Source of the DNA: a virus
Strand: one strand, 5' to 3'
DNA: 64,000 bases
Virus record (IMG/VR): IMGVR_UViG_3300011445_000020
Coordinates: 1 to 64,000 of that record
The notes under the pieces were generated by a model. The model was not told the DNA's origin, did no database searches, and was given only the letters and a program-made list of their open reading frames with translations. This document shows positions 1 to 64,000 of this stretch, one piece after another; positions within the stretch are counted from its first letter, which is position 1, and the number at the start of each line of letters is the position of its first letter. The position numbers and the translations under genes were made by a program.

Positions 1-169
1 CCAAGTTGCTGTGTGGTCTGATCTCGATCGTCTTGAGCGGGATTTCCACGTACTCAGCGTACTCCCCGCAATAGTCGCCCCCCTGACAACCATCATCCCA
101 CGTGCTCAACTCCACGTGCGCGTCGGGCGGCGCATCCTTCAACGCTTCACGCAGTTCTCTGACTGTCAC
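1..169 (-). CDS. Hypothetical protein, 3' part outside window
   Basis: An open frame starts at a GTG at 169 and runs off the left edge. Its N-terminus reads MTVRELREALKDAPPDAHVE, a helix-rich start followed by an acidic stretch. Upstream is GGAGG four bases before the GTG, and the gene overlaps the end of the MazG-like gene by about 23 bases, the usual arrangement in this operon. MTVRELREAL-type starts are common in small phage proteins, but I do not recognise a family. Confidence 0.6.
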   Translation of the reverse strand, partial: MTVRELREALKDAPPDAHVELSTWDDGCQGGDYCGEYAEYVEIPLKTIEIRPHSNL

Positions 170-500
170 GTGCCCTCCGCTGCTGGAGGAATCGGAACAC
201 CATCGCCCCGGTGTGGAGCGCCTCTTTCTCGATCTTCGCTTCCAGTTCCTTGTACGTGGCGAACTCCTCATCCGTGAAGAGTTGTCCTTCGGCGAACTTC
301 TCACGATACTCGACGAGATTGAGGACGGCCTGGAGTGTCTCACCCGCCTCTTCAATCACGACAGCGATCTGGCGGATCGGGTCGCTCGGCCACTTCGGGT
401 GCTTCTCTTCCGCCTTCCGCAACTGCGTCAAGATATCTTCGTAGATGCTCCGGAGGCGTTGCTCGCGTAGGAGGTACTCTTGGTACTGTCCTTCATCCAC
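147..500 (-). CDS. MazG-like NTP pyrophosphohydrolase-type protein
   Basis: A protein of 117 aa, mostly helical and acidic. Residues about 44-62 (IAVVIEEAGETLQAV) carry the EExGE...A pattern of MazG-like all-alpha NTP pyrophosphohydrolases, which hydrolyse non-canonical or excess NTPs; the second metal-binding ExxD-type motif is not clear. GTG at 500 is preferred over the TTG at 506 because AAGGAG lies 7 bases before it. Function is inferred from the one motif only. Confidence 0.5.
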   Translation of the reverse strand: MDEGQYQEYLLREQRLRSIYEDILTQLRKAEEKHPKWPSDPIRQIAVVIEEAGETLQAVLNLVEYREKFAEGQLFTDEEFATYKELEAKIEKEALHTGAMVFRFLQQRRARDSQRTA

Positions 501-1146
501 GACCAAACTCCTTCGCTTCGTCGCGAGACGTCAGCACACGCACGTGCGCCATTTCAGCAGAGGCGACACGTGCTGCTTGGTTAAGCGACATGAAGAGGAG
601 CGCGCTCCCCTGGTCGAGTGTCCAGAGTCCGTCACCGTCCTCCTGCGCCTGATAGTACTCCATCCCGATGAAGTCGCCCGACACGGTACGGTCGTCCTTG
701 AGACGCTGGACGACGAACCACGGGCCGAGGACGGTTGGGTAACTCATTAGTCTGCTCCGATGGAAGAGGACGCGTTTGAACTTGAGCCACCAACCGTACG
801 GAACGCGCCACCACCAACCGAGCTTTTGATTAGCCGGCGTGAGGAGCCCATCGGTGACCCACTCGTGCAACATTCCCTTAGTGGACGTCGTAGTTGTAGA
901 TGAGATGAACGGCGTGCTGCTCGGCTCGATGTTAGTGATGTAGCAGAGGAAACCATCGCAACCGTGCTCTAGCTTGGCGTGTTTTTTCTGCCACGACACG
1001 TCGCCACGGAGTAACCGGATCGTTCGGTTCCGCCGCTTGAGTAAACGAGAGAGGCGCTCGATCTGTCCTTCAAGGTCCGAGATGAAAATCTCGTTGTGCG
1101 TACGTCGTTTTTGACCGGTGTTTATGCGCTTTTTTCGACTCTTCAT
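493..1146 (-). CDS. Hypothetical protein with basic coiled-coil N-terminus
   Basis: A 217 aa protein. Residues 1-15 are strongly basic (KSRKKRINTGQKRR), 20-45 form a probable coiled coil, and the rest is mixed with a Trp-rich stretch (KLGWWWRVPYGWWLKF) around residue 110. I chose ATG at 1146 because it overlaps the stop of the upstream remnant as ATGA. No family recognised. Confidence 0.6.
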   Translation of the reverse strand: MKSRKKRINTGQKRRTHNEIFISDLEGQIERLSRLLKRRNRTIRLLRGDVSWQKKHAKLEHGCDGFLCYITNIEPSSTPFISSTTTTSTKGMLHEWVTDGLLTPANQKLGWWWRVPYGWWLKFKRVLFHRSRLMSYPTVLGPWFVVQRLKDDRTVSGDFIGMEYYQAQEDGDGLWTLDQGSALLFMSLNQAARVASAEMAHVRVLTSRDEAKEFGRG

Positions 1147-1223
1147 CGTTGCTTCTCGGTGATGACGATGTCGCGATTGAGGCGCGCGATCTTCGGCCAA
1201 CCAACAAAGGTGATCTCGTTCAT
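1143..1223 (-). pseudogene. Remnant of an RNA ligase N-terminus (26 codons)
   Basis: A 26-codon frame with an excellent AAGGAG ribosome site 6 bases before ATG at 1223, ending in an ATGA junction with the next gene. The peptide FVGWPKIARLNRDIVITEK resembles the segment just before the KxDG nucleotidylation motif of Rnl2-type RNA ligases (WPKI.RL....ITEK-IDG). It stops where the active-site motif should begin. I read this as the translated stump of a deleted ligase gene. The resemblance is from memory and short, so confidence is moderate. Confidence 0.45.
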
Positions 1224-1233
1224 CTCGTTCTCC

Positions 1234-1773
1234 TTAGAAACGAATGCCGACAGACGTGCGGTTGCTCACGCTGCCATCGTTGAATAGGACGCGCGACTCG
1301 GCGAAGAGTCCACGTCGGGCAGAAACACCGAGGAAGAGCGAGGGCGAGATTCCCAGGTCGAGGCCCCCGATCGAGCGAACACTCAGGTGCTCGGTGATCA
1401 CGGTCACCTTCTTGCCCTTCCGCTTGTGCTTGTCACCCTTGTGCTTCCCACGATCGTGCGGACGGTACGTGGTCGTAGTGTCCGAGGTGCTCTCGACGAT
1501 GAAAGCAGAGTCGTCGAGCCGGTCACCCACGAGGCCAACGCCACCGTAGAAGCCGTCGTTCGAGCGGGCGAGCAGGTCCGCGCTGAACGACAGGCGCTCG
1601 TTGTTCCCGAGGCTGACCCCGAGGCGAGCGCCCGACTGCTCCAGAGCAAGAGTGCCCTCGGTGGGGTTGCGAAGGTCCGACATCAGACGGGTGGTCGCCG
1701 ACAACTGGAGCGAGCCGGCGCTAGCGTTGACCGCGACGAGCAGGGCGAGGATGGTGAGGAGAGACTTCTTCAT
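1234..1773 (-). CDS. Secreted protein with Sec signal peptide
   Basis: A 179 aa protein starting MKKSLLTILALLVAVNASA, a textbook Sec signal peptide with an A-S-A cleavage site near residue 19. The mature part has alternating hydrophobic residues and Gly (LGVSLGNNERLSFSADLL, LGVSARRGLFAESRV) ending in F, as in small outer-membrane beta-barrels, interrupted by a very basic KHKGDKHKRKGKK loop near residue 115. It is unusual for a phage to encode an exported barrel-like protein; a role in surface alteration or superinfection exclusion is only a guess. Confidence 0.65.
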   Translation of the reverse strand: MKKSLLTILALLVAVNASAGSLQLSATTRLMSDLRNPTEGTLALEQSGARLGVSLGNNERLSFSADLLARSNDGFYGGVGLVGDRLDDSAFIVESTSDTTTTYRPHDRGKHKGDKHKRKGKKVTVITEHLSVRSIGGLDLGISPSLFLGVSARRGLFAESRVLFNDGSVSNRTSVGIRF

Positions 1774-1877
1774 GATGGGTATTTCCTCTCGATGTTGATG
1801 TTGACGCCGATGAACATGCCGACGAAGAAAGAGATGGCTGCGATGCAGATGATTGGAAAGCCTACTTCCCAGAACAT
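1770..1877 (-). CDS. Small single-pass membrane protein (35 aa)
   Basis: MFWEVGFPIICIAAISFFVG begins a 35-residue protein consisting of one TM helix (residues about 6-27) and a short charged tail. Its TGA overlaps the ATG of the secreted protein gene at 1773 (ATGA), and AGGGG lies upstream of its ATG. Function unknown. Confidence 0.55.
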   Translation of the reverse strand: MFWEVGFPIICIAAISFFVGMFIGVNINIERKYPS

Positions 1878-2050
1878 TCAAGGTGCCCCTTCTGACACTC
1901 ACTAGGAAGGTGTCCAGTGATGTGCCCGTTCACGTACGAAAAGGGTGCGCCACAGTGGGGACACTTTCCATGGAGTATCTCGGGGTTAGCACCGTGTTCA
2001 TAGATGGCATCGAGCATCTTCGTGAATTCTTCCTTCGAAACTTCCTTCAC
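1862..2050 (-). CDS. Small zinc-ribbon protein
   Basis: A 62 aa protein with a helical N-terminus (KEEFTKMLDAIYEHG) and a CPHC...C..GH..C zinc ribbon at residues about 30-59. ATG at 2050 overlaps the NadV stop codon (ATGA), so it is translationally coupled to the NAD+ salvage pair. No specific role known. Confidence 0.7.
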   Translation of the reverse strand: MKEVSKEEFTKMLDAIYEHGANPEILHGKCPHCGAPFSYVNGHITGHLPSECQKGHLECSGK

Positions 2051-3432
2051 AGAGCCGCCCGGTCTCTGACCGCAGCCAGCGAGGGCACTTCATACTGGAG
2101 CCCGTTCTCGAACACGCGCACGAGGTAGTTCTTCTCGTTGAGCGCCGGGTCTTCCACGCCCGTGATGAACTTGCCTTCTGACTTGAGGAGCATGAGACGG
2201 CCGGCCTTCGACTTCTTGCTCGGGTCCGTCAGCGGGTGCTTCATCACGTCCCGCCACTGGCCCTTCACCTCGACGGCGCTGCACTTCATCGCGAAGCGGC
2301 AGGTGTCGCGGTCCATCTTCTGAAGGAGGCCGCCACCAGAACCGAACGCGATGTTGTCGATGCTCCACTTGTCACCGAGCATGCCGGCGAGGATCGTCGC
2401 GAGTGACCGCTTATCGATACCGTCGCCTTGGATCAGTCGGACCTTCGGGTTGAGGACCTTGTACCCCTCTGGGGTCAAGCTGTAGCCGAACTTCTCCCCG
2501 AGCGTGTTGAGCAGATTGAGAACGACCAGGAGCGGGTCTCCGCTGTCTGGCCGGATGATCACGGTGCCCTCTCGGAACATCACCTTGTCGCGAAGCTGCT
2601 CACCCCAGATGTTGCGGACCGCGTTGTAGATGTCGTAGCTGTCAGAGACGACGGCGACGAGGCCGGTCGGGTACTGCGCCAACATGTTCTCGTACGCAGC
2701 CTTCTCGTTGTCACGGCCCCACGAGGTGATCGTACTGTGTTCGGCAGCCGGGATGCTGAAACCGGCCATCGGCTCGTTGTAGTACTGGTTCGCCACCACG
2801 AGGGCCGCCATCGTGTCGGTGCCCTTGAAGTTCACGAGGTGGGCAGCACCTCCGATACCGGCTGACTCGTTGCTCGTACTCCCCCGGTAGCCGAAGTCGT
2901 GGAGCTTGAAGTCGAGCCCGGAAAGGTCCGCGCCGGAGGTGATCATCGCGTCCTTGATCATCTGCTTCATCGCACGCGACTGGGTACAAACGGTCGTCGG
3001 GTACCACACCTGGACAAGCAGCGTCTCCAGGTAGTTCACGAGCCATGGAAATTCAGGGTCCGTGTTCTCGATCGTCAAGAGCACGTTGCCGGTCGGGACG
3101 GTGGTTCCTTCGGGCACTGCTTTGATGATGACGGGCAGCCGTCCGCCATGCCAACGGGCGATCGTCTCCCAATCACGACGGTTGAAAAAGTCGTCGCTCC
3201 CAAAGTGCGCCTTAAAGAAGGCAGCGGCCTCGTTGATCTTCTCCATCGTGACGACAGAGCCAGCGAGGTACTTCTTGATGATGTACGAGAGGCCGAAGAA
3301 GGTCACCGCAGGGAACTCGCCACCCTTACGGGCTTCGAGGAAGGAGAAGACGCGGGTGGTGCCCGGAGGGTACTGCTTGTAGTGCGACACCTTGTAGCTG
3401 TCGGTCATCAGGAGGATGTTATCCGGCTGCAT
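2047..3432 (-). CDS. nadV: Nicotinamide phosphoribosyltransferase
   Basis: A 461 aa protein, close to the normal NAMPT length. It joins nicotinamide and PRPP to give NMN. Visible family hallmarks are DSYKVSHYKQYPPG at the N-terminus, HDFGYRGSTSNESAGIGG near residue 190, the catalytic-His motif AAEHSTITSWG near 230, VSDSYDIYN, IIRPDSGDP near 295 and the GSGGGLLQK loop. The start overlaps natV by 14 bases, so NMN passes to the next gene's product. Phages such as KVP40 carry the same nadV-natV pair, and NAMPT plus NMNAT is the NARP2 pathway that restores NAD+ consumed by bacterial defences. The anti-defence role here is inference. Confidence 0.95.
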   Translation of the reverse strand: MQPDNILLMTDSYKVSHYKQYPPGTTRVFSFLEARKGGEFPAVTFFGLSYIIKKYLAGSVVTMEKINEAAAFFKAHFGSDDFFNRRDWETIARWHGGRLPVIIKAVPEGTTVPTGNVLLTIENTDPEFPWLVNYLETLLVQVWYPTTVCTQSRAMKQMIKDAMITSGADLSGLDFKLHDFGYRGSTSNESAGIGGAAHLVNFKGTDTMAALVVANQYYNEPMAGFSIPAAEHSTITSWGRDNEKAAYENMLAQYPTGLVAVVSDSYDIYNAVRNIWGEQLRDKVMFREGTVIIRPDSGDPLLVVLNLLNTLGEKFGYSLTPEGYKVLNPKVRLIQGDGIDKRSLATILAGMLGDKWSIDNIAFGSGGGLLQKMDRDTCRFAMKCSAVEVKGQWRDVMKHPLTDPSKKSKAGRLMLLKSEGKFITGVEDPALNEKNYLVRVFENGLQYEVPSLAAVRDRAAL

Positions 3433-4324
3433 TGAGTTTCCTTTCGAGCAGATTCATGAGCAGCTTATGCTCGTCAACGAGGAGTGCCCTCGCTTGGTCG
3501 AGTCTGACCCACTGGACAGCATCGAGATCGTCGTCAGCGCGAGGCACACCGAACGTGAACCTAGCGAGAAAGAATGCCGACATTAGCCTGTCCGGACCCC
3601 GGTAGCGGTAGTCGTCGATCTGGTTCGATCCCAGGTACTCAGCATCGTACACTTCGAGCCCTGTCTCCTCGTGCACTTCCCGACGAACGGCACCTTCAAG
3701 GGTCTCGTCTCTCGGGCTGACGAAACCACCGATGAATCGAAGTTTCCCGCTGTCGCGCTTTTTCTTCCCGAGGAGAACCTCGATACCCTGACCGAAGTTC
3801 CCTACGATCGCGACGTCCACGCACTGGTACGACGTCGGGTACTTGTGCTTCGACGCGTAGATCATCCCGCGACGGAAAGCAGCACTGTCCTCTGGCTGCA
3901 CCTTCGCTCGCTCTTCAGTGCCAGAGAGAGGCTCGACTGGGGGTAGCTCGAACGTCCGCGCCTTCCCGTGGTAGTGCTTGAGAAAGCTGTCACGGCCTCC
4001 GTAGAGGACGACACCTTCCGTGTCGTTCGGTGAACTAATCTGGTGGAACTTGATCAGTTCATCCAGGTACTCTGACCAGAGATAATCAGAGGGCTGATCG
4101 CTGAGGGGAAGAACGGTGACGGTCGGGTAGGCCTTGAGGATCATCTGCTTCCGCATGTCGAAGGTAAGCGGGTCTTCGATAGTGAGTCGAGCTTCCGACT
4201 CTCCAATCACGACAAGCACGTGCTCGTGGATACCGGTGACCGCGTCGAGCAGGTAACGGTGGCCGTCGTGCAGTTCGGGTACCTGGACACGGACGACCAC
4301 CACACCGAGGGCTTGCGTCTTCAC
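3419..4324 (-). CDS. natV: Bifunctional NMN adenylyltransferase / Nudix hydrolase
   Basis: A 301 aa fusion. The N-terminal half is an NMN adenylyltransferase (NMN + ATP to NAD+) with an HDGH (HxGH) motif near residue 19 and LSGTEER, matching the ISGTxxR signature, near residue 135. The C-terminal half has a Nudix box around residues 195-220 (EGAVRREVHEETGL), one residue longer than consensus before its first Glu, and probably hydrolyses ADP-ribose or similar. This is the NadM/NatV architecture. It starts with GTG in a GTGA overlap with the preceding 44 aa gene. Confidence 0.92.
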   Translation of the reverse strand: MKTQALGVVVVRVQVPELHDGHRYLLDAVTGIHEHVLVVIGESEARLTIEDPLTFDMRKQMILKAYPTVTVLPLSDQPSDYLWSEYLDELIKFHQISSPNDTEGVVLYGGRDSFLKHYHGKARTFELPPVEPLSGTEERAKVQPEDSAAFRRGMIYASKHKYPTSYQCVDVAIVGNFGQGIEVLLGKKKRDSGKLRFIGGFVSPRDETLEGAVRREVHEETGLEVYDAEYLGSNQIDDYRYRGPDRLMSAFFLARFTFGVPRADDDLDAVQWVRLDQARALLVDEHKLLMNLLERKLNAAG

Positions 4325-4455
4325 TTGCTCGCCGCGATCAAGGCAGCAACCATGACGAAGAAGATACCAAGGATACCGCCCCAGAGGGCGATCGTTGCAG
4401 CGAGAGCGATCTTGCCCATGAGGTACAGGCCGATGACGATAAGTAGCAGTGGCAT
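4321..4455 (-). CDS. Small two-helix membrane protein (44 aa)
   Basis: A frame starting MPLLLIVIGLYLMGKIAL with two hydrophobic helices (about 2-20 and 21-42). AAGGGAG lies 5 bases before its ATG, and its TGA overlaps the GTG start of natV. It sits exactly between rtcB and natV. Unknown function; too small for domain calls. Confidence 0.6.
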   Translation of the reverse strand: MPLLLIVIGLYLMGKIALAATIALWGGILGIFFVMVAALIAASK

Positions 4456-5733
4456 CTAGTCTCCCTTCACGCTGATGATCTGACGCAAGATGTGCGTCGG
4501 TTGAACGAGTGTGCGCGCGTCGTGCATCACCGTGTCGATGTTCTTGTAAGCGCCCGGCGCTTCGTCGATGATCGCTTCCCGGATGCGCGCTTCGATTCCG
4601 AGGGCCACCATTTCTTCACGGACTTGTTCCAGAGTGAACTGCTTACGCGCTGCCCCGCGAGACATGCGGCGACCAGCACCGTGGGGTGCGGAATTGTACG
4701 AGCCCGGATTTCCGAGGCCAGTGACGATGTATGAGCGAGCGCCCATCGAGCCAGGGATGAGGCCTCGGTCGCCGACATTTGCAGAAATGGCACCCTTTCG
4801 GGTGACAAGTAGCGTCTCTTCGCCATGGGTCTCCTTGCTCACGTAGTTGTGATGGCAGTTGATCCGCTCGACCTCGATGCTCCCGTAAGTGAGAGGGAAC
4901 ACCGTTCCGCACCAGTCCGCACAACATGCGGTGCCGAGCGCGTAGTTGAGTTCCGTCAGCACTCGATCCATCATCTCTTCCCTGTTGAGGAGCGCGTACT
5001 CCTGGCACCAGAAGAGTTCCTTCATGTACGCGTGGTACTCTTCGCTCTTCTCCACGAGATACGCGAGGTCCGGGTCCGGAAGATGCGTGTCATACATGTA
5101 GCGTTCGGCATACTTCTTCGCGACGTTCGTCCAGTGGGTGCCAGTCTTGTTGCCGACGCCACGGGAACCCGAGTGAAGGATAACCCAAACTTCTTCCGGG
5201 TATCCCACGCTGTCGATGGCGTAGTCTACTTCTGGATCAGCCGAGTACGGACGGCCGATACACACCTCGATGAAGTGGTTGCCCCCACCGAGGGAACCAA
5301 GCTGGGTCCGCCAGTCCTTGGCGCGCTGGTTCATGTGGTTCTTGTCACCCCAGTTCCTCTCGGCGAGAGCTTCAAGCTTCTCGATCCGGGCCTGGGCCGA
5401 AGGGAGGATACGCGAGTTCATCCCGTACGGGCCGATGCCGAGCGGGATGCGCCGCTCGATGCCCTCGCGGATGGTCTGGAGGTGCGGCTTCACCTGCTCG
5501 GGCTTCAGCGTGGTACGAACTGCGATCATCCCGCAGCCGATGTCCACCCCGACGCACGCGGGCATGACTGCGCCCTTCGTCGCGACGACGGTCCCGACGG
5601 TGCTCCCTCGGCCCCAGTGGACGTCGGGCATGACCGCGAGACCACGGACGAACGGGAGCGAAGCAGTACGTTCGACCTGGGCCATCGCTTCGTCCTCGAT
5701 CAGGGAAGCGAAGAGTCTGATCTTAGCGTTCAT
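4456..5733 (-). CDS. rtcB: RNA-splicing ligase RtcB
   Basis: A 425 aa protein, full-length for the family. RtcB joins RNA 2',3'-cyclic phosphate or 3'-phosphate ends to 5'-OH ends through a guanylylated His. Seen motifs: GVDIGCGM (metal ligands), GGNHFIEV, HSGSRGVGNKTG, the CCADWCG region and HGAGRRMSR, whose His is the guanylylation site. ATG at 5733 is chosen because AAGGA lies 7 bases upstream and the protein begins at the conserved N-terminus. It likely repairs tRNAs or mRNAs cut by host ribotoxins. Its substrates are also exactly the ends made by the three hammerhead ribozymes in this arm. Confidence 0.95.
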   Translation of the reverse strand: MNAKIRLFASLIEDEAMAQVERTASLPFVRGLAVMPDVHWGRGSTVGTVVATKGAVMPACVGVDIGCGMIAVRTTLKPEQVKPHLQTIREGIERRIPLGIGPYGMNSRILPSAQARIEKLEALAERNWGDKNHMNQRAKDWRTQLGSLGGGNHFIEVCIGRPYSADPEVDYAIDSVGYPEEVWVILHSGSRGVGNKTGTHWTNVAKKYAERYMYDTHLPDPDLAYLVEKSEEYHAYMKELFWCQEYALLNREEMMDRVLTELNYALGTACCADWCGTVFPLTYGSIEVERINCHHNYVSKETHGEETLLVTRKGAISANVGDRGLIPGSMGARSYIVTGLGNPGSYNSAPHGAGRRMSRGAARKQFTLEQVREEMVALGIEARIREAIIDEAPGAYKNIDTVMHDARTLVQPTHILRQIISVKGD

Positions 5734-5793
5734 CAGGACGTCCTTTCCGCTCTGAGCGTGTGAGTTTGCGCTCCCAATCGATACGAACAACCA

Positions 5794-5865
5794 TCAGTCC
5801 CTGAGGGCGACGATTACGCCGATGATCTCGATGAGGGTGAGGATTGCGAGCACGATCGTAATCAT
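5794..5865 (-). CDS. Possible 23-aa membrane peptide
   Basis: The frame MITIVLAILTLIEIIGVIVA plus three residues is one hydrophobic helix. It has AAGGAG 5 bases before ATG and an ATGA overlap with the FmdB-like gene upstream. Codon choice and junctions look real, but the size leaves it uncertain. Confidence 0.4.
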   Translation of the reverse strand: MITIVLAILTLIEIIGVIVALRD

Positions 5866-6080
5866 GCGTTCTCCTTTCGATTCGGGTAGAACTTAGGGGT
5901 GAAGCCTCGGCCTATGAAGAGGTGCGACGCTCGGGAGGGCGTCTTGGTTCCATCCGTTCGAACATATCCTTCAACTCCCTGGCACTCCGCACATCCTGCT
6001 TCCGACGTTTCCGACCCTTCGAAGGATCGTACTTCTTCCCACCGATGACCTACTTTACACTGGTAAGTATATACGGGCAC
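5862..6080 (-). CDS. FmdB-like zinc-ribbon protein
   Basis: A 72 aa protein. From the GTG at 6080 (GAGAGGAAAG upstream) it begins PVYTYQCKVGHRWEEV, the standard start of FmdB-family putative regulatory zinc ribbons (MPxYxYxC..CGH.FE). The usual first CxxC is CKVGH, followed by a CAEC pair near residue 30. The tail FIGRGFTPKFYP is also typical of phage members. It overlaps the end of the HNH gene by 26 bases. Molecular role unknown. Confidence 0.75.
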   Translation of the reverse strand: MPVYTYQCKVGHRWEEVRSFEGSETSEAGCAECQGVEGYVRTDGTKTPSRASHLFIGRGFTPKFYPNRKENA

Positions 6081-6489
6081 GTCGTCTTTCCTCTCGAATA
6101 CGGTGGCAGTTGGAACAGACAAGCTCACATTTCTTCCGTTCCTTCAAACGCTCGGAGGGAGAAAATCTCCAGGCATGCGAGAGTGTGAAGAGCTTCCGGC
6201 CCCGGACGTGATCGAAGTCCATACAGATCACCGGGTACTTCTTACGACAATCCAGACAGGGTGCATTTTTCTCTTTGTGCAGCCATTCACGGGCGACTTC
6301 TTTTCGGCGTCGCATTGAACGTTGATCGTACTGTCGGTGGAGCTTCGGGCTGTTCTTTCTGCGTTCGGCGTTGTACTCGTGTACGCGTTCTTTGTTTCTC
6401 AAGTACCACGCGCGCTTCTGTGCTGCGCCGTAGCCTGGGTGTTTCTTTCTCCACTGGCGCATGTACTCGCGTTTTTCGGTGCGTGTCAT
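6055..6489 (-). CDS. HNH homing endonuclease
   Basis: A 144 aa free-standing HNH nuclease. The N-terminus is very basic and helical (a DNA-binding part), then CLDC, DFDHVRGRK and ELVCSNCHRIR form the zinc-coordinated HNH core. The ATG at 6489 has GAGGAAGAGC before it and lies inside the zinc-ribbon frame 6287-6595, suggesting that the gene landed in or next to that small gene. It belongs to the same family as 50051-50371 and the fragment at 60075. Confidence 0.88.
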   Translation of the reverse strand: MTRTEKREYMRQWRKKHPGYGAAQKRAWYLRNKERVHEYNAERRKNSPKLHRQYDQRSMRRRKEVAREWLHKEKNAPCLDCRKKYPVICMDFDHVRGRKLFTLSHAWRFSPSERLKERKKCELVCSNCHRIREERRRARIYLPV

Positions 6490-6595
6490 GCTCTTCCTCT
6501 GGTTCCTGAGTGTACGTCCCGCACTCATCGCAGTAGTCAGCGTCCACATCCTTGCCGCACTTCGGGCAGTAGCCGAGCCTGATCCACTTACCCAT
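6287..6595 (-). CDS. Zinc-ribbon protein overlapped by the HNH gene
   Basis: The first 36 residues, with CPKCGKDVDADYCDECG, are a clean double-CxxC zinc ribbon followed by an acidic stretch. From about residue 37 on (HRKTRVHAPVEK...) the frame runs inside the HNH gene in another phase and is Arg-rich, so the C-terminal two-thirds look like out-of-frame read-through rather than native protein. ATG at 6595 overlaps the previous stop. Confidence 0.55.
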   Translation of the reverse strand: MGKWIRLGYCPKCGKDVDADYCDECGTYTQEPEEEHDTHRKTRVHAPVEKETPRLRRSTEARVVLEKQRTRTRVQRRTQKEQPEAPPTVRSTFNATPKRSRP

Positions 6596-6749
6596 TGATC
6601 TCGTAGTAAGCGGCGGCCGCTCTGATCACACGGACGCGCCGCATGTGGGTAAGTGGTGCGAGTAGTCCGATGATCTTCTCCAAGACAACGATCGCTTCGT
6701 TCTCCCCGACGTCGATGGACTTAGCTCGCGGCTGCTTCAGCGGGACCAT
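6588..6749 (-). CDS. Small hypothetical protein (53 aa)
   Basis: Starting at ATG 6749, inside the end of the RepA-like gene, it reads KSIDVGENEAIVVLEKIIGL and then a basic helix with alanines. The stop overlaps the start of the zinc-ribbon gene. Tight overlaps at both ends support translation. No family recognised. Confidence 0.5.
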   Translation of the reverse strand: MVPLKQPRAKSIDVGENEAIVVLEKIIGLLAPLTHMRRVRVIRAAAAYYEING

Positions 6750-7872
6750 AGATAGGCACTCCTTGCTTGTTGTACTTCTTGATGACCTTGCCACGGCCGA
6801 CGAGCGGCCGCATCCGATTGTTGCACGCCTTCGAGAAGTCTGCTTGGTCGGTGAAGTGTAGCTCGCCCACGCTGATGTTCTCGAACTGCGGCCAGATGAT
6901 GTCGCGAATCTCAGGCAGCGTCTGCCACGGGTGCGCGACGATCTCCTTCACGAGTGCTTCCGTGAGAGGGTTGATCGCGAGCCGCTGTGCCAGGGTGACC
7001 GGCTCGTCAGAGGCAGAGATGTTCGCTACGTTCGGATCGCTCACGTCCATCTGGTAAGCGAAGTCTTCCGGCGTGATGCCACGGAACTTCTTGAACTGGA
7101 CACCGATCAGGTACTTGTTGTTACGCGAGGGTGTGAGGTGACACCAGGAGTCGAGCGCGCCGATCTGCGACATCGCACCACGCCAATCGGAGCCGTCGTT
7201 GAACTCCGACTTCTTCGCGTTGTGATGGAGAACGATGACCGCTGCGCCAGTGAGTGCAGAGAGTGCGCGGATGTTACGGAAGACTTCCTCCATCTCGGTG
7301 TTGTCGTTCTGGTTTGCGCGGGTGAGCTTCGACATCGTGTCGCAGACGATCAGGTCCACGCCCTTCATCCGTGCGAGCTTCGCGTTCTTCGTCCCCTCAC
7401 CAACCATCACCGCCTCGCCCCACTCGAAGCGACGGCAGGTTGCGATCAGCCGGCGGAGCGAATCCATGTCTTCGAACATGAAGGTCGATTCGAGAAGGAA
7501 GCGGGCTGAATCGAAGAGGGTGCCCTCGGCCTCGTTCGCTACCTCCATCGCGTGCGTGAGCCGCTTCCACTGGCGGGCGTAGTCGAACTTCGATGAGTCG
7601 GAGCCGATGAAGATCACCCCACCACGCTGAGTCGGGAAGCGGCCGAGGAACTTCCGGCCGGTCGCTATCGCGCGGACGATCTCAAGGGTGAGCCACGTCT
7701 TGCCCACACCTGGATACGAGGTGATCCCCATCATGCCTCCGGCAGGGAGAAACTCCTCGATCAACATCGGAGGAGCCTTCTCTTCGTAGAGGGTCGCTGA
7801 GTCGAGCAGGGGGTACGGCTCGACGCTCTCGATGCCAGCGAGGAGCGGGTGTAGTTCCTTCTTCTTCGCCAT
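6721..7872 (-). CDS. RepA-like RecA-fold ATPase
   Basis: A 383 aa protein with a RecA-type ATPase core: Walker A SYPGVGKT near residue 60, Walker B DLIVCDTMSK near 180 and VIVLHHNAKK near 215, as in the AAA_25 RepA/hexameric helicase group. The C-terminal 110 residues may be a winged-helix region (LPEIRDIIW, FSKACNNRMRPLVGRGKVI). ATG at 7872 starts the conserved part; about 58 codons upstream in frame are Ser/Arg-rich and overlap another gene. Likely acts in replication or recombination. Confidence 0.85.
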   Translation of the reverse strand: MAKKKELHPLLAGIESVEPYPLLDSATLYEEKAPPMLIEEFLPAGGMMGITSYPGVGKTWLTLEIVRAIATGRKFLGRFPTQRGGVIFIGSDSSKFDYARQWKRLTHAMEVANEAEGTLFDSARFLLESTFMFEDMDSLRRLIATCRRFEWGEAVMVGEGTKNAKLARMKGVDLIVCDTMSKLTRANQNDNTEMEEVFRNIRALSALTGAAVIVLHHNAKKSEFNDGSDWRGAMSQIGALDSWCHLTPSRNNKYLIGVQFKKFRGITPEDFAYQMDVSDPNVANISASDEPVTLAQRLAINPLTEALVKEIVAHPWQTLPEIRDIIWPQFENISVGELHFTDQADFSKACNNRMRPLVGRGKVIKKYNKQGVPIYGPAEAAAS

Positions 7873-7876
7873 TCGG

Positions 7877-8059
7877 CTAGCGTCTCCAGGTGAAGGTGCC
7901 GGCGAGGAAGAGCCAGCGGTAGAGGCCGACGACCCAGACGTAGGGCCAGAGGACGATATTGATAAGCGGGATCGGGCGGTCAGCGCCCAGGTCCGTCTCG
8001 GACAGGTACGCGATGAACAAGACGAGGGCGACAACAGCGTAGACACAGAGGAATAGCAT
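7877..8059 (-). CDS. Small two-TM membrane protein
   Basis: A 60 aa protein: TM1 about residues 2-19 (LFLCVYAVVALVLFIAYL), a short loop, TM2 about 32-53. AGGAGG lies 8 bases before ATG at 8059. It is the first gene after an intergenic region containing two perfect inverted repeats. Function unknown. Confidence 0.65.
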   Translation of the reverse strand: MLFLCVYAVVALVLFIAYLSETDLGADRPIPLINIVLWPYVWVVGLYRWLFLAGTFTWRR

Positions 8060-8088
8060 AATGGGGTCCTCCTAGTGGTATCGTCTCA

Positions 8089-8107
8089 TGTCCGGGATTC
8101 CCGGACA
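8089..8107. repeat. Perfect inverted repeat, 8-bp arms
   Basis: TGTCCGGG-ATT-CCCGGACA lies 30 bases upstream of the 7877-8059 gene. The 3-base spacer and symmetry fit a repressor operator or a short hairpin in the leader. There is no T-tract, so it is not a convincing terminator. Confidence 0.45.
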
Positions 8108-8128
8108 AGGGGAAAATGCGGACATTAC

Positions 8129-8162
8129 TCGTTACTCACGGTCGGTGGATCACGAGTAACGA
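8129..8162. repeat. Perfect inverted repeat, 9-bp arms
   Basis: TCGTTACTC and GAGTAACGA are separated by 16 bases. With the repeat at 8089 it fills most of the 8060-8229 gap, the only sizeable non-coding stretch in this part of the leftward operon. A TTTT follows about 20 bases on in the minus direction, so partial termination or a regulatory hairpin are both possible. A 30-codon frame on the minus strand here has no ribosome site and is not called. Confidence 0.4.
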
Positions 8163-8229
8163 GATGTAGAAGGAGAGAGCCTGAGCGGAACGCGCCCATA
8201 GGCGCTTCTCTTCTCATCTCTAAATACAT

Positions 8230-8367
8230 TTACTTAGCCATGAGTAATCGGGTGGTCAGGAGGGCGCGGCAGGGGGGTCCCAGGACCACCCAGAGGGTCC
8301 ATCCGACTGCGAACCAGCCGAGGGCACTGAGTAAGAGGCCACCCTTCCATGAGGGGCGGCGGTTCAC
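8230..8367 (-). CDS. Small membrane protein (45 aa)
   Basis: GTG at 8367 in a GTGA overlap with the previous stop. The product has a short basic start (NRRPSWKGG), one hydrophobic helix LLLSALGWFAVGWTLWVVLG and a basic tail. Topology resembles other tiny phage membrane proteins; no function known. Confidence 0.55.
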   Translation of the reverse strand: MNRRPSWKGGLLLSALGWFAVGWTLWVVLGPPCRALLTTRLLMAK

Positions 8368-8636
8368 GATTCGGTCATCTTCCTGGTAGGGTCAGGCTGC
8401 TTCTTCGGGCTGTCGGGTACCGCGAGGACGCTGCCCGGGGGGAGCGGGATACAGTTGACCCGCCCGAGCGAATCAGGCGGCGTGCAGAGGGCGAGGCCCC
8501 CGACAGGGAAGTAGCTCCAGCCTGGGGTGGTTCCCTCGGGCTGTGCGTGGAGGGTTGGGGTGGACATGAGGCCGAAGCCGATGAGGACGCCGAGTGTGAC
8601 AGCGAGGAGGGTGAGGAGGATGGGGTACTTCATCAC
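8364..8636 (-). CDS. Membrane-anchored or secreted small protein
   Basis: A 90 aa protein with an N-terminal hydrophobic helix (YPILLTLLAVTLGVLIGFGL) followed by a Pro/Gly-rich soluble part with two cysteines and a charged end (KKQPDPTRKM). It could be a signal anchor or a cleavable signal (S-T-P-T-L-H-A, then Q). ATGA and GTGA overlaps on both sides. Confidence 0.6.
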   Translation of the reverse strand: MMKYPILLTLLAVTLGVLIGFGLMSTPTLHAQPEGTTPGWSYFPVGGLALCTPPDSLGRVNCIPLPPGSVLAVPDSPKKQPDPTRKMTES

Positions 8637-9172
8637 GTGGACTCCTTAATGAGGCCAGCGGCCAGCGAACGTGCGTACTGACCACGACCCACGTACGCGC
8701 GGCGGACAGTAGGGATGAGCCGGGCCGCTCCGGAAACTTTGCCCCCGTTGCCCGGAATGTACGAACCGAAACGCTTGGTCGGCGGACGGAGAGTCACGAC
8801 ACGATTCAGGTCGAGGACGCGCTTGAGGACGTTACGCGGGTGAATGTGATCGTTGAGATTGACACCGAGCTTATCATCGTGCGCGTACCACACTGCGTGG
8901 ACCGGGATGCCGGCTTTGTTCACCTTGTCCACAATGTACGCTCGTGACGCTGTGAACACTGCGAGGTGGACGGGGTGAGGGAAGGCTTTGTCACCGAGAC
9001 GGTGGGCGCAGACAGAGTTGACGCATCCGATCGTCGATCCAGGACGGCTGTCGCGTACATCAAAGTCTTCGCGCTTGATCTTGACGACGCGGGTTGCACG
9101 TGAGATGGCGACCGTAACGAACTTCGTAAGGTCTCTCTCGTCGAGGTAAATCTTGACCGTGTGCTTCTTCAT
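8633..9172 (-). CDS. Conserved-looking hypothetical protein
   Basis: A 179 aa protein with a mixed alpha/beta pattern, starting KKHTVKIYLDERDLTKFVTV. It has a His-containing stretch (VHAVWYAHDDKLG, NDHIHPRNVLKR) and a basic C-terminus. The stop forms ATGA with the next gene and the start overlaps 9169-9663. No family recognised. Confidence 0.55.
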   Translation of the reverse strand: MKKHTVKIYLDERDLTKFVTVAISRATRVVKIKREDFDVRDSRPGSTIGCVNSVCAHRLGDKAFPHPVHLAVFTASRAYIVDKVNKAGIPVHAVWYAHDDKLGVNLNDHIHPRNVLKRVLDLNRVVTLRPPTKRFGSYIPGNGGKVSGAARLIPTVRRAYVGRGQYARSLAAGLIKEST

Positions 9173-9663
9173 TTTTCCATCTCCTTCTTGAGGGTGGCTC
9201 GTAGCTTAGACCACCGCGCGATTGCGGTATCGATCGCCCTGAGCATTTGTGGTGTTTTTGGGCACGTCTTGAGGTCAGCGTAGTCTACTGCCATGAGCGT
9301 TATATTTGTCGCTTCGATGATCTTGTCTACGAGAGTCGTGACGTTCGCGACTCGTGTGCGCCACGCAGCAGGACTCTCTGCAAGTTGCTGATGGCTTGGA
9401 GCAGGCTTCTTCGCACGTGCTACGGGTTGTTTCCGTGCCTTGCCATCCTTGCCGACCCGTTTCTCAACTGGCGCTTTTGCGCCGGTTCGTGCTCTTCGCA
9501 CAGAGTCTTTCCCTACTCCGATCTTCTCCGCGATGGCGCGGTTCGACATCTCAGGGTTAGCAGCTACTGCTGCCTTCGCAAGCTCTCCTGCTGGCACGTA
9601 GGCAACGCCACAACTACACGACGCATGCGCTGACGCTCCACAAGAGGAGCATTTAAGGTTCAT
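9169..9663 (-). CDS. Zinc-ribbon plus HTH DNA-binding protein
   Basis: A 164 aa protein. Residues 1-20 have CSSC...CSCG, a short zinc-binding motif. Residues 38-66 (NRAIAEKIGVGKDSVRRART) form a helix-turn-helix of the kind found in phage regulators. A KKP/KxA-rich linker and a helical C-terminal domain follow. Probably a transcription factor of the early arm; target unknown. Confidence 0.65.
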   Translation of the reverse strand: MNLKCSSCGASAHASCSCGVAYVPAGELAKAAVAANPEMSNRAIAEKIGVGKDSVRRARTGAKAPVEKRVGKDGKARKQPVARAKKPAPSHQQLAESPAAWRTRVANVTTLVDKIIEATNITLMAVDYADLKTCPKTPQMLRAIDTAIARWSKLRATLKKEMEK

Positions 9664-10391
9664 CGTTTCTCCGTAGTGGGTTTGAACCAGAGGTCAGGGT
9701 AGAGGGTTTGCATCTGCTGTAGGATGTTCCTGTACTTGAGGACCAGGAGGGTCATCGTTTGGTACGCGTTGGTCTGGAAGGCGCGGAGGAGTTCATTCTG
9801 AACGCGCTCCACCGGGAGCCCAGAGAGGTTGACGTAGAAGTTGAGCGCCGCATCGAGGGCGGGTGCGGCAGTGAAACCCTCGGTGACCATGAAGCGGAGT
9901 GCACGGAGTCCACGAAGCGGGTCCTCTTCGAGGCGCTCGCCTGCGTCACCGACAGCACGCAGGATGCGGTCCACGGCGTCACGCTTGCCGCCGTACGGAT
10001 CGATCCACTCGCCTGCCTCAGAGATCGCGACAGCGTTGACGGTGAAGTCACGACGGCTGAGGTCCTCCCAGAGGTGGGTCGGGGTGACGGTGTCCGGGTG
10101 ACGACCGTCCGAGTACATCGCTTCCTTCCGGCAGAGGGTGAAGTCAGCATCGACGACACCGCTGTAACCACGGAGGACACCAGCGAACCAGTTCACGTGC
10201 GTGATCGGGAGTCGGCCACGGAGGGTGACGAACTTCTCACGCTCCTGCCAGATGGTGAGCCCGTAGTTGGTGACCAGTTCCTCCTTCATCGCTTCGTAGG
10301 ATTCGGCTTCGACTGCGAAGTCGAGGTCCTTCGTGGGAGGAAGGCCGAGCATGTAACGGCGGACGGTTCCGCCAACGAGGTAGAGCTTCAT
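9660..10391 (-). CDS. cca: tRNA nucleotidyltransferase (CCA-adding type)
   Basis: A 243 aa class II nucleotidyltransferase. Motifs: VGGTVRR at residues 6-12, DLDFAV (metal-binding DxD) near 23, LSRRDFTVNAVA near 113, DPYGGKRDAVDRILRAVG, and EDPLRGLRALRF near 155. It is shorter than cellular CCA enzymes (about 400 aa), lacking most of the body/tail domain, as in several phage homologues. It restores CCA ends to tRNAs, and so fits with RtcB and the RlaP-like protein as an RNA repair set. ATGA overlaps on both sides. Confidence 0.9.
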   Translation of the reverse strand: MKLYLVGGTVRRYMLGLPPTKDLDFAVEAESYEAMKEELVTNYGLTIWQEREKFVTLRGRLPITHVNWFAGVLRGYSGVVDADFTLCRKEAMYSDGRHPDTVTPTHLWEDLSRRDFTVNAVAISEAGEWIDPYGGKRDAVDRILRAVGDAGERLEEDPLRGLRALRFMVTEGFTAAPALDAALNFYVNLSGLPVERVQNELLRAFQTNAYQTMTLLVLKYRNILQQMQTLYPDLWFKPTTEKR

Positions 10392-10594
10392 CGCGCGTTC
10401 TCCAGGATGGTGCGGAGTTCTTTCTCGGTATGGAACAGCTTGACGCGGGGGAACAGTTGGCGCTTACCGGTTTCGAACTCGACCACACCGTACAACTGAC
10501 CCCGGCTGTGCTTGGGATCAGTCGTGCTGGTGATAGAGACGCGAGCGCCACCAGGAATCTTGTGGATCAGGGTGACGAGATCAGAGAGGAGCAT
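10388..10594 (-). CDS. Small hypothetical protein (68 aa)
   Basis: ATG 10594 has GAGG 6 bases upstream. The product reads LLSDLVTLIHKIPGGARVSI..., then GQLYGVVEFETGKRQLFPR, a compact beta-rich protein. Small phage proteins of this build are common, but I do not know the family. Confidence 0.5.
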   Translation of the reverse strand: MLLSDLVTLIHKIPGGARVSITSTTDPKHSRGQLYGVVEFETGKRQLFPRVKLFHTEKELRTILENAR

Positions 10595-10790
10595 CGTTGT
10601 CCTCATCGTCTTGGTCTTCGAGTTCAAGCTCGTACTCGTACTCGTCCTCATCCTCGTTGTCACGGTCGTTGTAGCCGGCGTCGTACGCGCGCTTGGTCTC
10701 GTGCTCCACCACGGTGGCGAAGGCGCTCCGCGTGATGGTGCCATTGTCGTACTGGTCGAATGCCTTCATGATCTCTTCGCGGACAGTCAT
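10581..10790 (-). CDS. Acidic small protein (69 aa)
   Basis: From ATG 10790 (ATGA overlap) it reads MTVREEIMKAFDQYDNGTIT and ends in a highly acidic tail (NEDEDEYEYELELEDQDDED). Acidic tails of this kind occur in DNA mimics and in proteins that bind basic partners; no evidence favours either here. Confidence 0.55.
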   Translation of the reverse strand: MTVREEIMKAFDQYDNGTITRSAFATVVEHETKRAYDAGYNDRDNEDEDEYEYELELEDQDDEDNDAPL

Positions 10791-11338
10791 CACTTCTTCT
10801 TTCCTCTCATGGCGCGTGCCTTCACCAGACGCTGCACTGCTGCGGCACGCTGCTCTTCGGTCATAGGTTTGCGGGTGCGCTTCGGCTTCGGTTGTGTCGC
10901 TGCTGCCTTCTTCTGCTGCTGGATCACGTGTGCGTTCGGGCAGTTCTTCGCGCGGTGTGGTTTCGGCTCGTTGGTGTGGCAGAGTGAGCACTTCCGCTTG
11001 CTCTCACCGTACATCAGCGGTGTCATCGTCCGGTTAAGACTCGGTGTCCGTGCTGCTGGTGTCGTGTACTTGTCCATGCTTGTTGCGGGGACTGGCTTGA
11101 ATTCCTCGTCGTCGATGCGTAGCTCCTGGACCTTCTTCTTTCCTGTCTCGTTCTCGATCTCGGAGAGAGTCTCCTTCCAGAACTCTTGGCTAGCGTTCGC
11201 GAGCTTCCCACCGAGGGCGTTCATCTCGCGTACGATCTCGACCTGTTTGATTGTGAGTTCACGGGCGGCGTTCGCTACCTCCATCGCCTGCTTGTGGAGG
11301 TTGTTAAACTCGCGTCGCAGGTCACGGTACTTGCCCAT
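10790..11338 (-). CDS. Coiled-coil protein with CxxC-H-C knuckle
   Basis: A 182 aa protein. Residues 1-65 are a predicted coiled coil (YRDLRREFNNLHKQAMEVAN...). Residues about 115-135 carry CSLCHTNEPKPHRAKNCPNAH, spaced like a zinc knuckle, and the C-terminus is Lys/Arg-rich. A nucleic-acid-binding role is likely from these features, but the family is unknown. Confidence 0.6.
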   Translation of the reverse strand: MGKYRDLRREFNNLHKQAMEVANAARELTIKQVEIVREMNALGGKLANASQEFWKETLSEIENETGKKKVQELRIDDEEFKPVPATSMDKYTTPAARTPSLNRTMTPLMYGESKRKCSLCHTNEPKPHRAKNCPNAHVIQQQKKAAATQPKPKRTRKPMTEEQRAAAVQRLVKARAMRGKKK

Positions 11339-11760
11339 CAGAACTTCCTCCCGAGGATGGAGTCGATTACCTCGTCGTTCTGCTTCCGGAGCGTGAGCAT
11401 TTCAGCGCGCTGCCGTTCACGGCGTTCGTTGAAGTGCTTCGTGTGGAATGCTCCGGTCTTGCCATTCTTGATGCGCTTCTTCCTGCGCCACGTCTTCGGG
11501 CGTTCGAATCCGTCGGGGATGCGGCCGATGGGCTCACCCTCGACGAACGGGCGGATAGTACCACACTCGCGATCGAGTTGCAACTCTCGCAGGATGTCGG
11601 AGACTGTTGCGTTGATCAGTGCGCCCTCTTTGAACATCTCCTGGTGGAGCTTGGCGTGGGAGGTACGATCGTCGTCCGAGGAGGTGCGCTCCTTCGGCAT
11701 CGCGATGTGCTGACCTCTCTCGTCGGTGTAGTAACGGGACTCTGTTGGCAGGTGTCTCAC
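11338..11760 (-). CDS. Basic hypothetical protein
   Basis: GTG at 11760 forms GTGA with the previous stop. The 140 aa product has a helical middle (INATVSDILRELQLDRECG), then a strongly basic stretch (ERPKTWRRKKRIKNGKTG) and a helical C-terminus. The open frame extends far upstream but that part lies over 11757-12059 and is Arg-rich. Possibly DNA- or RNA-binding. Confidence 0.5.
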   Translation of the reverse strand: MRHLPTESRYYTDERGQHIAMPKERTSSDDDRTSHAKLHQEMFKEGALINATVSDILRELQLDRECGTIRPFVEGEPIGRIPDGFERPKTWRRKKRIKNGKTGAFHTKHFNERRERQRAEMLTLRKQNDEVIDSILGRKF

Positions 11761-12059
11761 GCGTTCCTCCGTGGGTCTTCGCCGACCTGCCCGATGTGTA
11801 GGAGTTCGATGTTGTCGGTGTTGAGAATCTTCACGATTGAACGCTCGGGGACCTCGATTTCGGGGAACTTGCGCTCGCGCGCTGCCACCTCGATCAGTTC
11901 CATCGCGTCCTTCGGGCTGAGCGCGACCTCGACGACTAGCTTCGTGTCGCCCATGTCGTTGACATCGTGCCCGAAGACACGCACGTAATCGTGCTTGCGA
12001 CCGTTGAGGTTCTGTACTGCAACGACCTGGAGCGTGGTGAACTGCGGGGGCGTGTTCAT
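11757..12059 (-). CDS. Hypothetical protein (100 aa)
   Basis: The product is an alpha/beta protein (FTTLQVVAVQNLNGRKHDYV, then LVVEVALSPKDAMELIEVAA, then a basic/acidic end). The ATGA start and GTGA end tie it to both neighbours. No family recognised. Confidence 0.55.
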   Translation of the reverse strand: MNTPPQFTTLQVVAVQNLNGRKHDYVRVFGHDVNDMGDTKLVVEVALSPKDAMELIEVAARERKFPEIEVPERSIVKILNTDNIELLHIGQVGEDPRRNA

Positions 12060-12229
12060 AGGTAGTCCAGCCCGTCATCGTCGAGGTAGGGGTCACAGTA
12101 CTGACATTCAATGTCAGACCAGTGGTTTACTTCACCACAGTTGCCACACTCCCACATTTCCGAGTCTTCATCCTCGGAATCGTACCAATCGTCATCCATC
12201 TCGTTAGGGTCAACGTTGCTTGGGATCAC
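12056..12229 (-). CDS. Acidic zinc-ribbon protein (57 aa)
   Basis: GTG at 12229 (GTGA overlap). The product is very acidic (NEMDDDWYDSEDEDSEMW), followed by a CGNC...CQYC zinc ribbon and an acidic end. The TGA overlaps the next ATG. Such acidic ribbons recur in this arm; function unknown. Confidence 0.6.
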   Translation of the reverse strand: MIPSNVDPNEMDDDWYDSEDEDSEMWECGNCGEVNHWSDIECQYCDPYLDDDGLDYL

Positions 12230-12570
12230 ACGGTCTCCCGCTTCGCACGGCGACGTGCAGCACCCTGCCCCTTGCGGCTGACGCCGTCCCGTTTAGGGTA
12301 AGTCTTCTGGATGTGCTGCTCTACCCGAGGGTCCTTCCCCTGATTGCCGATTGCCCAGAAGACAAAACGCTGCATCGCACGCGAACGAGGTTTGATTGCG
12401 AAGTACTCTTCGCGGCCTACCTTGCTAGCGTAGGTGTAGAACCAGAACGCGCGCCCCGGCTTGCCGACTGCAAAGACTTCGGCCGAACGAGGGACAGCGA
12501 TAGTCTGCCTATCCATCGGACCACCGAGGAGCTTCACGTTCTTCGTCTGTACTGCCGTGGTGTCAGCCAC
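12226..12570 (-). CDS. Hypothetical protein with GGP-M-D motif
   Basis: From GTG 12570 the 114 aa product begins ADTTAVQTKNVKLLGGPMDR, then IAVPRSAEVFAVG, a pattern seen in small actinophage and other phage proteins of unknown function, and ends in a basic KGQGAARRRAKRE tail. It overlaps the next upstream gene by 8 bases. Confidence 0.5.
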   Translation of the reverse strand: MADTTAVQTKNVKLLGGPMDRQTIAVPRSAEVFAVGKPGRAFWFYTYASKVGREEYFAIKPRSRAMQRFVFWAIGNQGKDPRVEQHIQKTYPKRDGVSRKGQGAARRRAKRETV

Positions 12571-12913
12571 TGAGCGGCTCCTTGAACTTGGTGTGAATGC
12601 CACGCGCGAGCTTGAGTCTCCCGACGCTCGGGGTCTTCACGACGGTGATCTCGCCGTCCACAGTTACGATGGTACGTGACGCGTGCAGATGTGCCTCCTC
12701 ACGGAAGCCTTGGTTCACGAAGGCGCTAAAGCCTTTCGAGAGGCCCTTAGTCTCGACTGCGCGCTTCTGCCGAGCGGTAAGCCACCGCTTCTGCTGCTTC
12801 GCACGACGATCTTTGTTCATCGCGGTGCGCATCGACTGGCGTGTCTTCTGATCCGCAGTCTTCTGCTTCTTACCAGTCTTCTGTGCGCCATCTGCGGACT
12901 TACTCTTGCCCAT
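12563..12913 (-). CDS. Basic hypothetical protein
   Basis: A 116 aa protein with a Lys/Gln/Arg-rich first half (KKQKTADQKTRQSMRTAMNK) and a beta-rich second half (RTIVTVDGEITVVKTP). It could bind nucleic acid. Family unknown. Confidence 0.5.
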   Translation of the reverse strand: MGKSKSADGAQKTGKKQKTADQKTRQSMRTAMNKDRRAKQQKRWLTARQKRAVETKGLSKGFSAFVNQGFREEAHLHASRTIVTVDGEITVVKTPSVGRLKLARGIHTKFKEPLSG

Positions 12914-12928
12914 GTTGCTGCTCCTGGG

Positions 12929-13096
12929 TTAGGGTAGGGGTTCCAGCGCGCTCACACGCGCTTTCAGGTTGTCGATCTGCATTTGAAGGTCTGCGATGTA
13001 GCGGCTCGTGTCGTCGTAGCTCCAGAGTTCAAGCGCGAAGTGGAGTAGCGTACAGAGCGCGATACATGCAAGCGTGTGCTTCCAATGGCCTTTCAT
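12929..13096 (-). CDS. Small membrane protein with coiled coil
   Basis: ATG 13096 has GGGAGG upstream. The 55 aa product has one TM helix (LACIALCTLLHFALELW) and then a coiled coil with heptad Leu/Ile (IADLQMQIDNLKARVSAL). The topology is that of a small membrane-anchored coiled-coil protein; function unknown. Confidence 0.55.
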   Translation of the reverse strand: MKGHWKHTLACIALCTLLHFALELWSYDDTSRYIADLQMQIDNLKARVSALEPLP

Positions 13097-13263
13097 GTGC
13101 ACCTCCCGCAGTATCCGCAAGCCTGCGAGCACGTACGTTCGCTCGGGTTGTAGTACTGCGGCGTTTGAGAACGGCGTGGTGATGGCTCAGGTTTCGCGAG
13201 CCGCTCCTGCGCACGCTCGATAGCTGCGTCGCGGAAGTCACGATTGATCTCTTCGTTGTTCAG
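13093..13263 (-). CDS. Candidate 56-aa protein with a CTG start
   Basis: A frame fills the gap between two genes exactly: its TGA overlaps the ATG at 13096 (ATGA), and it opens at CTG 13263, overlapping the previous stop as CTGA, with GGAGG just upstream. The peptide NNEEINRDFRDAAIERAQER looks native, and it ends with a CSQACGYCGRC zinc-like cluster. No ATG, GTG or TTG is available near the start. CTG use is inferred, so confidence is limited. Confidence 0.42.
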   Translation of the reverse strand: MNNEEINRDFRDAAIERAQERLAKPEPSPRRSQTPQYYNPSERTCSQACGYCGRCT

Positions 13264-13463
13264 ATGTCCTCCAGACGATCGTGCGCGTGCGTGAGGTTGA
13301 GAAGCGTGAGATTGAGGAAGGTAGACAACAGGGGGTTACCGATGCCATCGTCGCCTACATCACGCAACGCGTGGCGAATCTCGTTGCGGGCGGTCTCGAT
13401 GCGCGTACGGAGGCGATCGATCGCTCCAGCACGTGCGATTGCGTCAGCGGTGTTGCGTGCCAT
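13260..13463 (-). CDS. Small helical protein
   Basis: ATG 13463 with GGAGG upstream gives a 67 aa helical protein (RNTADAIARAGAIDRLRTRI...). It is the first gene downstream of hammerhead ribozyme 1, whose CUGAUGA-GUCC strand ends 19 bases before the start codon. No known family. Confidence 0.55.
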   Translation of the reverse strand: MARNTADAIARAGAIDRLRTRIETARNEIRHALRDVGDDGIGNPLLSTFLNLTLLNLTHAHDRLEDI

Positions 13464-13482
13464 TGGCTTCCTCCATGTGTTG

Positions 13483-13580
13483 GGACTCATCAGCACCAGC
13501 GTATACTGGTGGACACGTAGAGTGACCGGAGCGTCCGAAAGGGACCGAGAACCATCCTCCGGGCTCTGCGTGTTTCGTCC
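13483..13580 (-). ncRNA. Hammerhead ribozyme 1 (type II)
   Basis: On the minus strand, 5' to 3': GGAC (13580-13577), GAA (13576-13574), ACACG (13573-13569), a 51-base loop III, CGUGU (13517-13513), C17 at 13512, a stem I hairpin CACCAG-UAUACG-CUGGUG (13511-13494), the core CUGAUGA (13493-13487) and GUCC (13486-13483). Stem III (ACACG/CGUGU), stem I (6 bp) and stem II (GGAC/GUCC) all pair, and the conserved core GAA, UH and CUGANGA is intact with a GUC-type cleavage site after 13512. The ends open on stem II, hence type II. Loop III folds further (CCGGAG/CUCCGG, GUCC/GGAC). It starts right after a TAA stop codon. Confidence 0.87.
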
Positions 13581-13727
13581 TTACTTCACCAGAGCCATCG
13601 CAGCCACGTAGGCCCGCGACTTCTCCTTCGCACGGCCCCCAACGAGGGCACTCTCATCTGCGTTCCGGCCTTCCCGCCAGTCGGCAACCTCGGTGACAGC
13701 GTTGTACGCTGCCCACACGGTGCGCCA
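13581..13727 (-). pseudogene. C-terminal remnant of a DUF932 protein
   Basis: One minus frame without its own start encodes TVWAAYNAVTEVADWREG... and ends ...VAAMALVK at 13581. W..YNAVTE..D is the hallmark near the C-terminus of the DUF932 phage/plasmid family (about 250-350 aa when complete). AGGAGG and an ATG at 13728 lie just upstream, but that ATG is in another phase and gives only 24 codons (13654-13728). This looks like an internally deleted, frameshifted gene. Its stop codon abuts ribozyme 1. Confidence 0.55.
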
Positions 13728-13741
13728 TTAGTGTGCCTCCT

Positions 13742-13915
13742 CTACGAGACGGGTTCGATGATGATGGTTCCGTTTCCGGGGACGATGCGCATCGGTCTGT
13801 CGCTCAGGGTCGTTGTGAACGAGACAACACCACGCTCGGTCACGTTAGGAAACTCCTTCGCCTTCCACGTGCGCGCATGGCGTTCGTGGCTCAGGATCAA
13901 GGTGATCTCGTACAT
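13742..13915 (-). CDS. Small hypothetical protein between ribozymes 1 and 2
   Basis: ATG 13915 with AGGAG upstream; a 57 aa beta-rich product (MYEITLILSHERHARTWKAK, SFTTTLSDRPMRIV, GTIIIEPVS). The open frame extends upstream through ribozyme 2, but that part is not protein-like. After cleavage at both type II ribozymes this gene would sit on the excised RNA of about 451 nt. Function unknown. Confidence 0.6.
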   Translation of the reverse strand: MYEITLILSHERHARTWKAKEFPNVTERGVVSFTTTLSDRPMRIVPGNGTIIIEPVS

Positions 13916-13933
13916 TGGTAGACTCCTCTGTGT

Positions 13934-14064
13934 GGACTCATCAGTGTGCGCAGTTACGCACAGACGCGCGTGGTTCTTAGCAGAGCACTTTCTCTGGCTC
14001 TGCATCTTGCAGCCGCTTCAGCCCTAGCCGGGCATCCACGGGCACTACCACGCGCGTTTCGTCC
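13934..14064 (-). ncRNA. Hammerhead ribozyme 2 (type II)
   Basis: On the minus strand: GGAC (14064-14061), GAA (14060-14058), the 11-nt stem III strand ACGCGCGUGGU (14057-14047), a 72-base loop, its perfect partner ACCACGCGCGU (13974-13964), C17 at 13963, stem I UGUGCG-UAACUG-CGCACA (13962-13945), core CUGAUGA (13944-13938) and GUCC (13937-13934). Every conserved core element is present. Stem III is 11 bp, stem I 6 bp and stem II 4 bp. The first G of GGAC is the last base of the upstream TAG stop codon. Its stem II arms are identical to those of ribozyme 1. Confidence 0.92.
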
Positions 14065-14189
14065 TAGTTCTGCTCTGCGCAGTCGCAGTGATCGAGGTGA
14101 CAGGCGCAGTGCTCGCACCATGCCCACTCTTCAGCGGGGATATTGCGGATGTCGAAATCGAGCGGGACAACAACCTCAGTCTTCGGCAT
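14064..14189 (-). CDS. Cys-rich small protein (41 aa) between ribozymes 2 and 3
   Basis: ATG 14189 with GAGGAG upstream. The product begins PKTEVVVPLDFDIRNIPAEE and ends WCEHCACHLDHCDCAEQN, a possible zinc-binding cluster. The stop codon TAG shares its G with ribozyme 2. It is the first gene of the leftward transcript after ribozyme 3. No family known. Confidence 0.55.
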   Translation of the reverse strand: MPKTEVVVPLDFDIRNIPAEEWAWCEHCACHLDHCDCAEQN

Positions 14190-14202
14190 GATGTGGCTCC
14201 TC

Positions 14203-14316
14203 GCGGTTTCGCCCTCGCGGGCTCGTCAGTGGTGCGATTCTCTCGATACACTTCCGTGCGTTCTAACCGGACGCTATCCGGCTTCGCTCACACGAGAGAA
14301 TCTAGCACCAGACCGC
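14203..14316 (-). ncRNA. Hammerhead ribozyme 3 (type III)
   Basis: On the minus strand: GCGGU (14316-14312), C17 at 14311, stem I UGGUGC (14310-14305) continued by AUUCUCUCG (14301-14293), a structured loop, CGAGAGAAU (14245-14237) and GCACCA (14235-14230), core CUGACGA (14229-14223), stem II GCCC-GCGA-GGGC with a GNRA tetraloop (14222-14211), GAA (14210-14208) and ACCGC (14207-14203), which pairs with GCGGU as stem III. The ends open on stem III, hence type III. N7 is C, which the core allows. Stem III is only 5 bp, and a promoter-like sequence overlaps the 5' part. Confidence 0.82.
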
Positions 14317-14328
14317 TACACCCGTCAA
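14299..14328 (-). promoter_or_regulatory. Candidate leftward sigma70 promoter
   Basis: TTGACG (14328-14323), an 18-base spacer, then TAGATT (14304-14299) on the minus strand. It would drive the whole left arm. A transcript started here (near 14292) would lack the cleavage site of ribozyme 3, so either the promoter is spurious or ribozyme 3 acts only on longer RNAs. Confidence 0.4.
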
Positions 14329-14841
14329 GGTCGTTCCACTGGGTCATCGCGTTTTCAGCCGACTGCGCTGCTAACCGCTCGCACCGTGATAGCGTGCGTC
14401 TCTTGGTCGCGGTAGGTCGCTCTAGTGTGCGTCACCTTGGAGTGTCTGATTGGCCTGCTTCGCGACGCCTTGCGGGCGTTGTTCGCTGGCAGGTTTCGTT
14501 GGAGCGTGCTCGCATCAGCTATGGTCGGGTCGTGAATGGCACTCGACGTGCGCGGGCCTCTAGAGGGCCGTGTGACCTGCTTCGCGCTTCGCTCGCTCCT
14601 GTCACGGGGTTCGCTTGCTGCTTCCGTCCCACGGCGGCCCTGTCGGGCGCTTCGGGCTCTGACGCTTACCTCGTGTGAGGATTCACTATCGCACTCTCTG
14701 TGCCAGCCTGTAACTTGTGCTGCCACAATACCGCAGCCACCGAAGGAACCTCGATCCTGGGCGAAATGCCATTGCGTCAGGGGCATCTAGCAACGTCTTC
14801 ATGCCAGCCGTTTCTCGCCCGCCGCGCCTCCTCATGTGCCC
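14317..14841. other. Non-coding divergent region, nothing clear
   Basis: About 525 bases between the left arm and the rightward promoter. It is GC-rich, with short repeated GCTTCGC-type words. Long open frames exist on both strands but are Arg/Ser/Ala-rich and lack ribosome sites. It may hold an origin, structured RNA or distal control sites; I see no clear iterons or terminator. Confidence 0.4.
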
Positions 14842-14856
14842 GTTCCAAAGTGGAAC
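14842..14856. promoter_or_regulatory. Operator-like inverted repeat
   Basis: GTTCCA-AAG-TGGAAC, 34 bases upstream of the -35 box of the rightward promoter. The right half with its flank, TGGAACAGC followed by a GCGC-rich run, recurs downstream of the promoter at 14954-14962. Two related sites flanking a promoter suggest repressor binding. Confidence 0.4.
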
Positions 14857-14889
14857 AGCCGCGCTTGACAAGGGCATGACATGTCTGGC

Positions 14890-14919
14890 TTGACAGTGGC
14901 ACGCTTCTTGGGGTATGAT
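14890..14919 (+). promoter_or_regulatory. Rightward sigma70 promoter
   Basis: TTGACA at 14890-14895 is a perfect -35 box, and TATGAT at 14914-14919 matches five of six -10 bases, with an 18-base spacer. A second TTGACA lies at 14865-14870 without a matching -10. It precedes the whole plus-strand structural block after a leader of about 200 bases. This is the clearest promoter in the window and implies use of the host RNA polymerase. Confidence 0.75.
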
Positions 14920-15080
14920 ACTGCTGAGGGGGAATCCGCCCGGTGGTGCAAGATGGAACAGCGCGCGGGGCGAGAGGGGAGCGTGCCCTCGGTGGGCTGC
15001 GTGCGTGCGCTATGAGGGCGGGCGCGTGTGGGCGTGAGGCTGGCCCCCCACCCCAGTGACCCTAAAAAATCCCACGCGTA

Positions 15081-15095
15081 GGGGGCGAAGCCCCC
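15081..15095 (+). promoter_or_regulatory. GC-rich hairpin in the structural leader
   Basis: GGGGGC-GAA-GCCCCC, a perfect 6-bp stem 31 bases before the first gene's ATG. There is no U-tract after it, so it is more likely an mRNA-stabilising or attenuating hairpin than a terminator. The rest of the leader (14920-15080) is non-coding and GC-rich. Confidence 0.4.
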
Positions 15096-15125
15096 GGCGC
15101 ATAGAAAGGAAAAGGGGTATGTCAG

Positions 15126-15443
15126 ATGCGACCGAAGTCCGATCCTCTTGCGGGCCATAGACTTATACAGAGACGGTACCGCAATACCCCCAAGTCGAAA
15201 CGCGCCCGTAGAGTCTTTCAATGGCGCTCTTCGGGGCTCACGGCAGAGCTTTTCGATCAGATGGTTATCGCTCAGGGCGGTCTCTGCTCAATCTGCTTAC
15301 AGCAGCTACGTCAGTTGCATGTAGACCACGACCATCAGACTGGTGCGATCCGAGGTCTCCTCTGTCCAGGATGCAACATGGGACTTGGGAACTTTCGGGA
15401 TGATCCGAAGAGTTTGATCCGCGCCGCCCTCTACCTCCTGTAG
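15126..15443 (+). CDS. HNH endonuclease, endonuclease VII type
   Basis: A 105 aa protein with the recombination endonuclease VII (T4 gp49-like) core: CSICLQQ, HVDHDHQTGAIRGLLCPGCN and a helical end. Small members like this act mostly as homing or nicking nucleases. It is the first gene of the rightward block. Paralogues at 22442 and 28277 share the layout. AGGGG lies 8 bases upstream of ATG 15126. Confidence 0.88.
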   Translation: MRPKSDPLAGHRLIQRRYRNTPKSKRARRVFQWRSSGLTAELFDQMVIAQGGLCSICLQQLRQLHVDHDHQTGAIRGLLCPGCNMGLGNFRDDPKSLIRAALYLL

Positions 15444-15454
15444 GAGCATCGTCT

Positions 15455-16201
15455 ATGTCAGAGCGATTCAGCGTCCCGCCTCGGCCGCCCGGTATGTCGA
15501 TCTCTGCCGCGAAAATCCTTCAGGCCCGGACCTATATCCTCGCCCACCCGACCGAATCGAAGTCGGAGCAGGTCATCGGTTCCGGCCTCTCGGAGTCTAC
15601 GATCGCCCGAGCGCGTCGCGATCTGATCGAAGAGGGACGACTACCTGCACCGCGCAACGCGCCGGTGAAGGAAGCGCCGAAGCCGAAAGCTGTCGCGGAT
15701 CAGCCTGCTGCCCCTGCGAAGAGCCCGGCTCCGGCCACGAAAGGAATGCTCGACCACAAGGCACTACTCGACCTCGCGCAGATGATCGATGCCCTCGTGG
15801 ACCTCGGTGACGAAGATGAGATCAATCGCCGGCTCTCAAAGCAGGCGCTGACCTTCGCACTCCGGACGGACCTACATCCCGACACGCGGATGACGGCCTC
15901 GATGCAGTATCACAAGCTGAAGGATCAAGCGAAGGCGAAGGACCTCGGGCCGGGTAAGCCGAAGACCTACGCTCTCGCACTCGGCCGTCTCAAGGACATG
16001 CACCAAGCGTGCGGCGTGAAGATGGTCCTCACCTCCCTCAGGGAATCATTCGGAACCGACGCACTACTCGCAGCACTCAAAGACGTCTTCGGCATGGAGG
16101 ACACTGCCGATGCCCCATCACCAGAAGCGGCTGCTCTGGTCGCGAGCCCGTCTCCATCAGCACCTCTACAAGCTCCTGGAGCGTCCGACCACAACGCTTG
16201 A
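15455..16201 (+). CDS. Putative terminase small subunit
   Basis: A 248 aa protein: an N-terminal HTH (residues about 15-60, ILAHPTESKSEQVIGSGLSE then STIARARRDLIEEGRL), a Pro/Ala/Lys linker and a helical domain from about 100 to 215 (LLDLAQMIDALVDLGDEDEI). A DNA-binding head, oligomerisation region and position a few genes ahead of terL fit a small terminase, which recognises the packaging site. The assignment is from architecture and context; a regulator is possible. Confidence 0.5.
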   Translation: MSERFSVPPRPPGMSISAAKILQARTYILAHPTESKSEQVIGSGLSESTIARARRDLIEEGRLPAPRNAPVKEAPKPKAVADQPAAPAKSPAPATKGMLDHKALLDLAQMIDALVDLGDEDEINRRLSKQALTFALRTDLHPDTRMTASMQYHKLKDQAKAKDLGPGKPKTYALALGRLKDMHQACGVKMVLTSLRESFGTDALLAALKDVFGMEDTADAPSPEAAALVASPSPSAPLQAPGASDHNA

Positions 16202-16550
16202 GTTCAAAGCTTTCCGTAACGGGTACGCTGGTGAAGTCGTCTTCGCCTACGAGTACCCACCGCACAAGATCACCATCATGGTGGACGGGAACACCTCGGA
16301 CACACTCCGCCACGTCCTCCACGAACTCTTGCACGTCGTCTTCTCCGAACTCGTCCTCGGCAAGCTCGACGACACGCTCGAAGAAGTCTTGATCGTCGCT
16401 TTCGATCACTACCTTCATGACTACGTGCAAGCATCGAAGCCCCGTCGGCTCAAGTGGGAAGCTCTCATCGCCCAAAAGCTGAAGGAATCCGAATCTCTCC
16501 TCGATGACGTACCACTGGAAGAGCAGGTGGTCAGAAAGGATCGCGGATGA
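16110..16550 (+). CDS. Zincin-like protein with HELLH motif
   Basis: A 146 aa protein with the metalloprotease-type HExxH signature in VLHELLHVVFSEL (residues about 69-81), followed by an acidic helix (LDDTLEEVLIVAFDHYLHDY). A single-domain zincin-like fold such as this could be a protease, but many short phage homologues are uncharacterised. GGAGG lies 9 bases before its ATG. It overlaps the upstream gene by about 90 bases in another phase, a longer overlap than usual here. Confidence 0.6.
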   Translation: MPHHQKRLLWSRARLHQHLYKLLERPTTTLEFKAFRNGYAGEVVFAYEYPPHKITIMVDGNTSDTLRHVLHELLHVVFSELVLGKLDDTLEEVLIVAFDHYLHDYVQASKPRRLKWEALIAQKLKESESLLDDVPLEEQVVRKDRG

Positions 16551-16804
16551 TGCGCGTCACCGGCGAACTCCACATGATGTTGAGTCGCTTCCACGGCCAT
16601 GCTTCCTCGGTGGACTGCTGGTGTGAACCCGTGAGCATCACGCTCCAGCCGATCAACGGCTTCCCCGGCCTCACTCGCGTGATCGATCACAACGACACGG
16701 TCAACGAACACCACCTCGTCACGCTCAGCAGGCGTGCCCTGGAAAACGATTACGTCACCCGTTTCCTCAACGAAATCAACCTCGACTACAGGAGCCTCGA
16801 CTGA
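16547..16804 (+). CDS. Hypothetical protein (85 aa)
   Basis: It starts MMRVTGELHMMLSRFHGHAS with an ATGATG tandem start and has two cysteines (CWC) near residue 25. It overlaps both neighbours (ATGA, TGATG). Composition looks native; no known family. Confidence 0.5.
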   Translation: MMRVTGELHMMLSRFHGHASSVDCWCEPVSITLQPINGFPGLTRVIDHNDTVNEHHLVTLSRRALENDYVTRFLNEINLDYRSLD

Positions 16805-17070
16805 TGCCACTCTCATCGTCCTGCCAGAACTGCGGCGCGGCAAAGCCCGTCGAACGTTACGCTGATCCATTTTGCAACACCTGCTCCAGCGTGGACACGG
16901 AAGCGCAGCAGCACTTCGCCTCCGAGCACCCGGACGCACTCCAGTCGGACATCCTCTACGCCGGCCGTATGGCCCGCCAAGCGCGCGCGATGCGCCCAGG
17001 CTCGAACTACGTTGATCCGCGTACCTTCTCAGCGAGCCGCCGAGGGCTCCCTTCGAAGCCGGGCGCATAA
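16804..17070 (+). CDS. Zinc-ribbon protein (88 aa)
   Basis: CQNCGAAK...CNTC at residues 7-27 forms a zinc ribbon. The rest is helical (DILYAGRMARQARAMRPGSN) with a basic end. TGATG junction with the upstream gene. Unknown role in the packaging cluster. Confidence 0.6.
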   Translation: MPLSSSCQNCGAAKPVERYADPFCNTCSSVDTEAQQHFASEHPDALQSDILYAGRMARQARAMRPGSNYVDPRTFSASRRGLPSKPGA

Positions 17071-17084
17071 GAAAGGAGAGCACA

Positions 17085-17855
17085 GTGGCTGATCCATTTG
17101 GTCCTGTACCTGAGATTCGAAAGCACTCTGCGAAGAAGTTTGTCGATGACCACGGCGACACGTGGGACGAAACGGGCACGATCAAGATCGGCTTCCGCGA
17201 TCCGCTCGTCGTCCTCAGTGAGCAGGACGCGCTCCGCGACAAGATTCGCGAGGACCTCGACGTCCTCGGCATCCGCGACCGCACCGAGAAGGTGGAGATC
17301 ACCCTCGCAGATGGAACGAAGGACACGGTCGAGCTTCTTCCCGCTGGTCCCCTCGGCGCAGACATCCTCCAGTTCGGCGAGCCTGAGAATGAGGCCGCGC
17401 GGCAGGAGCAGATTCAGTACCACCTCTCGATCGACGAGGCAGTCGAGGAGCGCAAGCTCGCGGTCCTCAAACAGGACGGCAAGACGTTCACCTTCCTAGC
17501 CCGCGATCGCTCTGCCGACGAGCGCCTCCTTGCCGTGCAGGATGCGCAGCGCGCGGCCGACCGTAAAGTGGCGTCATCTGACCGCTTTCGGCAGTCGTTC
17601 GTCCAGCAGAACATCCAGGAGATCGAGTCGATCCGTCAGGGACGGCGTGTCTCCCACAACGAAGCTGTCTACATGTACAACAATCCCGCGAAGTCGCGGA
17701 GCAAGTACCGGCGTGTGCACTGGTTCGCCGAGAGCGTTCGAATCCTCTTCGTCTATCCAGAAGCTCGTACGGCCCTGGTCAAGCAGACCTGGGCGAAGAT
17801 CACACGTACTGTGAGAGGATGGCTCCGTGCGTTACCGTTTGCCCGGAAGACCTGA
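17085..17855 (+). CDS. Hypothetical protein (256 aa)
   Basis: GTG start with AAAGGAG upstream. The N-terminal third is beta-rich (TIKIGFRDPLVVLSEQD, VEITLADGTKDTVELLPAG), the middle is charged and helical, and the end has SRSKYRRVHWFAESVRILFV and a basic tail. It lies directly before terL. I do not recognise it. Confidence 0.55.
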   Translation: MADPFGPVPEIRKHSAKKFVDDHGDTWDETGTIKIGFRDPLVVLSEQDALRDKIREDLDVLGIRDRTEKVEITLADGTKDTVELLPAGPLGADILQFGEPENEAARQEQIQYHLSIDEAVEERKLAVLKQDGKTFTFLARDRSADERLLAVQDAQRAADRKVASSDRFRQSFVQQNIQEIESIRQGRRVSHNEAVYMYNNPAKSRSKYRRVHWFAESVRILFVYPEARTALVKQTWAKITRTVRGWLRALPFARKT

Positions 17856-17869
17856 GTGGCTACACATGT

Positions 17870-17894
17870 CCCCATCGACCGCACATCGATGGGG
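17870..17894 (+). repeat. Hairpin upstream of terL
   Basis: CCCCATCGA and TCGATGGGG, 7 bases apart, form a perfect 9-bp stem ending 24 bases before the terL start codon. No T-tract follows, so it may tune terL translation or be a partial terminator. Confidence 0.4.
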
Positions 17895-17918
17895 GCTCAC
17901 TAGCTGTTGGGAGTACCA

Positions 17919-19856
17919 ATGGCAAAGACTGCTGACATCACTTGGGACCTGGATGCGGAACGTGACCTATGGCGTTCGATCTGCGCTCCGAACTCTTGGT
18001 TCGCGGAAGACGGCGAAACTGTAGGGACACACCCCCAGTCCCTCTGGTACTTCGTCACGAAAGCGTGGGGCGCGGAAGCCTTCCTCAAGGCGAACCCTGC
18101 CGAACCACGTTGGCTCTACGAGCCGATCCATCGGCCCTACCTCGGCTGGTGGCAGAAGCACCTGCTCGCCTGGAAGACCCGCGCCCTCTCAGGCGTCCCT
18201 GGCCGAACACATCTCGCCTCGATCCTCCCTCGTGGCTTCGGAAAGACCGTCTGCGGCACCAAGGCCGCATCCCTCTGGACGCATCTCGACGACGGCAACA
18301 TGACAACGCTGATCCAGTCCGCCACCGAAGAGTTCTCGCTCGGCGTACTCGAAGCGCAGCAGACAGTCATGGCGGGCGAAGATAGCACCTCCTGGTTCTG
18401 CTGGCTCTATGGCAACTGGAAGGACGGCTCGAAGGCCTGGACGAAGAAGTACACGAATCACGGCCTCCGCACCTCACACAACATCAACGAGCCATCGCTC
18501 GACACCTCGTCGGCCGCGATCGGCTCCACCGGATACCATCCCCGCCAGTGCTGGTGGGATGACCCTCTCCAGAAGACGAAGCTCCGTGCTGAGCGCGTTG
18601 CCTACCTCCGTGGGCAGCAAGAGGCGGTCAACGCTGCCTTCAACTCGGTCCACACTAACGGGCTCATCGTCCTCAACCTCACCCGCTACCTCGACAACGA
18701 CATCGCTGGAGAACACCTCCGTAAGGGAGGCGTTGCATCATGGGAGGGCATGACTTGTCCCCACATGGCGACCTTCGACCAAGTTCCATTTGGTGAAGGC
18801 ATCTGGCATGTCTTCTTCTACCAGACGGAAGACGAAGCCACCGGCGAGCCGACGAATCCGCAACTCTGGGACAAGGCGATGATCGCCCAGGCTAAGCACC
18901 GCGACGCGGAAGACTTCGCCTGCCAGCAGCAGAACAATCCAGGCTCGGGTGAACACGCGCCTCTCGTCGAGTCACAGATTCCGTGGCTCTACATGTCCTA
19001 TCCCGATTTTCGTTGGGAGGTCACCCCACAGTGGGCGACTATCCACATCGACACCGCGTTCAAGAACGCGCAGAACATCGGCGCGGGCGACTACAGCGCG
19101 ATCGTCGTCTGGATCAAGGACACGAAGGACAACGGTATCCTCTACCTGGACACCGATCTCCTACGCGCTTCAAACACGTGGCGTGAAGAAGATTTCAACA
19201 AGGAACTCGTCAAGGTCTGCCTCGCACTCCGCAAGCGTGGCATCTACATTCGCGCGATCACCGACGAGAAGGAGCCCGGTGGTAAAGAGGGCACCTACAA
19301 GAACCGAATCCTCGGCATCCTCCGCACAGCCGGCTTCATGTTCTCGGAAGACCAGTTCATCCAGTTCAACCGCACCACGGAGAAGAAGGCACGCATCCGT
19401 ACCGCCGTCGGCCATTGGGCCGAAGGCTACGTCCGCATCCTCCTCCACCGCGATCACTGTGACTGTCCTCCTCCCGAGTACGATCGGCTCACGAATCGCT
19501 ACCTCCCTCGGCAGTGTCCGCACTTCGTCGTCCCGCCTGTCGTCAAGACGCTGATCGATCAGATCGTGCGCGTTGACGTCGTCGGCCACGATGACATCGC
19601 AGATGCGATGACGGACGGCTTCACCAAGCAGTGTGGGTGGATGCCTCCCGCAGTCAAGCCGAGTGACCCCCGCGACGAGGGGGCCATCCCGAAGCGCCCG
19701 TGGGACGAAGACCTGAAGACGGTCGGCAAAGCAATGTCATACGACGAACTCAACCAGTTCCTCGCGGATCGGGATGAGGCAGCTTCCGCTGGCCTCATGT
19801 CTCCTGGTCACGGGTGGGACGATGATTCCTGGTCCTCCCCGCGAGAACCAGTCTGA
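17919..19856 (+). CDS. terL: Terminase large subunit
   Basis: A 645 aa packaging motor. The N-terminal ATPase has a Walker A-like LPRGFGKT near residue 100 and a QCWWDDP Walker B-like strand near 205. The C-terminal RNase H-like nuclease shows HIDTAF near 375 and HDDIADAMTDGF near 565. Cuts concatemers and pumps DNA into the prohead through the portal. ATG 17919 is used because GGGAG precedes it; a TTG four codons earlier is less likely. Its C-terminal extension is acidic and Pro-rich. Confidence 0.92.
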   Translation: MAKTADITWDLDAERDLWRSICAPNSWFAEDGETVGTHPQSLWYFVTKAWGAEAFLKANPAEPRWLYEPIHRPYLGWWQKHLLAWKTRALSGVPGRTHLASILPRGFGKTVCGTKAASLWTHLDDGNMTTLIQSATEEFSLGVLEAQQTVMAGEDSTSWFCWLYGNWKDGSKAWTKKYTNHGLRTSHNINEPSLDTSSAAIGSTGYHPRQCWWDDPLQKTKLRAERVAYLRGQQEAVNAAFNSVHTNGLIVLNLTRYLDNDIAGEHLRKGGVASWEGMTCPHMATFDQVPFGEGIWHVFFYQTEDEATGEPTNPQLWDKAMIAQAKHRDAEDFACQQQNNPGSGEHAPLVESQIPWLYMSYPDFRWEVTPQWATIHIDTAFKNAQNIGAGDYSAIVVWIKDTKDNGILYLDTDLLRASNTWREEDFNKELVKVCLALRKRGIYIRAITDEKEPGGKEGTYKNRILGILRTAGFMFSEDQFIQFNRTTEKKARIRTAVGHWAEGYVRILLHRDHCDCPPPEYDRLTNRYLPRQCPHFVVPPVVKTLIDQIVRVDVVGHDDIADAMTDGFTKQCGWMPPAVKPSDPRDEGAIPKRPWDEDLKTVGKAMSYDELNQFLADRDEAASAGLMSPGHGWDDDSWSSPREPV

Positions 19857-19864
19857 GGTAACCC

Positions 19865-20098
19865 ATGTCAGTTCCCGCAAGCGTCGCAACCCAAATGTCC
19901 GCACTCAACGCTGCTCTCAACCTGCTCGTCAAGGATCGTGAGCGAATCAACAGCATCTTCGAGAACGATCTCGGGAGCAGCGTCTGGGACCTCCTCTCCG
20001 CAGGAGAGAAGACGGGCGTGAAGAACGCGCTCATCGCTGACATGAACTCTGCCCGTGATCAGATCACAGCCGTGAACAACGCGTTGGCGGCCCTGTGA
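19865..20098 (+). CDS. Small helical protein
   Basis: A 77 aa, almost wholly helical protein (ATQMSALNAALNLLVKDRER, then GVKNALIADMNSARDQITAV) with coiled-coil potential. GAGG lies before the ATG. Its stop overlaps the next GTG start. Probably a small structural or fibre-associated protein from context. Confidence 0.5.
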   Translation: MSVPASVATQMSALNAALNLLVKDRERINSIFENDLGSSVWDLLSAGEKTGVKNALIADMNSARDQITAVNNALAAL

Positions 20099-20409
20099 CG
20101 ATCATCGTTGAACTCGACGATGGTACGAAGCACGTCTACAAGGACGTCTACGACGCCTACCTAGCTGTGCGTCACGGTCTCGCGACCGTTGACCCGGAAG
20201 GCCGTGTTGCAGTGATGCCCGACATCCGCTCCTACTCATGGGGCTCCAACCTCCGAGAACTCGTGAAAGAGGTGTCCCAGTCGCTCGTCGAGTTGCAGGA
20301 CACCCTGCGGGAGATGCGTCATGCCAGTTCCAGCAGGAGTGATCGTAGCGTGGCCGACAACGGCAGCAAGCATCCCGAGCGGATGGACTCGCGAAACATC
20401 CCTCGATAG
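20095..20409 (+). CDS. Hypothetical protein (104 aa)
   Basis: GTG start in a GTGA overlap. The beginning is beta-rich (TIIVELDDGTKHVYKDVYDA), the middle helical (NLRELVKEVSQSLVELQDTL), and the last third (SSSRSDRSVADNGSKHPER) lies in another phase over the start of the collar-like gene. Only the first 70 or so residues look structured. Confidence 0.5.
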   Translation: MTIIVELDDGTKHVYKDVYDAYLAVRHGLATVDPEGRVAVMPDIRSYSWGSNLRELVKEVSQSLVELQDTLREMRHASSSRSDRSVADNGSKHPERMDSRNIPR

Positions 20410-21664
20410 CAAATACATCCAGGGCGCTCCCTCGGGGCAGGACACAGACCTGACCAGCCGAGGGAACGCCACTCACACGCACACTTCGCCTGCGCACACG
20501 CCACTACAGGACGCTCATAGTGCAGCGGGCAGTAGTGTGCTTTACACGAGTGGTGATAACGCACCCGCTGGTGCGGGTACATCGTTCGCGACATCACACT
20601 CCCACGCGTTTACCTCTCCCACGACCGTAGCTACGAATCAGGCCTCTACGGTGAGCTTCAACGCGAACTCGTCGAACGATCTTCCGTTCCAAGTAGTGAT
20701 CTGGATCAAGTCGGATGGCAGCCCCACGGGCATCCCTGCCGGCGCGTACGCCTTCTTCGAGTCGGACACGCTCCCCTCGAACTGGTCTCGCGTTCAAGCA
20801 GGAAGTTACCTCAAGGGTGCGGCTGCTGCCGGCGACGGTGGTGCAACAGGTGGTGCGTTGACGCACACTCACGTCTCTGCCGCCCACACGCACGGGCAGG
20901 ACGCGCACACGCACCCTGACTGTAACTCTGAGTTCGAAGTGGGCGCGTCTACGCAGCAACCGATCAACGACGGCCTTCCCGTTCTGCAACCATCGCACTA
21001 CCACAGCCTGACGATTTCTTCGGCTACTGCGACCAACCAGAGTACCACGAACACGACGAACGCGGAAAATCATGAACCTGTCTACAAGAAGCTGAACACT
21101 ATTCGGAATGATGGCGCGGCCAGTCTCCCGGATTCAGTGATCGCTCTCTGGGCGGGGACGAACGCCAGTATACCTCCTGGGTGGACGCGGTACACCGCGA
21201 TGGACGGATACTTCTTGAAAGGTGCAGCCGGTGGCGACGGCCTCACGACTGGTGGATCGCTGACCCACACGCATACTGCGACATGCCAGCCGATCCAAAA
21301 TAATCACGTGCACACGATCACGCAGACCGGCTCTTTCACCTTCGCGAACCTCGGGGCCGAAATCCTCTCAGGGGGCGTGATCCGCCAGACTGTCGATCAT
21401 GCGCACTCGTGGACTGACTCCGGTAATGTTACGACGAACCAGGAGTTGACCTACAACGTCAACGCTTGCACGTCAGAAGCAGCGTACCCACCATACGTAC
21501 GCCTGATCTACATCCAACTCACGCCCGCACCTACCCCTGCTCGTGGTGGCGTCTACACCTCCTACAGCACCGGACGCTTCCTCGATAGTTTCCCCCGCGC
21601 GGACGTGCCCGACGAAGTAGGGATTCGCATCGCACACGGCGACCGCCGATTCACGGAGACCTGA
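20321..21664 (+). CDS. Tail collar/fibre protein with three repeated modules
   Basis: A 447 aa His-rich protein. A module of about 120-140 residues recurs three times: (P)xSGWTR/SNWSRVQ/PGWTRY, then a YIQGA/YLKGA/FLKGA turn, a Gly-rich loop and a HTH/HTHT cluster (THTHTSPAHT, THTHVSAAHTHGQDAHTH, THTHTATCQ). This resembles the phage tail-collar domain, where His pairs bind metal along a trimer axis. Likely a short fibre or tip protein in host binding. ATG 20321 sits inside the preceding gene. Confidence 0.75.
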   Translation: MPVPAGVIVAWPTTAASIPSGWTRETSLDSKYIQGAPSGQDTDLTSRGNATHTHTSPAHTPLQDAHSAAGSSVLYTSGDNAPAGAGTSFATSHSHAFTSPTTVATNQASTVSFNANSSNDLPFQVVIWIKSDGSPTGIPAGAYAFFESDTLPSNWSRVQAGSYLKGAAAAGDGGATGGALTHTHVSAAHTHGQDAHTHPDCNSEFEVGASTQQPINDGLPVLQPSHYHSLTISSATATNQSTTNTTNAENHEPVYKKLNTIRNDGAASLPDSVIALWAGTNASIPPGWTRYTAMDGYFLKGAAGGDGLTTGGSLTHTHTATCQPIQNNHVHTITQTGSFTFANLGAEILSGGVIRQTVDHAHSWTDSGNVTTNQELTYNVNACTSEAAYPPYVRLIYIQLTPAPTPARGGVYTSYSTGRFLDSFPRADVPDEVGIRIAHGDRRFTET

Positions 21665-21861
21665 TGCCACGGAAAGAGAGCTACTGCCGCATCTGCGGCA
21701 CCGGGATCGACCAGACTCTGCGCATTTTCTCGCATGAGGTCAAGTCGTACCCTTCGAACACGTACCACATTTTCGAGTTGTCTAACGGTGCAGTCCTCTG
21801 GCTGAATGACTTCGGCGTCAAGACGCTCACCTTCGCCGATAGCGTGGACAAGCTCAACTGA
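21664..21861 (+). CDS. Small protein with a CxxC motif
   Basis: A 65 aa protein with CRICG at residues 8-12 and a beta-rich remainder (YHIFELSNGAVLWLNDFGVK). TGATG junction with the collar-like gene. No family recognised. Confidence 0.5.
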   Translation: MPRKESYCRICGTGIDQTLRIFSHEVKSYPSNTYHIFELSNGAVLWLNDFGVKTLTFADSVDKLN

Positions 21862-21873
21862 AAGGCGGCCCGG

Positions 21874-22452
21874 ATGGCCCGCATCATCTTCTTCGACTTG
21901 GAGACGCGCAAGTGGGCATCGGACCTACGTCCCGATGACATCGATGCAGGGTGGGATGAGCTTCGCTCCGGAAAGGGCGGTGCCTCTGCCATTGCCCTCT
22001 ACGATACACGCGATGCCTGGCTCTACCTCTACGACGACAACACGATCGAGCAGTGCGCTCGCCACCTGGAAGCCGCTGACATCATCGTGGGTTACTGCTC
22101 CACGCGTTTCGATCTACCTTGCATCGAGGGGATCGCAAACAGACGCCTCCGCATTCGCCGGCACATCGACATCTATCAACTCCTAGTCGATGCGCATCGA
22201 GTTGCCAACATTCCCACTGCGAAAGGTGATCTAACGCTCGATCGCATTGCGAAGCGTAACCTCGGGCGGGGCAAGATTGACCACGGCTCGAATGTGAAAG
22301 AACTCATGCGCAAGGGGCACTGGGCGAAGTTGTTCAACTACTGCGGGTCTGACGTTCAACTCACGCGGGACCTGTACACTAAGATGGTCGCTGATAGCGG
22401 TTTGGTCGGCCCCCGAGGATTCATCCGTCTGGAGATTTCCAATGGCCTGTAA
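21874..22452 (+). CDS. DnaQ-like 3'-5' exonuclease
   Basis: A 192 aa RNase H-like exonuclease. FFDLET at residues 6-11 gives the first D/E pair, VGYCSTRFDLP near 70 gives the second (N-F-D type) motif, and YCGSDVQLTRDLY near 155 the third D. It removes nucleotides from 3' ends of DNA or RNA. It is unusual among packaging genes. Its last bases overlap the HNH gene at 22442, as if the HNH gene had inserted at this junction. Confidence 0.75.
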   Translation: MARIIFFDLETRKWASDLRPDDIDAGWDELRSGKGGASAIALYDTRDAWLYLYDDNTIEQCARHLEAADIIVGYCSTRFDLPCIEGIANRRLRIRRHIDIYQLLVDAHRVANIPTAKGDLTLDRIAKRNLGRGKIDHGSNVKELMRKGHWAKLFNYCGSDVQLTRDLYTKMVADSGLVGPRGFIRLEISNGL

Positions 22453-22783
22453 GAGTGAAGATGCCATCGCGCGTGACCGAGCGAGGGCACGTCAGTGGTA
22501 TAGAGATCAATCCACCGAACGTAAGAAAGAAATATGGTTGAAGCGTGCTTACGGGATTGACCTGGTTACCTACGAAGCGATGGTTAAAGAACAGAAAGGC
22601 CTCTGTGCAATCTGCCGGAGAGAACCTCTTGTTCTCCACGTAGATCACGATCACGAGACGAATCGTGTGCGGGGTCTTCTTTGCGGTTCTTGCAACCGTG
22701 CAATCGGTCTTTTGCAGGAGAGTCTAGAAACTCTCCAGCACGCGATCGAGTACCTCAAGAGGACAAATGATCGGCACGATTGA
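22442..22783 (+). CDS. HNH endonuclease, endonuclease VII type
   Basis: A 113 aa protein with a basic N-terminus (ARDRARARQWYRDQS), CAICRREPL, VDHDHETNRVRGLLCGSCNR and a helical C-terminus. It overlaps the exonuclease gene and the portal gene by a few codons and so exploits existing junctions. A paralogue of 15126 and 28277. Confidence 0.87.
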   Translation: MACKSEDAIARDRARARQWYRDQSTERKKEIWLKRAYGIDLVTYEAMVKEQKGLCAICRREPLVLHVDHDHETNRVRGLLCGSCNRAIGLLQESLETLQHAIEYLKRTNDRHD

Positions 22784-24731
22784 ACGAGCAGCAGATGGAT
22801 ACGCCTACCGTGAGCAAATGTGCTCGATGGTGATTGACTGCATGCTCTACTCTGAGCAGCAGTACAGCGGGATTCGCCAAAAGTGGCCCCGGCTGTACGA
22901 CCTGTGGCGCGGCTCGTGGAGCGGACGATTCCACCCGCACAAGAACAACGTCCACATCCCGCTGATCTTCTCAGCGATCTGGGCGGATGCTGCTCGCAAG
23001 GCGGCCTCCTCGCTTTCTATGTGGCCGCCAGTCAACTTCATGGGTTACGGCCCGAATGACCGGGCTATCGCGCAGAAGCAAGAATCGCTGAACGGCGCGC
23101 AGATGAAAGACGACAACATGTTCCTGAAGCAGGTCGATGTCATCGTCGGTGCCGACCTCTACGGCGTCTCGGTGATGCAGATCGGATGGAAGCGCACCGA
23201 GAGGATGCGCATCCTGGAACAGGTCGAGCGTATGCCGATCTCTGGCAAGGTCGTCAAGTACCTCCGGAAGGGCAACGTTGTCGAGTTCGATGGACCCGAA
23301 ACACTCAACATTGACCTTCTCGATTTCTTCCCACAGCCTACGGTCGCGCGTCTACGCGACATGAAGTGGGTCGTGCGGCGCTACTTCCTTGACCTCGATG
23401 ACGTCCGGTATCTCGCTTCGATCGGCACCTTCTCGAAGGGCGAACTCGCCCGGATGGAACGAGACGGAGCCATCGGTGCGATGACCGGTGAACTCCAGTC
23501 TTCGGTCCGTCGTTTCCAGGTTCGTTCGGGCATGGACGACGACACCGCGCGATTCATGAATAAGTACTCGCGGCCGATCGAAATCCTGGAGTTCTGGGGC
23601 GATGTGCCCTCGGAGCTTTCGAAGGACGGCGTTCTCCAGCGAGTCGTCACGGTCGCGAACCGTCGCTACCTGATGCGGAACAATCCGAACCCGTATAACC
23701 ACGGGCTTCTGCCGTTCGTCGCCTATTCTCCGACTCCTGACCTTCACTACTTCTACGCGCCCGGCAAGGCCGAGGTTGTCGAGAAGCTTCAGATCGTTGG
23801 CAACCGCTACATCAACCAGTCGCTCGATGCGGCTGACCTGATGATCGACCCTATGATCATCTACGACCGCTCGGCGGGCCTTACCACGCGCAACTTCTAC
23901 TCGCGCCCTGGCCGTCTGATCGGCGTGAACGGTGATCCATCGAAGGTCATGGCCCCGATGAAGTGGGACTACTCGGGGCTCACAGTTGCGGACAACAAGC
24001 TCGCACAGATGCGCGAGTTCCTCCAGATGGGCACGGGTATCATCGATGACGCCGTGCAGGGTCTCGGCGGTGACAGCCGACAGACCGCCCGTGAGTTTGT
24101 GGGTCGCCGAGAAGCAGCCGGCACTCGACTCATGCTGGAGTCTCGCATCTACGAAGAGAACATGCTGGAGGCAATCGCCAACCAGTTCTGCTCTCTCAGC
24201 AAGCAGTTCCTCGAACCTCCCGTCGAAGTCATGATCCTCGGCGACGGTGCGATGATCGATGAAACCACCGGGCAGCCGTATCCGGCTTCGCGCGAAACTC
24301 TCTCCGCCTACGACATGTTGCCAAACTATTCGGCACGTGCGATGGGTGCGACGATGGGCCTCAGCAAGCAGATGCAGCAGCAGAACATGCTCCAGCTACT
24401 TCAGGCGCTCGGTACTCCACTCGGCCAGTCGCTGATGGGGCAGATCAACGCGGTGAACTTCTTCCGTGGCATCTTCAAGACATTCGAAGTTCCGAACATC
24501 AACGAAATCTTCGTCGTCAACCCGATGCTCCAGCAGTTCATGCAGTCGCCAGAACTTTCGGGCATGCTCCAGGGCCGAGGTCTTGCCGGCATTCCGACCT
24601 CAGGTCAGATTGCTTCGCAGGGTCCGAGCGTCCTTCCCGGTATGCCGGGGGCCGCACAAGGCTCAGCGCAGTCTCTCATGGCTCCTCCGGACATCTCCAG
24701 TCAGATGGGGCCGGTCGGCGTCGCCGCATAA
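22767..24731 (+). CDS. Portal protein
   Basis: A 654 aa protein. Placement between terL and the scaffold/capsid genes and the sequence style (YDLWRGSWSGRFHPHKNNVH near the N-terminus, then GADLYGVSVMQIGWKR, a large alpha/beta middle and a Met/Gln-rich C-terminal tail) match podovirus-type portals. The portal dodecamer is the DNA entry vertex and binds the terminase and adaptor. GAGG lies 4 bases before ATG 22767. Confidence 0.85.
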   Translation: MIGTIERAADGYAYREQMCSMVIDCMLYSEQQYSGIRQKWPRLYDLWRGSWSGRFHPHKNNVHIPLIFSAIWADAARKAASSLSMWPPVNFMGYGPNDRAIAQKQESLNGAQMKDDNMFLKQVDVIVGADLYGVSVMQIGWKRTERMRILEQVERMPISGKVVKYLRKGNVVEFDGPETLNIDLLDFFPQPTVARLRDMKWVVRRYFLDLDDVRYLASIGTFSKGELARMERDGAIGAMTGELQSSVRRFQVRSGMDDDTARFMNKYSRPIEILEFWGDVPSELSKDGVLQRVVTVANRRYLMRNNPNPYNHGLLPFVAYSPTPDLHYFYAPGKAEVVEKLQIVGNRYINQSLDAADLMIDPMIIYDRSAGLTTRNFYSRPGRLIGVNGDPSKVMAPMKWDYSGLTVADNKLAQMREFLQMGTGIIDDAVQGLGGDSRQTAREFVGRREAAGTRLMLESRIYEENMLEAIANQFCSLSKQFLEPPVEVMILGDGAMIDETTGQPYPASRETLSAYDMLPNYSARAMGATMGLSKQMQQQNMLQLLQALGTPLGQSLMGQINAVNFFRGIFKTFEVPNINEIFVVNPMLQQFMQSPELSGMLQGRGLAGIPTSGQIASQGPSVLPGMPGAAQGSAQSLMAPPDISSQMGPVGVAA

Positions 24732-24746
24732 GAAAGGCGGTTCACT

Positions 24747-25157
24747 ATGGAGCGCGGTGATTTCCGCGAACACTTCGACATCCGACAGCTTGATGAAGAG
24801 CAACGAGGCATGATCGAGTACGTACTAAACTCGCCAGCCTACAACTCGTACTTCAAGCCGTTCATCGAAGACATCCTCAAGACGATGAATCAGCAGTGGA
24901 AGGATCGTACCAAAACCCGCCAAGACCTGTATCCCGACGAGTTCCTCGCGGGGGGCGTGGTCTTCGGTGAATCCCTCTTGAAGTTCTTCGAGATCATCAT
25001 CCAGGAGACCAATATCGAGCGGATCAATGCGGTGATGGAGAATGTGACCAACGAACAGTTGTACGATCTCAAACGGCAGCGAGGGCTCGTTCGACCCGTC
25101 GTAGGTCTCGACCAGCCTACGTTGCCACAGAAGTACGATCCAGACGAGGATTTCTAA
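24747..25157 (+). CDS. Hypothetical protein between portal and scaffold
   Basis: A 136 aa, mostly helical, acidic protein (RQLDEEQRGMIEYVLNSPAY; GESLLKFFEIIIQETNIERI). Its position in the head module suggests a head-assembly role. Not recognised. Confidence 0.6.
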   Translation: MERGDFREHFDIRQLDEEQRGMIEYVLNSPAYNSYFKPFIEDILKTMNQQWKDRTKTRQDLYPDEFLAGGVVFGESLLKFFEIIIQETNIERINAVMENVTNEQLYDLKRQRGLVRPVVGLDQPTLPQKYDPDEDF

Positions 25158-25193
25158 CCCGTCAACTCCGAGACGACCTCGGAAGGAGACAAC

Positions 25194-26390
25194 ATGAGTA
25201 TCGGACGCACCAAAGAGGAACAAGAACTTACCGCTCTTCTGTCTCGCACCCTCGTTCAGAAAGAGGTTGTCGAGCCGATGAGCAAGATCGGGTGGGGCCA
25301 CGCTGCCCCACCGCCCCCTGACTATTCGGACAACCCGAAGGCGGAGGGAGCACCGGCCCCGGCACAGCCCCCGGCAGCGCAGCCTCAGAGCGGACTACCT
25401 GCTCCGAACGCTGGCGCTCCACCGGCAGCAGTACCTACGGCCAAGGCGGACACCCTTTCAGCCGACGATCTCGTCGCTGCTTTCGAGGCCCTGCGTGATC
25501 CGCAGACTGGTCTGATTGCAGGCAAGTACAAGACGATTCCCGAAGCACTGAAGGGGGCTGGTCACCTCGCGAACATGGCGAAGCAGGCATTTCAGGAACG
25601 TGACGCGGCTCTCGCCCGTCCCGCTGCTGCGGTGCAGCTTAGCCCTCAGCCCGCTGTCACCCCGACAGCGGCTCCTATCCCTGAGCCGGTTACTTTGGCC
25701 GCTTCGCGAGCGAAGCTGAAGTCCGCACAGGAACGTCTCGACGCGGTGCTGTCGAGAGTTGACGACAACGAAGGTGTTGTCGATGGGGAGACTCTCCGAG
25801 CCCACACGAATGCGATGCGCGAACTCGCGGACGTGCAGGCTGAAGTGAGAGTGCAGGAGATTCAGCATACTCAGAGAGCTTCTGAGGTTGCTGAACGGGA
25901 TCGTTGGCTTGCCGTGGATGACTTCATGCAGAAGAACCATCCCGACTCGCTCTCGCATTCCGTTGAGATCGGTCTGCACATTCAGGCCGACCCAGTGCTC
26001 CAGGAAGCGGTCGGTGCCCTCGTGGCACAGGGGAAAGAGGTTCAGGCTTCTGTTCTCGCGTGGAACTCGTATCAGCGAGCCGTCACTTCGGGTGTGGCTG
26101 CTGTCGAGCGTACTAACGCAGAGAATAAGGAGGCTGATCTCGCGGCCAAGGAGCAAGTCCGTAAGGAGCTTCTGGAGAAGGCCCGCAGAGACGCGGGAGT
26201 CGTTCAGGGCTCGTCGGGTGGTGGAGTGCACATGAATGAGGACGCCGGTGCGCCGTCTCGTGATGAGATGGCCCAGGTTGTCGCTCAGATGCGCAACGAA
26301 GGTGAAGGTCTCGGCATGGGTGCCGCGACGCGCTTCCGTCATCTCCTCATCGGACGTCATCTCGATCCGTCTATCTTCGGCGGGCGCTAA
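25194..26390 (+). CDS. Putative scaffolding protein
   Basis: A 398 aa protein directly before the major capsid gene. Residues 35-85 are Pro/Ala-rich and disordered. A long charged coiled coil (RAKLKSAQERLDAVLSRVDD..., MRELADVQAEVRVQEIQHTQ) spans about 165-230, and the C-terminus is charged and helical. Location, Gln/Glu richness and coils are typical of scaffolds, which template the prohead and then leave. A short CCGAG/CTCGG hairpin (25168-25182) lies in the gap before it. Confidence 0.65.
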   Translation: MSIGRTKEEQELTALLSRTLVQKEVVEPMSKIGWGHAAPPPPDYSDNPKAEGAPAPAQPPAAQPQSGLPAPNAGAPPAAVPTAKADTLSADDLVAAFEALRDPQTGLIAGKYKTIPEALKGAGHLANMAKQAFQERDAALARPAAAVQLSPQPAVTPTAAPIPEPVTLAASRAKLKSAQERLDAVLSRVDDNEGVVDGETLRAHTNAMRELADVQAEVRVQEIQHTQRASEVAERDRWLAVDDFMQKNHPDSLSHSVEIGLHIQADPVLQEAVGALVAQGKEVQASVLAWNSYQRAVTSGVAAVERTNAENKEADLAAKEQVRKELLEKARRDAGVVQGSSGGGVHMNEDAGAPSRDEMAQVVAQMRNEGEGLGMGAATRFRHLLIGRHLDPSIFGGR

Positions 26391-26446
26391 TTAGCGTCAC
26401 GCAGAAAGGACACAACTAGCTACCATCGTGTAGCGAGGAATACCCA

Positions 26447-27478
26447 ATGCCGGGTTCCGTTACTTACAACTTCGGTGCCTATGCCTTCGATGGCTCGGAC
26501 CTGAAGTCGGGAGTCGCCAAGGAAGACCTGCTGGAGCAGATTACTAACATCTCTCCATCGGACACGCCGTTCGTGTCGCAGGCTCCGAAGGTTGGCTGTC
26601 GTCACATCTATCACCAGTGGCTGATCGACACTCTCTCTTCGCAGACCCTCACGGGCGCTGTGGAAGGTGCCGACTGGGCGCTGGATACCACCACTGCTCC
26701 AACCCGCGACTTCAACGTCACGATGATTCTCCGCAAGGACATCGGTCTGTCGGAGTCGCAGCGTGCGGTGGACACCGCTGGTTTCGCTGACCAGTACGCG
26801 TACGAAGTCCAGAAGGCCGTCAAGGAACTGGGCATCAAGCTGGAGAAGGTTGTCTTCGGCGCGCTTACCACGGCGACCGGCGCGAGCGGCTCGGCTCGTG
26901 TCATGAAGGGCCTCCAGGCGTTCACCGTGACCAACACGGCGTTCGCTGGTGCCAACGCAGGTACCCCTGGTACCTCGGCGAACGACGGCCAGCTTTCGGT
27001 CGGCGACTTCAACGACATGCTGAACGCCATCTACACGCAGGGCGGTAACCCCGAGCAGGTCTACGTTTCGCCGAAGGTGAAGCGTCAGATTAGTGCGTTC
27101 GCGGTTCCGGGCGCTGCGGCTGGTAACGTCTACGCCAAGAACATCGCGGCTGTGGACAAGAAGCTCATCGGTGCGATCGACTTCTACGAGTCGGACTTCG
27201 GTCTGATCCAGATCGTCCTCGACCGTTGGGTTCCGGAGAGCACCAACACCGTGACTGCGACCGCTTCGGCGACCGCGACCGGTGGTCAGATGTTCTTCCT
27301 CAGCCGTGCGATCAACCGTCTGGCGTGGCTGCCGGGACGTCAGGTGCATCACGAACTCGTGGGCAAGCGCGGAGACAGCGTTGCGGGCCTCGTGGTTGGT
27401 GAAGTGACCCTGGAGGTCCTGTCGGAGAAGGCCAACGGTGTCATCAAGGGCGTCAACAACAAGTCGGCTGTAACGTAA
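26447..27478 (+). CDS. Major capsid protein, SU10-like (DUF5309) type
   Basis: A 343 aa HK97-fold capsid protein. It starts PGSVTYNFGAYAFDGSDLKS; DLLEQITNISPSDTPFVSQA and the later LSVGDFNDMLNAIYTQGGNP and MFFLSRAINRLAWLPGRQVH are hallmarks of the DUF5309/SU10 family, found in podoviruses of several hosts. No prohead protease is evident, consistent with a separate scaffold. GC-rich preferred codons dominate, and a strong terminator follows. Confidence 0.9.
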   Translation: MPGSVTYNFGAYAFDGSDLKSGVAKEDLLEQITNISPSDTPFVSQAPKVGCRHIYHQWLIDTLSSQTLTGAVEGADWALDTTTAPTRDFNVTMILRKDIGLSESQRAVDTAGFADQYAYEVQKAVKELGIKLEKVVFGALTTATGASGSARVMKGLQAFTVTNTAFAGANAGTPGTSANDGQLSVGDFNDMLNAIYTQGGNPEQVYVSPKVKRQISAFAVPGAAAGNVYAKNIAAVDKKLIGAIDFYESDFGLIQIVLDRWVPESTNTVTATASATATGGQMFFLSRAINRLAWLPGRQVHHELVGKRGDSVAGLVVGEVTLEVLSEKANGVIKGVNNKSAVT

Positions 27479-27484
27479 TCTGAT

Positions 27485-27516
27485 CAGGGAGGAGGAGATC
27501 ATACTTCTCCTCCCTG
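27485..27516 (+). terminator. Rho-independent terminator after the capsid gene
   Basis: CAGGGAGGAG pairs perfectly with CTCCTCCCTG across a 12-base loop, followed by GTTTCAGTTTCC-type T-rich sequence. It lies 6 bases past the capsid stop and may cap the most abundant mRNA while letting some transcription continue into the fibre and ejection genes. Confidence 0.7.
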
Positions 27517-27537
27517 TTTCAGTTTCCAAGAGGACAC

Positions 27538-27783
27538 ATGAACAACAGTCGTCAGAATCCGATCACCTCTCATCAGGTGACCATCTCGCAGCAGGTTGTG
27601 AACCCGTGCAGCATGGAGGCCTCCGAAGAGGAGCGCGCCAAGGTGAAGATCGAGAACAAGTCGGACTCGTACGTCATCTCGCAGAACGTGGTCAACCCTG
27701 TGGCGAACAAGGCGAACTGCCACGGAGGCCCTCAGGCTTTCGCTCAGACGCCACTGCCAGCCCGCCCGATTCCGGGCCGGTAA
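27538..27783 (+). CDS. Hypothetical small structural-region protein
   Basis: An 81 aa protein, polar and repetitive in a QQVVNP/QNVVNP pattern (residues about 18-24 and 51-56), suggesting an internal duplication. GAGG precedes ATG 27538. The position right after the capsid gene would fit a decoration protein, but nothing in the sequence proves it. Confidence 0.5.
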   Translation: MNNSRQNPITSHQVTISQQVVNPCSMEASEEERAKVKIENKSDSYVISQNVVNPVANKANCHGGPQAFAQTPLPARPIPGR

Positions 27784-27793
27784 GAGGTACATC

Positions 27794-28075
27794 ATGGCTC
27801 GTCGCAATCCTACGATGTCCAAGTCGGCGACCTCGCTGGAGCCACCGATTCGCGGCATCGACAACCTGGAGAACCCGATCGGCGTCAACATGAAGGCCGT
27901 CGAGGAATCCGAGGCGTTCCCTGGAAACCCGCGCATCTCTGGTGAGATGAGCATGAAGCCGAACAACGGTGACCAGACGGACGTCGCTTCTCCTCCTTTC
28001 GCAGTGGGCAAGGACATCCGCCACTTCGAGAAGCAGGGAGGCGCGGACCCTACGCCTTCGATGCCAGGAGCGTAA
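27794..28075 (+). CDS. Hypothetical small structural-region protein
   Basis: A 93 aa protein, polar and Pro/Ser-rich with little predicted structure (ARRNPTMSKSATSLEPPIRG). It is preceded by the recurrent TAAGAGGTAC junction. Not recognised. Confidence 0.5.
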   Translation: MARRNPTMSKSATSLEPPIRGIDNLENPIGVNMKAVEESEAFPGNPRISGEMSMKPNNGDQTDVASPPFAVGKDIRHFEKQGGADPTPSMPGA

Positions 28076-28077
28076 CT

Positions 28078-28260
28078 ATGGCCAGCAAGCGAGGGAACCC
28101 CCTCGAAGCACGTGAGAAGATGGCTCAGGATGCCGCTGACAAGTACGTCGCGGGAAAGGGCTACTCTTCGAGTTCGATGGAAGCTGTTCGCCGGGCTGCA
28201 AAGGCGAACAAACTGAAGACGAAGGTTCGGGTGGGCAACTACCAGGAACCTTCCGAGTAA
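28078..28260 (+). CDS. Small basic protein (60 aa)
   Basis: The product SKRGNPLEAREKMAQDAADK... is helical and basic, with RRAAKANKLKTKVRV. CAGGAG precedes its ATG. No function recognised. Confidence 0.5.
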   Translation: MASKRGNPLEAREKMAQDAADKYVAGKGYSSSSMEAVRRAAKANKLKTKVRVGNYQEPSE

Positions 28261-28276
28261 CAGAAAGGAGGTTCTC

Positions 28277-28609
28277 GTGAGCAAACGATCCGAGTACATC
28301 AAGCGGTGGCTGGAGAAACATCCTGGCCGAAAGCGTGATTATCGACTTCGTTCAGCGTACGGGATCACTCTCGAACAATATCAAGGTATGGTAGAACAAC
28401 AGAAGGGTCTCTGTGCTCTCTGTGGAAATCCTCCCCGAGGCACAAAGATGAACGATCGGTCACTCAACGTTGACCATGATCATGTTACAGGACAAATCAG
28501 GGGCCTCCTCTGTGGTCCTTGCAACAAGGGTCTGGGCCTTTTAGGTGACAACCTTGATTCTCTGTGGAAAGCGATTCATTATCTGGAAGGAGCTTCCCAT
28601 GAGCAGTGA
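28277..28609 (+). CDS. HNH endonuclease, endonuclease VII type
   Basis: A 110 aa protein started by GTG with AAAGGAGG upstream. Core: CALCGNPPRG, then LNVDHDHVTGQIRGLLCGPC and NKGLGLLGDN. The third endonuclease VII-like gene in the plus-strand block, again overlapping the start of the next gene (by 11 bases). Probably a free-standing homing nuclease. Confidence 0.87.
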   Translation: MSKRSEYIKRWLEKHPGRKRDYRLRSAYGITLEQYQGMVEQQKGLCALCGNPPRGTKMNDRSLNVDHDHVTGQIRGLLCGPCNKGLGLLGDNLDSLWKAIHYLEGASHEQ

Positions 28610-29033
28610 CATTCGTATCAATAGGATCAAAAGTGCCAACAAGGCACAACTGGGCCTGCTCGGCGAAGTCGTCGGGCGGGCACAGGAAGTCGATCCAGTA
28701 CTCCGTCAGACCGCGTACAACCGTGATGAGTTTCGTCGTATGGAAGACTCGATGAGCGCCCTCGGGGCGTACTGTCGGAAGAACGGGTTCGACCCGTCCC
28801 GACGGTTCCAGCACGTTGCGAACTTCGACAACGCTGTCTGGCTGCTCGTGCTCGAAATGTTTGCCAAGTACGACATGGAGACTGGTGACCTGATGGACGA
28901 CGGTCTCCTCTACAAGACCGATCCGAATACGAATACTGTCAAGCTCAACAAACCATTTTTCTACGCCCTCGTCTCCTACTTCGAGAGCATGGGCATCCCT
29001 GTAGACATGCGCGGGAAAATCAAGATCAATTGA
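28599..29033 (+). CDS. Hypothetical protein (144 aa)
   Basis: From ATG 28599 (AAGGAG upstream, inside the HNH gene's end) it is helical: IRINRIKSANKAQLGLLGEV, then a Phe/Tyr-rich part (KKPFF-like, FYALVSYFESMGIPV). Its place in the structural block suggests a virion-associated role; not recognised. Confidence 0.55.
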   Translation: MSSDIRINRIKSANKAQLGLLGEVVGRAQEVDPVLRQTAYNRDEFRRMEDSMSALGAYCRKNGFDPSRRFQHVANFDNAVWLLVLEMFAKYDMETGDLMDDGLLYKTDPNTNTVKLNKPFFYALVSYFESMGIPVDMRGKIKIN

Positions 29034-29045
29034 AAGGAGCCCTTC

Positions 29046-30341
29046 GTGGCCTCGAACTTTTTTATCTGGACGACCAACTTCGCTACCCGTAGTGCCTGTA
29101 GTTACTACCGGATCGAAGTGCCCATGCTGATGCTCGACAAGTTCGGGTACGCCTCGGTCTACGAGGATAAAGGCCAGGGCACCGAAGAATCTTCGATCGC
29201 GCGCACCTACTCTGACGTTGCACACCATTACGCGCTCGGTGGCGAGGTTATCCTCCATCAGATGAAACGCCTACGCGCGATGCCTGCGGGAACCCGCCAG
29301 GGTAACGAACTATACCCGCCCGCGTTGATCTACGACATCGACGACAACAACGACTTCGTGCATCCTTTCAACACTTCCTCATTCGCTCACATGGGCGTCC
29401 GTGGTTACCCTGACGCTCGCCTCTTGGAACCAGGAGAGGGTCTCGATATCGTCGAAAGCACGGGCAAGAAGATCGCCCAATGGGTTGATCGACACACGAA
29501 GAGCAATGAGATCACCTTCGACATCGCGCGTAATCTCCACCAGATGCGCGTCCGTCACGAGATCATCCGCACCTGCCACGGTGTGACCGTCTCCTCGCCC
29601 ACGCTCGCGCGCTACATGCAGAAGGTCATCGGCCATAACAACGTCTACGTCTACCCGAACACGATCGTGCCCGAGCACTACGAAAAGGTGCGCGCAGTCC
29701 GCGAGAACCCAGACGAAATCCGCATCCTCTGGCAGGGCGGTATGTCGCACTGGATCGACTGGTACCCGTTGCGTGATGCTCTGCGGGTGATTGCAACAAA
29801 GTACCCGCAGGTCAAGTTCGTGATCTTCGGCGAGTGGTTCAACTGGATTCATGAGAACATCCCCGATCACATGGTCGAGCACCACGGGTGGGTGGCGTAC
29901 GATGCGTACAAGCTCAAGCGGGGTCTTCTCAACATCGACATCAACCTCTGCCCGCTCGTCAACAACGTGTTCAACGCCTGCAAGTCGGGCATCAAGTGGT
30001 ACGAGTCGGTGATGGCAGCAGAGCCTGAGGCCACGCTCGCTGCAAAGACGGCTCCGTACGCGGAAATCGTGGACGGTGAGACCGGTCTCCTATATTCAAC
30101 GCCTGAGGAGTTCGTGCAAAAGCTCGGGGTCCTGATCGAAAACGCCAGCCTCCGGAAGAAGCTCGGCGCAGGAGCAAAGAAGTGGGTACTGGAGAACCGG
30201 ACGCCGCAGGCGACCACTCCAGGCCTATTCGATTTCTACGCGGAAACCCGTGCGCGCCAGAAGCGTGAACTGGGCACTCCCATTATCACCCGGGCGACGA
30301 TCGAAGAGATTAAGAAGATCGCGCATCCTGTTGTGAGGTAA
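29046..30341 (+). CDS. GT-B (family 4-like) glycosyltransferase
   Basis: A 431 aa protein started by GTG. The C-terminal Rossmann half has the retaining-GT pattern: ILWQGGMSHWIDWYPLRDAL, VKFVIFGEW, then GIKWYESVMAAEPEATLAAK (the E...E region), IVDGETGLLYSTPEEF and the helical end of GT4 enzymes. The N-terminal half binds the acceptor. Lying inside the structural module, it may modify a virion protein; the sugar donor is unknown. It may work with the amino-sugar genes at 60.5-63.7 kb. Confidence 0.8.
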   Translation: MASNFFIWTTNFATRSACSYYRIEVPMLMLDKFGYASVYEDKGQGTEESSIARTYSDVAHHYALGGEVILHQMKRLRAMPAGTRQGNELYPPALIYDIDDNNDFVHPFNTSSFAHMGVRGYPDARLLEPGEGLDIVESTGKKIAQWVDRHTKSNEITFDIARNLHQMRVRHEIIRTCHGVTVSSPTLARYMQKVIGHNNVYVYPNTIVPEHYEKVRAVRENPDEIRILWQGGMSHWIDWYPLRDALRVIATKYPQVKFVIFGEWFNWIHENIPDHMVEHHGWVAYDAYKLKRGLLNIDINLCPLVNNVFNACKSGIKWYESVMAAEPEATLAAKTAPYAEIVDGETGLLYSTPEEFVQKLGVLIENASLRKKLGAGAKKWVLENRTPQATTPGLFDFYAETRARQKRELGTPIITRATIEEIKKIAHPVVR

Positions 30342-30343
30342 TC

Positions 30344-31312
30344 ATGAGTATGACGCTCGTCAATGCGAAACGCTACATCGCCGACATCGTCGGTGGTCGT
30401 GCTTCGCAGGAAACTCTGGACGCTGCGGGGGAGGCGATCCTCCGTGGGTACTCCGACTGGGAGGAGAAGAAGTTCTGGATTTGGCTCCGGAAAGACACTT
30501 CCTCGACCACTGCGGTGACAGGTGTGACCGCCACGGCGGCCTCAGCGATTGTCAACGCTCCTTCAACGGGCGCGTTCAACTTCGTAAACATCGGACAAAC
30601 GGTGACGATTTCTGCGGGCACGGCGACCCTCGCTGCTGACACTACGGTGTCGAGCTACACGCGAGATGCCTCGGGCAACGTGGCCACGATCACTCTCTCG
30701 AATGCCTTCGGTGGCACGACCAACACGAACGCCACGCTCACCTTTAGTGCCGACATCCCGATCATCATCGGAACCAACGAGTACAACCTCCCGCTCGATT
30801 ACAACGTCGGGGCGACGGCGAAGTTCTTCGCGGTCCAGAAGCGAATGCTCATCTGGCGGACGCAGGAGTACTGGGATCGTGTGCAGCCTGACGAGACCCT
30901 CCAAGGGCAGGCCTCCGAGTTCACCACGTACAACCCGGTATCGGAACTCACGCAAAACTACGGTGACACTCGGTTGCGGTTCGATCGCATCCCAGATAGC
31001 ACCGACACGATGCGTCTTCGGTACTACCGGAAGTTCAATACGACCGCGACAAGTATCGACATCCCGGACGCGCTCCTCTACAAGTTCCTCGACTATTGTC
31101 GTTCGCTCTTGCTTGAAGCTAAGCGTGCGAAGGACAGCCCGGGTGAGTACCGTGACTCTGTCATCGACAGCATGGAACAAGCTGCGATCGGAGACGATGA
31201 GCGTAACACCGAGAATGATGTGGACGAGTGCATCAAGTCTCAGCACGAGATGGGCATTTCTGGTGTTCCCCTGTGGCGTAACGGGGACTTCAACTCCTAC
31301 TACGGCGTCTAA
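30344..31312 (+). CDS. Head-tail adaptor-like protein with an inserted beta module
   Basis: A 322 aa protein. The two ends (residues 1-55 and 150-322: ILRGYSDWEEKKFWIWL, LRFDRIPDSTDTMRLRYYRK, then a C-terminal helical part) match the plan of podovirus adaptor (gp4/gatekeeper-like) proteins. Between them, residues about 55-147 are a Thr/Ala/Gly-rich beta module also found twice in the next gene. Position after the capsid genes fits a portal-tail connector. The assignment is by context. Confidence 0.6.
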   Translation: MSMTLVNAKRYIADIVGGRASQETLDAAGEAILRGYSDWEEKKFWIWLRKDTSSTTAVTGVTATAASAIVNAPSTGAFNFVNIGQTVTISAGTATLAADTTVSSYTRDASGNVATITLSNAFGGTTNTNATLTFSADIPIIIGTNEYNLPLDYNVGATAKFFAVQKRMLIWRTQEYWDRVQPDETLQGQASEFTTYNPVSELTQNYGDTRLRFDRIPDSTDTMRLRYYRKFNTTATSIDIPDALLYKFLDYCRSLLLEAKRAKDSPGEYRDSVIDSMEQAAIGDDERNTENDVDECIKSQHEMGISGVPLWRNGDFNSYYGV

Positions 31313-31320
31313 GAGGTATC

Positions 31321-34300
31321 ATGGCTCTCACTCCTGTCACCGAGGTGTTCTCTGGTGGCATCGCTACTTCGCGTCACCCGGCGCTGCTCAACGCTGGAGA
31401 ACTCCAGCGGGCCGACGATTGCATCTACCGGGAGAAAGACCCGGCGATCTGGCGGGCTCCAGGGCGCACTGCGCTGACGACTACGGCCATCGGAACGGAC
31501 ATCCGGGGTGTGGGCCACCTCTCGTTCGACGGCACCTACGTTGATCAGTTCGTCCTGCTCGGACGGCGCACCGATGGTTCTCCTACGTGGCACAGCGGGG
31601 GCGACCTCCAGTACCCTGCCTTCCACCTCTACGGTGCGAACTTCACAGCGGTCTCCGGGCTTGCTCCGACGGAGATCGGCGGACAGGGCTACTGGTCGGG
31701 GACCGTCACCAGCACGACCCTCGAAGCGCAGATCATCATCACGAACTGTACGATCTCGGCGGGCACGACCGTGACGACCACGAACAACTTCACGAACGTG
31801 AAGGTTGGTGCTGTCGTCTCTGGAACGGGCGTAACTGCTGGTACGCGCGTCCAGTCGGTTGATAGCGCGACTACGCTCACCCTCGATACGTCGGCGACCT
31901 CAGGCACGGTCACGCTCACCTTCACCCAGTACCCGTTCCTCGTGACTGCCCCTGGCGCTCGCATTATCGGTACTAACATCGGTACGAACGTCTACATCAC
32001 TGCGGTCTCGAACCAGGACGGCACCACCGGCCACTACCGGACGGCGACCCTCTCGGCAGCACCGACAGGCGGAAACGCCGTCTACAACTTCGTCACTACC
32101 TTCGGTTCGGTCTACGACTGGCAGAACACCGGTCGTGAGATTCTGGACTTCATCCAGTACGGCGCTCGGCGTTACTACGCCTGGGACGGTGTGGGCAACC
32201 TCCAATGTCTCGAATGGCGTGCACGAGCGACGACTACTGATCCGACACTTACCTCAATCCTCTCCACCCGTCCCGTCGGTCTCCGGGCAGTCGAGAAGGC
32301 CCCTACTGTGGCCCTCCAGACCAGCCAAGCGACCGGATGGAATCTCATCAAGGGTGCTGGTCGTTACTGGATTCTGATCACGGAAATCTACTCGCCGGAA
32401 GCAAACATCGCGGCTGCCTTGAAGGACCCCGTCCTTCGTACACAGATCGTAGAGTCTGCTTACCTCGCGACGAACGACGCCACGACTGCGGACAACGGTT
32501 CTCAATCTGGAGCCGGCCTGCCGATCGGTGTCACGATCGTGACGCCCGCGACCGACAACATCCTGATCACCTTCCCGGCTGTGACGAACAACGGGAGTGA
32601 CGGTTACATCGCGACACACTGGGGAATCTACATCTACGGCCCTTCTTCGGAGATGCCGTCGCTCGCTTCGATGCGTCGCTGTGCCACAGTGCAGATCACG
32701 ACGATGGCAGCCGGCGCGACGTACCCGCTGACGGATAGCTCCCTGACGCAGACGATGTACCCGACCACGGTGACCTCGACTGCTGGTCGCCCTCGCTTCG
32801 GCCACGATGACTACATGGTCGGTGCACCAGACGACCTCGAAGGCTACACGAAGGTCGGCGGGTCGAGCAAGAACATCCCAGATACCGCAGCGGCCCTTCT
32901 CGGCACCTACAACTTCGTGACCACCGGAGCGTACGCGAGCAAGCCGATCTTCGGTGTTGAAGTGCAGATTCGTGGGTCGTGCAACCCCTCGGGTGACACG
33001 AGCCATAAGGCTGCGTACTGGTTCCGCGTGATCACCTCTGGCGGTAAGGCGAGCCCTACCTTCTACGGACAGTACGGGAGCAAGACCAACTGGACTAATC
33101 ATCACGGCGGTCCGATGGACACCCTCGGAGTTGCGTGGGCAACCACTGACCCGCCTCTGATGCAGGTCCAGATCGGTATCCATAACGAAGGACGGAAAGA
33201 CGAACTCGACATCGACTCGGTCGGCCTCAAGGTCTACTACACGACCACGAACGTGGACTTCAACGGTCCTGCGTACCGTGTCGTGACGTACCGCGATCAG
33301 GTCGGGTTGACAGTCAGCGACCCTGCCCGTCTGTTGCCCCCAGTGCCCTCGACGGGTGACTTCTTCATGGGCTCCCTTGTGCTGAACAACAAGTCACAGG
33401 AGAACCAGCTTCGCTACTCGCTCCCGGGCGACCCGGAAGCGTGGCCGAAGCCGTACGAGATCACCTTCAACACTCGGAAGAAGGACCGCATCACGTACAT
33501 TAAGACCCTCGGTGCGCTGCTCTTCGTAGGAATGGAGAACAGCGTCAAACGAGTGAACTACCTCCCGCGCGAGACCGACACGGACCTCAGCGGGGGGCTG
33601 GCGCACGAAGACATCGCGACGAACCACGGTATCCCAGGACCCCTGTGTGCCGTGAAGTTCGACATGCCCGGGAAGGGTGTGATGATCGCCTACGCTTCGC
33701 AGTCGGGGATGTTTCTGACGAACGCGATCTGGACGATCCCGCTGAACATGGACCTCGATTGGGCGAACACCATCAAACTCTCTGCTCTGAGTACGGCGGT
33801 CCTCCGTGTCTACCCGAAGGAGAAGCTGCTTGCGCTCTACTACTGTCCGGCCGGAGCAACGCACACGAAGAACACTCGGGTGATCTACTTCAGCTATCAG
33901 GCAGACAAGATCAAGAACGAATGGCAGATGCCCGCGATTGGCCCGTGTGTCGTCTCAGCGCGCTCCGCGTGTGAGGCTTACCTGAACGGTGTGGACTACC
34001 TCTTCACTGGTCACGAAGCTGACGGTCTCGTCTACGTAGAAGACAGCGGCCTGTCGATCCCGACATCGTATCGCGTGCGTCTTAACGACGACAGCGCCAA
34101 CGGCGACGGCAAGACGACCGCAAACGTGGACGTGAAGATCGTACCGATCATCAAGACTCGTCGGTTCTTCGCTGCCGGCTTCAACCGTGACGTCTGCGGT
34201 GAGTCGATGTACCTGCTCTTCTCGTCGTACGGAGCAAACTCAGTCACAGCTTCCTCGACTACCACAGTCAACAGTACCACGGTCACGTCGTCCGCAGCCT

Positions 34301-34740
34301 TCGGGTCTGTCGTGGCGGGGATGCGTGTCCTTGGAAGCGGGATGGACCCCGGAACCATCGTCGTCTCGAAGTCCGACAGCAGTACGATCGTCATCTCTCG
34401 GGCAGCCAACGCGAGCGGGACGGCCACGCTGACTTTCGATACTGGTACCATCGGAGTGACCATCCGAGGGAACAGCATCGGTGAAGTCCCTCTCGGGCTC
34501 TCGGTCGATTACGTCTCGACGCTCGTTGGTGACCTCGTCCACTTTAATCGCCAGGACATTCGTCGTGGCTTCGAACTCCAGATCGAGAAGGTTCCGTTGA
34601 CGTTCTCGACGGCATCGGACGTGAACGGACTCCGGTTCGACACGGCGACTTGGGCGGACTTGGCGACCAACATGCGTCTCCACAGCATCACCTACGAAGT
34701 TGAAGATGGTGGACCGGACAACAACCGGAACACCGCGTAA
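31321..34740 (+). CDS. Large tail structural protein with two beta modules
   Basis: A 1139 aa protein, all-beta in character, starting ALTPVTEVFSGGIATSRHPA, typical of podovirus stabilisation/tail-nozzle proteins (gp12- or gp10-like). Two copies of a Thr-rich module with G.VVSGTGVTAGTRVQSVDSA and VLGSGMDPGTIVVSKSDSS lie at about residues 124-203 and 973-1040. The rest has beta-propeller-like repeats. It is the largest tail protein next to the fibre gene and is preceded by the TAAGAGGTATC-ATG junction. Confidence 0.7.
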   Translation: MALTPVTEVFSGGIATSRHPALLNAGELQRADDCIYREKDPAIWRAPGRTALTTTAIGTDIRGVGHLSFDGTYVDQFVLLGRRTDGSPTWHSGGDLQYPAFHLYGANFTAVSGLAPTEIGGQGYWSGTVTSTTLEAQIIITNCTISAGTTVTTTNNFTNVKVGAVVSGTGVTAGTRVQSVDSATTLTLDTSATSGTVTLTFTQYPFLVTAPGARIIGTNIGTNVYITAVSNQDGTTGHYRTATLSAAPTGGNAVYNFVTTFGSVYDWQNTGREILDFIQYGARRYYAWDGVGNLQCLEWRARATTTDPTLTSILSTRPVGLRAVEKAPTVALQTSQATGWNLIKGAGRYWILITEIYSPEANIAAALKDPVLRTQIVESAYLATNDATTADNGSQSGAGLPIGVTIVTPATDNILITFPAVTNNGSDGYIATHWGIYIYGPSSEMPSLASMRRCATVQITTMAAGATYPLTDSSLTQTMYPTTVTSTAGRPRFGHDDYMVGAPDDLEGYTKVGGSSKNIPDTAAALLGTYNFVTTGAYASKPIFGVEVQIRGSCNPSGDTSHKAAYWFRVITSGGKASPTFYGQYGSKTNWTNHHGGPMDTLGVAWATTDPPLMQVQIGIHNEGRKDELDIDSVGLKVYYTTTNVDFNGPAYRVVTYRDQVGLTVSDPARLLPPVPSTGDFFMGSLVLNNKSQENQLRYSLPGDPEAWPKPYEITFNTRKKDRITYIKTLGALLFVGMENSVKRVNYLPRETDTDLSGGLAHEDIATNHGIPGPLCAVKFDMPGKGVMIAYASQSGMFLTNAIWTIPLNMDLDWANTIKLSALSTAVLRVYPKEKLLALYYCPAGATHTKNTRVIYFSYQADKIKNEWQMPAIGPCVVSARSACEAYLNGVDYLFTGHEADGLVYVEDSGLSIPTSYRVRLNDDSANGDGKTTANVDVKIVPIIKTRRFFAAGFNRDVCGESMYLLFSSYGANSVTASSTTTVNSTTVTSSAAFGSVVAGMRVLGSGMDPGTIVVSKSDSSTIVISRAANASGTATLTFDTGTIGVTIRGNSIGEVPLGLSVDYVSTLVGDLVHFNRQDIRRGFELQIEKVPLTFSTASDVNGLRFDTATWADLATNMRLHSITYEVEDGGPDNNRNTA

Positions 34741-34749
34741 GAGGTCTTC

Positions 34750-36750
34750 ATGCTCTTCACTCCTGTTGAACCCCCTACCAATCCTGATCAGTGCGAATCG
34801 TGGTTGTACGAGGCAATCAAACGTCTCAACGCCCACGCCCGGCAATCGACTCAGGGTTTCGGTGCGATTCTCCGGGGTGAAGCGCCTGATGCCTCGGGTA
34901 ACCCTCTGGGACTTGTTCTCCCGAACTTCCCAGGGGCTCTCCTCTTTGTCGGGCCTGGGCCGGTGCTCGCTGTTGACCAAACCAAGCTGTTCTGGGACAA
35001 CACGAATGATCGTCTCGGTATTGGTGTCGCGACTCCGACGGCCCGTCTGCACGTCGTTGGTTACCCCTCTACGATCATCCTTCCAGCGAGTGAAAGCGGC
35101 GGAATTCAACAGTGGGATAACATCGGAGGATTTGCAAATCGTGGACTAGCTCTTGCCACGGATGACGGTGCTACCTCCTACATCAGCCGAACTCGCGTCG
35201 GAGGCATCCACACCTGTCTAGTCAACTGGTCGAGCGCCATTAGCTCGACACAGACTTCATGGACTTTGACGTACGTAGCCCGGATGACGATTGCGTCGTT
35301 TGATCCTACAGACGTCGTGCGCTTCAAAATCTACCGTTCAGACGGTGTAGAGTACATCAGTACTGACATCTTCCCACAGTCTGCCTGGACGACCTCATTC
35401 GCCACATACACGGTTACCGTGAGCACGCTCGGGACCACAGGGACTGCGAACACGCTCAAGGTCGAAGCTGATCTTGTTGGTACTGGTAGTGGGCAGCGCC
35501 TCGACATCACTTACGTCTCGCTCCCTACAGGTGGAAGTGGTGGTGATACGGTCGTCTTCCAGGCGGCAGCAAGTCAGACAGATACGTTGACGGAGTGGCA
35601 AGACTCCAGTGGAACCGTTCTTCTGTCTGTTTCGAATGCCGGTGTCCTCTCGATCGGTGCGACCGGAGGTTTTCAACTCGTGTCCGGTGCTGGTCTCGGT
35701 AAGCTACTGACATCCAGCGCATCCGGGGTAGCCTCCTGGACGACACCCGATCTCCTCTCAATCAGTCACGGAGACACGCTAGCAGGGACTGTCGTCGCGG
35801 GCGACATCATCATCGGAAATGCCACACCAAAATGGGCACGTCTCGCCAAGGGGAATAATGGAGAGATACTCAGTCTAGTCGCTGGCTTGCCCGCATGGAC
35901 TGCGCTCTCAGCGTTGTCTTCTGCGGAGTTCCTGGACTCTGCCTTCCGCGTCATCGGCTCGGCAGGACCAACGAAGAAGTTGGCATTTGAAGTGGATGGC
36001 CTCAGCGTCGGAACACGGACGCTGACCCCACAAGACGCAGACTACATCATCGCGGGTACGAATCTTGTCCAGACGTTCACTCGTTCGCAAGTGTTTCAAT
36101 CGAGCGCAGATGAAACATCTGTCTTCATCCAAAGCGCCAATATCACTATTGGACCGACTGCGATCCTCAACGTGTCCGAGCCGGGCGGCATCGACGTGTT
36201 TCAAGTTAGTGCAGACGGCTTCACAAACTTCACACAGATGAAGCTTCATGCAGGAAGTATTGGGCTTGGTGCCGATCTCTCCTTTGATCCAGCGAATCTC
36301 ACTGGTTCACGAACGATGCTGGTTCCTGATATTTCTGCTACGCATACAATGGTAGCAAGAACAGGGACTATCGCCAACAATCGTGTCCCCTTCTTCAACG
36401 CATCCAATGCGACTGCATCGCTCATTACATCCAGTGCTTTCACCTTCACGACAGGCACTGCTACGCTGTCGGTAACCAACATCGCTGCACACACTGCCAC
36501 AGGCAATCTGACCTTCGCTGACGCGATCAACGTGATTCTCAACGGAACCACTGGCACCAAGATTGCCACAGCCACCACCCAGAAGCTTGGATTCTGGAAT
36601 GCGGCTCCTATCGTTCAACCGACCACCGCTGTAGCAGCGGCAACGTTTGTCGCCAACTCAAGTGGGATCGTAGACGACTCTGCGACATTCGATAGTTACA
36701 CTATCGGACAGGTCGTGAAAGCACTCCGTAACGCGGGACTTCTCGCGTAA
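34750..36750 (+). CDS. Tail fibre protein
   Basis: A 666 aa protein. The N-terminal 100 residues probably attach it to the tail. A WDNTNDRLGIGVATPTARLH segment near residue 85 is common in phage fibres, followed by a carbohydrate-binding-like beta region and repeats. The end KLGFWNAAPIVQPTTAVAAA with a final helical VVKALRNAGLLA is the standard trimeric fibre terminus. It likely recognises a surface glycan. Base composition is more AT-rich than its neighbours, suggesting exchange. Confidence 0.85.
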   Translation: MLFTPVEPPTNPDQCESWLYEAIKRLNAHARQSTQGFGAILRGEAPDASGNPLGLVLPNFPGALLFVGPGPVLAVDQTKLFWDNTNDRLGIGVATPTARLHVVGYPSTIILPASESGGIQQWDNIGGFANRGLALATDDGATSYISRTRVGGIHTCLVNWSSAISSTQTSWTLTYVARMTIASFDPTDVVRFKIYRSDGVEYISTDIFPQSAWTTSFATYTVTVSTLGTTGTANTLKVEADLVGTGSGQRLDITYVSLPTGGSGGDTVVFQAAASQTDTLTEWQDSSGTVLLSVSNAGVLSIGATGGFQLVSGAGLGKLLTSSASGVASWTTPDLLSISHGDTLAGTVVAGDIIIGNATPKWARLAKGNNGEILSLVAGLPAWTALSALSSAEFLDSAFRVIGSAGPTKKLAFEVDGLSVGTRTLTPQDADYIIAGTNLVQTFTRSQVFQSSADETSVFIQSANITIGPTAILNVSEPGGIDVFQVSADGFTNFTQMKLHAGSIGLGADLSFDPANLTGSRTMLVPDISATHTMVARTGTIANNRVPFFNASNATASLITSSAFTFTTGTATLSVTNIAAHTATGNLTFADAINVILNGTTGTKIATATTQKLGFWNAAPIVQPTTAVAAATFVANSSGIVDDSATFDSYTIGQVVKALRNAGLLA

Positions 36751-36760
36751 GAGGTACACC

Positions 36761-37507
36761 ATGGGTCCAGCCATCGCAATGGCAGCCCCCTACGTCCTCC
36801 AGGGCCTCAGTGCCCTCGGGGGAGTGTTCGGGAAGAAAAAGAAGTACATGGACAACGAGACTCTGCGCGCTCTCTATGGACCGCAGGCGATCGGGAAGGA
36901 CACACAAGAGATCGCGAACTTCATCCTCAACTCGCCCTACGGCCAACAGCTTATGGCACAGGCAGCCGAAGCTGGTCAGGGTCTACAGACGGAGATGGCC
37001 TCGCGCGCAGCGAGTGCCGGATTGAGTCCGGACACCGGTGGCGAGTCTGGCGCGTCAACGTTCGCTACAAGCGCTGCTACGCAGGCACAGACCGGCTTGG
37101 AGCGCCAAACGAGGGCGGGCATCTACCAGTCGGCTATGCCGATTGCGGGCGATCTCGTCCAAGGGCGGATGGCTGCGGCGCTGAATGCTCAGGGCGAACA
37201 GAACGCAACTCCGAACTTCATGCAGCGTCTTGGTGCAGCCGCAGGACAGACTGCTGCCTCTCTCGCTGCGCCTTCCCCGGCTCCTGTAACTGCTCAGCCA
37301 GCAGCAGCAGCATCTGCTCTTGCAATGCCTCGTCTTGCTTCGAACGGTGGAGCGCCCCAACTGCCGTACGGGATGGCTCCACAGCCGGCGCTTGTCGGGG
37401 GAACCCGTCCTGCACCTGACGAGTTTTCGTCGCAGCCCCGGATGTTCTCGGCGCTCTCTGGTCGTAACTCGCGCAGCGCGGGCATGCGGCGCAGTCTTAG
37501 TCGGTAA
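36761..37507 (+). CDS. Internal virion/ejection protein
   Basis: A 248 aa protein: a hydrophobic N-terminal helix (AIAMAAPYVLQGLSALGGVF), a helical Gln/Ala-rich body (GQQLMAQAAEAGQGLQTEMA) and a Pro/Ala-rich basic tail. This is the profile of the smallest T7-type internal core proteins (gp14-like), ejected into the cell envelope with the DNA. TAAGAGGT junction upstream. Called by pattern and context. Confidence 0.6.
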   Translation: MGPAIAMAAPYVLQGLSALGGVFGKKKKYMDNETLRALYGPQAIGKDTQEIANFILNSPYGQQLMAQAAEAGQGLQTEMASRAASAGLSPDTGGESGASTFATSAATQAQTGLERQTRAGIYQSAMPIAGDLVQGRMAAALNAQGEQNATPNFMQRLGAAAGQTAASLAAPSPAPVTAQPAAAASALAMPRLASNGGAPQLPYGMAPQPALVGGTRPAPDEFSSQPRMFSALSGRNSRSAGMRRSLSR

Positions 37508-37516
37508 GGAGGTCAC

Positions 37517-38509
37517 ATGAGTTTTCTCGATATCATCAAGCGTGGTGCAGGTACTGCGGCACGAGGCGTAGGCGACGTGATGAAGTCTGTCGTCAAGCCG
37601 GAGGAGCAGGCCGTCGCTGAGCCCGCATCTGAGCCACAGGATCGTCCGTCACAGGGCTTCACGCTCCCTGACCTCGATCCGAATGACGAAGATTACGAGC
37701 ATCGTCAGCAGATTCACGACGCGATCATGAACCTCGACAAGCAGTGGCAGACGGCGATGCCGAACATCGACTACCAGGGGCACTACCGGAAGCTCGCCGA
37801 GGAGATGAAGAAGGAGCCGAAGAAGCGGGAGTGGAATGCACTCTCGAAGCTCGCGGTCGCCCTCGGTACGCAGAACCCTGACCGTCCATACGACCAGAAC
37901 CTCGGGCTCGCCAAGATGGACGAGACGGCGGAGAAGGAGCGCGCTGATAAGCAGAAGTCGTTCGACGAGAACATGGCTCTACGGAAGGAGGCCCTCGGGG
38001 GCCACATCCGACAGCTTCTCGACGAAGGCAAGTTCCGACAGGCGCTCTCGCAGTTGAACGCGCAGGAACAAATGGGCGTCAGCAGCGAACGGTTCAAGTC
38101 GAAGATGAAGCAAGAAGAACTGAAGGTCCAGGGTGACACGAAAAAGGACGTCGCTCGTATCCAGGCGGACGCAGCGATGTCACGAGCGAATGCTCGCATC
38201 ACCTACCTCAAGGAACAGACCGGTAAGCTGAAGCTCTCGCCGTCCGATAAGGCCGCGATGGATGCCGAGTTCCGTCAGGCGCAGAGTCACCTCAACGAGA
38301 TCAAGAAGCAGTGGCAGGAAGGCATGCTCTCTGACGAGCAGGTCGAAGTTGCCGAGGAAGAGAACCGTCAGGAACTCAAGCGCATCCACGACTACTACGA
38401 GGACCGCGAACTCGGTGAACGACCACCAGAGGCAGGTCCACGCAAGCCGACTGCAAAAGCCTCGGGTGGAATGGCACCGAATCCTGAGGACCCCTGGTTC
38501 AAGAAATAA
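37517..38509 (+). CDS. Internal virion protein, coiled-coil rich
   Basis: A 330 aa highly charged protein starting MSFLDIIKRGAGTAARGVGD. Residues about 130-290 are nearly continuous coiled coil (KQKSFDENMALRKEALGGHI, FRQAQSHLNEIKKQWQEGML). It lies between the small and the very large core-type proteins and is probably part of the ejected core. TAAGGAGG upstream. Confidence 0.6.
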   Translation: MSFLDIIKRGAGTAARGVGDVMKSVVKPEEQAVAEPASEPQDRPSQGFTLPDLDPNDEDYEHRQQIHDAIMNLDKQWQTAMPNIDYQGHYRKLAEEMKKEPKKREWNALSKLAVALGTQNPDRPYDQNLGLAKMDETAEKERADKQKSFDENMALRKEALGGHIRQLLDEGKFRQALSQLNAQEQMGVSSERFKSKMKQEELKVQGDTKKDVARIQADAAMSRANARITYLKEQTGKLKLSPSDKAAMDAEFRQAQSHLNEIKKQWQEGMLSDEQVEVAEEENRQELKRIHDYYEDRELGERPPEAGPRKPTAKASGGMAPNPEDPWFKK

Positions 38510-38518
38510 GGAGGACAC

Positions 38519-41500
38519 GTGGCGTACGAAGATCGCCTAAACGAGTATCGCGAGAAGACCTATTGGCCCGAATATCATCGCCACGTTGCTGGACAGATGC
38601 GGAAGCTCTACCCCGCAATCCCGGCCGATGCGAAGGACGACGAGGTGGTTACTCGCTACAAGCAGGCATTCGCCTCTGACATGTCCGACGAGGATTTCTA
38701 CACGAAACTCGGGGACACGTACGCCAAGGGGTGGGAACCGTCCGTAAAGGAGCCCGATATGAACCTGCTCGAACAAGGGCAGGCGGTACTTCCGCAGGTG
38801 CCAGGGATGGCGAAGGACATGGCACTCGCCACTGTCCCGTTCCTCGGCGCAGCCGGCGCGCAGGCGCTCACGAAGGTGCCCGGTGTCGGCCAGGGCCTCA
38901 TGGCTGCAACCAGCGGCGTGAAGATGCTCGGTCAGCACATGGCCGGTACGAGCCTGGAGAAAACCGCGCAGGCGATGCCGCAGCCAGACGTAGCCTCTCT
39001 CCGCGCCAAGGGTTACAGCCCCGCACAGATTCAGAACGTTCTCCGTGGGTACTCGCAGGTGCAGAGCGAACTCTACGGTGAGATGGGTCAGATCGGGAAG
39101 GAAGGCGTCGAGACGGGCGCGGAAGCGATCGCTAACGCAGCCCTCTTCGGCGCAACCGGGAAGACCCTCAGCAAGGTCGGAGAAGGACTGACCGCGAGGG
39201 GTCTCGGTAAGGCGGGAATGAAGTCGCTCACAGGACAGGTCGCCGGTCAGGCAACAGGACACGTCGTGAGCGGCGCCGGGCTCGGGGCCGGATTCGGCGC
39301 GATCCAACAGGCAACTGAACGGATGGCCGAGGCGAAGGAGAAGGGCCTCGGTGCCAACGACATCCTAACCGAAGGAATGGGTGGAGCGTGGCAAGGCGCG
39401 AAAGAAGGTGCCCTTGTAGGCGGTGTCGCTGGCGGAGTCCTCGGTGTTCCACTCGCGGGCATAACTACAACGATGGGCGCGATGCAGACTGCGTCAGCAG
39501 CACGGAAAGCTGCGGCCCAAACTGCGATCGATAACGCACGGAAGGTCAACCTCCAAAGGTTCGCTGACGAGTTTAAGCCCCATCAGCTACCTGAACGGTT
39601 CCCCGAGGACCTAGCAGCCGCTGCGGGTGACGACGCTGTCCTCGCACAGAATCTCGTCTCCGGTGTGTGGGGACCAGAGGTCGCATCTTCCGAGGACGGA
39701 ATGCGCGCCGCCTCGCGTGTGTATGAGAAAATCGTTGCGTGGAGGGGTACTCGGGATCGCATCTCAGGCAGTATGATCGATCTACCTGTTCCGAAAGTCG
39801 AGCCCGGACCGTCACTGACGCCAACGCTCACTCCCGAGCAGCAGATGATGGGGCTACAGCCAACGGCACAGTCCCCACTGCCACCAGGACAGCAGGTAGT
39901 TCCGCCAGTTCCTGGGCTCGAACCGGTGGCTTCCGGCCCGGTGGCCGCAGGTGGACCAGGGCCACAACCAAACGTCGTGGACACGTACCAACCGACGCCG
40001 ATGATGCAGCCAGTTCCTCCACCACAAGTTCCACAGATGCCAGAGGTGCAGCCCGTAGGGGCAGCCATCCCTGAGCAAGTTCCTGCACCAGTTGCAATCG
40101 AACCGCTACCTCCCATCGCGCCACCAGCCGAGGGCACACCGGGTCCGCCGCTCGGTCCAGTTGAGACAGGTGGACAACCTATCGCACCAGAACCAGAGAT
40201 CAATCCGAAAGTTCTGCATCTCCCAACGCACGCAGAGCATGCGATCGAGAAGCTCGGCCCCCAAGAGAACATCTCTCTTACGGTGGGTCCCGACGGTCGT
40301 ACTCTGCGTGTGGAGAAGCTCGGGGTCACGGCAGGCACACTGGCGAAGCCCGGTGCATCTTCGAAGGCTATCGCTAACGTCAGCGCCATCGCCGATGAAG
40401 CTGGTCTCTCGGTAGAAGCACGTGTGATCCCGCAGGCCGGACCTCGTGGGGGGGAGATTCCTCTCGACAAGCTAGTCCCGTGGTACGAACAGCATGGCTT
40501 CAAAGTTGTGGAACGAGGCGAAGACTTTGCAGTTGTTCGTCGTGAGCCTTCCCTCGGGGCTGTGATGAAACGGATCGAAAATCTCGATCCACTTCAGGCC
40601 GAAACCGCAGCAGGCAACGTGACGCTCGGACAACCGCTAGTCAAGGCCGAGTTCGGTACAAAGCTCACCCAGTTCTTGGAGAAGCAGGCAGAGGCAGCAC
40701 GGACCCGGATTAAAGACCGTGGCGTGCGTCTCGGTGCCGGCCTCGATCCAACTGAACTCGCTGATCATGCAATCGTCGTCGCCGCTGAGATGTTTACGAA
40801 GGGCATGCGCACGAAGTCGGCCGTCAGCCGTTGGCTGGTCGAGACCTATGGAGAGCATATCCAGCCACACATTGACGCGATCTATGAGAGGGCGCAGAAG
40901 CGTTTGACTACCATGTTCAAGACCGAAGCTCGCGCAGCGACCAAGCTGAAGGAGCTTACTGCTCTCCGGGATGCCGGCAAGCACGGTGCGGACTGGTACG
41001 AGGAGACTGCAAACTGGGTTCGCAAGGAGTTCGGCCCTGAAGATTCTGACATGTTCCTCCGCTTCCTCGCTCTCACGAGCGCGGATAGCTCGACGGAAGC
41101 TGGCGCTGCCCTCGCTCTGAAGGCGTTCGGCCAGTGGAAGCAGGGGCTTCCGTTCGACGGGATGCGTGGACCACACATGGTGAAGATGGCTGAGTCGGCT
41201 GTCCGGGGTGAAGATTTCGGCAGCAACAAGATTCAGAGCTTCTACAGGGCGCTCCGTGGTGACGAAGACGCCGTAGTGCTCGATCGCTGGATGATCCGGG
41301 CGCTTGGTCTTCCCGCCTCGACGACCGCACTCAAGGGTGCGAACTATGGACTCTACGAGCGGATTGTTCGCAACCTCGCTGCCGATGCCAACATGACGCC
41401 ACGCCAACTCCAGGCTGCGATCTGGGAGGGTGCACGAGTCGGTGATCTACACAATCGGTGGAAGAAGGGCGGACCCAAGGCTGTCTCTAAGGTCGGCTCA

Positions 41501-42109
41501 GCACGCCCGCTGGAACAGTTACTTCAGCGTGAGTTCGATGGGATGACACCGTACCAGTGGGTCGAGCGTAATCGTATCCGTCTGGACGATCTCGCGAACA
41601 TGTCGGAAGGGATGAAGGTTGCGAAGGAGCAGGGAGGCTACTCGTTCAACCCGAAGACGTGGAAGGCAGATGAACGGCCGGGCTTCGTTGTCACTCTCGC
41701 AAGTGACGTCGTCCCGCGCCAGGAGTTCTACCCTGCGGCCCTGACCAAGTTCAAGAACCAGTTTCGCCGCATCCTCGCTGATGAGAGTGGGCTGAACATC
41801 GGCGTCTTCGACATGGGCGAGAACAAGCCCGGCCACTTTAGTGTGGACCTGAACATGATCATCCCTGACGGACCGGGGGCTCGTGAGAAGGCGATCGCTC
41901 TCGGCAAGATGAACCGACAGTTCCAAGTTGGCCGCATCAGCCCTGAGGGATTCGAAGGTATCGATACCGGCTACAATCCAAAGAAGCATGGGCCACAGTA
42001 CCTTCCACCCCAGAGTGGGCAGGATCGGACGAAGTGGTTCCGAGCCGCCGAGCAACGCGCACGACAACTGCTCGATTCTGTTTCGTTCAAGCTCACACCC
42101 AAGGAGTAA
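38519..42109 (+). CDS. Very large internal virion protein with embedded domains
   Basis: A 1196 aa protein started by GTG. The N-terminal 440 residues are amphipathic and helical (GLGAGFGAIQQATERMAEAK), with a Pro/Gln-rich linker at about 440-560. Residues about 600-670 resemble the end of a GNAT acetyltransferase (LDKLVPWYEQHGFKVVERGE). Residues about 800-970 (FLALTSADSSTEAGAALALK, KIQSFYRALRGDEDAVVLDR) carry a helical module known from other phage and bacterial proteins. Giant multidomain ejection proteins like this enter the cell ahead of the genome. Confidence 0.65.
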   Translation: MAYEDRLNEYREKTYWPEYHRHVAGQMRKLYPAIPADAKDDEVVTRYKQAFASDMSDEDFYTKLGDTYAKGWEPSVKEPDMNLLEQGQAVLPQVPGMAKDMALATVPFLGAAGAQALTKVPGVGQGLMAATSGVKMLGQHMAGTSLEKTAQAMPQPDVASLRAKGYSPAQIQNVLRGYSQVQSELYGEMGQIGKEGVETGAEAIANAALFGATGKTLSKVGEGLTARGLGKAGMKSLTGQVAGQATGHVVSGAGLGAGFGAIQQATERMAEAKEKGLGANDILTEGMGGAWQGAKEGALVGGVAGGVLGVPLAGITTTMGAMQTASAARKAAAQTAIDNARKVNLQRFADEFKPHQLPERFPEDLAAAAGDDAVLAQNLVSGVWGPEVASSEDGMRAASRVYEKIVAWRGTRDRISGSMIDLPVPKVEPGPSLTPTLTPEQQMMGLQPTAQSPLPPGQQVVPPVPGLEPVASGPVAAGGPGPQPNVVDTYQPTPMMQPVPPPQVPQMPEVQPVGAAIPEQVPAPVAIEPLPPIAPPAEGTPGPPLGPVETGGQPIAPEPEINPKVLHLPTHAEHAIEKLGPQENISLTVGPDGRTLRVEKLGVTAGTLAKPGASSKAIANVSAIADEAGLSVEARVIPQAGPRGGEIPLDKLVPWYEQHGFKVVERGEDFAVVRREPSLGAVMKRIENLDPLQAETAAGNVTLGQPLVKAEFGTKLTQFLEKQAEAARTRIKDRGVRLGAGLDPTELADHAIVVAAEMFTKGMRTKSAVSRWLVETYGEHIQPHIDAIYERAQKRLTTMFKTEARAATKLKELTALRDAGKHGADWYEETANWVRKEFGPEDSDMFLRFLALTSADSSTEAGAALALKAFGQWKQGLPFDGMRGPHMVKMAESAVRGEDFGSNKIQSFYRALRGDEDAVVLDRWMIRALGLPASTTALKGANYGLYERIVRNLAADANMTPRQLQAAIWEGARVGDLHNRWKKGGPKAVSKVGSARPLEQLLQREFDGMTPYQWVERNRIRLDDLANMSEGMKVAKEQGGYSFNPKTWKADERPGFVVTLASDVVPRQEFYPAALTKFKNQFRRILADESGLNIGVFDMGENKPGHFSVDLNMIIPDGPGAREKAIALGKMNRQFQVGRISPEGFEGIDTGYNPKKHGPQYLPPQSGQDRTKWFRAAEQRARQLLDSVSFKLTPKE

Positions 42110-42112
42110 TCC

Positions 42113-44665
42113 ATGCCTAACGTCCGACCAATCTTCAAGAGCATCTTGGAGGCTGTCGAAGCGGCGAAGAAGCCGCATATCGAGCTGCCTGCCAAGCCAC
42201 CGATCGTGGAGCGCGCGCCCGGGGCTCCCTTCCCCGGACCCGCTCCCGTCCGTGAGGCTGTCCGTGCTACGGAGAATCGGGCGGCGGAAACCACTGGTGA
42301 GAAGATCATGGGTATCCGTAAGCTGATGGAGTCCTTCGTGCGTCCTGATCCGGGCGTCTCGAAACCGGTAGAGGAGACGATGTTCAAGGGACGCTGGCGG
42401 TCTCGTGCAGCGCAAGACGTCGCCGACCTCGATCTCTCCGACTGGTACAGCCCGCTTCAGAAAGACCCGATCAATCAGAACACGTTGATCAGCGATTACA
42501 TGACGGCTGCGGATGAAATCGCCCAGGCTGAACGCTACGGAAAGGATCGCATCCGTGATATCCACATTGACCTCTGGAAGAACACGCTAAACAAGCTCCA
42601 GGAACAAGTCGATGCGGACCCCGAGGTACAACAGGCGATCACGAAGATTCGTTCTGGCCTCGATGAACAGTTCGAAGATATGGCGGCTCGTGGATGGATC
42701 GCACAGGATCGCTACCTCAATGATTACACGCCAATCCGTCGTCTTAACGCGACGGTGCAGGCGCTTGCCGGTTACATCGGTGAGGACCCAGATGCGATGA
42801 AGAGTCGTATCCTGGCACAGCAGATGAAGCGTCAGGGCGGAAGTGCCCCCCGCGAGACTGATCTGCCCGCTCTCCTACGTGGAGTGCGTCAGGAATACCT
42901 GTCTAAGGTCGCCGAACACGAAGCGTTCCTCGATCTTCTCAGTAACCCCGAAGTCAACCTCACCGAAAAGTTCATCATGCAGGACGGCCGCATCAGCGAA
43001 CACCTCCCTACGAACCTGCGCGTTGTCCGCCCAGGCCCTGGGATGTTTGGAGCCACGCTGCGCACACCCGAGGGATCGTTCCTCGACGCGAGCCTGAAAG
43101 CTCTCGACCCGTCGGGCCGAGTGAACGTAGGCGGCTACGTGTTCCCAGAAGCTGTCGCCGACGCCGTTGCCAACTTCCATCCTCGTCAGCCGAAGGGTTT
43201 GGAGAAGTCGGTCTACGGGCACGCGATGAGCCTGATGAAGAATCTGACCGTCTACAACCCACGGAACACGAACGTCAACCGCGTCGGTGATCTGCTCACT
43301 TCAATGTTCTTCCCCGGTGAGGGCAAGGCGCAGCCAGTGGGCATCCTCCGCTGGATGGGTAAGGCGAATGAAGCTGGCTACAAGGGGGCCTTCAACAAGG
43401 GGCGCGTGATCGTTGAACTCCACGGCAAGAAAGTGGACCTCTTCGATCAGGCAGTCCGTGACGGGCTCACCTCAGGCACGCTCGCCGAGCATCTTGCCGG
43501 CACCGATATGGCACTCCCCCCTGAACTCGCGCGGCTCTACCCGCACGTGGATGCGAATCGTGCAAACTGGCTCGACAGTGCAAAGCGTACGCTCCAGGCG
43601 GATCGTCTTGCTACCGAAGTGGCTCCGAGGATCGCGGCTGGCCTGGAGGCTGTGGAGCGTACTGGTGACTGGGCGCAGTTCGGAAAAGTCGGCCGTGACA
43701 TCACGTTCCGTTACGGAGCAGGTGCCCCGCGTGCTGCCAACTTCCCCATCGTTAAGATGATGGACCCGTTCATCCAGTACATGGGACTCGCGACACAGCG
43801 GTTCCTGGAGATGTCGAACGCGAAAGCAGCCGGCCCCAAAGCGCGAGTTCTCCTCGGGCTCTCAGCCGTGCCCTTCGCGATGTGGAAGTGGAACACGCAG
43901 AACGACTCGTACAAGCAGGTCGAGGATTCCCTCGCGCGGGCGGAACGTAACCTACCCCACATCATCCTCGGATCGTTCGATGACCCAGGCGTTCCGCAGC
44001 GTGACGTCGATGGCAACCCTGTCGTCCTCCGCTTCAAGTATCTGATCCCCGAGCAGGTCGCTGCAATGGCCGGGCTCGCACAGGCACCAGGACGCGCAGC
44101 CCGTGTCCTCCAGGGCCGAGATACACCGATGCAGTTCGTGAAGGACACAGGCGAGCAGGCGAAGAAGAGTGTAGGCGACATGCTCGTGCTCCCGACGATG
44201 CTGAAGGAAGCGATCAGTGGGAAATCCGACCTCACCGGGAAGGAGATGTCTCCGACCGACTGGGTGAACCGAGTTCTACCGATCTCACGTATCGGCACTA
44301 AGGCTGTGGAGCGTGGTCAGACGTACGGACCAGCCGAGGGAGCAAAGACTCTCGTTACCGAAACGACCGGCGCATCGTTCATCAAGGGCCGGCACAAGGG
44401 CGCTGCTCTCCTCGACGCAGACGTGAAGGACGCTGAACGTGTGCTGAATGACGCGAAGGCGAGCCTCCGTTGGTCGATGAAAAACGGGACTCCGAAGCAG
44501 GTACGGGAAGCACGCGAGAAGGTCACAAAAGCACAAGCGGAACGTGCGCGCCTCATGAAGGCAGTCCGCGAGGAGCGTGCGCAAGGCTACAAACCACCAG
44601 CGCCAAACATCGCGGCCCACAAAACTCGCATGCAAGCGAACCGTGAAGCTGCCCAGGAGAAGTAA
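42113..44665 (+). CDS. Large internal virion protein
   Basis: An 850 aa mainly helical protein. The N-terminal 60 residues are Pro/Ala-rich and the middle helical (LRVVRPGPGMFGATLRTPEG, NPRNTNVNRVGDLLTSMFFP). C-terminal residues 770-850 are a long charged coil. Stop-start spacing of 3 bases to the preceding giant gene shows coupling. Probably a second ejected channel or core protein. No enzymatic motif seen. Confidence 0.6.
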   Translation: MPNVRPIFKSILEAVEAAKKPHIELPAKPPIVERAPGAPFPGPAPVREAVRATENRAAETTGEKIMGIRKLMESFVRPDPGVSKPVEETMFKGRWRSRAAQDVADLDLSDWYSPLQKDPINQNTLISDYMTAADEIAQAERYGKDRIRDIHIDLWKNTLNKLQEQVDADPEVQQAITKIRSGLDEQFEDMAARGWIAQDRYLNDYTPIRRLNATVQALAGYIGEDPDAMKSRILAQQMKRQGGSAPRETDLPALLRGVRQEYLSKVAEHEAFLDLLSNPEVNLTEKFIMQDGRISEHLPTNLRVVRPGPGMFGATLRTPEGSFLDASLKALDPSGRVNVGGYVFPEAVADAVANFHPRQPKGLEKSVYGHAMSLMKNLTVYNPRNTNVNRVGDLLTSMFFPGEGKAQPVGILRWMGKANEAGYKGAFNKGRVIVELHGKKVDLFDQAVRDGLTSGTLAEHLAGTDMALPPELARLYPHVDANRANWLDSAKRTLQADRLATEVAPRIAAGLEAVERTGDWAQFGKVGRDITFRYGAGAPRAANFPIVKMMDPFIQYMGLATQRFLEMSNAKAAGPKARVLLGLSAVPFAMWKWNTQNDSYKQVEDSLARAERNLPHIILGSFDDPGVPQRDVDGNPVVLRFKYLIPEQVAAMAGLAQAPGRAARVLQGRDTPMQFVKDTGEQAKKSVGDMLVLPTMLKEAISGKSDLTGKEMSPTDWVNRVLPISRIGTKAVERGQTYGPAEGAKTLVTETTGASFIKGRHKGAALLDADVKDAERVLNDAKASLRWSMKNGTPKQVREAREKVTKAQAERARLMKAVREERAQGYKPPAPNIAAHKTRMQANREAAQEK

Positions 44666-44666
44666 C

Positions 44667-44906
44667 ATGGCCAACGTCGTCACTCCCCCGTGGATGATGA
44701 AAGTACTCGTCACCACGTTGATCACAGCAGCAGTCGCGGGTGCCTTCGGTTGGGCGCGCAGCACTTCGATCGCGGACACTCGTCAAGATACAGCAATCGA
44801 GGTTCTCAAGTCTACACAGGAGAATGTAGATGAGGACATCGACGACATCAAAGCTACGCTCCGTCGGATCGAGGACAAAATCGACCGGGCGTTGGAGGCA
44901 AAGTAA
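44667..44906 (+). CDS. Membrane-anchored coiled-coil lysis-region protein
   Basis: A 79 aa protein: one TM helix at residues 9-29 (MMKVLVTTLITAAVAGAFGW), then a coiled coil (DTAIEVLKSTQENVDEDIDD). An N-terminal membrane anchor plus a coil just before the holin resembles i-spanins or gp18-like lysis accessories. The open frame begins 30 codons earlier, but ATG 44667 gives the natural start. TAATG junction with the holin. Confidence 0.6.
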   Translation: MANVVTPPWMMKVLVTTLITAAVAGAFGWARSTSIADTRQDTAIEVLKSTQENVDEDIDDIKATLRRIEDKIDRALEAK

Positions 44907-45313
44907 TGGCTCTACCCATCATCGGGTCGATCGTTAGCATCGTCGAGAAGGTGATCGACAAGGCGCTCCCCGACCCACAAGCGAAGGCCGCTGCGATTCT
45001 CGAACTCAAGAAGTTGGAGATGAGTGGGGACCTCGCAGTCATCACGAACCAGTCGGAGATTAACAAGCTTGACGCAGTCAGTCAGGACCGGTTCCAGAGC
45101 CGCTGGCGGCCGTTCATCGGGTGGGTTTGCGGTCTCGCGCTCGCTTCCCAACTGATCCTCTTCCCGATGGTCGAGTACGTGTCTGCTCTCGCTGGCCATC
45201 CAACGAAGCCGCCCGTGCTGGAAACTGAATTGCTCACGGGTATGGTCATCTCGATGCTCGGTATCGGCGGTATGCGCTCGTTCGATAAGCAGAGCATGAA
45301 GGGGGTGAAGTAA
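44906..45313 (+). CDS. Holin of the three-TM (GTA-type) family
   Basis: A 135 aa protein. The signature RWRPFIGWVCGLALASQLIL (residues about 68-87), followed by a second helix and a last GMVISMLGIGGMRSFDK helix, matches the holin_3TMS family found in gene transfer agents and many proteobacterial phages. The N-terminal half (GSIVSIVEKVIDKALPDPQA) is amphipathic. It opens the inner membrane for the lysozyme encoded at 48500. Starts 1 base inside the previous stop. Confidence 0.88.
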   Translation: MALPIIGSIVSIVEKVIDKALPDPQAKAAAILELKKLEMSGDLAVITNQSEINKLDAVSQDRFQSRWRPFIGWVCGLALASQLILFPMVEYVSALAGHPTKPPVLETELLTGMVISMLGIGGMRSFDKQSMKGVK

Positions 45314-45471
45314 TGCCAAACAAACGGAGCAATCCTACGGAGCGACGCAAGTCTGCCGATTCGATGCTCGTCATCCGTGGATCGAAAGATATCAAGAAAC
45401 CTACAGAGAAGGAGATTCAAGCGATGAAGAATCGTGAGTTCATGCGCAAGAATCCGAACACAAATGCGTAA
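45313..45471 (+). CDS. Small basic protein (52 aa)
   Basis: A TAATG start overlapping the holin stop. The product PNKRSNPTERRKSADSMLVI... is basic and polar, ending KNPNTNA. Coupled translation supports it; no function known. Confidence 0.5.
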   Translation: MPNKRSNPTERRKSADSMLVIRGSKDIKKPTEKEIQAMKNREFMRKNPNTNA

Positions 45472-45529
45472 GGACGTCAGACGCAAACCACGCAGGAAGC
45501 GTTTCGGAGATGGCTACTATGTTCGATGA
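45464..45529 (+). CDS. Possible 21-aa basic peptide
   Basis: ATG 45464 lies inside the end of the previous gene; the peptide MRKDVRRKPRRKRFGDGYYV plus one residue is strongly basic. It ends overlapping the next ATG. Possibly only a spacer; no ribosome site of its own. Confidence 0.25.
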   Translation: MRKDVRRKPRRKRFGDGYYVR

Positions 45530-45644
45530 TGTCAACTCAGGTAGTAGCAGTACAGCTTCAACAACGAACCCAGTCCTACTCGCTGCGTTCAACGTCTTCT
45601 GGTTCATGACGGTGGGCTGGCTCTTGTGGGACGAGATCGAGTAA
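45519..45644 (+). CDS. Small membrane protein (41 aa)
   Basis: ATG 45519 with CGGAG upstream. An N-terminal Ser/Thr-rich part, then one TM helix (NPVLLAAFNVFWFMTVGWLL) and WDEIE. A single-TM lysis-region peptide; role unknown. Confidence 0.55.
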   Translation: MFDDVNSGSSSTASTTNPVLLAAFNVFWFMTVGWLLWDEIE

Positions 45645-45664
45645 CCCCAACCAAGAGGTATCAC

Positions 45665-45790
45665 ATGAGTCTGATGTTCGGAATGTTTCTCGGCTTCGTT
45701 GCCGGCGTGTTCCTCACGCAGACGTGGCGTGACTACATCAAGGAGTTGTTCCGGCTCCTGTTCGAGAAGTTGAAAGCGAAGCTCCGGTAA
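45665..45790 (+). CDS. Small membrane protein (41 aa)
   Basis: ATG 45665 with AAGAGG upstream. TM helix MSLMFGMFLGFVAGVFLTQT, then an amphipathic basic helix (ELFRLLFEKLKAKLR). This N-in, basic-tail build is like small holin or antiholin peptides, but that is inference. It is the last rightward gene, 8 bases before the terminator. Confidence 0.55.
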   Translation: MSLMFGMFLGFVAGVFLTQTWRDYIKELFRLLFEKLKAKLR

Positions 45791-45797
45791 ACACAGA

Positions 45798-45829
45798 AAG
45801 CCCCCTACCTCGTGAGAGATAGGGGGCTT
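45798..45829. terminator. Strong bidirectional terminator
   Basis: AAGCCCCCTA and TAGGGGGCTT form a perfect 10-bp stem across a 12-base loop, between the convergent rightward structural block and the leftward tRNA/right-arm block. The T-tract is weak on both sides (TTTCTGTGTTT to the left), so both orientations may use it. Confidence 0.85.
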
Positions 45830-45836
45830 CGTCGTA

Positions 45837-45908
45837 TTCGGAAGGCAGGATTCGAACCTGCATGTCGCCCATTGAATAGGGTCGCCTTACCTGTTGGCTA
45901 CTTCCGAA
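45837..45908 (-). tRNA. tRNA with atypical anticodon arm (isotype unresolved)
   Basis: A 72-nt cloverleaf on the minus strand: acceptor TTCGGAA/TTCCGAA, D arm GCC...GGC with GG in the loop, T arm GCAGG-TTCGAAT-CCTGC. The anticodon region ACCCTATTCAATGGGC pairs only as CCC/GGG with an 8-base loop, one base short overall, so the anticodon cannot be fixed (TTC and TCA are the possibilities). CCA is not encoded, which fits the phage's own CCA-adding enzyme. Confidence 0.6.
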
Positions 45909-45910
45909 CA

Positions 45911-45985
45911 TGGGGTGACGGCCGGAAGTCGCATCCGGTAAAGGAGCTTCACAGGCTCCCAGTTCCACTCTTCACTCTCCGTCAC
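45911..45985 (-). tRNA. tRNA-His (GTG), CCA encoded
   Basis: Acceptor GTGACGG/CCGTCAC (7 bp), discriminator C73 and an encoded CCA (45911-45913). Anticodon arm GGAGC-CTGTGAA-GCTCC gives anticodon GTG. T arm CCGGA-TGCGACT-TCCGG has G instead of T at position 55. C73 is as expected for tRNA-His, but the base at -1 is T rather than the usual encoded G. Confidence 0.7.
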
Positions 45986-45992
45986 AGCGTAA

Positions 45993-46074
45993 GGCGCAGG
46001 GCCGGAGTCGAACCGGAATGGCCGGGCACTAGTACAGGTGCTCCGACTATCTCTCTGTACAGGGCAGGCACGCC
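45993..46074 (-). tRNA. tRNA-like gene, poorly folded
   Basis: A clear T arm (CCGG-TTCGACT-CCGG) and a weak acceptor pairing GGCGTGC with CTGCGCC (wobbles, one mismatch). The middle pairs as GCAC-CTGTACTA-GTGC, an 8-base loop containing GTA. With a full tRNA-Tyr(GTA) next door, this may be a decayed tRNA or one needing repair. Confidence 0.35.
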
Positions 46075-46108
46075 ACAAGCCTGCTTCCGCTGCTGCCACA
46101 AATCTGGT

Positions 46109-46191
46109 GAGTGTGGTAGGGATCGAACCTACCGTCGCCCGTAAGCGGCCGGAGTTACAGTCCGGTGCACCACCTTTGGTGCGTCACACTC
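46109..46191 (-). tRNA. tRNA-Tyr (GTA)
   Basis: An 83-nt class II tRNA. Acceptor GAGTGTG/CACACTC, D arm GCACC...GGTGC, anticodon arm CCGGA-CTGTAAC-TCCGG with GTA, long variable arm CCG-CTTA-CGG, T arm GTAGG-TTCGATC-CCTAC. All arms pair. Confidence 0.9.
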
Positions 46192-46197
46192 TTTAAC

Positions 46198-46270
46198 ACC
46201 TGACAGAGGATTCGAACCTCCCGACCCGACTAACCCGTGCACGGTGTCGCAGTAACATCCAGTTCCAGGT
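46198..46270 (-). tRNA. tRNA-like gene, anticodon uncertain
   Basis: The T arm GGAGG-TTCGAAT-CCTCT and the acceptor ACCTGGA/GTCAGGT (six pairs incl. one wobble, one mismatch) are recognisable. The anticodon region is irregular: ACC-GTGCACG-GGT would give GCA (Cys) on a 3-bp stem. Possibly a decayed or non-canonical tRNA. Confidence 0.4.
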
Positions 46271-46280
46271 GTATTTTGGT

Positions 46281-46355
46281 TGGGGAGGCGGGATTCGAAC
46301 CCGCGTTCTCCTGCGTCCAAGGCAGGCGGTGTAGACCAGACTCACCTACTCCCCA
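46281..46355 (-). tRNA. tRNA-Pro (TGG)
   Basis: Acceptor TGGGGAG/CTCCCCA, D stem GGTG/CACC, anticodon arm CCTGC-CTTGGAC-GCAGG with TGG, T arm GCGGG-TTCGAAT-CCCGC. All stems are perfect. Its 5' ten bases overlap the last codons and TAG stop of the RlaP-like gene, so RNase P processing would cut that mRNA inside its final codons. Confidence 0.92.
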
Positions 46356-47182
46356 ATGTCAGCACCTCCACCCCACGTTTCCAGATACCCTTGTACCATG
46401 AGTTTCTGGATGTAATGCTCGTTAGGATGCTTACGCAACTTCGAAGTCGCGAAGGCACGTTCTGCACGAATAAACAACGTCTCAGCCTCTGCCGTAACCT
46501 GTTCGAGTGACCACTTCCCGCTCTTGATGGCGATCAGATCGTGTGCGTCAAAATCGCGGTACACATGGAGTCGTCCGCTCTCGAACGCTTCGCACGCCAT
46601 CCGGAGAAGTCGAATCAGGTGAGAGGCATTCTTCACGTCGTAGCCGAACTTCTCTACGAGCGCCTTCCGCTTCTCGCCCATGTACCCCTGATGCGCATGA
46701 TGGGTCATCTTGTACATCTGGCCACGCGCGTAGCCGATAAACGCCGGGTACATCTGGTTCGATAGGAGTAGCTCACGGTTCACGAGCAGGTTTTTCAACG
46801 CTTCACTCTTCGGATTAACCCAGGAATGCTCACGCATAAGCCAGAGGGTGCCGACCACATTCGGATTCGACTTCCGGAGCATGTGCAACCACTTCTGCCA
46901 ATCGTAGAGGACGACGTCCCACTTTCCATGCTTATACTCTGCATGGTCCCAGTTCTTAAGCCCGAGCTTGAACTTTGGTGGGGGCGCGCAGACGACCATC
47001 AGATCGACATCATCGATGCCATACTTGTCAGTGGGCGGGATATACGTTCCGTGGCTGTGCGATCCGACGTGGAACACCCCAAGGACAGCTTCATCAAGAT
47101 CGAAAGGGATCGCGTGTGCGATATCGGGCTTGACCTCGTTCCATATGTCCTGAACCACTTCGAGCCCCCAATCTTTGTTCAC
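46346..47182 (-). CDS. rlaP: RlaP-like nucleotidyltransferase (RNA repair associated)
   Basis: A 278 aa DNA polymerase beta-superfamily nucleotidyltransferase. The GSHSHGT motif at residues 38-44 and DDVDLMVV near 59 form the metal site, as in the YcgL/RlaP family, which cluster with RNA ligases and repair genes. It probably adds or acts on nucleotides at RNA ends; exact reaction unknown. Overlaps the exonuclease gene at its start and tRNA-Pro at its end, an apt position for an RNA repair enzyme. Confidence 0.8.
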   Translation of the reverse strand: MNKDWGLEVVQDIWNEVKPDIAHAIPFDLDEAVLGVFHVGSHSHGTYIPPTDKYGIDDVDLMVVCAPPPKFKLGLKNWDHAEYKHGKWDVVLYDWQKWLHMLRKSNPNVVGTLWLMREHSWVNPKSEALKNLLVNRELLLSNQMYPAFIGYARGQMYKMTHHAHQGYMGEKRKALVEKFGYDVKNASHLIRLLRMACEAFESGRLHVYRDFDAHDLIAIKSGKWSLEQVTAEAETLFIRAERAFATSKLRKHPNEHYIQKLMVQGYLETWGGGADIGE

Positions 47183-47754
47183 TGCAATCCGCCAACCAGT
47201 TTGATTTCCTTACGGAGAACTTCTGCGCACGCGTGCGCGTCACGCAGAGCGTTATGTCCCTCGGTGCGGTCGAGCTTGATGCCCCACAGCTTCACGAGAT
47301 TGTCGAGTGAGGCAGAACCTCCCGGGAGCATAATCCGCTCGGCCTGCTCCAGGAGCAGCGCGCCTGTCACTGTGCAGAGTGAACGGAAGGAGAAGGTCTT
47401 GTTGAAGTCCTTTCCGGCCAACGTCCACAGGCGCTTCATGTAGGAGGTGTCGAACTGAGCGTTGTGCGCCACGATCCGAATGTCCCGCCGCATGTCGTGC
47501 TTCTGGAACATCGCAGTAATCTCGTTCACAGCCTGAAGCGGGGTAACACCTTGCTCGCGCACAACCGAGAGGTCAAGACCGTTGACCCTCATAGCTTCAT
47601 CCTCAACGACGATGTCCTCTTCCCTGATGAGCGTGTAGTACTCATCCTCGATCGCACCACCATTCCAGATGAGGACAGCGACAGAGAGGAGTGCATGCTT
47701 GCTCACGTCGAGCCCGCCCGTTTCCACGTCCACGATTGCCAGCTTACGCTTCAT
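47179..47754 (-). CDS. DEDDh 3'-5' exonuclease (RNase T/DnaQ-like)
   Basis: A 191 aa protein. AIVDVETGGLD (residues 6-16), VAHNAQFDTSYMKR near 95, and GHNALRDAHACAEVL near 165 (His five before Asp) give the complete DEDDh set. It could proofread DNA or trim tRNA 3' ends; the neighbouring RlaP-like gene and tRNAs favour an RNA role. ATGA-type coupling with RlaP. Confidence 0.88.
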   Translation of the reverse strand: MKRKLAIVDVETGGLDVSKHALLSVAVLIWNGGAIEDEYYTLIREEDIVVEDEAMRVNGLDLSVVREQGVTPLQAVNEITAMFQKHDMRRDIRIVAHNAQFDTSYMKRLWTLAGKDFNKTFSFRSLCTVTGALLLEQAERIMLPGGSASLDNLVKLWGIKLDRTEGHNALRDAHACAEVLRKEIKLVGGLQ

Positions 47755-47763
47755 GTATTCTCC

Positions 47764-48102
47764 TTAGCGCACGATCAGCATGATGCGTGCTGCCGAGTAG
47801 TGGACCATCTGCTTCACGAACGTCGGGTCATCGTCGATCATGAATGGGATGTCGAGCCGATTGAGAATCTGTGCTTTCACGTACCCGATCTCCTCCATCG
47901 TGTCACCCTCGCAGAGATGGACGCGCGTGCACCGAACGCCGAGGCGCTTGATCTTCTCCATCTTCGCGCTCTCGGTGTACGTTCCTCCCGGGACGAAGCC
48001 CGTCAGAATGTGCACCTCATGTCCAGCGTCGAAGAGGACATTGGCGAGGTCTCTGATCTCCGGATGGTCGAGGGTGCCATCCAGGTCGAAACCCCACTTC
48101 AC
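47764..48102 (-). CDS. Small HAD-like hydrolase (first of a pair)
   Basis: A 112 aa minimal HAD domain: FDLDGTLD at residues 5-12 (nucleophile Asp), ILTGF (Thr motif), a Lys region and MIDDDPTF (acidic motif). It lacks a cap domain, as do small phosphatases and polynucleotide 3'-phosphatase-like phage proteins. The neighbour 48099-48503 is a homologue. Substrate unknown. Confidence 0.75.
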   Translation of the reverse strand: MKWGFDLDGTLDHPEIRDLANVLFDAGHEVHILTGFVPGGTYTESAKMEKIKRLGVRCTRVHLCEGDTMEEIGYVKAQILNRLDIPFMIDDDPTFVKQMVHYSAARIMLIVR

Positions 48103-48503
48103 GGGACTCTCAGTGCGAGGGTACCCGAGACGCGCGAGATCATGTCGCAGTACGTCTGCGAATCGTCGAAGAAGAGCGTGATCCCGCTCATCTCACAGTA
48201 CGTACCCTTCCGCATCCCGAGGTCACGCAGAACGTAGTCGAGGTTCTTGTTCGGCCCCACGGGAAGCGCAATGATCACGTGAAGCGTAAGCCCAGGGACG
48301 AGTTCATAAGTGAATGGTTCCGCCTCAGTGGCGAGCCCCATACGCACGAGCTTGTTCATCTTCGCCTGACGGTTCTGCCACTCCGCATCAGGGAATGCCC
48401 CCGACACGATGTGTACTTCCTGACCCTGCGCGAGGAAGTACTTAACCATTTCCAGAATCGCGGGGCGGTCAAGCGTTCCGTCGAGATCGACGCCAATCTT
48501 CAC
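48099..48503 (-). CDS. Small HAD-like hydrolase (second of a pair)
   Basis: A 134 aa homologue of its neighbour with GVDLDGTLDRP, HIVSGAFPD and LFFDDSQTYCD motifs. The ATGA junction shows tandem duplication followed by divergence. 3'-phosphatase, nucleotidase or phosphosugar activity are all possible. Confidence 0.75.
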   Translation of the reverse strand: MKIGVDLDGTLDRPAILEMVKYFLAQGQEVHIVSGAFPDAEWQNRQAKMNKLVRMGLATEAEPFTYELVPGLTLHVIIALPVGPNKNLDYVLRDLGMRKGTYCEMSGITLFFDDSQTYCDMISRVSGTLALRVP

Positions 48504-48982
48504 TCGGTGCCATCCTTTCCTGTCGCCAACATCTCAGCGAGACGATCGGCGCGTGCGCCAATCTGCTTCGCCCACGGGCTCGCCTTGATCGCTGCGGTGA
48601 CGGGTGCCCAGTTGTCATCCACGAGAGCCTTCTTGATTGCCGGCGTGATAGTCGTCGAGGTCTTCATATGACCACCACGATTGAACGCCATGTTGATGAG
48701 CGCCCTCCGACGGACCTTGCCTGGGGTACACATCAAATGATCGCAGGGGCAATCAAGACGCCCCACTGCTAGAGCACCGAACACTTCAAGCACGAGCTTC
48801 TCAGCGTCCTCGACGTCGAGCGTGAGAAACGCTTCCGCCTCACGCATCGTGCACTCGGTCATCCGCTGCACTTTCCCAAGGAGGTGGCCGACCCCGATCG
48901 TCCAGTAACCATTCGTGTCCTGGTAAGCCTTCAGCCTCAGGCCTTCATCCCGGACAAGTTCAGCACGCAGCTTAGGACAAAT
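48500..48982 (-). CDS. T4-type lysozyme (GH24 endolysin), ATT start
   Basis: A 160 aa lysozyme that cleaves peptidoglycan after holin action. Visible: LRAELVRDEGLRLKAYQD with catalytic Glu at residue 13, GYWTIGVGHLL, then RRALINMAFNRGG and the C-terminal NWAPVTAAIKASPWAKQI seen in T4 lysozyme (164 aa). No ATG, GTG or TTG precedes the catalytic Glu in frame. ATT at 48982 lies 6 bases after a perfect AGGAGG, so the gene appears to start at ATT. The next GTG (48871) would remove the active site. An extra Cys-rich insert (CPCDHLMC) lies in the middle. Confidence 0.82.
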   Translation of the reverse strand: MCPKLRAELVRDEGLRLKAYQDTNGYWTIGVGHLLGKVQRMTECTMREAEAFLTLDVEDAEKLVLEVFGALAVGRLDCPCDHLMCTPGKVRRRALINMAFNRGGHMKTSTTITPAIKKALVDDNWAPVTAAIKASPWAKQIGARADRLAEMLATGKDGTE

Positions 48983-49310
48983 GGGTCACCTCCTGGTTCG
49001 AAGCCTCACGCTCACGGATGACCGCAGCATTCCGCTTCTCCAAAAGTTCCGCCTCGGCATTCGCAGTCGCAGTCTCCTGCTGCATCTTCGCATGCCGATC
49101 CTGGCGCTCGACGTCGATCTTAGAGAGCATCGTGACCTGGAATCCGAGTTCCGACCCGTCGTCGAGCGACTGCGCGAGCAAGCCCCCAACCAGCCCATTG
49201 AACAGCGACAACGCCGAAGTATTCGACGCCGAACGGTTGAACTTACCGTCCACGATCAGCGCGCCCTCGAACATACCGTTATTCTTTCTCATTGCTACGT
49301 TGATCTGCAT
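48972..49310 (-). CDS. Hypothetical protein (112 aa)
   Basis: MQINVAMRKNNGMFEGALIV is a beta-rich start, followed by a helical Gln/Glu/Ala-rich C-terminal half with coiled-coil potential (QQETATANAEAELLEKRNAA). AGGAAGG precedes the ATG. Its end overlaps the lysozyme's start region. Not recognised. Confidence 0.5.
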   Translation of the reverse strand: MQINVAMRKNNGMFEGALIVDGKFNRSASNTSALSLFNGLVGGLLAQSLDDGSELGFQVTMLSKIDVERQDRHAKMQQETATANAEAELLEKRNAAVIREREASNQEVTHLS

Positions 49311-49521
49311 TTGCCTTCCTATCTACAGCTTCCACGATCTCTACGAGGAGAGACGTGTGCCGTTTATATCGGGTGGGGAGGATCGAACTGACGAACTGCT
49401 CGGGCGAAAGAACTTCTTCTGCCTCACGGATCAGATCAAACCGAACAACGAGCGCCTCTGTGAAGAGAGGCTCGAACTTCTTATACCACGGCGTCTGGTA
49501 GAGTCGGCGGCGTGCCGCCAT
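49279..49521 (-). CDS. Hypothetical protein (80 aa)
   Basis: From ATG 49521 it reads AARRRLYQTPWYKKFEPLFT... then EALVVRFDLIREAEEVLSPE, with a basic tail. AAGG is 4 bases upstream. The open frame extends further upstream over another candidate gene. No family known. Confidence 0.5.
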   Translation of the reverse strand: MAARRRLYQTPWYKKFEPLFTEALVVRFDLIREAEEVLSPEQFVSSILPTRYKRHTSLLVEIVEAVDRKANADQRSNEKE

Positions 49522-49603
49522 GCGCCTTGTATGATGGAGCACGCAACGAGAGCCCATCACCGGAGAACACAGGCAGGTAAGCCGCCCACTCTGACAGATC
49601 AAT
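49481..49603 (-). CDS. Possible 40-aa protein with an ATT start
   Basis: A third frame here reads IDLSEWAAYLPVFSGDGLSL and ends with TAA at 49481. Its composition is more protein-like than the overlapping frames, and it would start at an ATT that overlaps the previous stop as ATTGA, like an ATGA junction with one base changed. There is no strong ribosome site, so this is tentative. Confidence 0.25.
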   Translation of the reverse strand: MDLSEWAAYLPVFSGDGLSLRAPSYKAHGGTPPTLPDAVV

Positions 49604-50054
49604 GAACTTCGAACTGCACGTACGAATCGACGCTCTGGGTCGTCCCAAGGGTCCGACACAACTCCTCCTCCGTGTTGAGGACCGCAGTCGCGAATCCGTA
49701 CATCACGTCAAACCGATCAGGGTCCTTATCGAGCAGGATATAACCCTTCTTTCCCTGACCGATTATGTATCCAAACTCCAAGTGTCCACTCTTGCCTGCC
49801 GGGAGGAGTAGTACAGCCGCGTCACATCGGTCCAAGTGGGCTCGATCGTAAGAAAATACGTGTCTGGCGGCATGGCCGTCCAGAGCTTCAGTGAAGGTGT
49901 TCCCTCGGTCCCTCTCGTAATCCCGCCAATGGTCATCGGCGTTGGGTCCTGCTGCGAACCAGTCATCAAAAACCTCGTGACCAAGCTTGCGTAGCCGAGC
50001 AGCGAGGGCGGGCACCTCTGGATTCCGGAGCGAACCTATCAAATACAGAGTCAC
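49599..50054 (-). CDS. Nucleoside 2-deoxyribosyltransferase-like protein
   Basis: A 151 aa protein. YLIGSLRN at residues 4-11, EVFDDWFAAGPNADDHWRDY near 27-46, and LLPAGKSGHLEFGYIIGQGK with the catalytic Glu near 93 match the NDT fold (PF05014-type). Family members exchange or hydrolyse N-glycosidic bonds of nucleosides, nucleotides or related molecules. The phage's NAD+ and dNTP metabolism genes make a nucleotide role likely; substrate unknown. Confidence 0.8.
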   Translation of the reverse strand: MTLYLIGSLRNPEVPALAARLRKLGHEVFDDWFAAGPNADDHWRDYERDRGNTFTEALDGHAARHVFSYDRAHLDRCDAAVLLLPAGKSGHLEFGYIIGQGKKGYILLDKDPDRFDVMYGFATAVLNTEEELCRTLGTTQSVDSYVQFEVH

Positions 50055-50371
50055 TTTCTACCCCCAAAAGTTCGTTCGCGGTGGCAGTTTGCACAGAGGA
50101 GATGACACTTCTTGATCTCGGCTTCGAGAGTCTTCCAAGAAGCACCACGTTTCATCCCGATAGTAAACTTTTTCCTCCCTCTCACATGGTGAAAGTCAAG
50201 TACGTAAGGAGGATAGTTTCCACCACAATCCGTACACGGTTTCTTCTTCGCTGCGTCTAGTAGAGCGACATTCTTCAGGTACCGTTTCTTCGCGATCGCA
50301 GCGATGCGCTTTGGATTCAGTTTTCTATACTTCCTCATGTATTCGCGTATGTATTTCTTTCTAACGGGCAT
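50051..50371 (-). CDS. HNH homing endonuclease
   Basis: A 106 aa protein: basic YIREYMRKYRKLNPKR start, CTDCGGNYPPYV, DFHHVRGRKKFTIG and LLCANCHRERTF. Same family as 6055 and the 60075 fragment. ATGA overlaps on both sides, i.e. inserted exactly at a gene junction. Confidence 0.88.
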   Translation of the reverse strand: MPVRKKYIREYMRKYRKLNPKRIAAIAKKRYLKNVALLDAAKKKPCTDCGGNYPPYVLDFHHVRGRKKFTIGMKRGASWKTLEAEIKKCHLLCANCHRERTFGGRK

Positions 50372-50729
50372 TCAGAGCGCTCTTACTCCGCACGTACTCC
50401 GCGCCGTTGATGTTGAAGAAGACCGCAGCCGCATGGTCTTCGTCACGATCGCCATCCATCCACGCGAGGAAGTGACGGAACGCAGACTGCCGGAAGCGTT
50501 CGTACTCCTCTTCACCGGTCGCAAGCATCCAGTTACGCGGGGGATACTTGCCTGGGGAACCGTCGGGCTGGAGGCACGCACGTGTCAAGTGTGTGGCCCA
50601 CCGGTTAAACATCGGGCCGTCGATTGCGAGCGTGTAATCCACCTTGCCGGTGGCCGTATCACGCACCATCCCCGACCCGAAGAGCTTCCGCTCACCGCTG
50701 TCCTTAACCTGGAACTCCTCTTTGTCCAT
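50361..50729 (-). CDS. MazZ/DUF5664-like dATP/dGTP pyrophosphohydrolase
   Basis: A 122 aa protein. FGSGMVRDTATGKVDYTLAI near residue 17, FNRWATHLTRACLQPDG and ERFRQSAFRHFLAWMDGDRD then DEDHAAAVFFNINGAEY match DUF5664, the family of MazZ, which makes dGMP/dAMP from the triphosphates in 2-aminoadenine (Z-genome) phages, and of related phage MazG-like enzymes. AAGGGG is 9 bases before ATG 50729. No PurZ is seen in this window, so a Z-DNA pathway is not shown. Confidence 0.65.
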   Translation of the reverse strand: MDKEEFQVKDSGERKLFGSGMVRDTATGKVDYTLAIDGPMFNRWATHLTRACLQPDGSPGKYPPRNWMLATGEEEYERFRQSAFRHFLAWMDGDRDEDHAAAVFFNINGAEYVRSKSALNAR

Positions 50730-50799
50730 AGCTCGTAGCCCCTTTTTGAGACGTGCTATATTGATGCTGGCCAACAAGAGCGTCTCCATCTGTGTTTCA

Positions 50800-53274
50800 T
50801 CAAGCCGCAACACTCGGTTCCCATCCTTTCAGGTCACCCCACGAAGCACCGGCTTCCCCAATCTTCAGATCGACCGGGATGTAGAAGCCCTTGCGTACGC
50901 AGTCGAAGCGGCGTTCCATGATCTTCTTCATCTCGACAGCAACCTCGTAGCGAACAGCCGAGGGCACGCAGACCAAGATCGAGTCGTGCACTGTCGTGAC
51001 GAGACGCCCACCGTACTTGCGAGTAAGCTCTGCCACCGGCTTCAGCACGCACCAGATGATGTCTGCAACGGTGCTCTGCGGGATGAAGTCCACTGCGGCC
51101 GGAGCCCGTCCATCGTGGAAGTACCGGACGCGACCGAACGCGTTCTCGATCCATCCCTGCTTGTCACAGAGTTCCACCAGCAACTGCCTGTAGGCATTAG
51201 TCGCTGAGTAGTAACCCCAGATCGACTCTGACGTCGTGAGACAGATGTTCGGAGCAATGAACATGTGCTCCTGCTCCAGGATCATCTCGGACTGCTTCGC
51301 CGGCCCCGCGAGGTACATCGAGGCGTACGTCACGTTCTTCGCGACCGGTCGTCCGATCCCAAAGCGTGATGCGTTGCGTCCGTGCATGTCACCCGAGAGA
51401 AGGTCAGTCAGCAACCGCATGTCGCCCGCCGCACCTGCGAGCACGAACAACTCGGCCGACTTGTAATCCGCCTCGACGAATGACCAGTCATCCTGATCCG
51501 GCACGTACAGATTACGGACGTTGAACCTACCGATCGTGTCCTTCATCTGGTTCTGAATGTTCGGCTTGTAGCTCGACAGACGGCCGGTCGCCGTATTGCC
51601 CTTATTGTCCATCTTCTTCCCACCTCGCTCGTCATCCTTCGACGCGGGCAGGTAGCTCGGGTGAACCCAGTTCTCTTCCCCGAGCATCACGGGCTGGACG
51701 TACGTCCCGAGCATCTTGCTCGTCTTCCTGATCTTCAACAGCAGGTCGAACGTACGCGGGGTAGCTCGCGGATCGCTCCGCCACGCGCCCGGATGCAGAT
51801 CGGTGTCACGATTCAGATCGACAAACGATCGGCTCTTAACGAGGGCGAGTTCATCCACGCTCGTTCCGTCTTCCGTCGTCCGATTCACCGGCAGGCCCCA
51901 CTCCTTGTATAGGAGCTTCGCGACCTGCTGGCTCGACGTCGCGCTCACGCTCGGGAACATCTGCGTCCACAGCTTGAGGTAACGGAACAGGCGGCGTTCC
52001 AAGTGTGCACACATGACGCGCGAGTAATCGCGCGCAATACGGAGCCCACCACGGGACATCTCCGAAAGCTCGGGGATCGTCGCCATGACGCCCGGACCAG
52101 GATGACCACCCTGACCCATGAAGAGATTCCAACAGCCAAGGTCCTTCATCACCCCGATCAAGCAGCGCGCAATCCAGACGGTTGCAAGCGAGTCCTTCGC
52201 GGCGTACCGACGCGGATCAGCCTCGACCATCAACCGCCAGTGTGTCGGGACCTTGTTACGCGAGGACGTCTTCCATGGACCCATATCCAAGTAGAGCGAC
52301 GCGACACGACCGAGCGCCTTGTGACAGTCCGGTTGGACAACCACCGCGCCGAACATCGTGTCGAACAGCTTCTTGTCGATCACCTTCTCGCGATCGATCT
52401 TCACCCCATTCGCTACCAGCCGAGGGATGTCGAAGGGTGAGTTGTGGACCGCGAACAGGCGATCACTCTTGAACAGCTTCTCCACCCAGAGGCGTGCTCC
52501 TTCGGTCCATTCGAGGGCCGCCGTACGCGTGCCGTCGCTGAAGGAGACGAGGTCGATCACTTCATTGTCGATGCCATGCGTTTCGATGTCAATCGCGACA
52601 ACCGAGTCCCACTCCTTCAGCGGAGGGAGGTCAGCAAGCTCACCGTAGTAGGTGAAGTCTTTGTCGATCTCGACGAGCCCACCGTTTACGACGCGAGTCG
52701 CTCGTAGAACGTCCTGCTTGAAGACCGGCTTTACTGCGAACTGCTCGGTGCGGATGTGGTCGAGCGTGAACACGGGGATGACAGTCCCCTTGAAGTTGCT
52801 CCCGAGAAGAGGCGGTCGTCCTTCCTTGACCCACTTCATCTTCGGGTCGCCCTTCTTCGCGCCCGTCGCCTTGCTGTTGTTCACGTAGGTACCGACTTGC
52901 TTCCACACTTCCGTCGGAACGTTACGGAAGAGGTTCTTACGGATCAGGTAGCCACGTGCGTCGAAGATGCCTTCATTGATCCCTGTGAGGGCGAAGAACG
53001 TTTCGGTGCCCATCGGCAGTGCGACCTTCGGCGATGAACGCTTGATGTCCTGCTCGAAGCGCGGGCGGGCACTGCGTAGCTGCGCGACGGAAGCCTTACC
53101 TCCGGCATTAGCAGGCGGCTCGTCGATCATGAAAACAAGACGGACGTCCGTCTTCTTGATCCCACACGCGTGCAAGAGCCGCCAAAACCACGCCGTCATT
53201 CCTTCGCTAGGTTCGCTGACCATCACGAATAGGTACGGTGCGTCAGCACGACCTCGCGCGTTAGTCTCCTTCAT
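50800..53274 (-). CDS. DNA polymerase A with N-terminal UDG-like domain
   Basis: An 824 aa fusion. Residues 1-170 resemble uracil-DNA glycosylase folds (FVMVSEPSEGMTAWFWRLLH, VALPMGTETFFALTG, RGYLI). Residues about 220-390 are a DnaQ-like 3'-5' exonuclease (AIDIETHG, FAVHNSPFDIP, YAAKDSLAT). Residues about 440-824 are a family A polymerase with motif A DYKSAELF, motif B-like AKNVTYASMYLAG and motif C VTTVHDSILV, where the common HDE is HDS. It replicates the phage genome. ATG 53274 is used; an upstream Ser-rich in-frame stretch is not coding. Confidence 0.9.
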   Translation of the reverse strand: MKETNARGRADAPYLFVMVSEPSEGMTAWFWRLLHACGIKKTDVRLVFMIDEPPANAGGKASVAQLRSARPRFEQDIKRSSPKVALPMGTETFFALTGINEGIFDARGYLIRKNLFRNVPTEVWKQVGTYVNNSKATGAKKGDPKMKWVKEGRPPLLGSNFKGTVIPVFTLDHIRTEQFAVKPVFKQDVLRATRVVNGGLVEIDKDFTYYGELADLPPLKEWDSVVAIDIETHGIDNEVIDLVSFSDGTRTAALEWTEGARLWVEKLFKSDRLFAVHNSPFDIPRLVANGVKIDREKVIDKKLFDTMFGAVVVQPDCHKALGRVASLYLDMGPWKTSSRNKVPTHWRLMVEADPRRYAAKDSLATVWIARCLIGVMKDLGCWNLFMGQGGHPGPGVMATIPELSEMSRGGLRIARDYSRVMCAHLERRLFRYLKLWTQMFPSVSATSSQQVAKLLYKEWGLPVNRTTEDGTSVDELALVKSRSFVDLNRDTDLHPGAWRSDPRATPRTFDLLLKIRKTSKMLGTYVQPVMLGEENWVHPSYLPASKDDERGGKKMDNKGNTATGRLSSYKPNIQNQMKDTIGRFNVRNLYVPDQDDWSFVEADYKSAELFVLAGAAGDMRLLTDLLSGDMHGRNASRFGIGRPVAKNVTYASMYLAGPAKQSEMILEQEHMFIAPNICLTTSESIWGYYSATNAYRQLLVELCDKQGWIENAFGRVRYFHDGRAPAAVDFIPQSTVADIIWCVLKPVAELTRKYGGRLVTTVHDSILVCVPSAVRYEVAVEMKKIMERRFDCVRKGFYIPVDLKIGEAGASWGDLKGWEPSVAA

Positions 53275-53464
53275 GGGAAGTCGCCTCGTCACGTTCGAAC
53301 CAGTAGAAATCAAACGACGCCCCCAAGAGAGCGATCGAGACGATGGCGTGTTCATGCGGGAAACACACGTTGACACTGAAGACGATGTGACCGAGTTCGT
53401 CTGGATCGAAACCCATGCCGATACCCAGATTACCCTTCTCCCACTGCTTGTACCAGTATTTCAT
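53261..53464 (-). CDS. Small hypothetical protein (67 aa)
   Basis: MKYWYKQWEKGNLGIGMGFD begins a beta-rich acidic protein with VFSVNVCFPHEHAIVSIALL. ATGA-type overlaps with both neighbours. Not recognised. Confidence 0.55.
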   Translation of the reverse strand: MKYWYKQWEKGNLGIGMGFDPDELGHIVFSVNVCFPHEHAIVSIALLGASFDFYWFERDEATSHEGD

Positions 53465-53730
53465 GCTGTCCTCCGGCGCGTAACAAACGCGTCACCGACT
53501 GTGAACCCGCTGCGTTCCAGCTTTTGGGTCAACCGGTCGATGACACGCTCACGGCGCTCACCATGTGACTGCTTCAGAAGTTCTGTGATCCCTCGGAGGG
53601 CTCGACTCAGCGTCACAACGCAGAGTCCGCAGACGTTGGGCTTGAAGGTGAGGGTGTATTCGTCGGTGTCGTCGGTGGGTCGGGCTTCGGTGAGGCTCCG
53701 TCTGCACACTGTGCATCCCGTTTCTGGCAT
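53461..53730 (-). CDS. Zinc-finger-like protein (89 aa)
   Basis: CTVC at residues 6-9 and CGLC near 34 form a treble-clef-like zinc ribbon, followed by helices (ALRGITELLKQSHGERRERV) and a basic end. Part overlaps the HNH gene's C-terminal tail. Function unknown. Confidence 0.55.
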   Translation of the reverse strand: MPETGCTVCRRSLTEARPTDDTDEYTLTFKPNVCGLCVVTLSRALRGITELLKQSHGERRERVIDRLTQKLERSGFTVGDAFVTRRRTA

Positions 53731-54194
53731 GTTGCGCTCCTATGCAGACGACCTCCCACCCCGGGAGTGGTGTTCAACCACCACAGAAAGCGAGGTCCGG
53801 TGAACCATCTCCACTTTGACGCGACGTCAAGTAGAACTTCTTCGTCAGACAGGCGGTCCGCCCCTCGCAGCGAGTTGCATGCGCTACACAGGGGACGGAA
53901 TCCACCAGAGTTATCTGCGGGAACAATGTGGTCGAGCGTGAGACGCGGGTGCGCACCTGCTCCGTAACGACGTCCCAAGAACCACGGCCAGTTCCTCTCC
54001 CGGTACGTGCGGAGAAGGTAGTTAGGAAGACCACAGATCGAACATCGAGTTCCCGGGTCGAGGAGGTTGAGCGCCCAGGCGAGCGCCTCTTCCTTGCTCA
54101 GACCGTGTTCATTGCGAAGATTACGTGCGATCCCTCTCGGGCTCGCGTTGTACATCCGCATCCATGCTTTCCGATCCCGTCTCGTTCCTCCCAT
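53613..54194 (-). CDS. HNH endonuclease (third type)
   Basis: A 193 aa protein from ATG 54194 (GGAGG upstream). N-terminal basic helices (RRDRKAWMRMYNASPRGIAR), then CSICGLPN, LTLDHIVPADNSGGFRPLCS and ACNSLRGADRLSDEEVL form an HNH of the common phage type. The last 45 residues (Pro/Thr-rich) run over the zinc-finger gene and look like read-through. Probably a homing nuclease. Confidence 0.8.
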   Translation of the reverse strand: MGGTRRDRKAWMRMYNASPRGIARNLRNEHGLSKEEALAWALNLLDPGTRCSICGLPNYLLRTYRERNWPWFLGRRYGAGAHPRLTLDHIVPADNSGGFRPLCSACNSLRGADRLSDEEVLLDVASKWRWFTGPRFLWWLNTTPGVGGRLHRSATCQKRDAQCADGASPKPDPPTTPTNTPSPSSPTSADSAL

Positions 54195-54831
54195 CCAGGT
54201 CCTCCGCAGCCATCTGCGCGAAGTTGTCGAGTGCTTCATCCATCTGTTGTGTGATCATCGCGCGGGCAATTTCGACTGCGTAACGACGGAACTCAGCAAC
54301 GTCCGGCTTCGGGATCGTGAACGACAGATCGTCAACGTAGACGACACCTTCGATCAGATCAATCCCCTGAACGTTACGGAAGTTCGGGATGCGTGGAGCC
54401 GGTGGTAGCGTAACAGGATTCACCGGAGTCGGACCGTACGCCCTCTGCGTCACATGCGCCACTGCCTCACGTGCGGTCATCCGATCCATCGGCGGGTCCG
54501 GCACACGAGGATGCACGGGAGCACTCAACGCCATCACCTCTTCGAGGGACATACTGTCGTACAGACTCTGCGGACCTGACCCAGGCTCGGGTGCATTCCC
54601 GAGACGCGGGTCCTGAATCCCGGCTGCACGAGCAAGCGCGTTGAGCCGTTCGTGTTCTTCTGGTGTTAGAGGTTCCTCTACCGGCTGTGGCTCACGCATC
54701 GCGGCCGATCGCACGGCAGGCGGTGCTTCCCCGGTGTGTACGGGAAGGCCGTGGCCATGAGCAGCGTTGATGCGCGAGAGGGACTCCATCGCTTCGGTGA
54801 GAGGATTGCGTGGGTACTGGACCTCACCCAT
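54121..54831 (-). CDS. Hypothetical protein (236 aa)
   Basis: A Pro/Glu-rich N-terminal 110 residues with disorder, then FRNVQGIDLIEGVVYVDDLS and a helical DVAEFRRYAVEIARAMITQQ. The stop lies inside the HNH gene. It is coupled to the SSB-like gene (ATG/stop overlap at 54831). Not recognised; context suggests replication. Confidence 0.55.
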   Translation of the reverse strand: MGEVQYPRNPLTEAMESLSRINAAHGHGLPVHTGEAPPAVRSAAMREPQPVEEPLTPEEHERLNALARAAGIQDPRLGNAPEPGSGPQSLYDSMSLEEVMALSAPVHPRVPDPPMDRMTAREAVAHVTQRAYGPTPVNPVTLPPAPRIPNFRNVQGIDLIEGVVYVDDLSFTIPKPDVAEFRRYAVEIARAMITQQMDEALDNFAQMAAEDLDGRNETGSESMDADVQREPERDRT

Positions 54832-55508
54832 TACTCTCCGTCCTCATCCCCTTCCTCGTCACCGTCGTCAGTGGTCTGACTCTCGGGGAGGAAGGACTCG
54901 CCAGAGTCGCGCTTCTCCATGACAGCATTGCCCTCGTCGTCCTTCACAGCCTTGCCGGTCTTGAAATCCTTCTTCGGACCGAGCGTCTGCGTGACGTTGA
55001 CGATGAGCGACTTGCTGACGAGCGGGCTCGCCGTACCGGGCTGACCCTTCTGCGGGAACATCTTATCGAGCAGCGAACCCTTGATCGAACCGCTCTGCGG
55101 CATGAAGCCGGTCGCCACGAGCAGCGTGGCAATCGCACCGAGGGAACGCTCGTTCATGATCTCATGACCCTCGGGGATGTCCTCACCCTGGTTCATGTAG
55201 AAGTGCGAGAAGACCTTCCGACCGTTGTTCTTCTTGCTCTGACGCAGCTTGAGGATGACGACGACGTCCATCAGGCCGCTCTTCGTGGTCGTCCGGTACG
55301 CCTGCTGCACCACCGCGCGCTCCGTCCACCGCGAGTACTCGACGCCGTTCTTGTCGGTGCTCACCGCAGCGTCGGCCGGGACGATCAGCGGCTCCTGCTT
55401 GCCACCCTGGACCGCAGCCTGCGCAGCCTGGACCGCAGCCTTGTCCACGTCCTTGAAGTTCGGGGCGACCGGAGTCGCACCCTTGGACTGCCCGTTGCTC
55501 TTCGCCAT
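54831..55508 (-). CDS. Putative single-stranded DNA-binding protein
   Basis: A 225 aa protein. A Gln/Ala-rich N-terminus, an OB-like central beta region (LMDVVVILKLRQSKKNNGRK; VFSHFYMNQGEDIP) and a very acidic C-terminal tail (DDGDEEGDEDGE) typical of SSBs, which recruit partners by that tail. It lies beside a Sak4-like recombinase, which works with SSB. The family is inferred from this profile. Confidence 0.5.
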   Translation of the reverse strand: MAKSNGQSKGATPVAPNFKDVDKAAVQAAQAAVQGGKQEPLIVPADAAVSTDKNGVEYSRWTERAVVQQAYRTTTKSGLMDVVVILKLRQSKKNNGRKVFSHFYMNQGEDIPEGHEIMNERSLGAIATLLVATGFMPQSGSIKGSLLDKMFPQKGQPGTASPLVSKSLIVNVTQTLGPKKDFKTGKAVKDDEGNAVMEKRDSGESFLPESQTTDDGDEEGDEDGE

Positions 55509-55511
55509 CTG

Positions 55512-56393
55512 TTACTCCTCCTCTGCGACCGCAGTCGCGCGTTTGGTCTTCTTCTTCGGCTTCACTGGAGCATCACCGCTGACTGCTGCCTCGTACTCCA
55601 ACCACCACGACGAAGGATTCCGTTCGAGCACACGGCGGGCGAGCGGGTTCGCTGCCTCCTCGTCACTCGTGCGGAGCTTCGCGACGAACTTCCCGTCGTT
55701 CTCTGTGATCGCCACAACAACCGCACTGACATCTTCCTCACCCGGGATGATGAGTTCATCGCGCACGAGTCGAATGACCGTGCTGAACTGCGCCGGCAGG
55801 TAGTCGATCATCTGGCGACCCGGGTGTTGCGGACCACCGACCGAACCGCTCCCATCAGGAAGGGGCTTCGACTCCTCATGACAGATGAAGATGATGTGCT
55901 TATCTGGATGACGATCGAACAGCATGTCGAGGTAGTTCTTCGACAAGCCATCCACACCCTGGTAGTCACCGCGATTCGGGATCGCGATCCCTCCCTTTCC
56001 GATCTCACCAACCACGTAGTGCTTCTCCCGATCGAGCGATAGAGAGTTCGCACAGTAGCTGATCGAGTCGAGCGCAACCTTCGTGTAGGTATCCACGACC
56101 AGCACGCCGATGTCGTCATCGAACTCCATCATGCAGAACTGCATGAAGAGAGCCGTCGGATCGTCACCACGTGGTCGCATAACTTTGACACGGTTGCGCT
56201 TGCTCTTCGAGATCGACTGGAGGAGCCACGAGTTCTTGTCGGCCGCGTAGTACGCAATCCGCCCCCAGGACTCGGGGACAGACAAGCCGAAGCGGGTCTT
56301 ACCCACGCCGGCGCGACCGTAGATCATGATCCTCTCTTTGACGATCTCGTCGATCTCATCGCCTTCGAGAAAATCGAGAACGTTCTTTGCCAT
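55512..56393 (-). CDS. Sak4-like RecA-fold ATPase/recombinase
   Basis: A 293 aa AAA_24/Sak4-type protein. Walker A IYGRAGVGKT at residues 23-32, Walker B IGVLVVDTYT near 100, then KHIIFICHEES and a DxxxG-rich core, with a Lys-rich end. Sak4 proteins promote single-strand annealing and strand invasion with SSB. Neighbours SSB-like, primase and PD-(D/E)XK nuclease support this. Confidence 0.82.
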   Translation of the reverse strand: MAKNVLDFLEGDEIDEIVKERIMIYGRAGVGKTRFGLSVPESWGRIAYYAADKNSWLLQSISKSKRNRVKVMRPRGDDPTALFMQFCMMEFDDDIGVLVVDTYTKVALDSISYCANSLSLDREKHYVVGEIGKGGIAIPNRGDYQGVDGLSKNYLDMLFDRHPDKHIIFICHEESKPLPDGSGSVGGPQHPGRQMIDYLPAQFSTVIRLVRDELIIPGEEDVSAVVVAITENDGKFVAKLRTSDEEAANPLARRVLERNPSSWWLEYEAAVSGDAPVKPKKKTKRATAVAEEE

Positions 56394-56409
56394 TCACTCT
56401 CCTACTTTG

Positions 56410-56592
56410 TTAGTTCGTGACGCCCCGACGGATGCGAGAGATCGTCTTGCGCGCCGAGTTGCGGGACGCGAAAAAGCGCGTGCGACTGTTGCGATCCGTC
56501 AGCGGTTCACCGTTCATCAGGATGATGTAGGTTCCGTTTGAGACGCCGATCTCGTACGTATCGACAGTCAGAGTGCTGGTGTTCTGCGACAT
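56410..56592 (-). CDS. Small protein (60 aa)
   Basis: ATG 56592 with GAGGAGG upstream. The product SQNTSTLTVDTYEIGVSNGT... is beta-rich with a basic, helical end (RNSARKTISRIRRG). Gap between this and the primase gene is 64 bases of non-coding AT-richer DNA. Unknown function. Confidence 0.55.
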   Translation of the reverse strand: MSQNTSTLTVDTYEIGVSNGTYIILMNGEPLTDRNSRTRFFASRNSARKTISRIRRGVTN

Positions 56593-56656
56593 CTGTTCCT
56601 CCTCGTGTGAGTGGGTGGTGCTCCTAGTGTATCTTCTCATTTTCCACAGCGTTCTG

Positions 56657-57676
56657 TCAAGCCCCATAGGCCGTGTTCAGCGCATGTTCGACCTGCTCAG
56701 GTTCGAGTTGCTCTCCCTTCCCGCGAAGCTTGTTCGCATGACTCAACGCCTTTCTCGCTTCCTCGCGTGAGACACCGAGTTCATTCAACTTCTTCGCGGT
56801 ATGCCACATCACCTTGTGGCGACCCGGCTCAGCCTGCCCGAACGTCAGATACACTTGAGCAGTCCGTGTGAGATGCGGATAGACATCCTGCCACGGGAGC
56901 CCACGAGCGAGCCCCCGGGGCGTCTCTGGATCGATGAGCGCCGTCTTCGGTGTCCCCTCGATGAGCTTCGTCGCGAGCCCCTTGTACACATGCACCGAGG
57001 GCTCAACGAGGTACGCCATCCGCCCTGTCTTGCGGTTGATCGTCCCCGGGCAGCGCATCACACGTGGCAAATCGCTGACACTTGTGTCGATCCGACAACC
57101 GTACGTCACACCGAGAGCTTCGTCGAGCCGCTTGAGCCAGTAACCGTTGACGCGTCGTGCGACCGAAGCAACCGTGCCTACTGCTGTGCACACTCCAGGA
57201 ATGCGCTTGCTTTCTTCCGTAACGATGTCACCGGCGAACATGAAGCCCGGTAGCAGCATCGGAACGTCATCGAGCCTGATCCACGCCTGCACCCCACGAC
57301 CGCTATCGATGATGATCGGCGGGTGCTTGAAAAAGTCCTGGCCGCCCCATGAACCGAAGAGAGCGAGTGCTCCCCCGAGAGCGTTGTACGGTGAGTGCTC
57401 TTCTTCAATCGGGTCCATGTCGATCAGGAAATAGGACCAGTGTGTTACCTCAGCCGCCGTGTGACGTGCTCCCAGAGTGCTTCCTGTAGGGTTCGGTGCG
57501 ACGTATACATTGCGGTCAACGTATGCTCGCGCGAACGCGACCAGTTCCCTGGGATTACGAGCGAAGTCGCCATCTCGCGCATCACCACCTCTTGAAAAGC
57601 AACGAACGACACTTCCTGGGGGGTGAGGGAGGATGGACCAGAGTAGGTCGATCTCACTCTTCAGTGACCGGCGCAT
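56657..57676 (-). CDS. PrimPol-type DNA primase
   Basis: A 339 aa primase. FLIDMDP near residue 96 is the catalytic DxD, and PPIIIDSGRGVQAWIRL near 130 is the SGxGxH-like strand of the archaeo-eukaryotic/PrimPol family (bifunctional prim-pol). A later region RVMRCPGTINRKTGRM and a C-terminal helical PriCT-like part (HTAKKLNELGVSREEARKAL) follow. Makes primers for the family A polymerase. ATG 57676 begins the folded part; upstream codons are Ser/Thr-rich. Confidence 0.85.
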   Translation of the reverse strand: MRRSLKSEIDLLWSILPHPPGSVVRCFSRGGDARDGDFARNPRELVAFARAYVDRNVYVAPNPTGSTLGARHTAAEVTHWSYFLIDMDPIEEEHSPYNALGGALALFGSWGGQDFFKHPPIIIDSGRGVQAWIRLDDVPMLLPGFMFAGDIVTEESKRIPGVCTAVGTVASVARRVNGYWLKRLDEALGVTYGCRIDTSVSDLPRVMRCPGTINRKTGRMAYLVEPSVHVYKGLATKLIEGTPKTALIDPETPRGLARGLPWQDVYPHLTRTAQVYLTFGQAEPGRHKVMWHTAKKLNELGVSREEARKALSHANKLRGKGEQLEPEQVEHALNTAYGA

Positions 57677-58589
57677 AGGTGTCCTTTCGGTCCTTGAAGA
57701 CCTCGACATCTTCGAGACTGATTTCGCCGATGAGGACACGGAAGTAGGGGTCTTCGCTGTTGCCACCGTAGCCTCCGTTCATCTTCTCGTTGGGAGCCGG
57801 GATCACACCGCTCTCGATGATCTGCTTCATCTCCATCACGTGCTGCCGCATGGAGAACATCACCGCGCTGTGGAACCCGCTCTCCATGTCGTAGTTCACG
57901 ATGTGCTGCCAGAACATCTCAGCCGGCGTCTTCGTGTTCTCGTTCTTCTTCCCCACGTTCGTACGGAACTTGAGCTTGCGAACAAGATTGAACTGCGTGC
58001 CCCCGTACTTCAGCACCTTGCCCTTCTTGTTCTTCTTCTTCGCGTACTTCTTCGCAAGGTGCTCGCCGTACAGGTGCTCGTGGTAACTCCGCTTCTGAAG
58101 ACGCGCGTACGTACCGAAGTTCATCGAAGCCGCGAGCCCACGATTCTGCCGATGGTAGATACGGTCAGCAATCACGATAACGTTATCGGGACGGCCACGC
58201 CACACGAGCCATGGAACCTCCGGGTCTTGATACTCGAACGGCTCTTCAACCTCCAACGACTCAGTCACCGGGTAGTGGTCAGTCCACAGGGGAAACGCCT
58301 CGATCATATCCTCGATCGTCTGCACCGCCTTATTGAGTGTCGGCTGAGACGACGGGTGCTCCAACCAGATGCCCCTCCGAAACTCCGCACACTGGCTCAT
58401 CGCGATCTTCTCCAGCGGTTCTTCACCGTTGAAGTACGCTTCGAAGATCGTGTGCAAGAGCTTGCCGGCATCGAGTGCCGGGGAGGACGCAACTGGGACG
58501 CGATTCTGCACCCACTTGCACCACCACCTAAAGCGGCACTGAAAAAAATCTTGCACCGAAGACACGTTTACGTAGTACGGGTTAGGCAC
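57654..58589 (-). CDS. PD-(D/E)XK nuclease (Cas4/RecB-like)
   Basis: A 311 aa protein from GTG 58589 (GGAG 8 bases upstream). SVQDFFQCRFRWWCKWVQNR near residue 15 is the usual N-terminal signature, GKLLHTIFEAYF provides the conserved His, WRGRPDNVIVIADRIYHRQN near 135 resembles the D...ExK part (the second acidic residue is not clear), and the C-terminus is basic and helical. Likely processes DNA ends in recombination. Contains no clear 4Fe-4S Cys set. Confidence 0.65.
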   Translation of the reverse strand: MPNPYYVNVSSVQDFFQCRFRWWCKWVQNRVPVASSPALDAGKLLHTIFEAYFNGEEPLEKIAMSQCAEFRRGIWLEHPSSQPTLNKAVQTIEDMIEAFPLWTDHYPVTESLEVEEPFEYQDPEVPWLVWRGRPDNVIVIADRIYHRQNRGLAASMNFGTYARLQKRSYHEHLYGEHLAKKYAKKKNKKGKVLKYGGTQFNLVRKLKFRTNVGKKNENTKTPAEMFWQHIVNYDMESGFHSAVMFSMRQHVMEMKQIIESGVIPAPNEKMNGGYGGNSEDPYFRVLIGEISLEDVEVFKDRKDTYAPVTEE

Positions 58590-59028
58590 GGTTAAATCTC
58601 CTGATCTGTTCAAGTCGTCTATCCTGCCACTGTTGACGACGTGGAGAGAGTCGTGTACGGTTTGATGTCATGCCCTCCATTTCTTCTGCGATCTCAACTA
58701 GCAAAATAGCCTGCTTTTTCTTCGTCCGTAAGTAAGGACGGAGCAGACGGAGAACGCGTGCAGCCTGCTGTGTAGTCACTACCCATCGATATGATTGCTT
58801 GTAGTGGGCGGCTTTCTTCTTCTCCTTCAGTACCGATCCTCGGCCGAAGAGCCGGGACAGATCGTAGATGGTCTGTCGATGTGTCATCGCTACACTCAAT
58901 CGAAGATCGAGAGAAGTCCAACCACGAGAGCCATCCCTGGCAACACGGCGTCCGTAAATAGAACCTTCTCCATCCACAATCCCGGCCGCCCAAGCAAGAT
59001 CACACTTGTCTAGTTCCCTGTTATGCAT
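58582..59028 (-). CDS. LAGLIDADG homing endonuclease
   Basis: A 148 aa protein from ATG 59028. LAWAAGIVDGEGSIY at residues about 10-24 is the LAGLIDADG helix with the catalytic acidic residue, then a beta-rich DNA-binding part (RGWTSLDLRLSVAMTHRQTI) and helices (KKKQAILLVEIAEEM). A single motif means it acts as a homodimer. It overlaps both neighbours by a few bases. A different fold from all other homing nucleases here. Confidence 0.85.
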   Translation of the reverse strand: MHNRELDKCDLAWAAGIVDGEGSIYGRRVARDGSRGWTSLDLRLSVAMTHRQTIYDLSRLFGRGSVLKEKKKAAHYKQSYRWVVTTQQAARVLRLLRPYLRTKKKQAILLVEIAEEMEGMTSNRTRLSPRRQQWQDRRLEQIRRFNRA

Positions 59029-60082
59029 TCGGCAAGCTGTCGTTATCAAGCAGGTTCCGCATCCCCGCACGGACATTCTCGATGCCCGCAGCGCCATCGA
59101 ACTGCTCACCGCCTGCGCCAGTGTCCCGTTCGGCAGCCGGAGGCTGAATACCCGTCGGTACCGGAGGAGCCACAGTCTCACCCACATTACGAGCGAGAGC
59201 CGCAGCGACCGCATTCTCCGCACGCATCGGAATCGCACCGGTCCCTTCCTCGACCTCGACCGCCCCACGAGGGAGCGCCCGACGGGCGAAGTCCTCGGCG
59301 GCAGCGATTTCAGCAGCAGCGAAATCGATCTCCACTTGCGACAGTGTCTCCTCACTCACATCTTCGCTCACGACCTCGGGCGGAGTCAAGCCCTCTTCCT
59401 CCGCGAACGCCAGCGCAGCGTTTTCGATCTCGGTCAACTCACCAGACTTCGGAGCTTCGATTTCCTCCGCCTTCTTGAGTGGGAGCGGATCAGGCAGGAT
59501 GTACGGCGTCTGCTTCTGGAGGATCACCGAGCCTTTACCCAGGTTGCCCGGAAGGATCGCTGCAATCGACCAGCCGTCCGGTCCATTGACCATCTCGGTC
59601 AGATACTCGCCGAGGTTCAACGGCTCGGTTGCAGACTTGTCGTTCGCACCCGGGATGTTCACGCGCTTCCCGTGGCTCTTCGCGTCACGTTCGGTCGAGT
59701 AGAACTCCTGGAGTAGAGCAACCCATTTGACACCCTGCGGAGTCTCACGAAGCTGCGCCTTCGGGTAGAGGTGACGCACGCTATACGGAAGGTCATACTC
59801 CGACCAGTCCACATCAGTGCCCGAGATCGTCGCTCCCACCGGCTTATCACCTTCGAGCCCGCCGACCTGAGGCGGACTATCAGGGTCCTCGGAGCCAGAG
59901 ATGGTCTGCCCTCGCTTGGTGAGGAACTCAGCCATCTTCTCACGAATCTGCCGCATCTTCTCCGGGTCCACCTCGCGCAGCCCCTCGGGGACCGAGACGT
60001 CCGCCATCGTGTCCGTCGTCTCAGTCGTCGTGTCTGGCGGAGTCATCGGTTCCTGATCTTGTCCTTCATTGCTATCAACCAT
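59021..60082 (-). CDS. Acidic hypothetical protein (353 aa)
   Basis: From ATG 60082 (AAGAGGAG upstream) a Glu/Pro/Thr-rich, partly disordered protein with a structured segment around residues 80-180 (VDWSEYDLPYSVRHLYPKAQ, KWVALLQEFYSTERDAKSHG, GEYLTEMVNGPDGWSIAAIL). The C-terminal half is acidic and Ala-rich. Not recognised. Confidence 0.55.
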   Translation of the reverse strand: MVDSNEGQDQEPMTPPDTTTETTDTMADVSVPEGLREVDPEKMRQIREKMAEFLTKRGQTISGSEDPDSPPQVGGLEGDKPVGATISGTDVDWSEYDLPYSVRHLYPKAQLRETPQGVKWVALLQEFYSTERDAKSHGKRVNIPGANDKSATEPLNLGEYLTEMVNGPDGWSIAAILPGNLGKGSVILQKQTPYILPDPLPLKKAEEIEAPKSGELTEIENAALAFAEEEGLTPPEVVSEDVSEETLSQVEIDFAAAEIAAAEDFARRALPRGAVEVEEGTGAIPMRAENAVAAALARNVGETVAPPVPTGIQPPAAERDTGAGGEQFDGAAGIENVRAGMRNLLDNDSLPNA

Positions 60083-60251
60083 GTTGTTTTCTCCTCTTGG
60101 TTCTGATTCGGTGACAGTTAGCGCAGACGAGATCACATTTCGCGATCTCTTCTAGAAATGCCTGTTTTGAGCGCGACATAGACTTGCTGATAGAAAAACG
60201 CTTACGTCCTCTGACGTGGTCGAAATCCATGCACTCAGGCGGAATCACCAT
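60075..60251 (-). pseudogene. 5'-truncated HNH homing endonuclease
   Basis: Only the C-terminal half of the family seen at 6055 and 50051 is left: CMDFDHVRGRKRFSISKS, CDLVCANCHRIRTKRRK. The first CxxC and the basic N-terminal region are missing, and the frame begins within the previous gene's final codons. A decayed homing nuclease. Its stop overlaps the start of 59021-60082. Confidence 0.7.
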
Positions 60252-60522
60252 GTTCAATGATAGAGATCAACAGTGTCCCCTGGCGAAAAGAGATAAACTG
60301 TTCTCCGTTCTCACTAGTGCTACGGTCAGTCGGCTTGCCCAGACGGAGCGAGACCATCAGCTTGGCCCATGCGTCCGAGGGGGCGAAGACGTTGAGCACA
60401 GTCGGCGACTCAGCGTCATCATCATTCGTCACTTCGAGAGCCCACACTGCATCGGCGGGCAGCCGTTCAATCAGTAGCAGCGCGCTACCGATCGCCTCCA
60501 GTTGTTGTCGAAACATGCTCAC
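60235..60522 (-). CDS. Small hypothetical protein (95 aa)
   Basis: GTG 60522 in a GTGA overlap with the glycosyltransferase stop; GGAGG upstream. A helical start (MFRQQLEAIGSALLLIERLP) and beta-rich end (NGEQFISFRQGTLLISIIEH). Unrecognised. Its 3' end may have been replaced by the HNH fragment. Confidence 0.55.
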   Translation of the reverse strand: MSMFRQQLEAIGSALLLIERLPADAVWALEVTNDDDAESPTVLNVFAPSDAWAKLMVSLRLGKPTDRSTSENGEQFISFRQGTLLISIIEHGDSA

Positions 60523-61448
60523 TTTTTCTCCTCCGGAGGAACGAACCGTCGAGCCGGCCACTCATGAACAAGGTCCCCGTAGTCGCCCTGCTTCTGGTGC
60601 CACTCGTAGTTGAAGCTGAGTAGTCCCTCAATCATCTCCTCGTTGTCTGGGTCCGCAGTGAACCACACATCGTTACCTTGCCCTGCCCATGCTGCAAACT
60701 GTCCGATCTCGTTGTACTCAGCGGCCGTAATCTTCTCATCAGGGTCCGGTGCAAAGTTCGCCCAGTACTTCTTCCTCTCGGCGTCCCACGTGAAAGAAAG
60801 CAACCCCACACCCATGCTCCCGTAGCTGCGCGAGAAGCTCCAGATCGAACCGACTTCAGTAGTTCGAGCCAGCGAGGGCCAGAGCTTCCACTCCGGGCGC
60901 GTGAGCGTCCAGCAGCGGTCGGCCCAAGTGTAGTTCTCGTACGCCTCGATGTTCGTCTTCAACCACACCTGATCGCCTGCATACTCCGAACCAACGTAGC
61001 CGAGCTTCTCCTTGTTGTTCGGCACCACGAGACAGTGGCCATCGAGTGGCTCCGCCCCAGGTGCACGCCAAAGGAGCCCAAGGTACGGCGACATCACGCG
61101 GCCAATGATCACCTCCGGCTGCCTGAGTTCACCCACGATCCGACGAATCTCATCGAATGCCCGAGGGAGGAAGATGTCGTCATCATCCTGGAGGACGAGC
61201 CAATCTCCCTTCACGTGCTTGAGTCCGTAGTTAATCTGCGAGTGCCCCCAGTCGCGCGTCTTCGTCGTCGCAACGTAGCGGAACGGCGGACCGATAAGCT
61301 CGACAAGTTCTGCCGTCTGCTTGTGGTAACCGTCCCCCACGATGAGGATGTCGTCGCCGGGGATCAGCCCTTGGTTCTGGATCGAGTTGATCGTACGTAG
61401 CAGAGACGCGCGCCCAGGTGTTGCGATCACCACTCCGAGGGTGATCAT
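60519..61448 (-). CDS. GT2-type (GT-A) glycosyltransferase
   Basis: A 309 aa GT-A enzyme. GVVIATPGRASLLRTINSIQ at the N-terminus, DDILIVGDGYHKQTAELVEL and WLVLQDDDDIFLPRAFDEIR near residue 85 (DxD metal site) match family 2. The C-terminal half is Trp/Tyr-rich and may bind the acceptor. It lies in one operon with the aminotransferase, dehydrogenase and acetyltransferase, so it probably transfers the sugar they make. Acceptor unknown. Confidence 0.88.
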   Translation of the reverse strand: MITLGVVIATPGRASLLRTINSIQNQGLIPGDDILIVGDGYHKQTAELVELIGPPFRYVATTKTRDWGHSQINYGLKHVKGDWLVLQDDDDIFLPRAFDEIRRIVGELRQPEVIIGRVMSPYLGLLWRAPGAEPLDGHCLVVPNNKEKLGYVGSEYAGDQVWLKTNIEAYENYTWADRCWTLTRPEWKLWPSLARTTEVGSIWSFSRSYGSMGVGLLSFTWDAERKKYWANFAPDPDEKITAAEYNEIGQFAAWAGQGNDVWFTADPDNEEMIEGLLSFNYEWHQKQGDYGDLVHEWPARRFVPPEEKK

Positions 61449-62518
61449 AGTGCGAAACTCCGAACCGACGCGATGATGTGGGCACGCTGCTCATCGGTCA
61501 CCCACCACCCGCACGGGATGTTCAGGTGACACGAATCGTATTCATCGAGCCCGGGCAAGTCCCCGTTCGGAAACTTGTACGCACTGTGGTGATCCACTCG
61601 CGCGTGGACCTGCGAAGACATGATCCCGCAGTTCTCCAAATGAAGCTTGAGCTTGTCGCGATCCTCCGGGTCGTACAGCTTGATCGGGAACACCCAGTAA
61701 TTCGACGAGACAGAGAAGGGAATCTGCTCCAGGAAGGGCAGGTCCCCTAGCTCCGCCCAGAGCGAGCCTGCGTTAATCTGGTGACGGAGGACGACACTCT
61801 GGAGCTTCTTCAGATTCGCCAGCCCGATCGAGGCGTTGATGTCATTCATGTGGAACTTCATCCCCGCTTCCTGAATGTCCTGCGCACAACGAAAATCCTT
61901 CGACGATGTCCGGTCGAGCCCGTACCACCGGAGCAACCGGAGGGCTGCCCTCGCTGCTGGATTAGGCGTCGAGACTGCGCCACCATCACCGCAGGTCAGG
62001 TGCTTGATCGGGCCGAAGCTGTAGCAGATGAAGTCACCCGTCGCACGATCACCGATGAGCGGGCCGTGCGCTGCGTCCTCGATGACCGGAATACCCGTGG
62101 AGCAGAGGCCCGCGTAGTCGGGCGGCCGTCCGGTCCAGTTCACCGCGATGATTGCCTTCGTCCGTCGGTTGACCTTCATCGCGACGTCGAACTCGTTGAT
62201 GTTACCAGTGGTCCGGTCAACGTCCGCCCACACCGGGCGGGCACCGACAGCGAGCACAGGTGCGATCGAAGCGACGCACGTGAGTGGAGGGCAAATGACT
62301 TCGTCTCCCGGTCCTACGCCCAGGTACATCAGGACGGCGTGGATCGAGGAGGTGCACGAGTTCATGCTGACGACGCCGTACGGGGTGATCCGTTCGAGTT
62401 CCTTCTCAAACTCATCAACAACAGCACCCTGGCCGATGAAGCCGGAGTCGAGCACCTGGGCGACAGCATCTTTCGCAACGGGCGTCATCATCACCTTGAA
62501 GAGCGGAATATAGGTCAT
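61445..62518 (-). CDS. DegT/DnrJ/EryC1-type sugar aminotransferase
   Basis: A 357 aa PLP enzyme. SGFIGQGAVVDEFEKELERI near residue 25, VSMNSCTSSIHAVLMYLGVG (PLP phosphate loop), PVIEDAAHGPLIGDR (cofactor Asp) and SFGPIKHLTCGDGGAVSTPN with the PLP Lys near 165 are the family features. It converts a nucleotide keto-sugar to an amino-sugar. ATG 62518 in an ATGA overlap with the SDR gene; an ATG three codons earlier is possible. Confidence 0.9.
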   Translation of the reverse strand: MTYIPLFKVMMTPVAKDAVAQVLDSGFIGQGAVVDEFEKELERITPYGVVSMNSCTSSIHAVLMYLGVGPGDEVICPPLTCVASIAPVLAVGARPVWADVDRTTGNINEFDVAMKVNRRTKAIIAVNWTGRPPDYAGLCSTGIPVIEDAAHGPLIGDRATGDFICYSFGPIKHLTCGDGGAVSTPNPAARAALRLLRWYGLDRTSSKDFRCAQDIQEAGMKFHMNDINASIGLANLKKLQSVVLRHQINAGSLWAELGDLPFLEQIPFSVSSNYWVFPIKLYDPEDRDKLKLHLENCGIMSSQVHARVDHHSAYKFPNGDLPGLDEYDSCHLNIPCGWWVTDEQRAHIIASVRSFAL

Positions 62519-63153
62519 GCTAGCCATCCTCCATCCACTGCGACCGACGCTCCGGTCATGTACGACGATTCGTCTGAGAGAAGGAACATCACGACCTTCG
62601 CAATCTCCTCCGGGTGGGCCATCCGCTGCAACGGTGTTCCGCCGTTAACGTACTCACGGTAACCCTGGCTAGTCCAGTACGCCTTCGACATCTCTGTGTC
62701 AGTGAACCCGGGACGGACCTCATTGATCCGGATACCGTGCCGTGCGTACCGGCGAGCGGCGTTACGCGTCGCCATACTGAGCGCAGCCTTCGATGTGTGG
62801 TAGGAGAAGGACAGCCCAACCCCTGCGTCTTCGGCGTAGATACTGGTGATGTTGACGATGTGCCCTCGCTTGGCTTCGACCATCCGAGGGAGCACATGAC
62901 GCATGCCGAGTACCGGCCCACGAAAGTTGACCGCCATCACACGGTCGAACTGTTCAAGCGACTCGTGCCCCAGAGGATTCGTGAACCCGATACCCGCACA
63001 GTTCACGAGCGCATCTACCGGAGGTGTCATCGCCCAGTCGATCTCGTCAGCGACGTCGCCGACGAACCGCACCACCTCATGGTCAGTGGCTTCTACGATC
63101 GCAGCTACAGCCGCTCCGATCCCCCGCCGCCAACCCGTCACCAAGATTTTCAT
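62515..63153 (-). CDS. Short-chain dehydrogenase/reductase
   Basis: A 212 aa SDR. TGWRRGIG at residues 6-13 (nucleotide loop), VNCAGIG near 50, SIYAEDAG, YHTSKAALSMATRNAARRYA (catalytic Tyr-Lys) and PGFTDTEMS are visible. It uses NAD(P)H to form or reduce a keto group, plausibly on the nucleotide sugar. The GNAT gene's end overlaps its start. Confidence 0.9.
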   Translation of the reverse strand: MKILVTGWRRGIGAAVAAIVEATDHEVVRFVGDVADEIDWAMTPPVDALVNCAGIGFTNPLGHESLEQFDRVMAVNFRGPVLGMRHVLPRMVEAKRGHIVNITSIYAEDAGVGLSFSYHTSKAALSMATRNAARRYARHGIRINEVRPGFTDTEMSKAYWTSQGYREYVNGGTPLQRMAHPEEIAKVVMFLLSDESSYMTGASVAVDGGWLA

Positions 63154-63667
63154 GGTACCTCACGATCTCGTCGAACGATTCCTGTTGCGTCTGCTGCCCG
63201 AGCTTGACGAAGGGCGGGGGCCATGAGCACTTGATCGGTTGCACGTCACCCTTCGGCGGACCATCGTTCACCCAACCGAGGGCGTAGTCGATGTGCTGAA
63301 TCGCCTTGTTGCTGAGGAGCAGTTCGCCCTTCATGTCCGAACCTGCGAGGAGGAGCGTCCGCTTGACGACTTCCCACCCGTAACCCTTACCTCGCGCCCA
63401 CGAGGGCACGCCACACGAGGGCCACGCGAAACCATCGCGCATCGCGATGCGAGCGAACCCAATCGGTGAGAGTGCTCCGCTGCTGTTATCCATGAAGAGA
63501 TAGTGGCGGATGTGCTCGCTGTACGTCCTGCGGTAGATTTCCTGCGCCCCCGGCGTGACCGGCTGTCGGACGCCAGTCAAGCCATCGACACAAGCATTCC
63601 GTACGTTGCGCAAGACCTCCCACACAGAAGGATCAGCGTTACGTGCAATGAACATCGTTCGAATCAT
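63083..63667 (-). CDS. GNAT-type acetyltransferase
   Basis: A 194 aa protein from ATG 63667 (ATGA with groES). A beta-rich N-terminus and IGFARIAMRDGFAWPSCGVP then SWARGKGYGWEVVKRTLLLA, the RGKGYG acetyl-CoA loop near residue 105, define a GNAT. It likely N-acylates the amino sugar. The last 24 residues run over the SDR gene and may not be needed. Overlap length (71 bases) is unusual. Confidence 0.78.
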   Translation of the reverse strand: MIRTMFIARNADPSVWEVLRNVRNACVDGLTGVRQPVTPGAQEIYRRTYSEHIRHYLFMDNSSGALSPIGFARIAMRDGFAWPSCGVPSWARGKGYGWEVVKRTLLLAGSDMKGELLLSNKAIQHIDYALGWVNDGPPKGDVQPIKCSWPPPFVKLGQQTQQESFDEIVRYHENLGDGLAAGDRSGCSCDRRSH

Positions 63668-63951
63668 ACGCCCTCGATGACCGCGAGGATGTCGTCCTCG
63701 TTCACGATCATGCACTCGGTCGTGCGCTCGTCCCCCGGGAGAACGACAGGGCAAGGGGCACCGACAAAGTCCTTCATGATGATGAGGTCACCGACTTCAA
63801 TGCCCCCCTGCTGTAGGGTACCGACAGCCCAGACGATCCCGTTCTTCGACGGCTTCTCCTGGATCGTGTCCGGGATAATGATGTGTTCCGACTCCGCCTT
63901 CCGCTCCTCGATACGTTGCACGAGTACACGTGCTCCCATCATGCGAATCAT
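63664..63951 (-). CDS. groES: Co-chaperonin GroES
   Basis: A 95 aa GroES. GARVLVQRIEERKAESEHII, PDTIQEKPSKNGIVWAVG, KDFVGAPCPVVLPGDERTTE and a VNEDDILAVIEG end match the family (about 95-100 aa). It caps the host GroEL barrel to fold capsid or other phage proteins. The mobile loop is ESEHIIIPDT. Upstream gene overlaps by ATGA. Confidence 0.92.
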   Translation of the reverse strand: MIRMMGARVLVQRIEERKAESEHIIIPDTIQEKPSKNGIVWAVGTLQQGGIEVGDLIIMKDFVGAPCPVVLPGDERTTECMIVNEDDILAVIEGV

Positions 63952-64000
63952 GAACCCTCCTTGAGAATCACGTAGTTGCTGGGTGGTCCGCTCTCGTTCG
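63948..64000 (-). CDS. C-terminal end of an unidentified gene
   Basis: A partial frame NESGPPSNYVILKEGS enters from the right edge and stops at 63948, overlapping the GroES ATG (ATGA), which supports it as a true gene end. Too short to identify. Confidence 0.45.
   Translation of the reverse strand, partial: NESGPPSNYVILKEGS

Follow-up and report, generated by a model that had tools for sequence, protein, structure and literature searches.

What do three hammerhead motifs do among the tiny genes at the start of a phage's leftward transcript? The question is raised by the 64,000-nucleotide stretch of viral DNA analysed here (the window), in which the first-pass annotation had claimed three complete minus-strand hammerheads, one type III and two type II, that would cut a polycistronic RNA between its cistrons in a phage that also encodes the RNA ligase RtcB. 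The motifs and their folds, strand, synteny and covariation were computed, as was their exact location after a stop codon and ahead of a Shine-Dalgarno sequence.

Three hammerhead motifs on the minus strand

Both strands of the window were searched, in all three permutations, with a descriptor consisting of a CUGANGA core, GAAA, a UH cleavage dinucleotide and three helices. The descriptor finds exactly three hammerheads, all on the minus strand and with the positions and types claimed, and predicts cleavage after C14311 (type III), C13963 (type II) and C13512 (type II). Across 400 dinucleotide shuffles there were 0.0975 matches per shuffled window, two at most, and 0.0025 per shuffled window at the stem lengths of the three hammerheads. 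Control phage DNA amounting to 589 kb gave two poor matches. The shuffle counts rule out a chance origin of the three-element set.

HHR3 (14203-14316, minus strand) has stem III open and stems I and II closed, which is the type III layout. It is composed of stem III GCGGU/ACCGC, a long stem I with a UA bulge, the core CUGACGA and stem II GCCC-GCGA-GGGC, and it is identified by the descriptor, by its minimum-energy fold, and by counterparts in relatives that occupy the same place on the same strand and whose stems covary. HHR2 (13934-14064) and HHR1 (13483-13580), on the same strand, have stems I and III closed by loops and stem II open, the type II layout, and both are identified by the descriptor, the fold and an independent covariance model. 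They share the core CUGAUGA and stem II GGAC/GUCC; HHR2 has an 11-bp stem III with a long loop and stem I UGUGCG/CGCACA, and HHR1 an extended stem III ACACG/CGUGU and stem I CACCAG/CUGGUG. When each of the three ribozymes is folded over its full length with no constraint, the minimum-energy structure is the hammerhead (-50.8 kcal/mol for HHR3, -60.5 for HHR2 and -36.8 for HHR1). When longer stretches are folded, flanking sequence competes with the outer stem II of HHR2 and with the core helices of HHR3.

Three matches to hammerhead covariance models had also been expected. This failed with Rfam 15, whose models detect no hammerhead in the window at the gathering score and, at E up to 10, return a single spurious type I match spanning other bases. 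It held for HHR1 and HHR2 with our own type II model, for which 27 compact ribozymes of this type were taken from phages not belonging to the window's family. That model recovers HHR1 (13580-13483) with an E of 8.5e-18 and the HHR2 site (13934) with an E of 1.5e-7, the 5' side of HHR2 being misplaced because of its long loop; the next-best match in the window has an E of 0.014. Because the model was built for type II only, HHR3 rests on the descriptor, the fold and synteny. The loops closed by stem III in HHR1 and HHR2 and by stem I in HHR3 span about 50-90 nt, and we infer that Rfam misses these hammerheads because long loops are penalised, a problem of sensitivity. Genome annotation undercounts hammerheads when Rfam misses those with a long loop. 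The three elements are confirmed as hammerhead motifs interleaved with tiny genes, and self-cleavage is predicted from their sequence.

Small genes and leader of the leftward transcript

The sequence and its open reading frames (ORFs) bear out the annotated minus-strand order: HHR3, a 41-aa gene, HHR2, a 57-aa gene, a DUF932 remnant, HHR1 and a 67-aa gene. The 41-aa gene (14064-14189, minus strand) has the Shine-Dalgarno sequence GAGGAG, and the base with which stem II of HHR2 begins belongs to its UAG stop. The 57-aa gene (13742-13915, minus strand; Shine-Dalgarno AGAGGAG) has its start codon 18 nt past HHR2, and the 67-aa gene (13260-13463, minus strand; Shine-Dalgarno GGAGGAAG) has its own 19 nt past HHR1. 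All three are read as ORFs, and their proteins show no family match in Pfam or PHROGs.

The DUF932 remnant (13581-13728, minus strand) opens with an ATG at 13728, continues in another frame as a DUF932 C-terminal end, and has its UAA stop directly before HHR1. It is too short to give a Pfam match of its own. It is nonetheless real, as had been proposed, since its residues WAAYNAVTEVADW match the ends of the complete DUF932 (PF06067) proteins encoded at L074:6140-7183 and L066:5276-6319, full-length genes that end in the same motif. In these unrelated phages, a DUF932 gene repeatedly stands immediately upstream of a type II hammerhead; of the window's copy, the C-terminal end alone survives. 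Elsewhere in the window, several small proteins resembling HNH homing endonucleases by eye (15126-15443, 22442-22783 and 28277-28609) are scattered between structural genes.

A conserved element, TGAAAACGCGATGACC, lies on the minus strand at 14342-14357, 26 bases upstream of HHR3, and similar sequences occur at a nearly equal distance from the type III ribozyme in L001, L002, L187 and L020. We take it as a candidate for the promoter of the leftward transcript or for an element of its leader. There is also a sigma-70-like match, TTGACG-18-TAGATT (14328-14299), that overlaps HHR3. A transcript from it would start inside HHR3 stem I and so miss the HHR3 cut. L001 has a similar pair; we rejected the match as the main promoter because it is not kept in L002 or L003.

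Conservation and covariation in relatives

BLAST of the first 25 kb of the window against isolated phages gave no match, and the window terminase (17907-19853) has matches of only 22-23%. With this terminase as lead, IMG/VR yielded 10 and then 68 relatives, from which we counted 23 distinct loci after merging near-duplicates and keeping those whose sequence extends some 4.9 kb or more upstream of the terminase. Hammerheads are recognised in about 15 of the 23, in the same place and always on the minus strand. The carriers are the window, L001, L002, L003, L009, L020, L142, L147, L160, L170 (the weakest), L177, L180 and L187, together with L168 and L179, whose cores are variant. In the terminase relatives the hammerheads lie on the minus strand only, 3.3 to 7.1 kb upstream of the terminase, and in L142, L002, L160/L162 and L020 a type III comes first, nearest the divergent intergenic region, with type II downstream.

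In L168 (3640-3760 and 3300-3460) both ribozymes have the core CCGAUGA and one additional base ahead of stem II. In L179 (4470-4580) an A is inserted after A6 of the core, a kind of variant noted as slow in Perreault et al. 2011 (PMC3088659). The descriptor missed both and they were recovered by the covariance model and by reading; absence in other relatives is therefore unproven. About 8 of the 23 relatives have no recognisable hammerhead, absences that are soft with contigs that are mostly fragments, and in such relatives the function would be dispensable or replaced.

Pairing in related genomes, on which the first-pass annotation had staked its claim, is kept with compensatory changes: the letters of stems I, II and III differ between relatives and change in pairs. 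Since the descriptor demands pairing, the paired fractions are partly built in (for type III stem I, 1.00 with its own strand versus 0.62 between ribozymes; for the type II model, 99.5%); as controls served the opposite strand, which is empty, the remainder of each locus, and random contigs. Double changes occur in 12 of the 15 type II pairs, and the type II covariation score is 0.784 versus 0.193 when shuffled, a value reached by none of 500 shuffles.

Arrays in other phages

A narrow type II pattern matched at least 120 stretches in IMG/VR, and a sister pattern with longer loops matched 10. Among the matches listed, type II arrays on one strand reach 12 ribozymes in 5.5 kb in L113 (1651-7239), nine in L098 (5454-11441), eight in L110 (3035-6289) and seven in both L092 (7234-11137) and L121 (7314-9687), with five in L011, L021, L025, L030 and others. 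The five largest far exceed the window's array and mostly have one ORF per interval; our own covariance model confirms members of these five and of L011. Nearly every interval in L121 and L110 is one ORF, which starts 12-30 nt past a ribozyme and ends within a few bases of the next.

The hammerheads share a single strand in 63 of the 65 loci that have at least two, among the matches listed. For the 236 phage-contig type II ribozymes among these matches, the upstream stop codon lies a median of 2 nt before the ribozyme, and a Shine-Dalgarno sequence with a start codon follows downstream in 77% (median 25 nt), compared with 27% (median 48) at random positions. Mixed-type arrays among the matches listed have the type III first in every case, implausible matches in L106 and L165 having been set aside. 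Clustered phage hammerheads are very common, and the window is a small, three-ribozyme case.

Such ribozymes were also found in the bacterial genomes of Streptomyces iakyrus, Phycicoccus jejuensis, Kutzneria viridogrisea, Lentzea cavernae, Sciscionella marina and Microvirga lupini. The cultured M. lupini Lut6 (L217:1712-3341) has a type III followed by two type II on one strand, which is the order in the window. P. jejuensis NRRL B-24460 (L211) and S. iakyrus NRRL ISP-5482 (L212) are unrelated genomes, yet both carry what seems to be one and the same array of three hammerheads, with spacing and scores identical, which suggests either a shared phage or assembly cross-contamination.

Predicted cutting of the polycistronic RNA

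Cutting between cistrons, as originally suggested, is the likely role that we predict: it agrees with the fold, with synteny and covariation, and with a location after a stop codon and before a Shine-Dalgarno sequence. We think it probable, on this evidence, that the three elements are cis-acting hammerheads that cut the nascent leftward polycistronic RNA, which is probably early, into near single-gene mRNAs. Transcription, cleavage and an effect on expression in the window phage we infer. HHR3 would trim the 5' leader immediately before the 41-aa gene, a position that suits a type III because it needs few bases upstream of its cut, while HHR2 and HHR1 would cut co-transcriptionally in the gaps between genes. 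Cutting is predicted to release a short leader whose last base is 14311 and, after it, three RNAs: an mRNA of 348 nt for the 41-aa gene (14310-13963), an RNA of 451 nt that carries the 57-aa gene together with the DUF932 remnant (13962-13512), and one that starts at 13511.

Because stems I and III of a type II are closed, both new ends would carry a hairpin. The upstream RNA would end in the stem III hairpin with a 2',3'-cyclic phosphate, and the downstream mRNA would begin with a 5'-OH, the stem I hairpin, the Shine-Dalgarno sequence and the start codon. 5'-OH ends evade 5'-phosphate-sensing decay. One transcript would thereby become near single-gene mRNAs with uniform hairpin-guarded ends, and the dose and stability of each small gene would be independent of its neighbours.

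The loop I-tail pseudoknot has 0 bp in HHR1 and 3 bp in HHR2, below the 4 bp typical of type II, which makes their cleavage speed at cellular Mg2+ uncertain. According to Perreault et al. 2011 (PMC3088659), this pseudoknot is present in most but not all type II ribozymes, a usual rather than a defining feature. A 4-bp loop I-tail pseudoknot is likewise missing from 202 of the 247 distinct type II ribozymes among the matches listed, and the loop I of HHR1 and HHR2 is short like that of these 202. The commonest loop I form among the collected type II ribozymes in these matches, GUNANGC, hints at another tertiary contact.

We propose more tentatively, stopping just short of backing it, that phages may widely punctuate their early operons, with a type III at the promoter trimming the leader and a type II after nearly every gene, the cutting possibly being coupled to translation. 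If true, early phage RNA would become single-gene mRNAs with defined, hairpin-guarded ends in a rule-bound manner. The role of hammerheads in bacteria and phages has been called an open question of the field (PMC6155905). The regular layout, with a type III at the head, a type II per gene fitted exactly between stop codon and ribosome-binding site, and 5 to 12 ribozymes per array in several phages, opens the idea of mRNA cutting to a direct test.

Alternative readings and the place of RtcB

The tight spacing could instead reflect a translation-coupled switch, in which a terminating ribosome blocks folding and the cut falls on untranslated or slowly translated RNA, tuning expression. HHR2 sharing a base with the UAG stop and HHR1 coming directly after the UAA are what such a switch would call for, as is the short median distance from stop to ribozyme across phages among the matches listed. 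However, the compactness of phage genomes would by itself produce such spacing in the absence of regulation, no sequence feature other than spacing favours the switch, and the type III leader ribozyme HHR3 has no gene upstream. We consider it unlikely as an account of the locus. We give still less credence to the idea that the ribozymes are passengers, intergenic modules, either mobile or inherited, that travel with adjacent genes and leave expression unaffected. Their patchy presence among relatives, the varying neighbour genes and the persistence of HHR1 behind a decayed DUF932 gene would fit such a history. Passengers would decay, however, and here the cores are intact, the stems covary over deep divergence, and strand, position and the III-before-II order are kept.

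A further possibility, raised by the neighbourhood itself, is that RtcB rejoins or circularises the cut pieces into spliced or circular coding RNAs. RtcB lies on the same genome arm as the array, as annotated (4456-5733, minus strand), is a full-length match to PF01139 (E 3.6e-112), and acts on substrates that are chemically the ends left by hammerheads, a 2',3'-cyclic phosphate and a 5'-OH. Stem II pairing between the two ends of an RNA unit would also be possible for 63 of the 104 pairs of adjacent type II ribozymes among the matches listed; in the other 41 a full stem II is impossible. A self-reconstituting circle through a shared stem II, possible in just those 63 of 104 neighbouring units, was rejected as a rule. 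Against rejoining, of the 46 unrelated hammerhead phage contigs that reach 28 kb or more among the matches listed, arrays of five to nine ribozymes included, one encodes RtcB; of 27 random control contigs, none does. Within the family, contigs of at least about 57 kb give counter-examples both ways: the window, L147, L162, L170 and L189 have RtcB and hammerheads, but L142 (63 kb) has the same III-II-II array with RtcB absent, RtcB is present in L163 and L010 with no hammerhead detected, and L186 has neither RtcB nor a recognised hammerhead. Moreover, spliced and circular products were sought and none found by Perreault et al. 2011 (PMC3088659). We regard rejoining as highly improbable. The proposed tie between RtcB and the ribozymes is not supported; RtcB is a trait of the window's phage family, independent of the ribozymes and not shown to be part of their system, and the idea should be dropped unless experiments revive it.

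A simpler reading of RtcB is tRNA repair. RtcB and RlaP form a phage kit that repairs cut tRNAs, with RlaP and a CCA-adding enzyme as companions of RtcB (PMC7824862). The window phage likewise encodes both RtcB and RlaP, the latter a nucleotidyltransferase recognised by Pfam at 46346-47182, as well as the Pfam-matched head domain of a CCA-adding/poly(A) polymerase (9660-10391) that lacks the full RNA-binding part. That kit differs from a ribozyme system in answering host-defence tRNA cleavage and in having no known tie to hammerheads. By reading only, 2047-3432 and 3419-4324 encode putative nicotinamide phosphoribosyltransferase-like and Nudix-like proteins. RlaP, the CCA-adding head domain and these two putative proteins look like a kit for RNA repair and NAD salvage.

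Relation to known hammerhead systems

The first-pass annotation had taken an interleaved array to be undescribed, but clustered and even triple prophage hammerheads were published in 2011 (Perreault et al., PMC3088659). In that paper, multiple hammerheads in prophages flank individual genes or short blocks of them; a triple set, at ardA of Agrobacterium tumefaciens, cleaves in vitro and in E. coli, and comparable prophage clusters cleave in vitro. As in the window, several hammerheads sit in the gaps of phage operons and flank single small genes, the genes themselves being mixed, and the role suggested for them was to divide long phage RNAs into mRNAs of about one gene each. The window has several close hammerheads that flank single genes or short blocks of one transcription unit. 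Its array is a known kind of arrangement, and the broader pattern is worth experiment.

Compared with the 2011 clusters, the window's array belongs to a family of free-phage contigs of about 64 kb with RtcB, the type III is always at the head here (a mixed order may show in Figure 3 of that paper), and other contigs reach 12 type II per array among the matches listed. Apart from Perreault et al. 2011, a search of the literature other than subscription papers and preprints turned up no account of arrays of hammerheads in free phages. HHR1 and HHR2 resemble the type II ribozymes of bacteria and phages in that work in their closed stems I and III, open stem II, standard core and usual GUC site, and differ in their short loop I without the 4-bp loop I-tail pseudoknot. 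The halovirus HF1/HF2 hammerhead, described there too, likewise stands a few bases before a phage start codon and gives a 5'-OH mRNA; it differs in being single, upstream of a helicase gene in a halophilic archaeal virus, with no array. Self-cleaving ribozymes have also been placed between cistrons for ribozyme-assisted polycistronic co-expression, as far as the design of Liu et al. 2022 is described in PMC12819055. That design is synthetic, and the phage arrays would be its natural counterpart.

Follow-up and report, generated by a model that had tools for sequence, protein, structure and literature searches.

The window, by which we mean the whole stretch of DNA analysed, comprises 64,000 of the 64,080 bases of IMG/VR record IMGVR_UViG_3300011445_000020. 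The presence of a large terminase, a portal-like protein and endonuclease VII families identifies its source as a tailed phage. No DNA similarity to the window was found among named phages, and the closest named terminases are only 22–23% identical to that of the window. Long ORFs run leftward to the left of ~14.3 kb and rightward from 15.1 kb; the ~550 bases between the two operons (14320–14890) are without a convincing gene. A cluster of three tRNA genes (Glu, Tyr, Pro) lies further along, at 45836–46355 on the minus strand. The head of the leftward operon carries three hammerhead elements (HH3, HH2 and HH1, in the direction of the genes) and four small ORFs, arranged as follows:

14299–14328, minus strand: candidate promoter-like element TTGACG-18-TAGATT, sigma-70-like, with a TG before the −10
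14202–14317, minus strand: HH3, leader hammerhead of the leftward operon, type III; cut predicted between 14311 and 14310
14064–14189, minus strand: 41-aa ORF, Cys/His-rich, between HH3 and HH2; SD GAGGAG
13934–14064, minus strand: HH2, type II hammerhead, recognized by its core, GUC, three stems, fold z and covariation with relatives
13742–13915, minus strand: 57-aa ORF downstream of HH2; SD AGAGGAG
13581–13718, minus strand: 45-aa ORF with a GTG start, ending in a TAA that abuts HH1
13483–13580, minus strand: HH1, type II hammerhead, from scan and fold; cut predicted between 13512 and 13511
13260–13463, minus strand: 67-aa ORF downstream of HH1, starting 19 nt past the ribozyme; SD GGAGG

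HH2, the element under study, is the middle one of the three; its minus-strand orientation had been left unstated in a preliminary description of this DNA. All three elements are on the strand of the genes and each immediately precedes an SD and start codon; HH3, which has a consensus core, is separated by 12 nt from the ATG of the 41-aa ORF. Pfam assigned no family to any of the four small ORFs. The GTG start of the 45-aa ORF follows soon after an in-frame stop and lies beside an SD-led ATG of another frame; this ORF may be what is left of a longer gene.

Read 5′ to 3′ from 14064 to 13934, HH2 is GGAC-GAA-ACGCGCGTGGT...(hairpin)...ACCACGCGCGT-C^TGTGCG-TAACTG-CGCACA-CTGATGA-GTCC, with its elements in the order GGAC-GAAA-III-GUC-I-CUGAUGA-GUCC. 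The invariant core is complete, with CUGAUGA, GAAA and the GUC cleavage triplet all present. Stem III consists of 11 perfect pairs, A15.1-U16.1 included, stem I of six Watson-Crick pairs with the loop UAACUG (up to eight pairs, should U-G and A-U close the loop), and stem II of four (GGAC/GTCC). The identity, core and stem lengths (11, 6 and 4 bp) given in the preliminary description are thus borne out by our reading of the sequence. Stems I and III are closed by loops and stem II is open, which is the type II topology, and the ~90-nt stem III insert between GAAAC and GUC forms a long hairpin. The TAG of the 41-aa ORF occupies 14066–14064 and its G doubles as the first base of HH2, the fusion of stop codon and ribozyme claimed earlier; the last base of HH2 (13934) and the next ATG (13915) are separated by 18 nt, again as had been described. 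The cut is predicted after GUC, between 13963 and 13962, where it would indeed part stop from start, leaving a 101-nt tail upstream and a 47-nt leader downstream. On these features HH2 reads as a textbook type II hammerhead, and self-cleavage is predicted. Pairing between loop I and the 3′ tail reaches at most three pairs in HH2 and two to three in HH1; among the 203 type II elements of the survey described below, at least four such pairs occur in 66, against 37 expected.

The folding z of HH2 is −3.6. Its unconstrained minimum-energy fold contains stems I and III, with a weak hairpin involving the SD region in place of stem II, and forcing stem II costs just 1.0 kcal/mol. The unconstrained minimum-energy folds of HH1 and HH3 are the type II and type III hammerheads, respectively. 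A loose scanner was run, as a control for chance, on 38.4 Mb of surrogate sequence made up of 600 second-order Markov copies of the window. A single type II match scored at least 20, and its stem I insert was very long and its triplet UUU; surrogate matches overall were scattered and mostly had long inserts. The window itself has three matches inside 0.85 kb on one strand, against almost none in the 600 surrogates. The Rfam models missed HH1, HH2 and HH3 alike, HH2 being without a match at the gathering score and uncalled even at E ≤ 10, probably because the models were built on short loops and the three ribozymes have long inserts (in HH2, that of stem III). The only weak Hammerhead_1 match over HH2 (E 1.3) implies a different, wrong pairing and was rejected.

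Relatives were collected as terminase relatives and as hammerhead pattern matches and compared with the window's genes. Four loci have terminases 78% (L017), 74% (L018), 64% (L019) and 48% (L011) identical to that of the window, and a fifth (L030) has a small terminase-like protein and four operon genes in common with it; these five belong to the same phage group as the window. A type III hammerhead is kept at the head of the leftward operon in all five, at a distance of 0.9–1.3 kb from the oppositely oriented small terminase-like gene; that of L019 has a stem III of just 3 bp and the triplet GUA. A type II hammerhead is also kept in L018, L011 and L030, and in L018 the G of a TAG is again common to stem II. 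The window's array, in which several coding-strand ribozymes flank single genes, has similar counterparts in these three loci. The relatives share genes with the window further down the operon but have no counterparts of the ORFs adjoining the ribozymes. In the more divergent terminase relatives L021, L022, L023, L025 and L026, neither a strict nor a relaxed type III scan found a hammerhead.

Among the relatives, stem I is almost fully changed and the core is fixed. In the trimmed alignments, both sides had changed in 7 of 15 type III pairs (a count reached in 0 of 500 shuffles) and in 8 of 16 type II pairs (5 of 500 shuffles), and the counts for both types exceed all slid controls; these counts lean towards structure, since the alignments were hand-cut to the helices and took in L006 and L029, whose membership of the group is not established. 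That HH2 is an inactive relic or a chance match, kept by DNA-level constraints alone, is very unlikely in view of this covariation and of the clustering of three elements described above, even allowing that 4 of 18 consensus hammerheads were inactive, and 14 active, in the tests of Perreault et al. (2011; PMC3088659).

The stem III inserts tend to be longer in this phage group than in most of the type II elements surveyed, and that of HH2 is both long and stably folded, so that it might be taken for an aptamer through which a ligand switches cleavage. We consider such a ligand-controlled ribozyme very unlikely: the inserts of five elements of the group have no common sequence (shared words) above chance, and hence nothing that points to a ligand-binding domain, and the 11 perfect pairs of stem III place the insert remote from the core. 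The preliminary description had suggested that cleavage could switch downstream translation or decay. The first of these is unsupported, as the inserts lack a common sequence and the layout resembles constitutive processing, the role put forward for similar arrays by Perreault et al. (2011; PMC3088659). Decay might plausibly be affected, should HH2 cleave as predicted.

To place HH2 among its kind we drew on a survey of ~120 viral and bacterial loci obtained from pattern scans, which hold 203 distinct type II hammerheads, with up to eight in one locus. An ORF of at least 30 aa ends in a stop codon 2–8 nt before GAAA in 131 of the 203 (65%), compared with 3.5% of random positions drawn from those loci, and an SD and start follow 15–35 nt after the core in 125 (62%), compared with 5.6% of random positions. 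Both occur together in 81 elements (0.15% of random positions), and the antisense control gave 21, 8 and 0 for the stop, the SD/start and both, respectively. The order of stop, ribozyme, SD and start is therefore common in type II hammerheads of phages and prophages and is no peculiarity of the window. Three viral contigs each carry four to six type II elements within a few kb (L050:1569–5184, L070:4990–9738 and L054:3845–7221). Two further loci, on contigs titled Phycicoccus jejuensis (L158) and Streptomyces iakyrus (L159), have three type II elements each at near-identical spacing, and are possibly related prophages or a cross-contaminated assembly.

An alternative is that ribosomes ending or starting beside the ribozyme, which the stop and the next SD abut, would block its folding, so that only poorly translated RNA would be cut and then degraded. 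The one-base overlap of stop and HH2 is consistent with such gating, as are the surveyed elements that lie against a stop or against an SD/start, and GUCC of stem II has two possible partners, GGAC and the SD region downstream. However, tight spacing is also expected of a dense phage genome, in which intergenic gaps are minimal, and the type III ribozymes of leaders are without an upstream stop; we regard decay gated by translation as unlikely.

Prophage clusters of type II hammerheads flanking single genes were described by Perreault et al. (2011; PMC3088659), who had proposed intercistronic processing for them; three arrays cleave in vitro, and one also in E. coli. According to a 2017 review (PMC6155905), prokaryotic hammerheads flank small non-conserved ORFs and are linked to phages, and their role is an open question. 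The present locus closely fits that description; this kind of element is already known, and the example is clean and conserved. HH2 has in common with the type II hammerheads of bacteria and prophages (PMC3088659) the closed stems I and III with a short open stem II, the CUGAUGA/GAAA core with a GUC site, and the clustering on the same strand around single small phage genes, but differs in its ~90-nt stem III insert and in the base common to stop codon and ribozyme. A pseudoknot contact between loop I and the tail is found in most, not all, type II hammerheads, but cannot be made out clearly in HH1 or HH2, with their three pairs at most. HH3 resembles HHphage of the haloviruses HF1/HF2 (PMC3088659) in standing a short way ahead of a start codon where an early phage operon begins; in HHphage, a 5′ RNA end was mapped to the cleavage site. 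HHphage is a core variant from an archaeal virus, whereas HH3 has the consensus core. The ardA prophage array of Agrobacterium tumefaciens likewise has three hammerheads on one polycistron around small genes. That array is active in vitro and in E. coli. Its ribozymes surround ardA together with a gene of unknown function, those of the window short ORFs without family matches.

Cleavage at two neighboring hammerheads could alternatively yield small circular RNAs, HH3 and HH2 (or HH2 and HH1) releasing an RNA with a 5′-OH and a 2′,3′-cyclic phosphate that a ligase would close. The RNAs between the hammerheads (348 and 451 nt) would have ligatable ends, and retrozymes work in this way (PMC7761336). 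Perreault et al. (2011; PMC3088659), however, looked without success for circular or spliced products of comparable arrays, and the RNAs of the window hold ordinary ORFs with an SD and a stop. Circle formation is accordingly very unlikely.

We consider it probable that HH2 acts by constitutive intercistronic cleavage, through which a polycistronic early transcript would be converted into short mRNAs with hairpin ends. The leftward transcript strand carries all three elements, and each would fold and cut after its own NUH triplet, as is known for consensus hammerheads. A ribosome terminating at the TAG would sit over the opening bases of HH2 and may thereby hold up cleavage; once the ribosome ending at this abutting stop has left, HH2 would fold and cut. 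The message of the upstream 41-aa ORF would retain the 101-nt 3′ tail, closed off by the stem III hairpin and a terminal 2′,3′-cyclic phosphate, and the downstream message would begin with a 5′-OH at the stem I hairpin, its AUG preceded by the 47-nt leader, so that type II topology would leave both new RNA ends structured. The predicted products of the three cuts are a discarded leader, the 348-nt RNA with the 41-aa ORF, the 451-nt RNA that holds both the 57-aa and the 45-aa ORF, and the remainder of the operon. The likely gain would be separate stability, or lifetime, and translation of small accessory genes.

Intercistronic cleavage is supported by the complete core and stems of HH2, by the position of three same-strand ribozymes before an SD and start, and by the retention of type III and type II elements in relatives, with covariation, despite unconserved small ORFs. 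The spacing seen in the survey (65%, 62% and the 81 elements with both) and the active arrays of Perreault et al. (2011; PMC3088659) point the same way. Some observations count against it: the short stem II lies outside the unconstrained minimum-energy fold of HH2, loop I and the 3′ tail form three pairs or fewer in HH1 and HH2, and the promoter-like element shares bases with the 5′ strand of HH3, upstream of the other parts of that ribozyme. If this element marks the true start, HH3 would be without its own cleavage site in that transcript. A counterpart in L017 (TTGACC-18-TACAGT) likewise overlaps the 5′ strand of the type III hammerhead of that locus, and no promoter-like element lies over the type III hammerhead in L018, L011 or L030.

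The locus offers a compact test case, with three ribozymes of two topologies at one operon head that are conserved while the flanking genes change, and the tight stop/ribozyme/SD spacing across the 203 type II elements brings both a role as punctuation and the link of that role to translation within reach of direct tests. An upstream stop is missing in 6 of 7 type III elements and present in 157 of 204 type II elements (Fisher p = 0.001), a sorting by topology that is a lead, not a result, because the sample comes from scans with type II patterns and consists of related members. Neither this sorting nor the measured stop/SD spacing was found in the open-licence literature searched. We tentatively raise the possibility, itself rather doubtful, that topology is a positional code, with type III at the operon head and type II fused to stops between genes, the modules persisting while small genes are exchanged. 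Under such a code, type III would trim the leader and give a structured 5′ end, and type II would cap both ends with hairpins. A separate locus, L031, has three type I hammerheads in a row (11879–13659), with the stop codon of the preceding ORF inside the open stem I.
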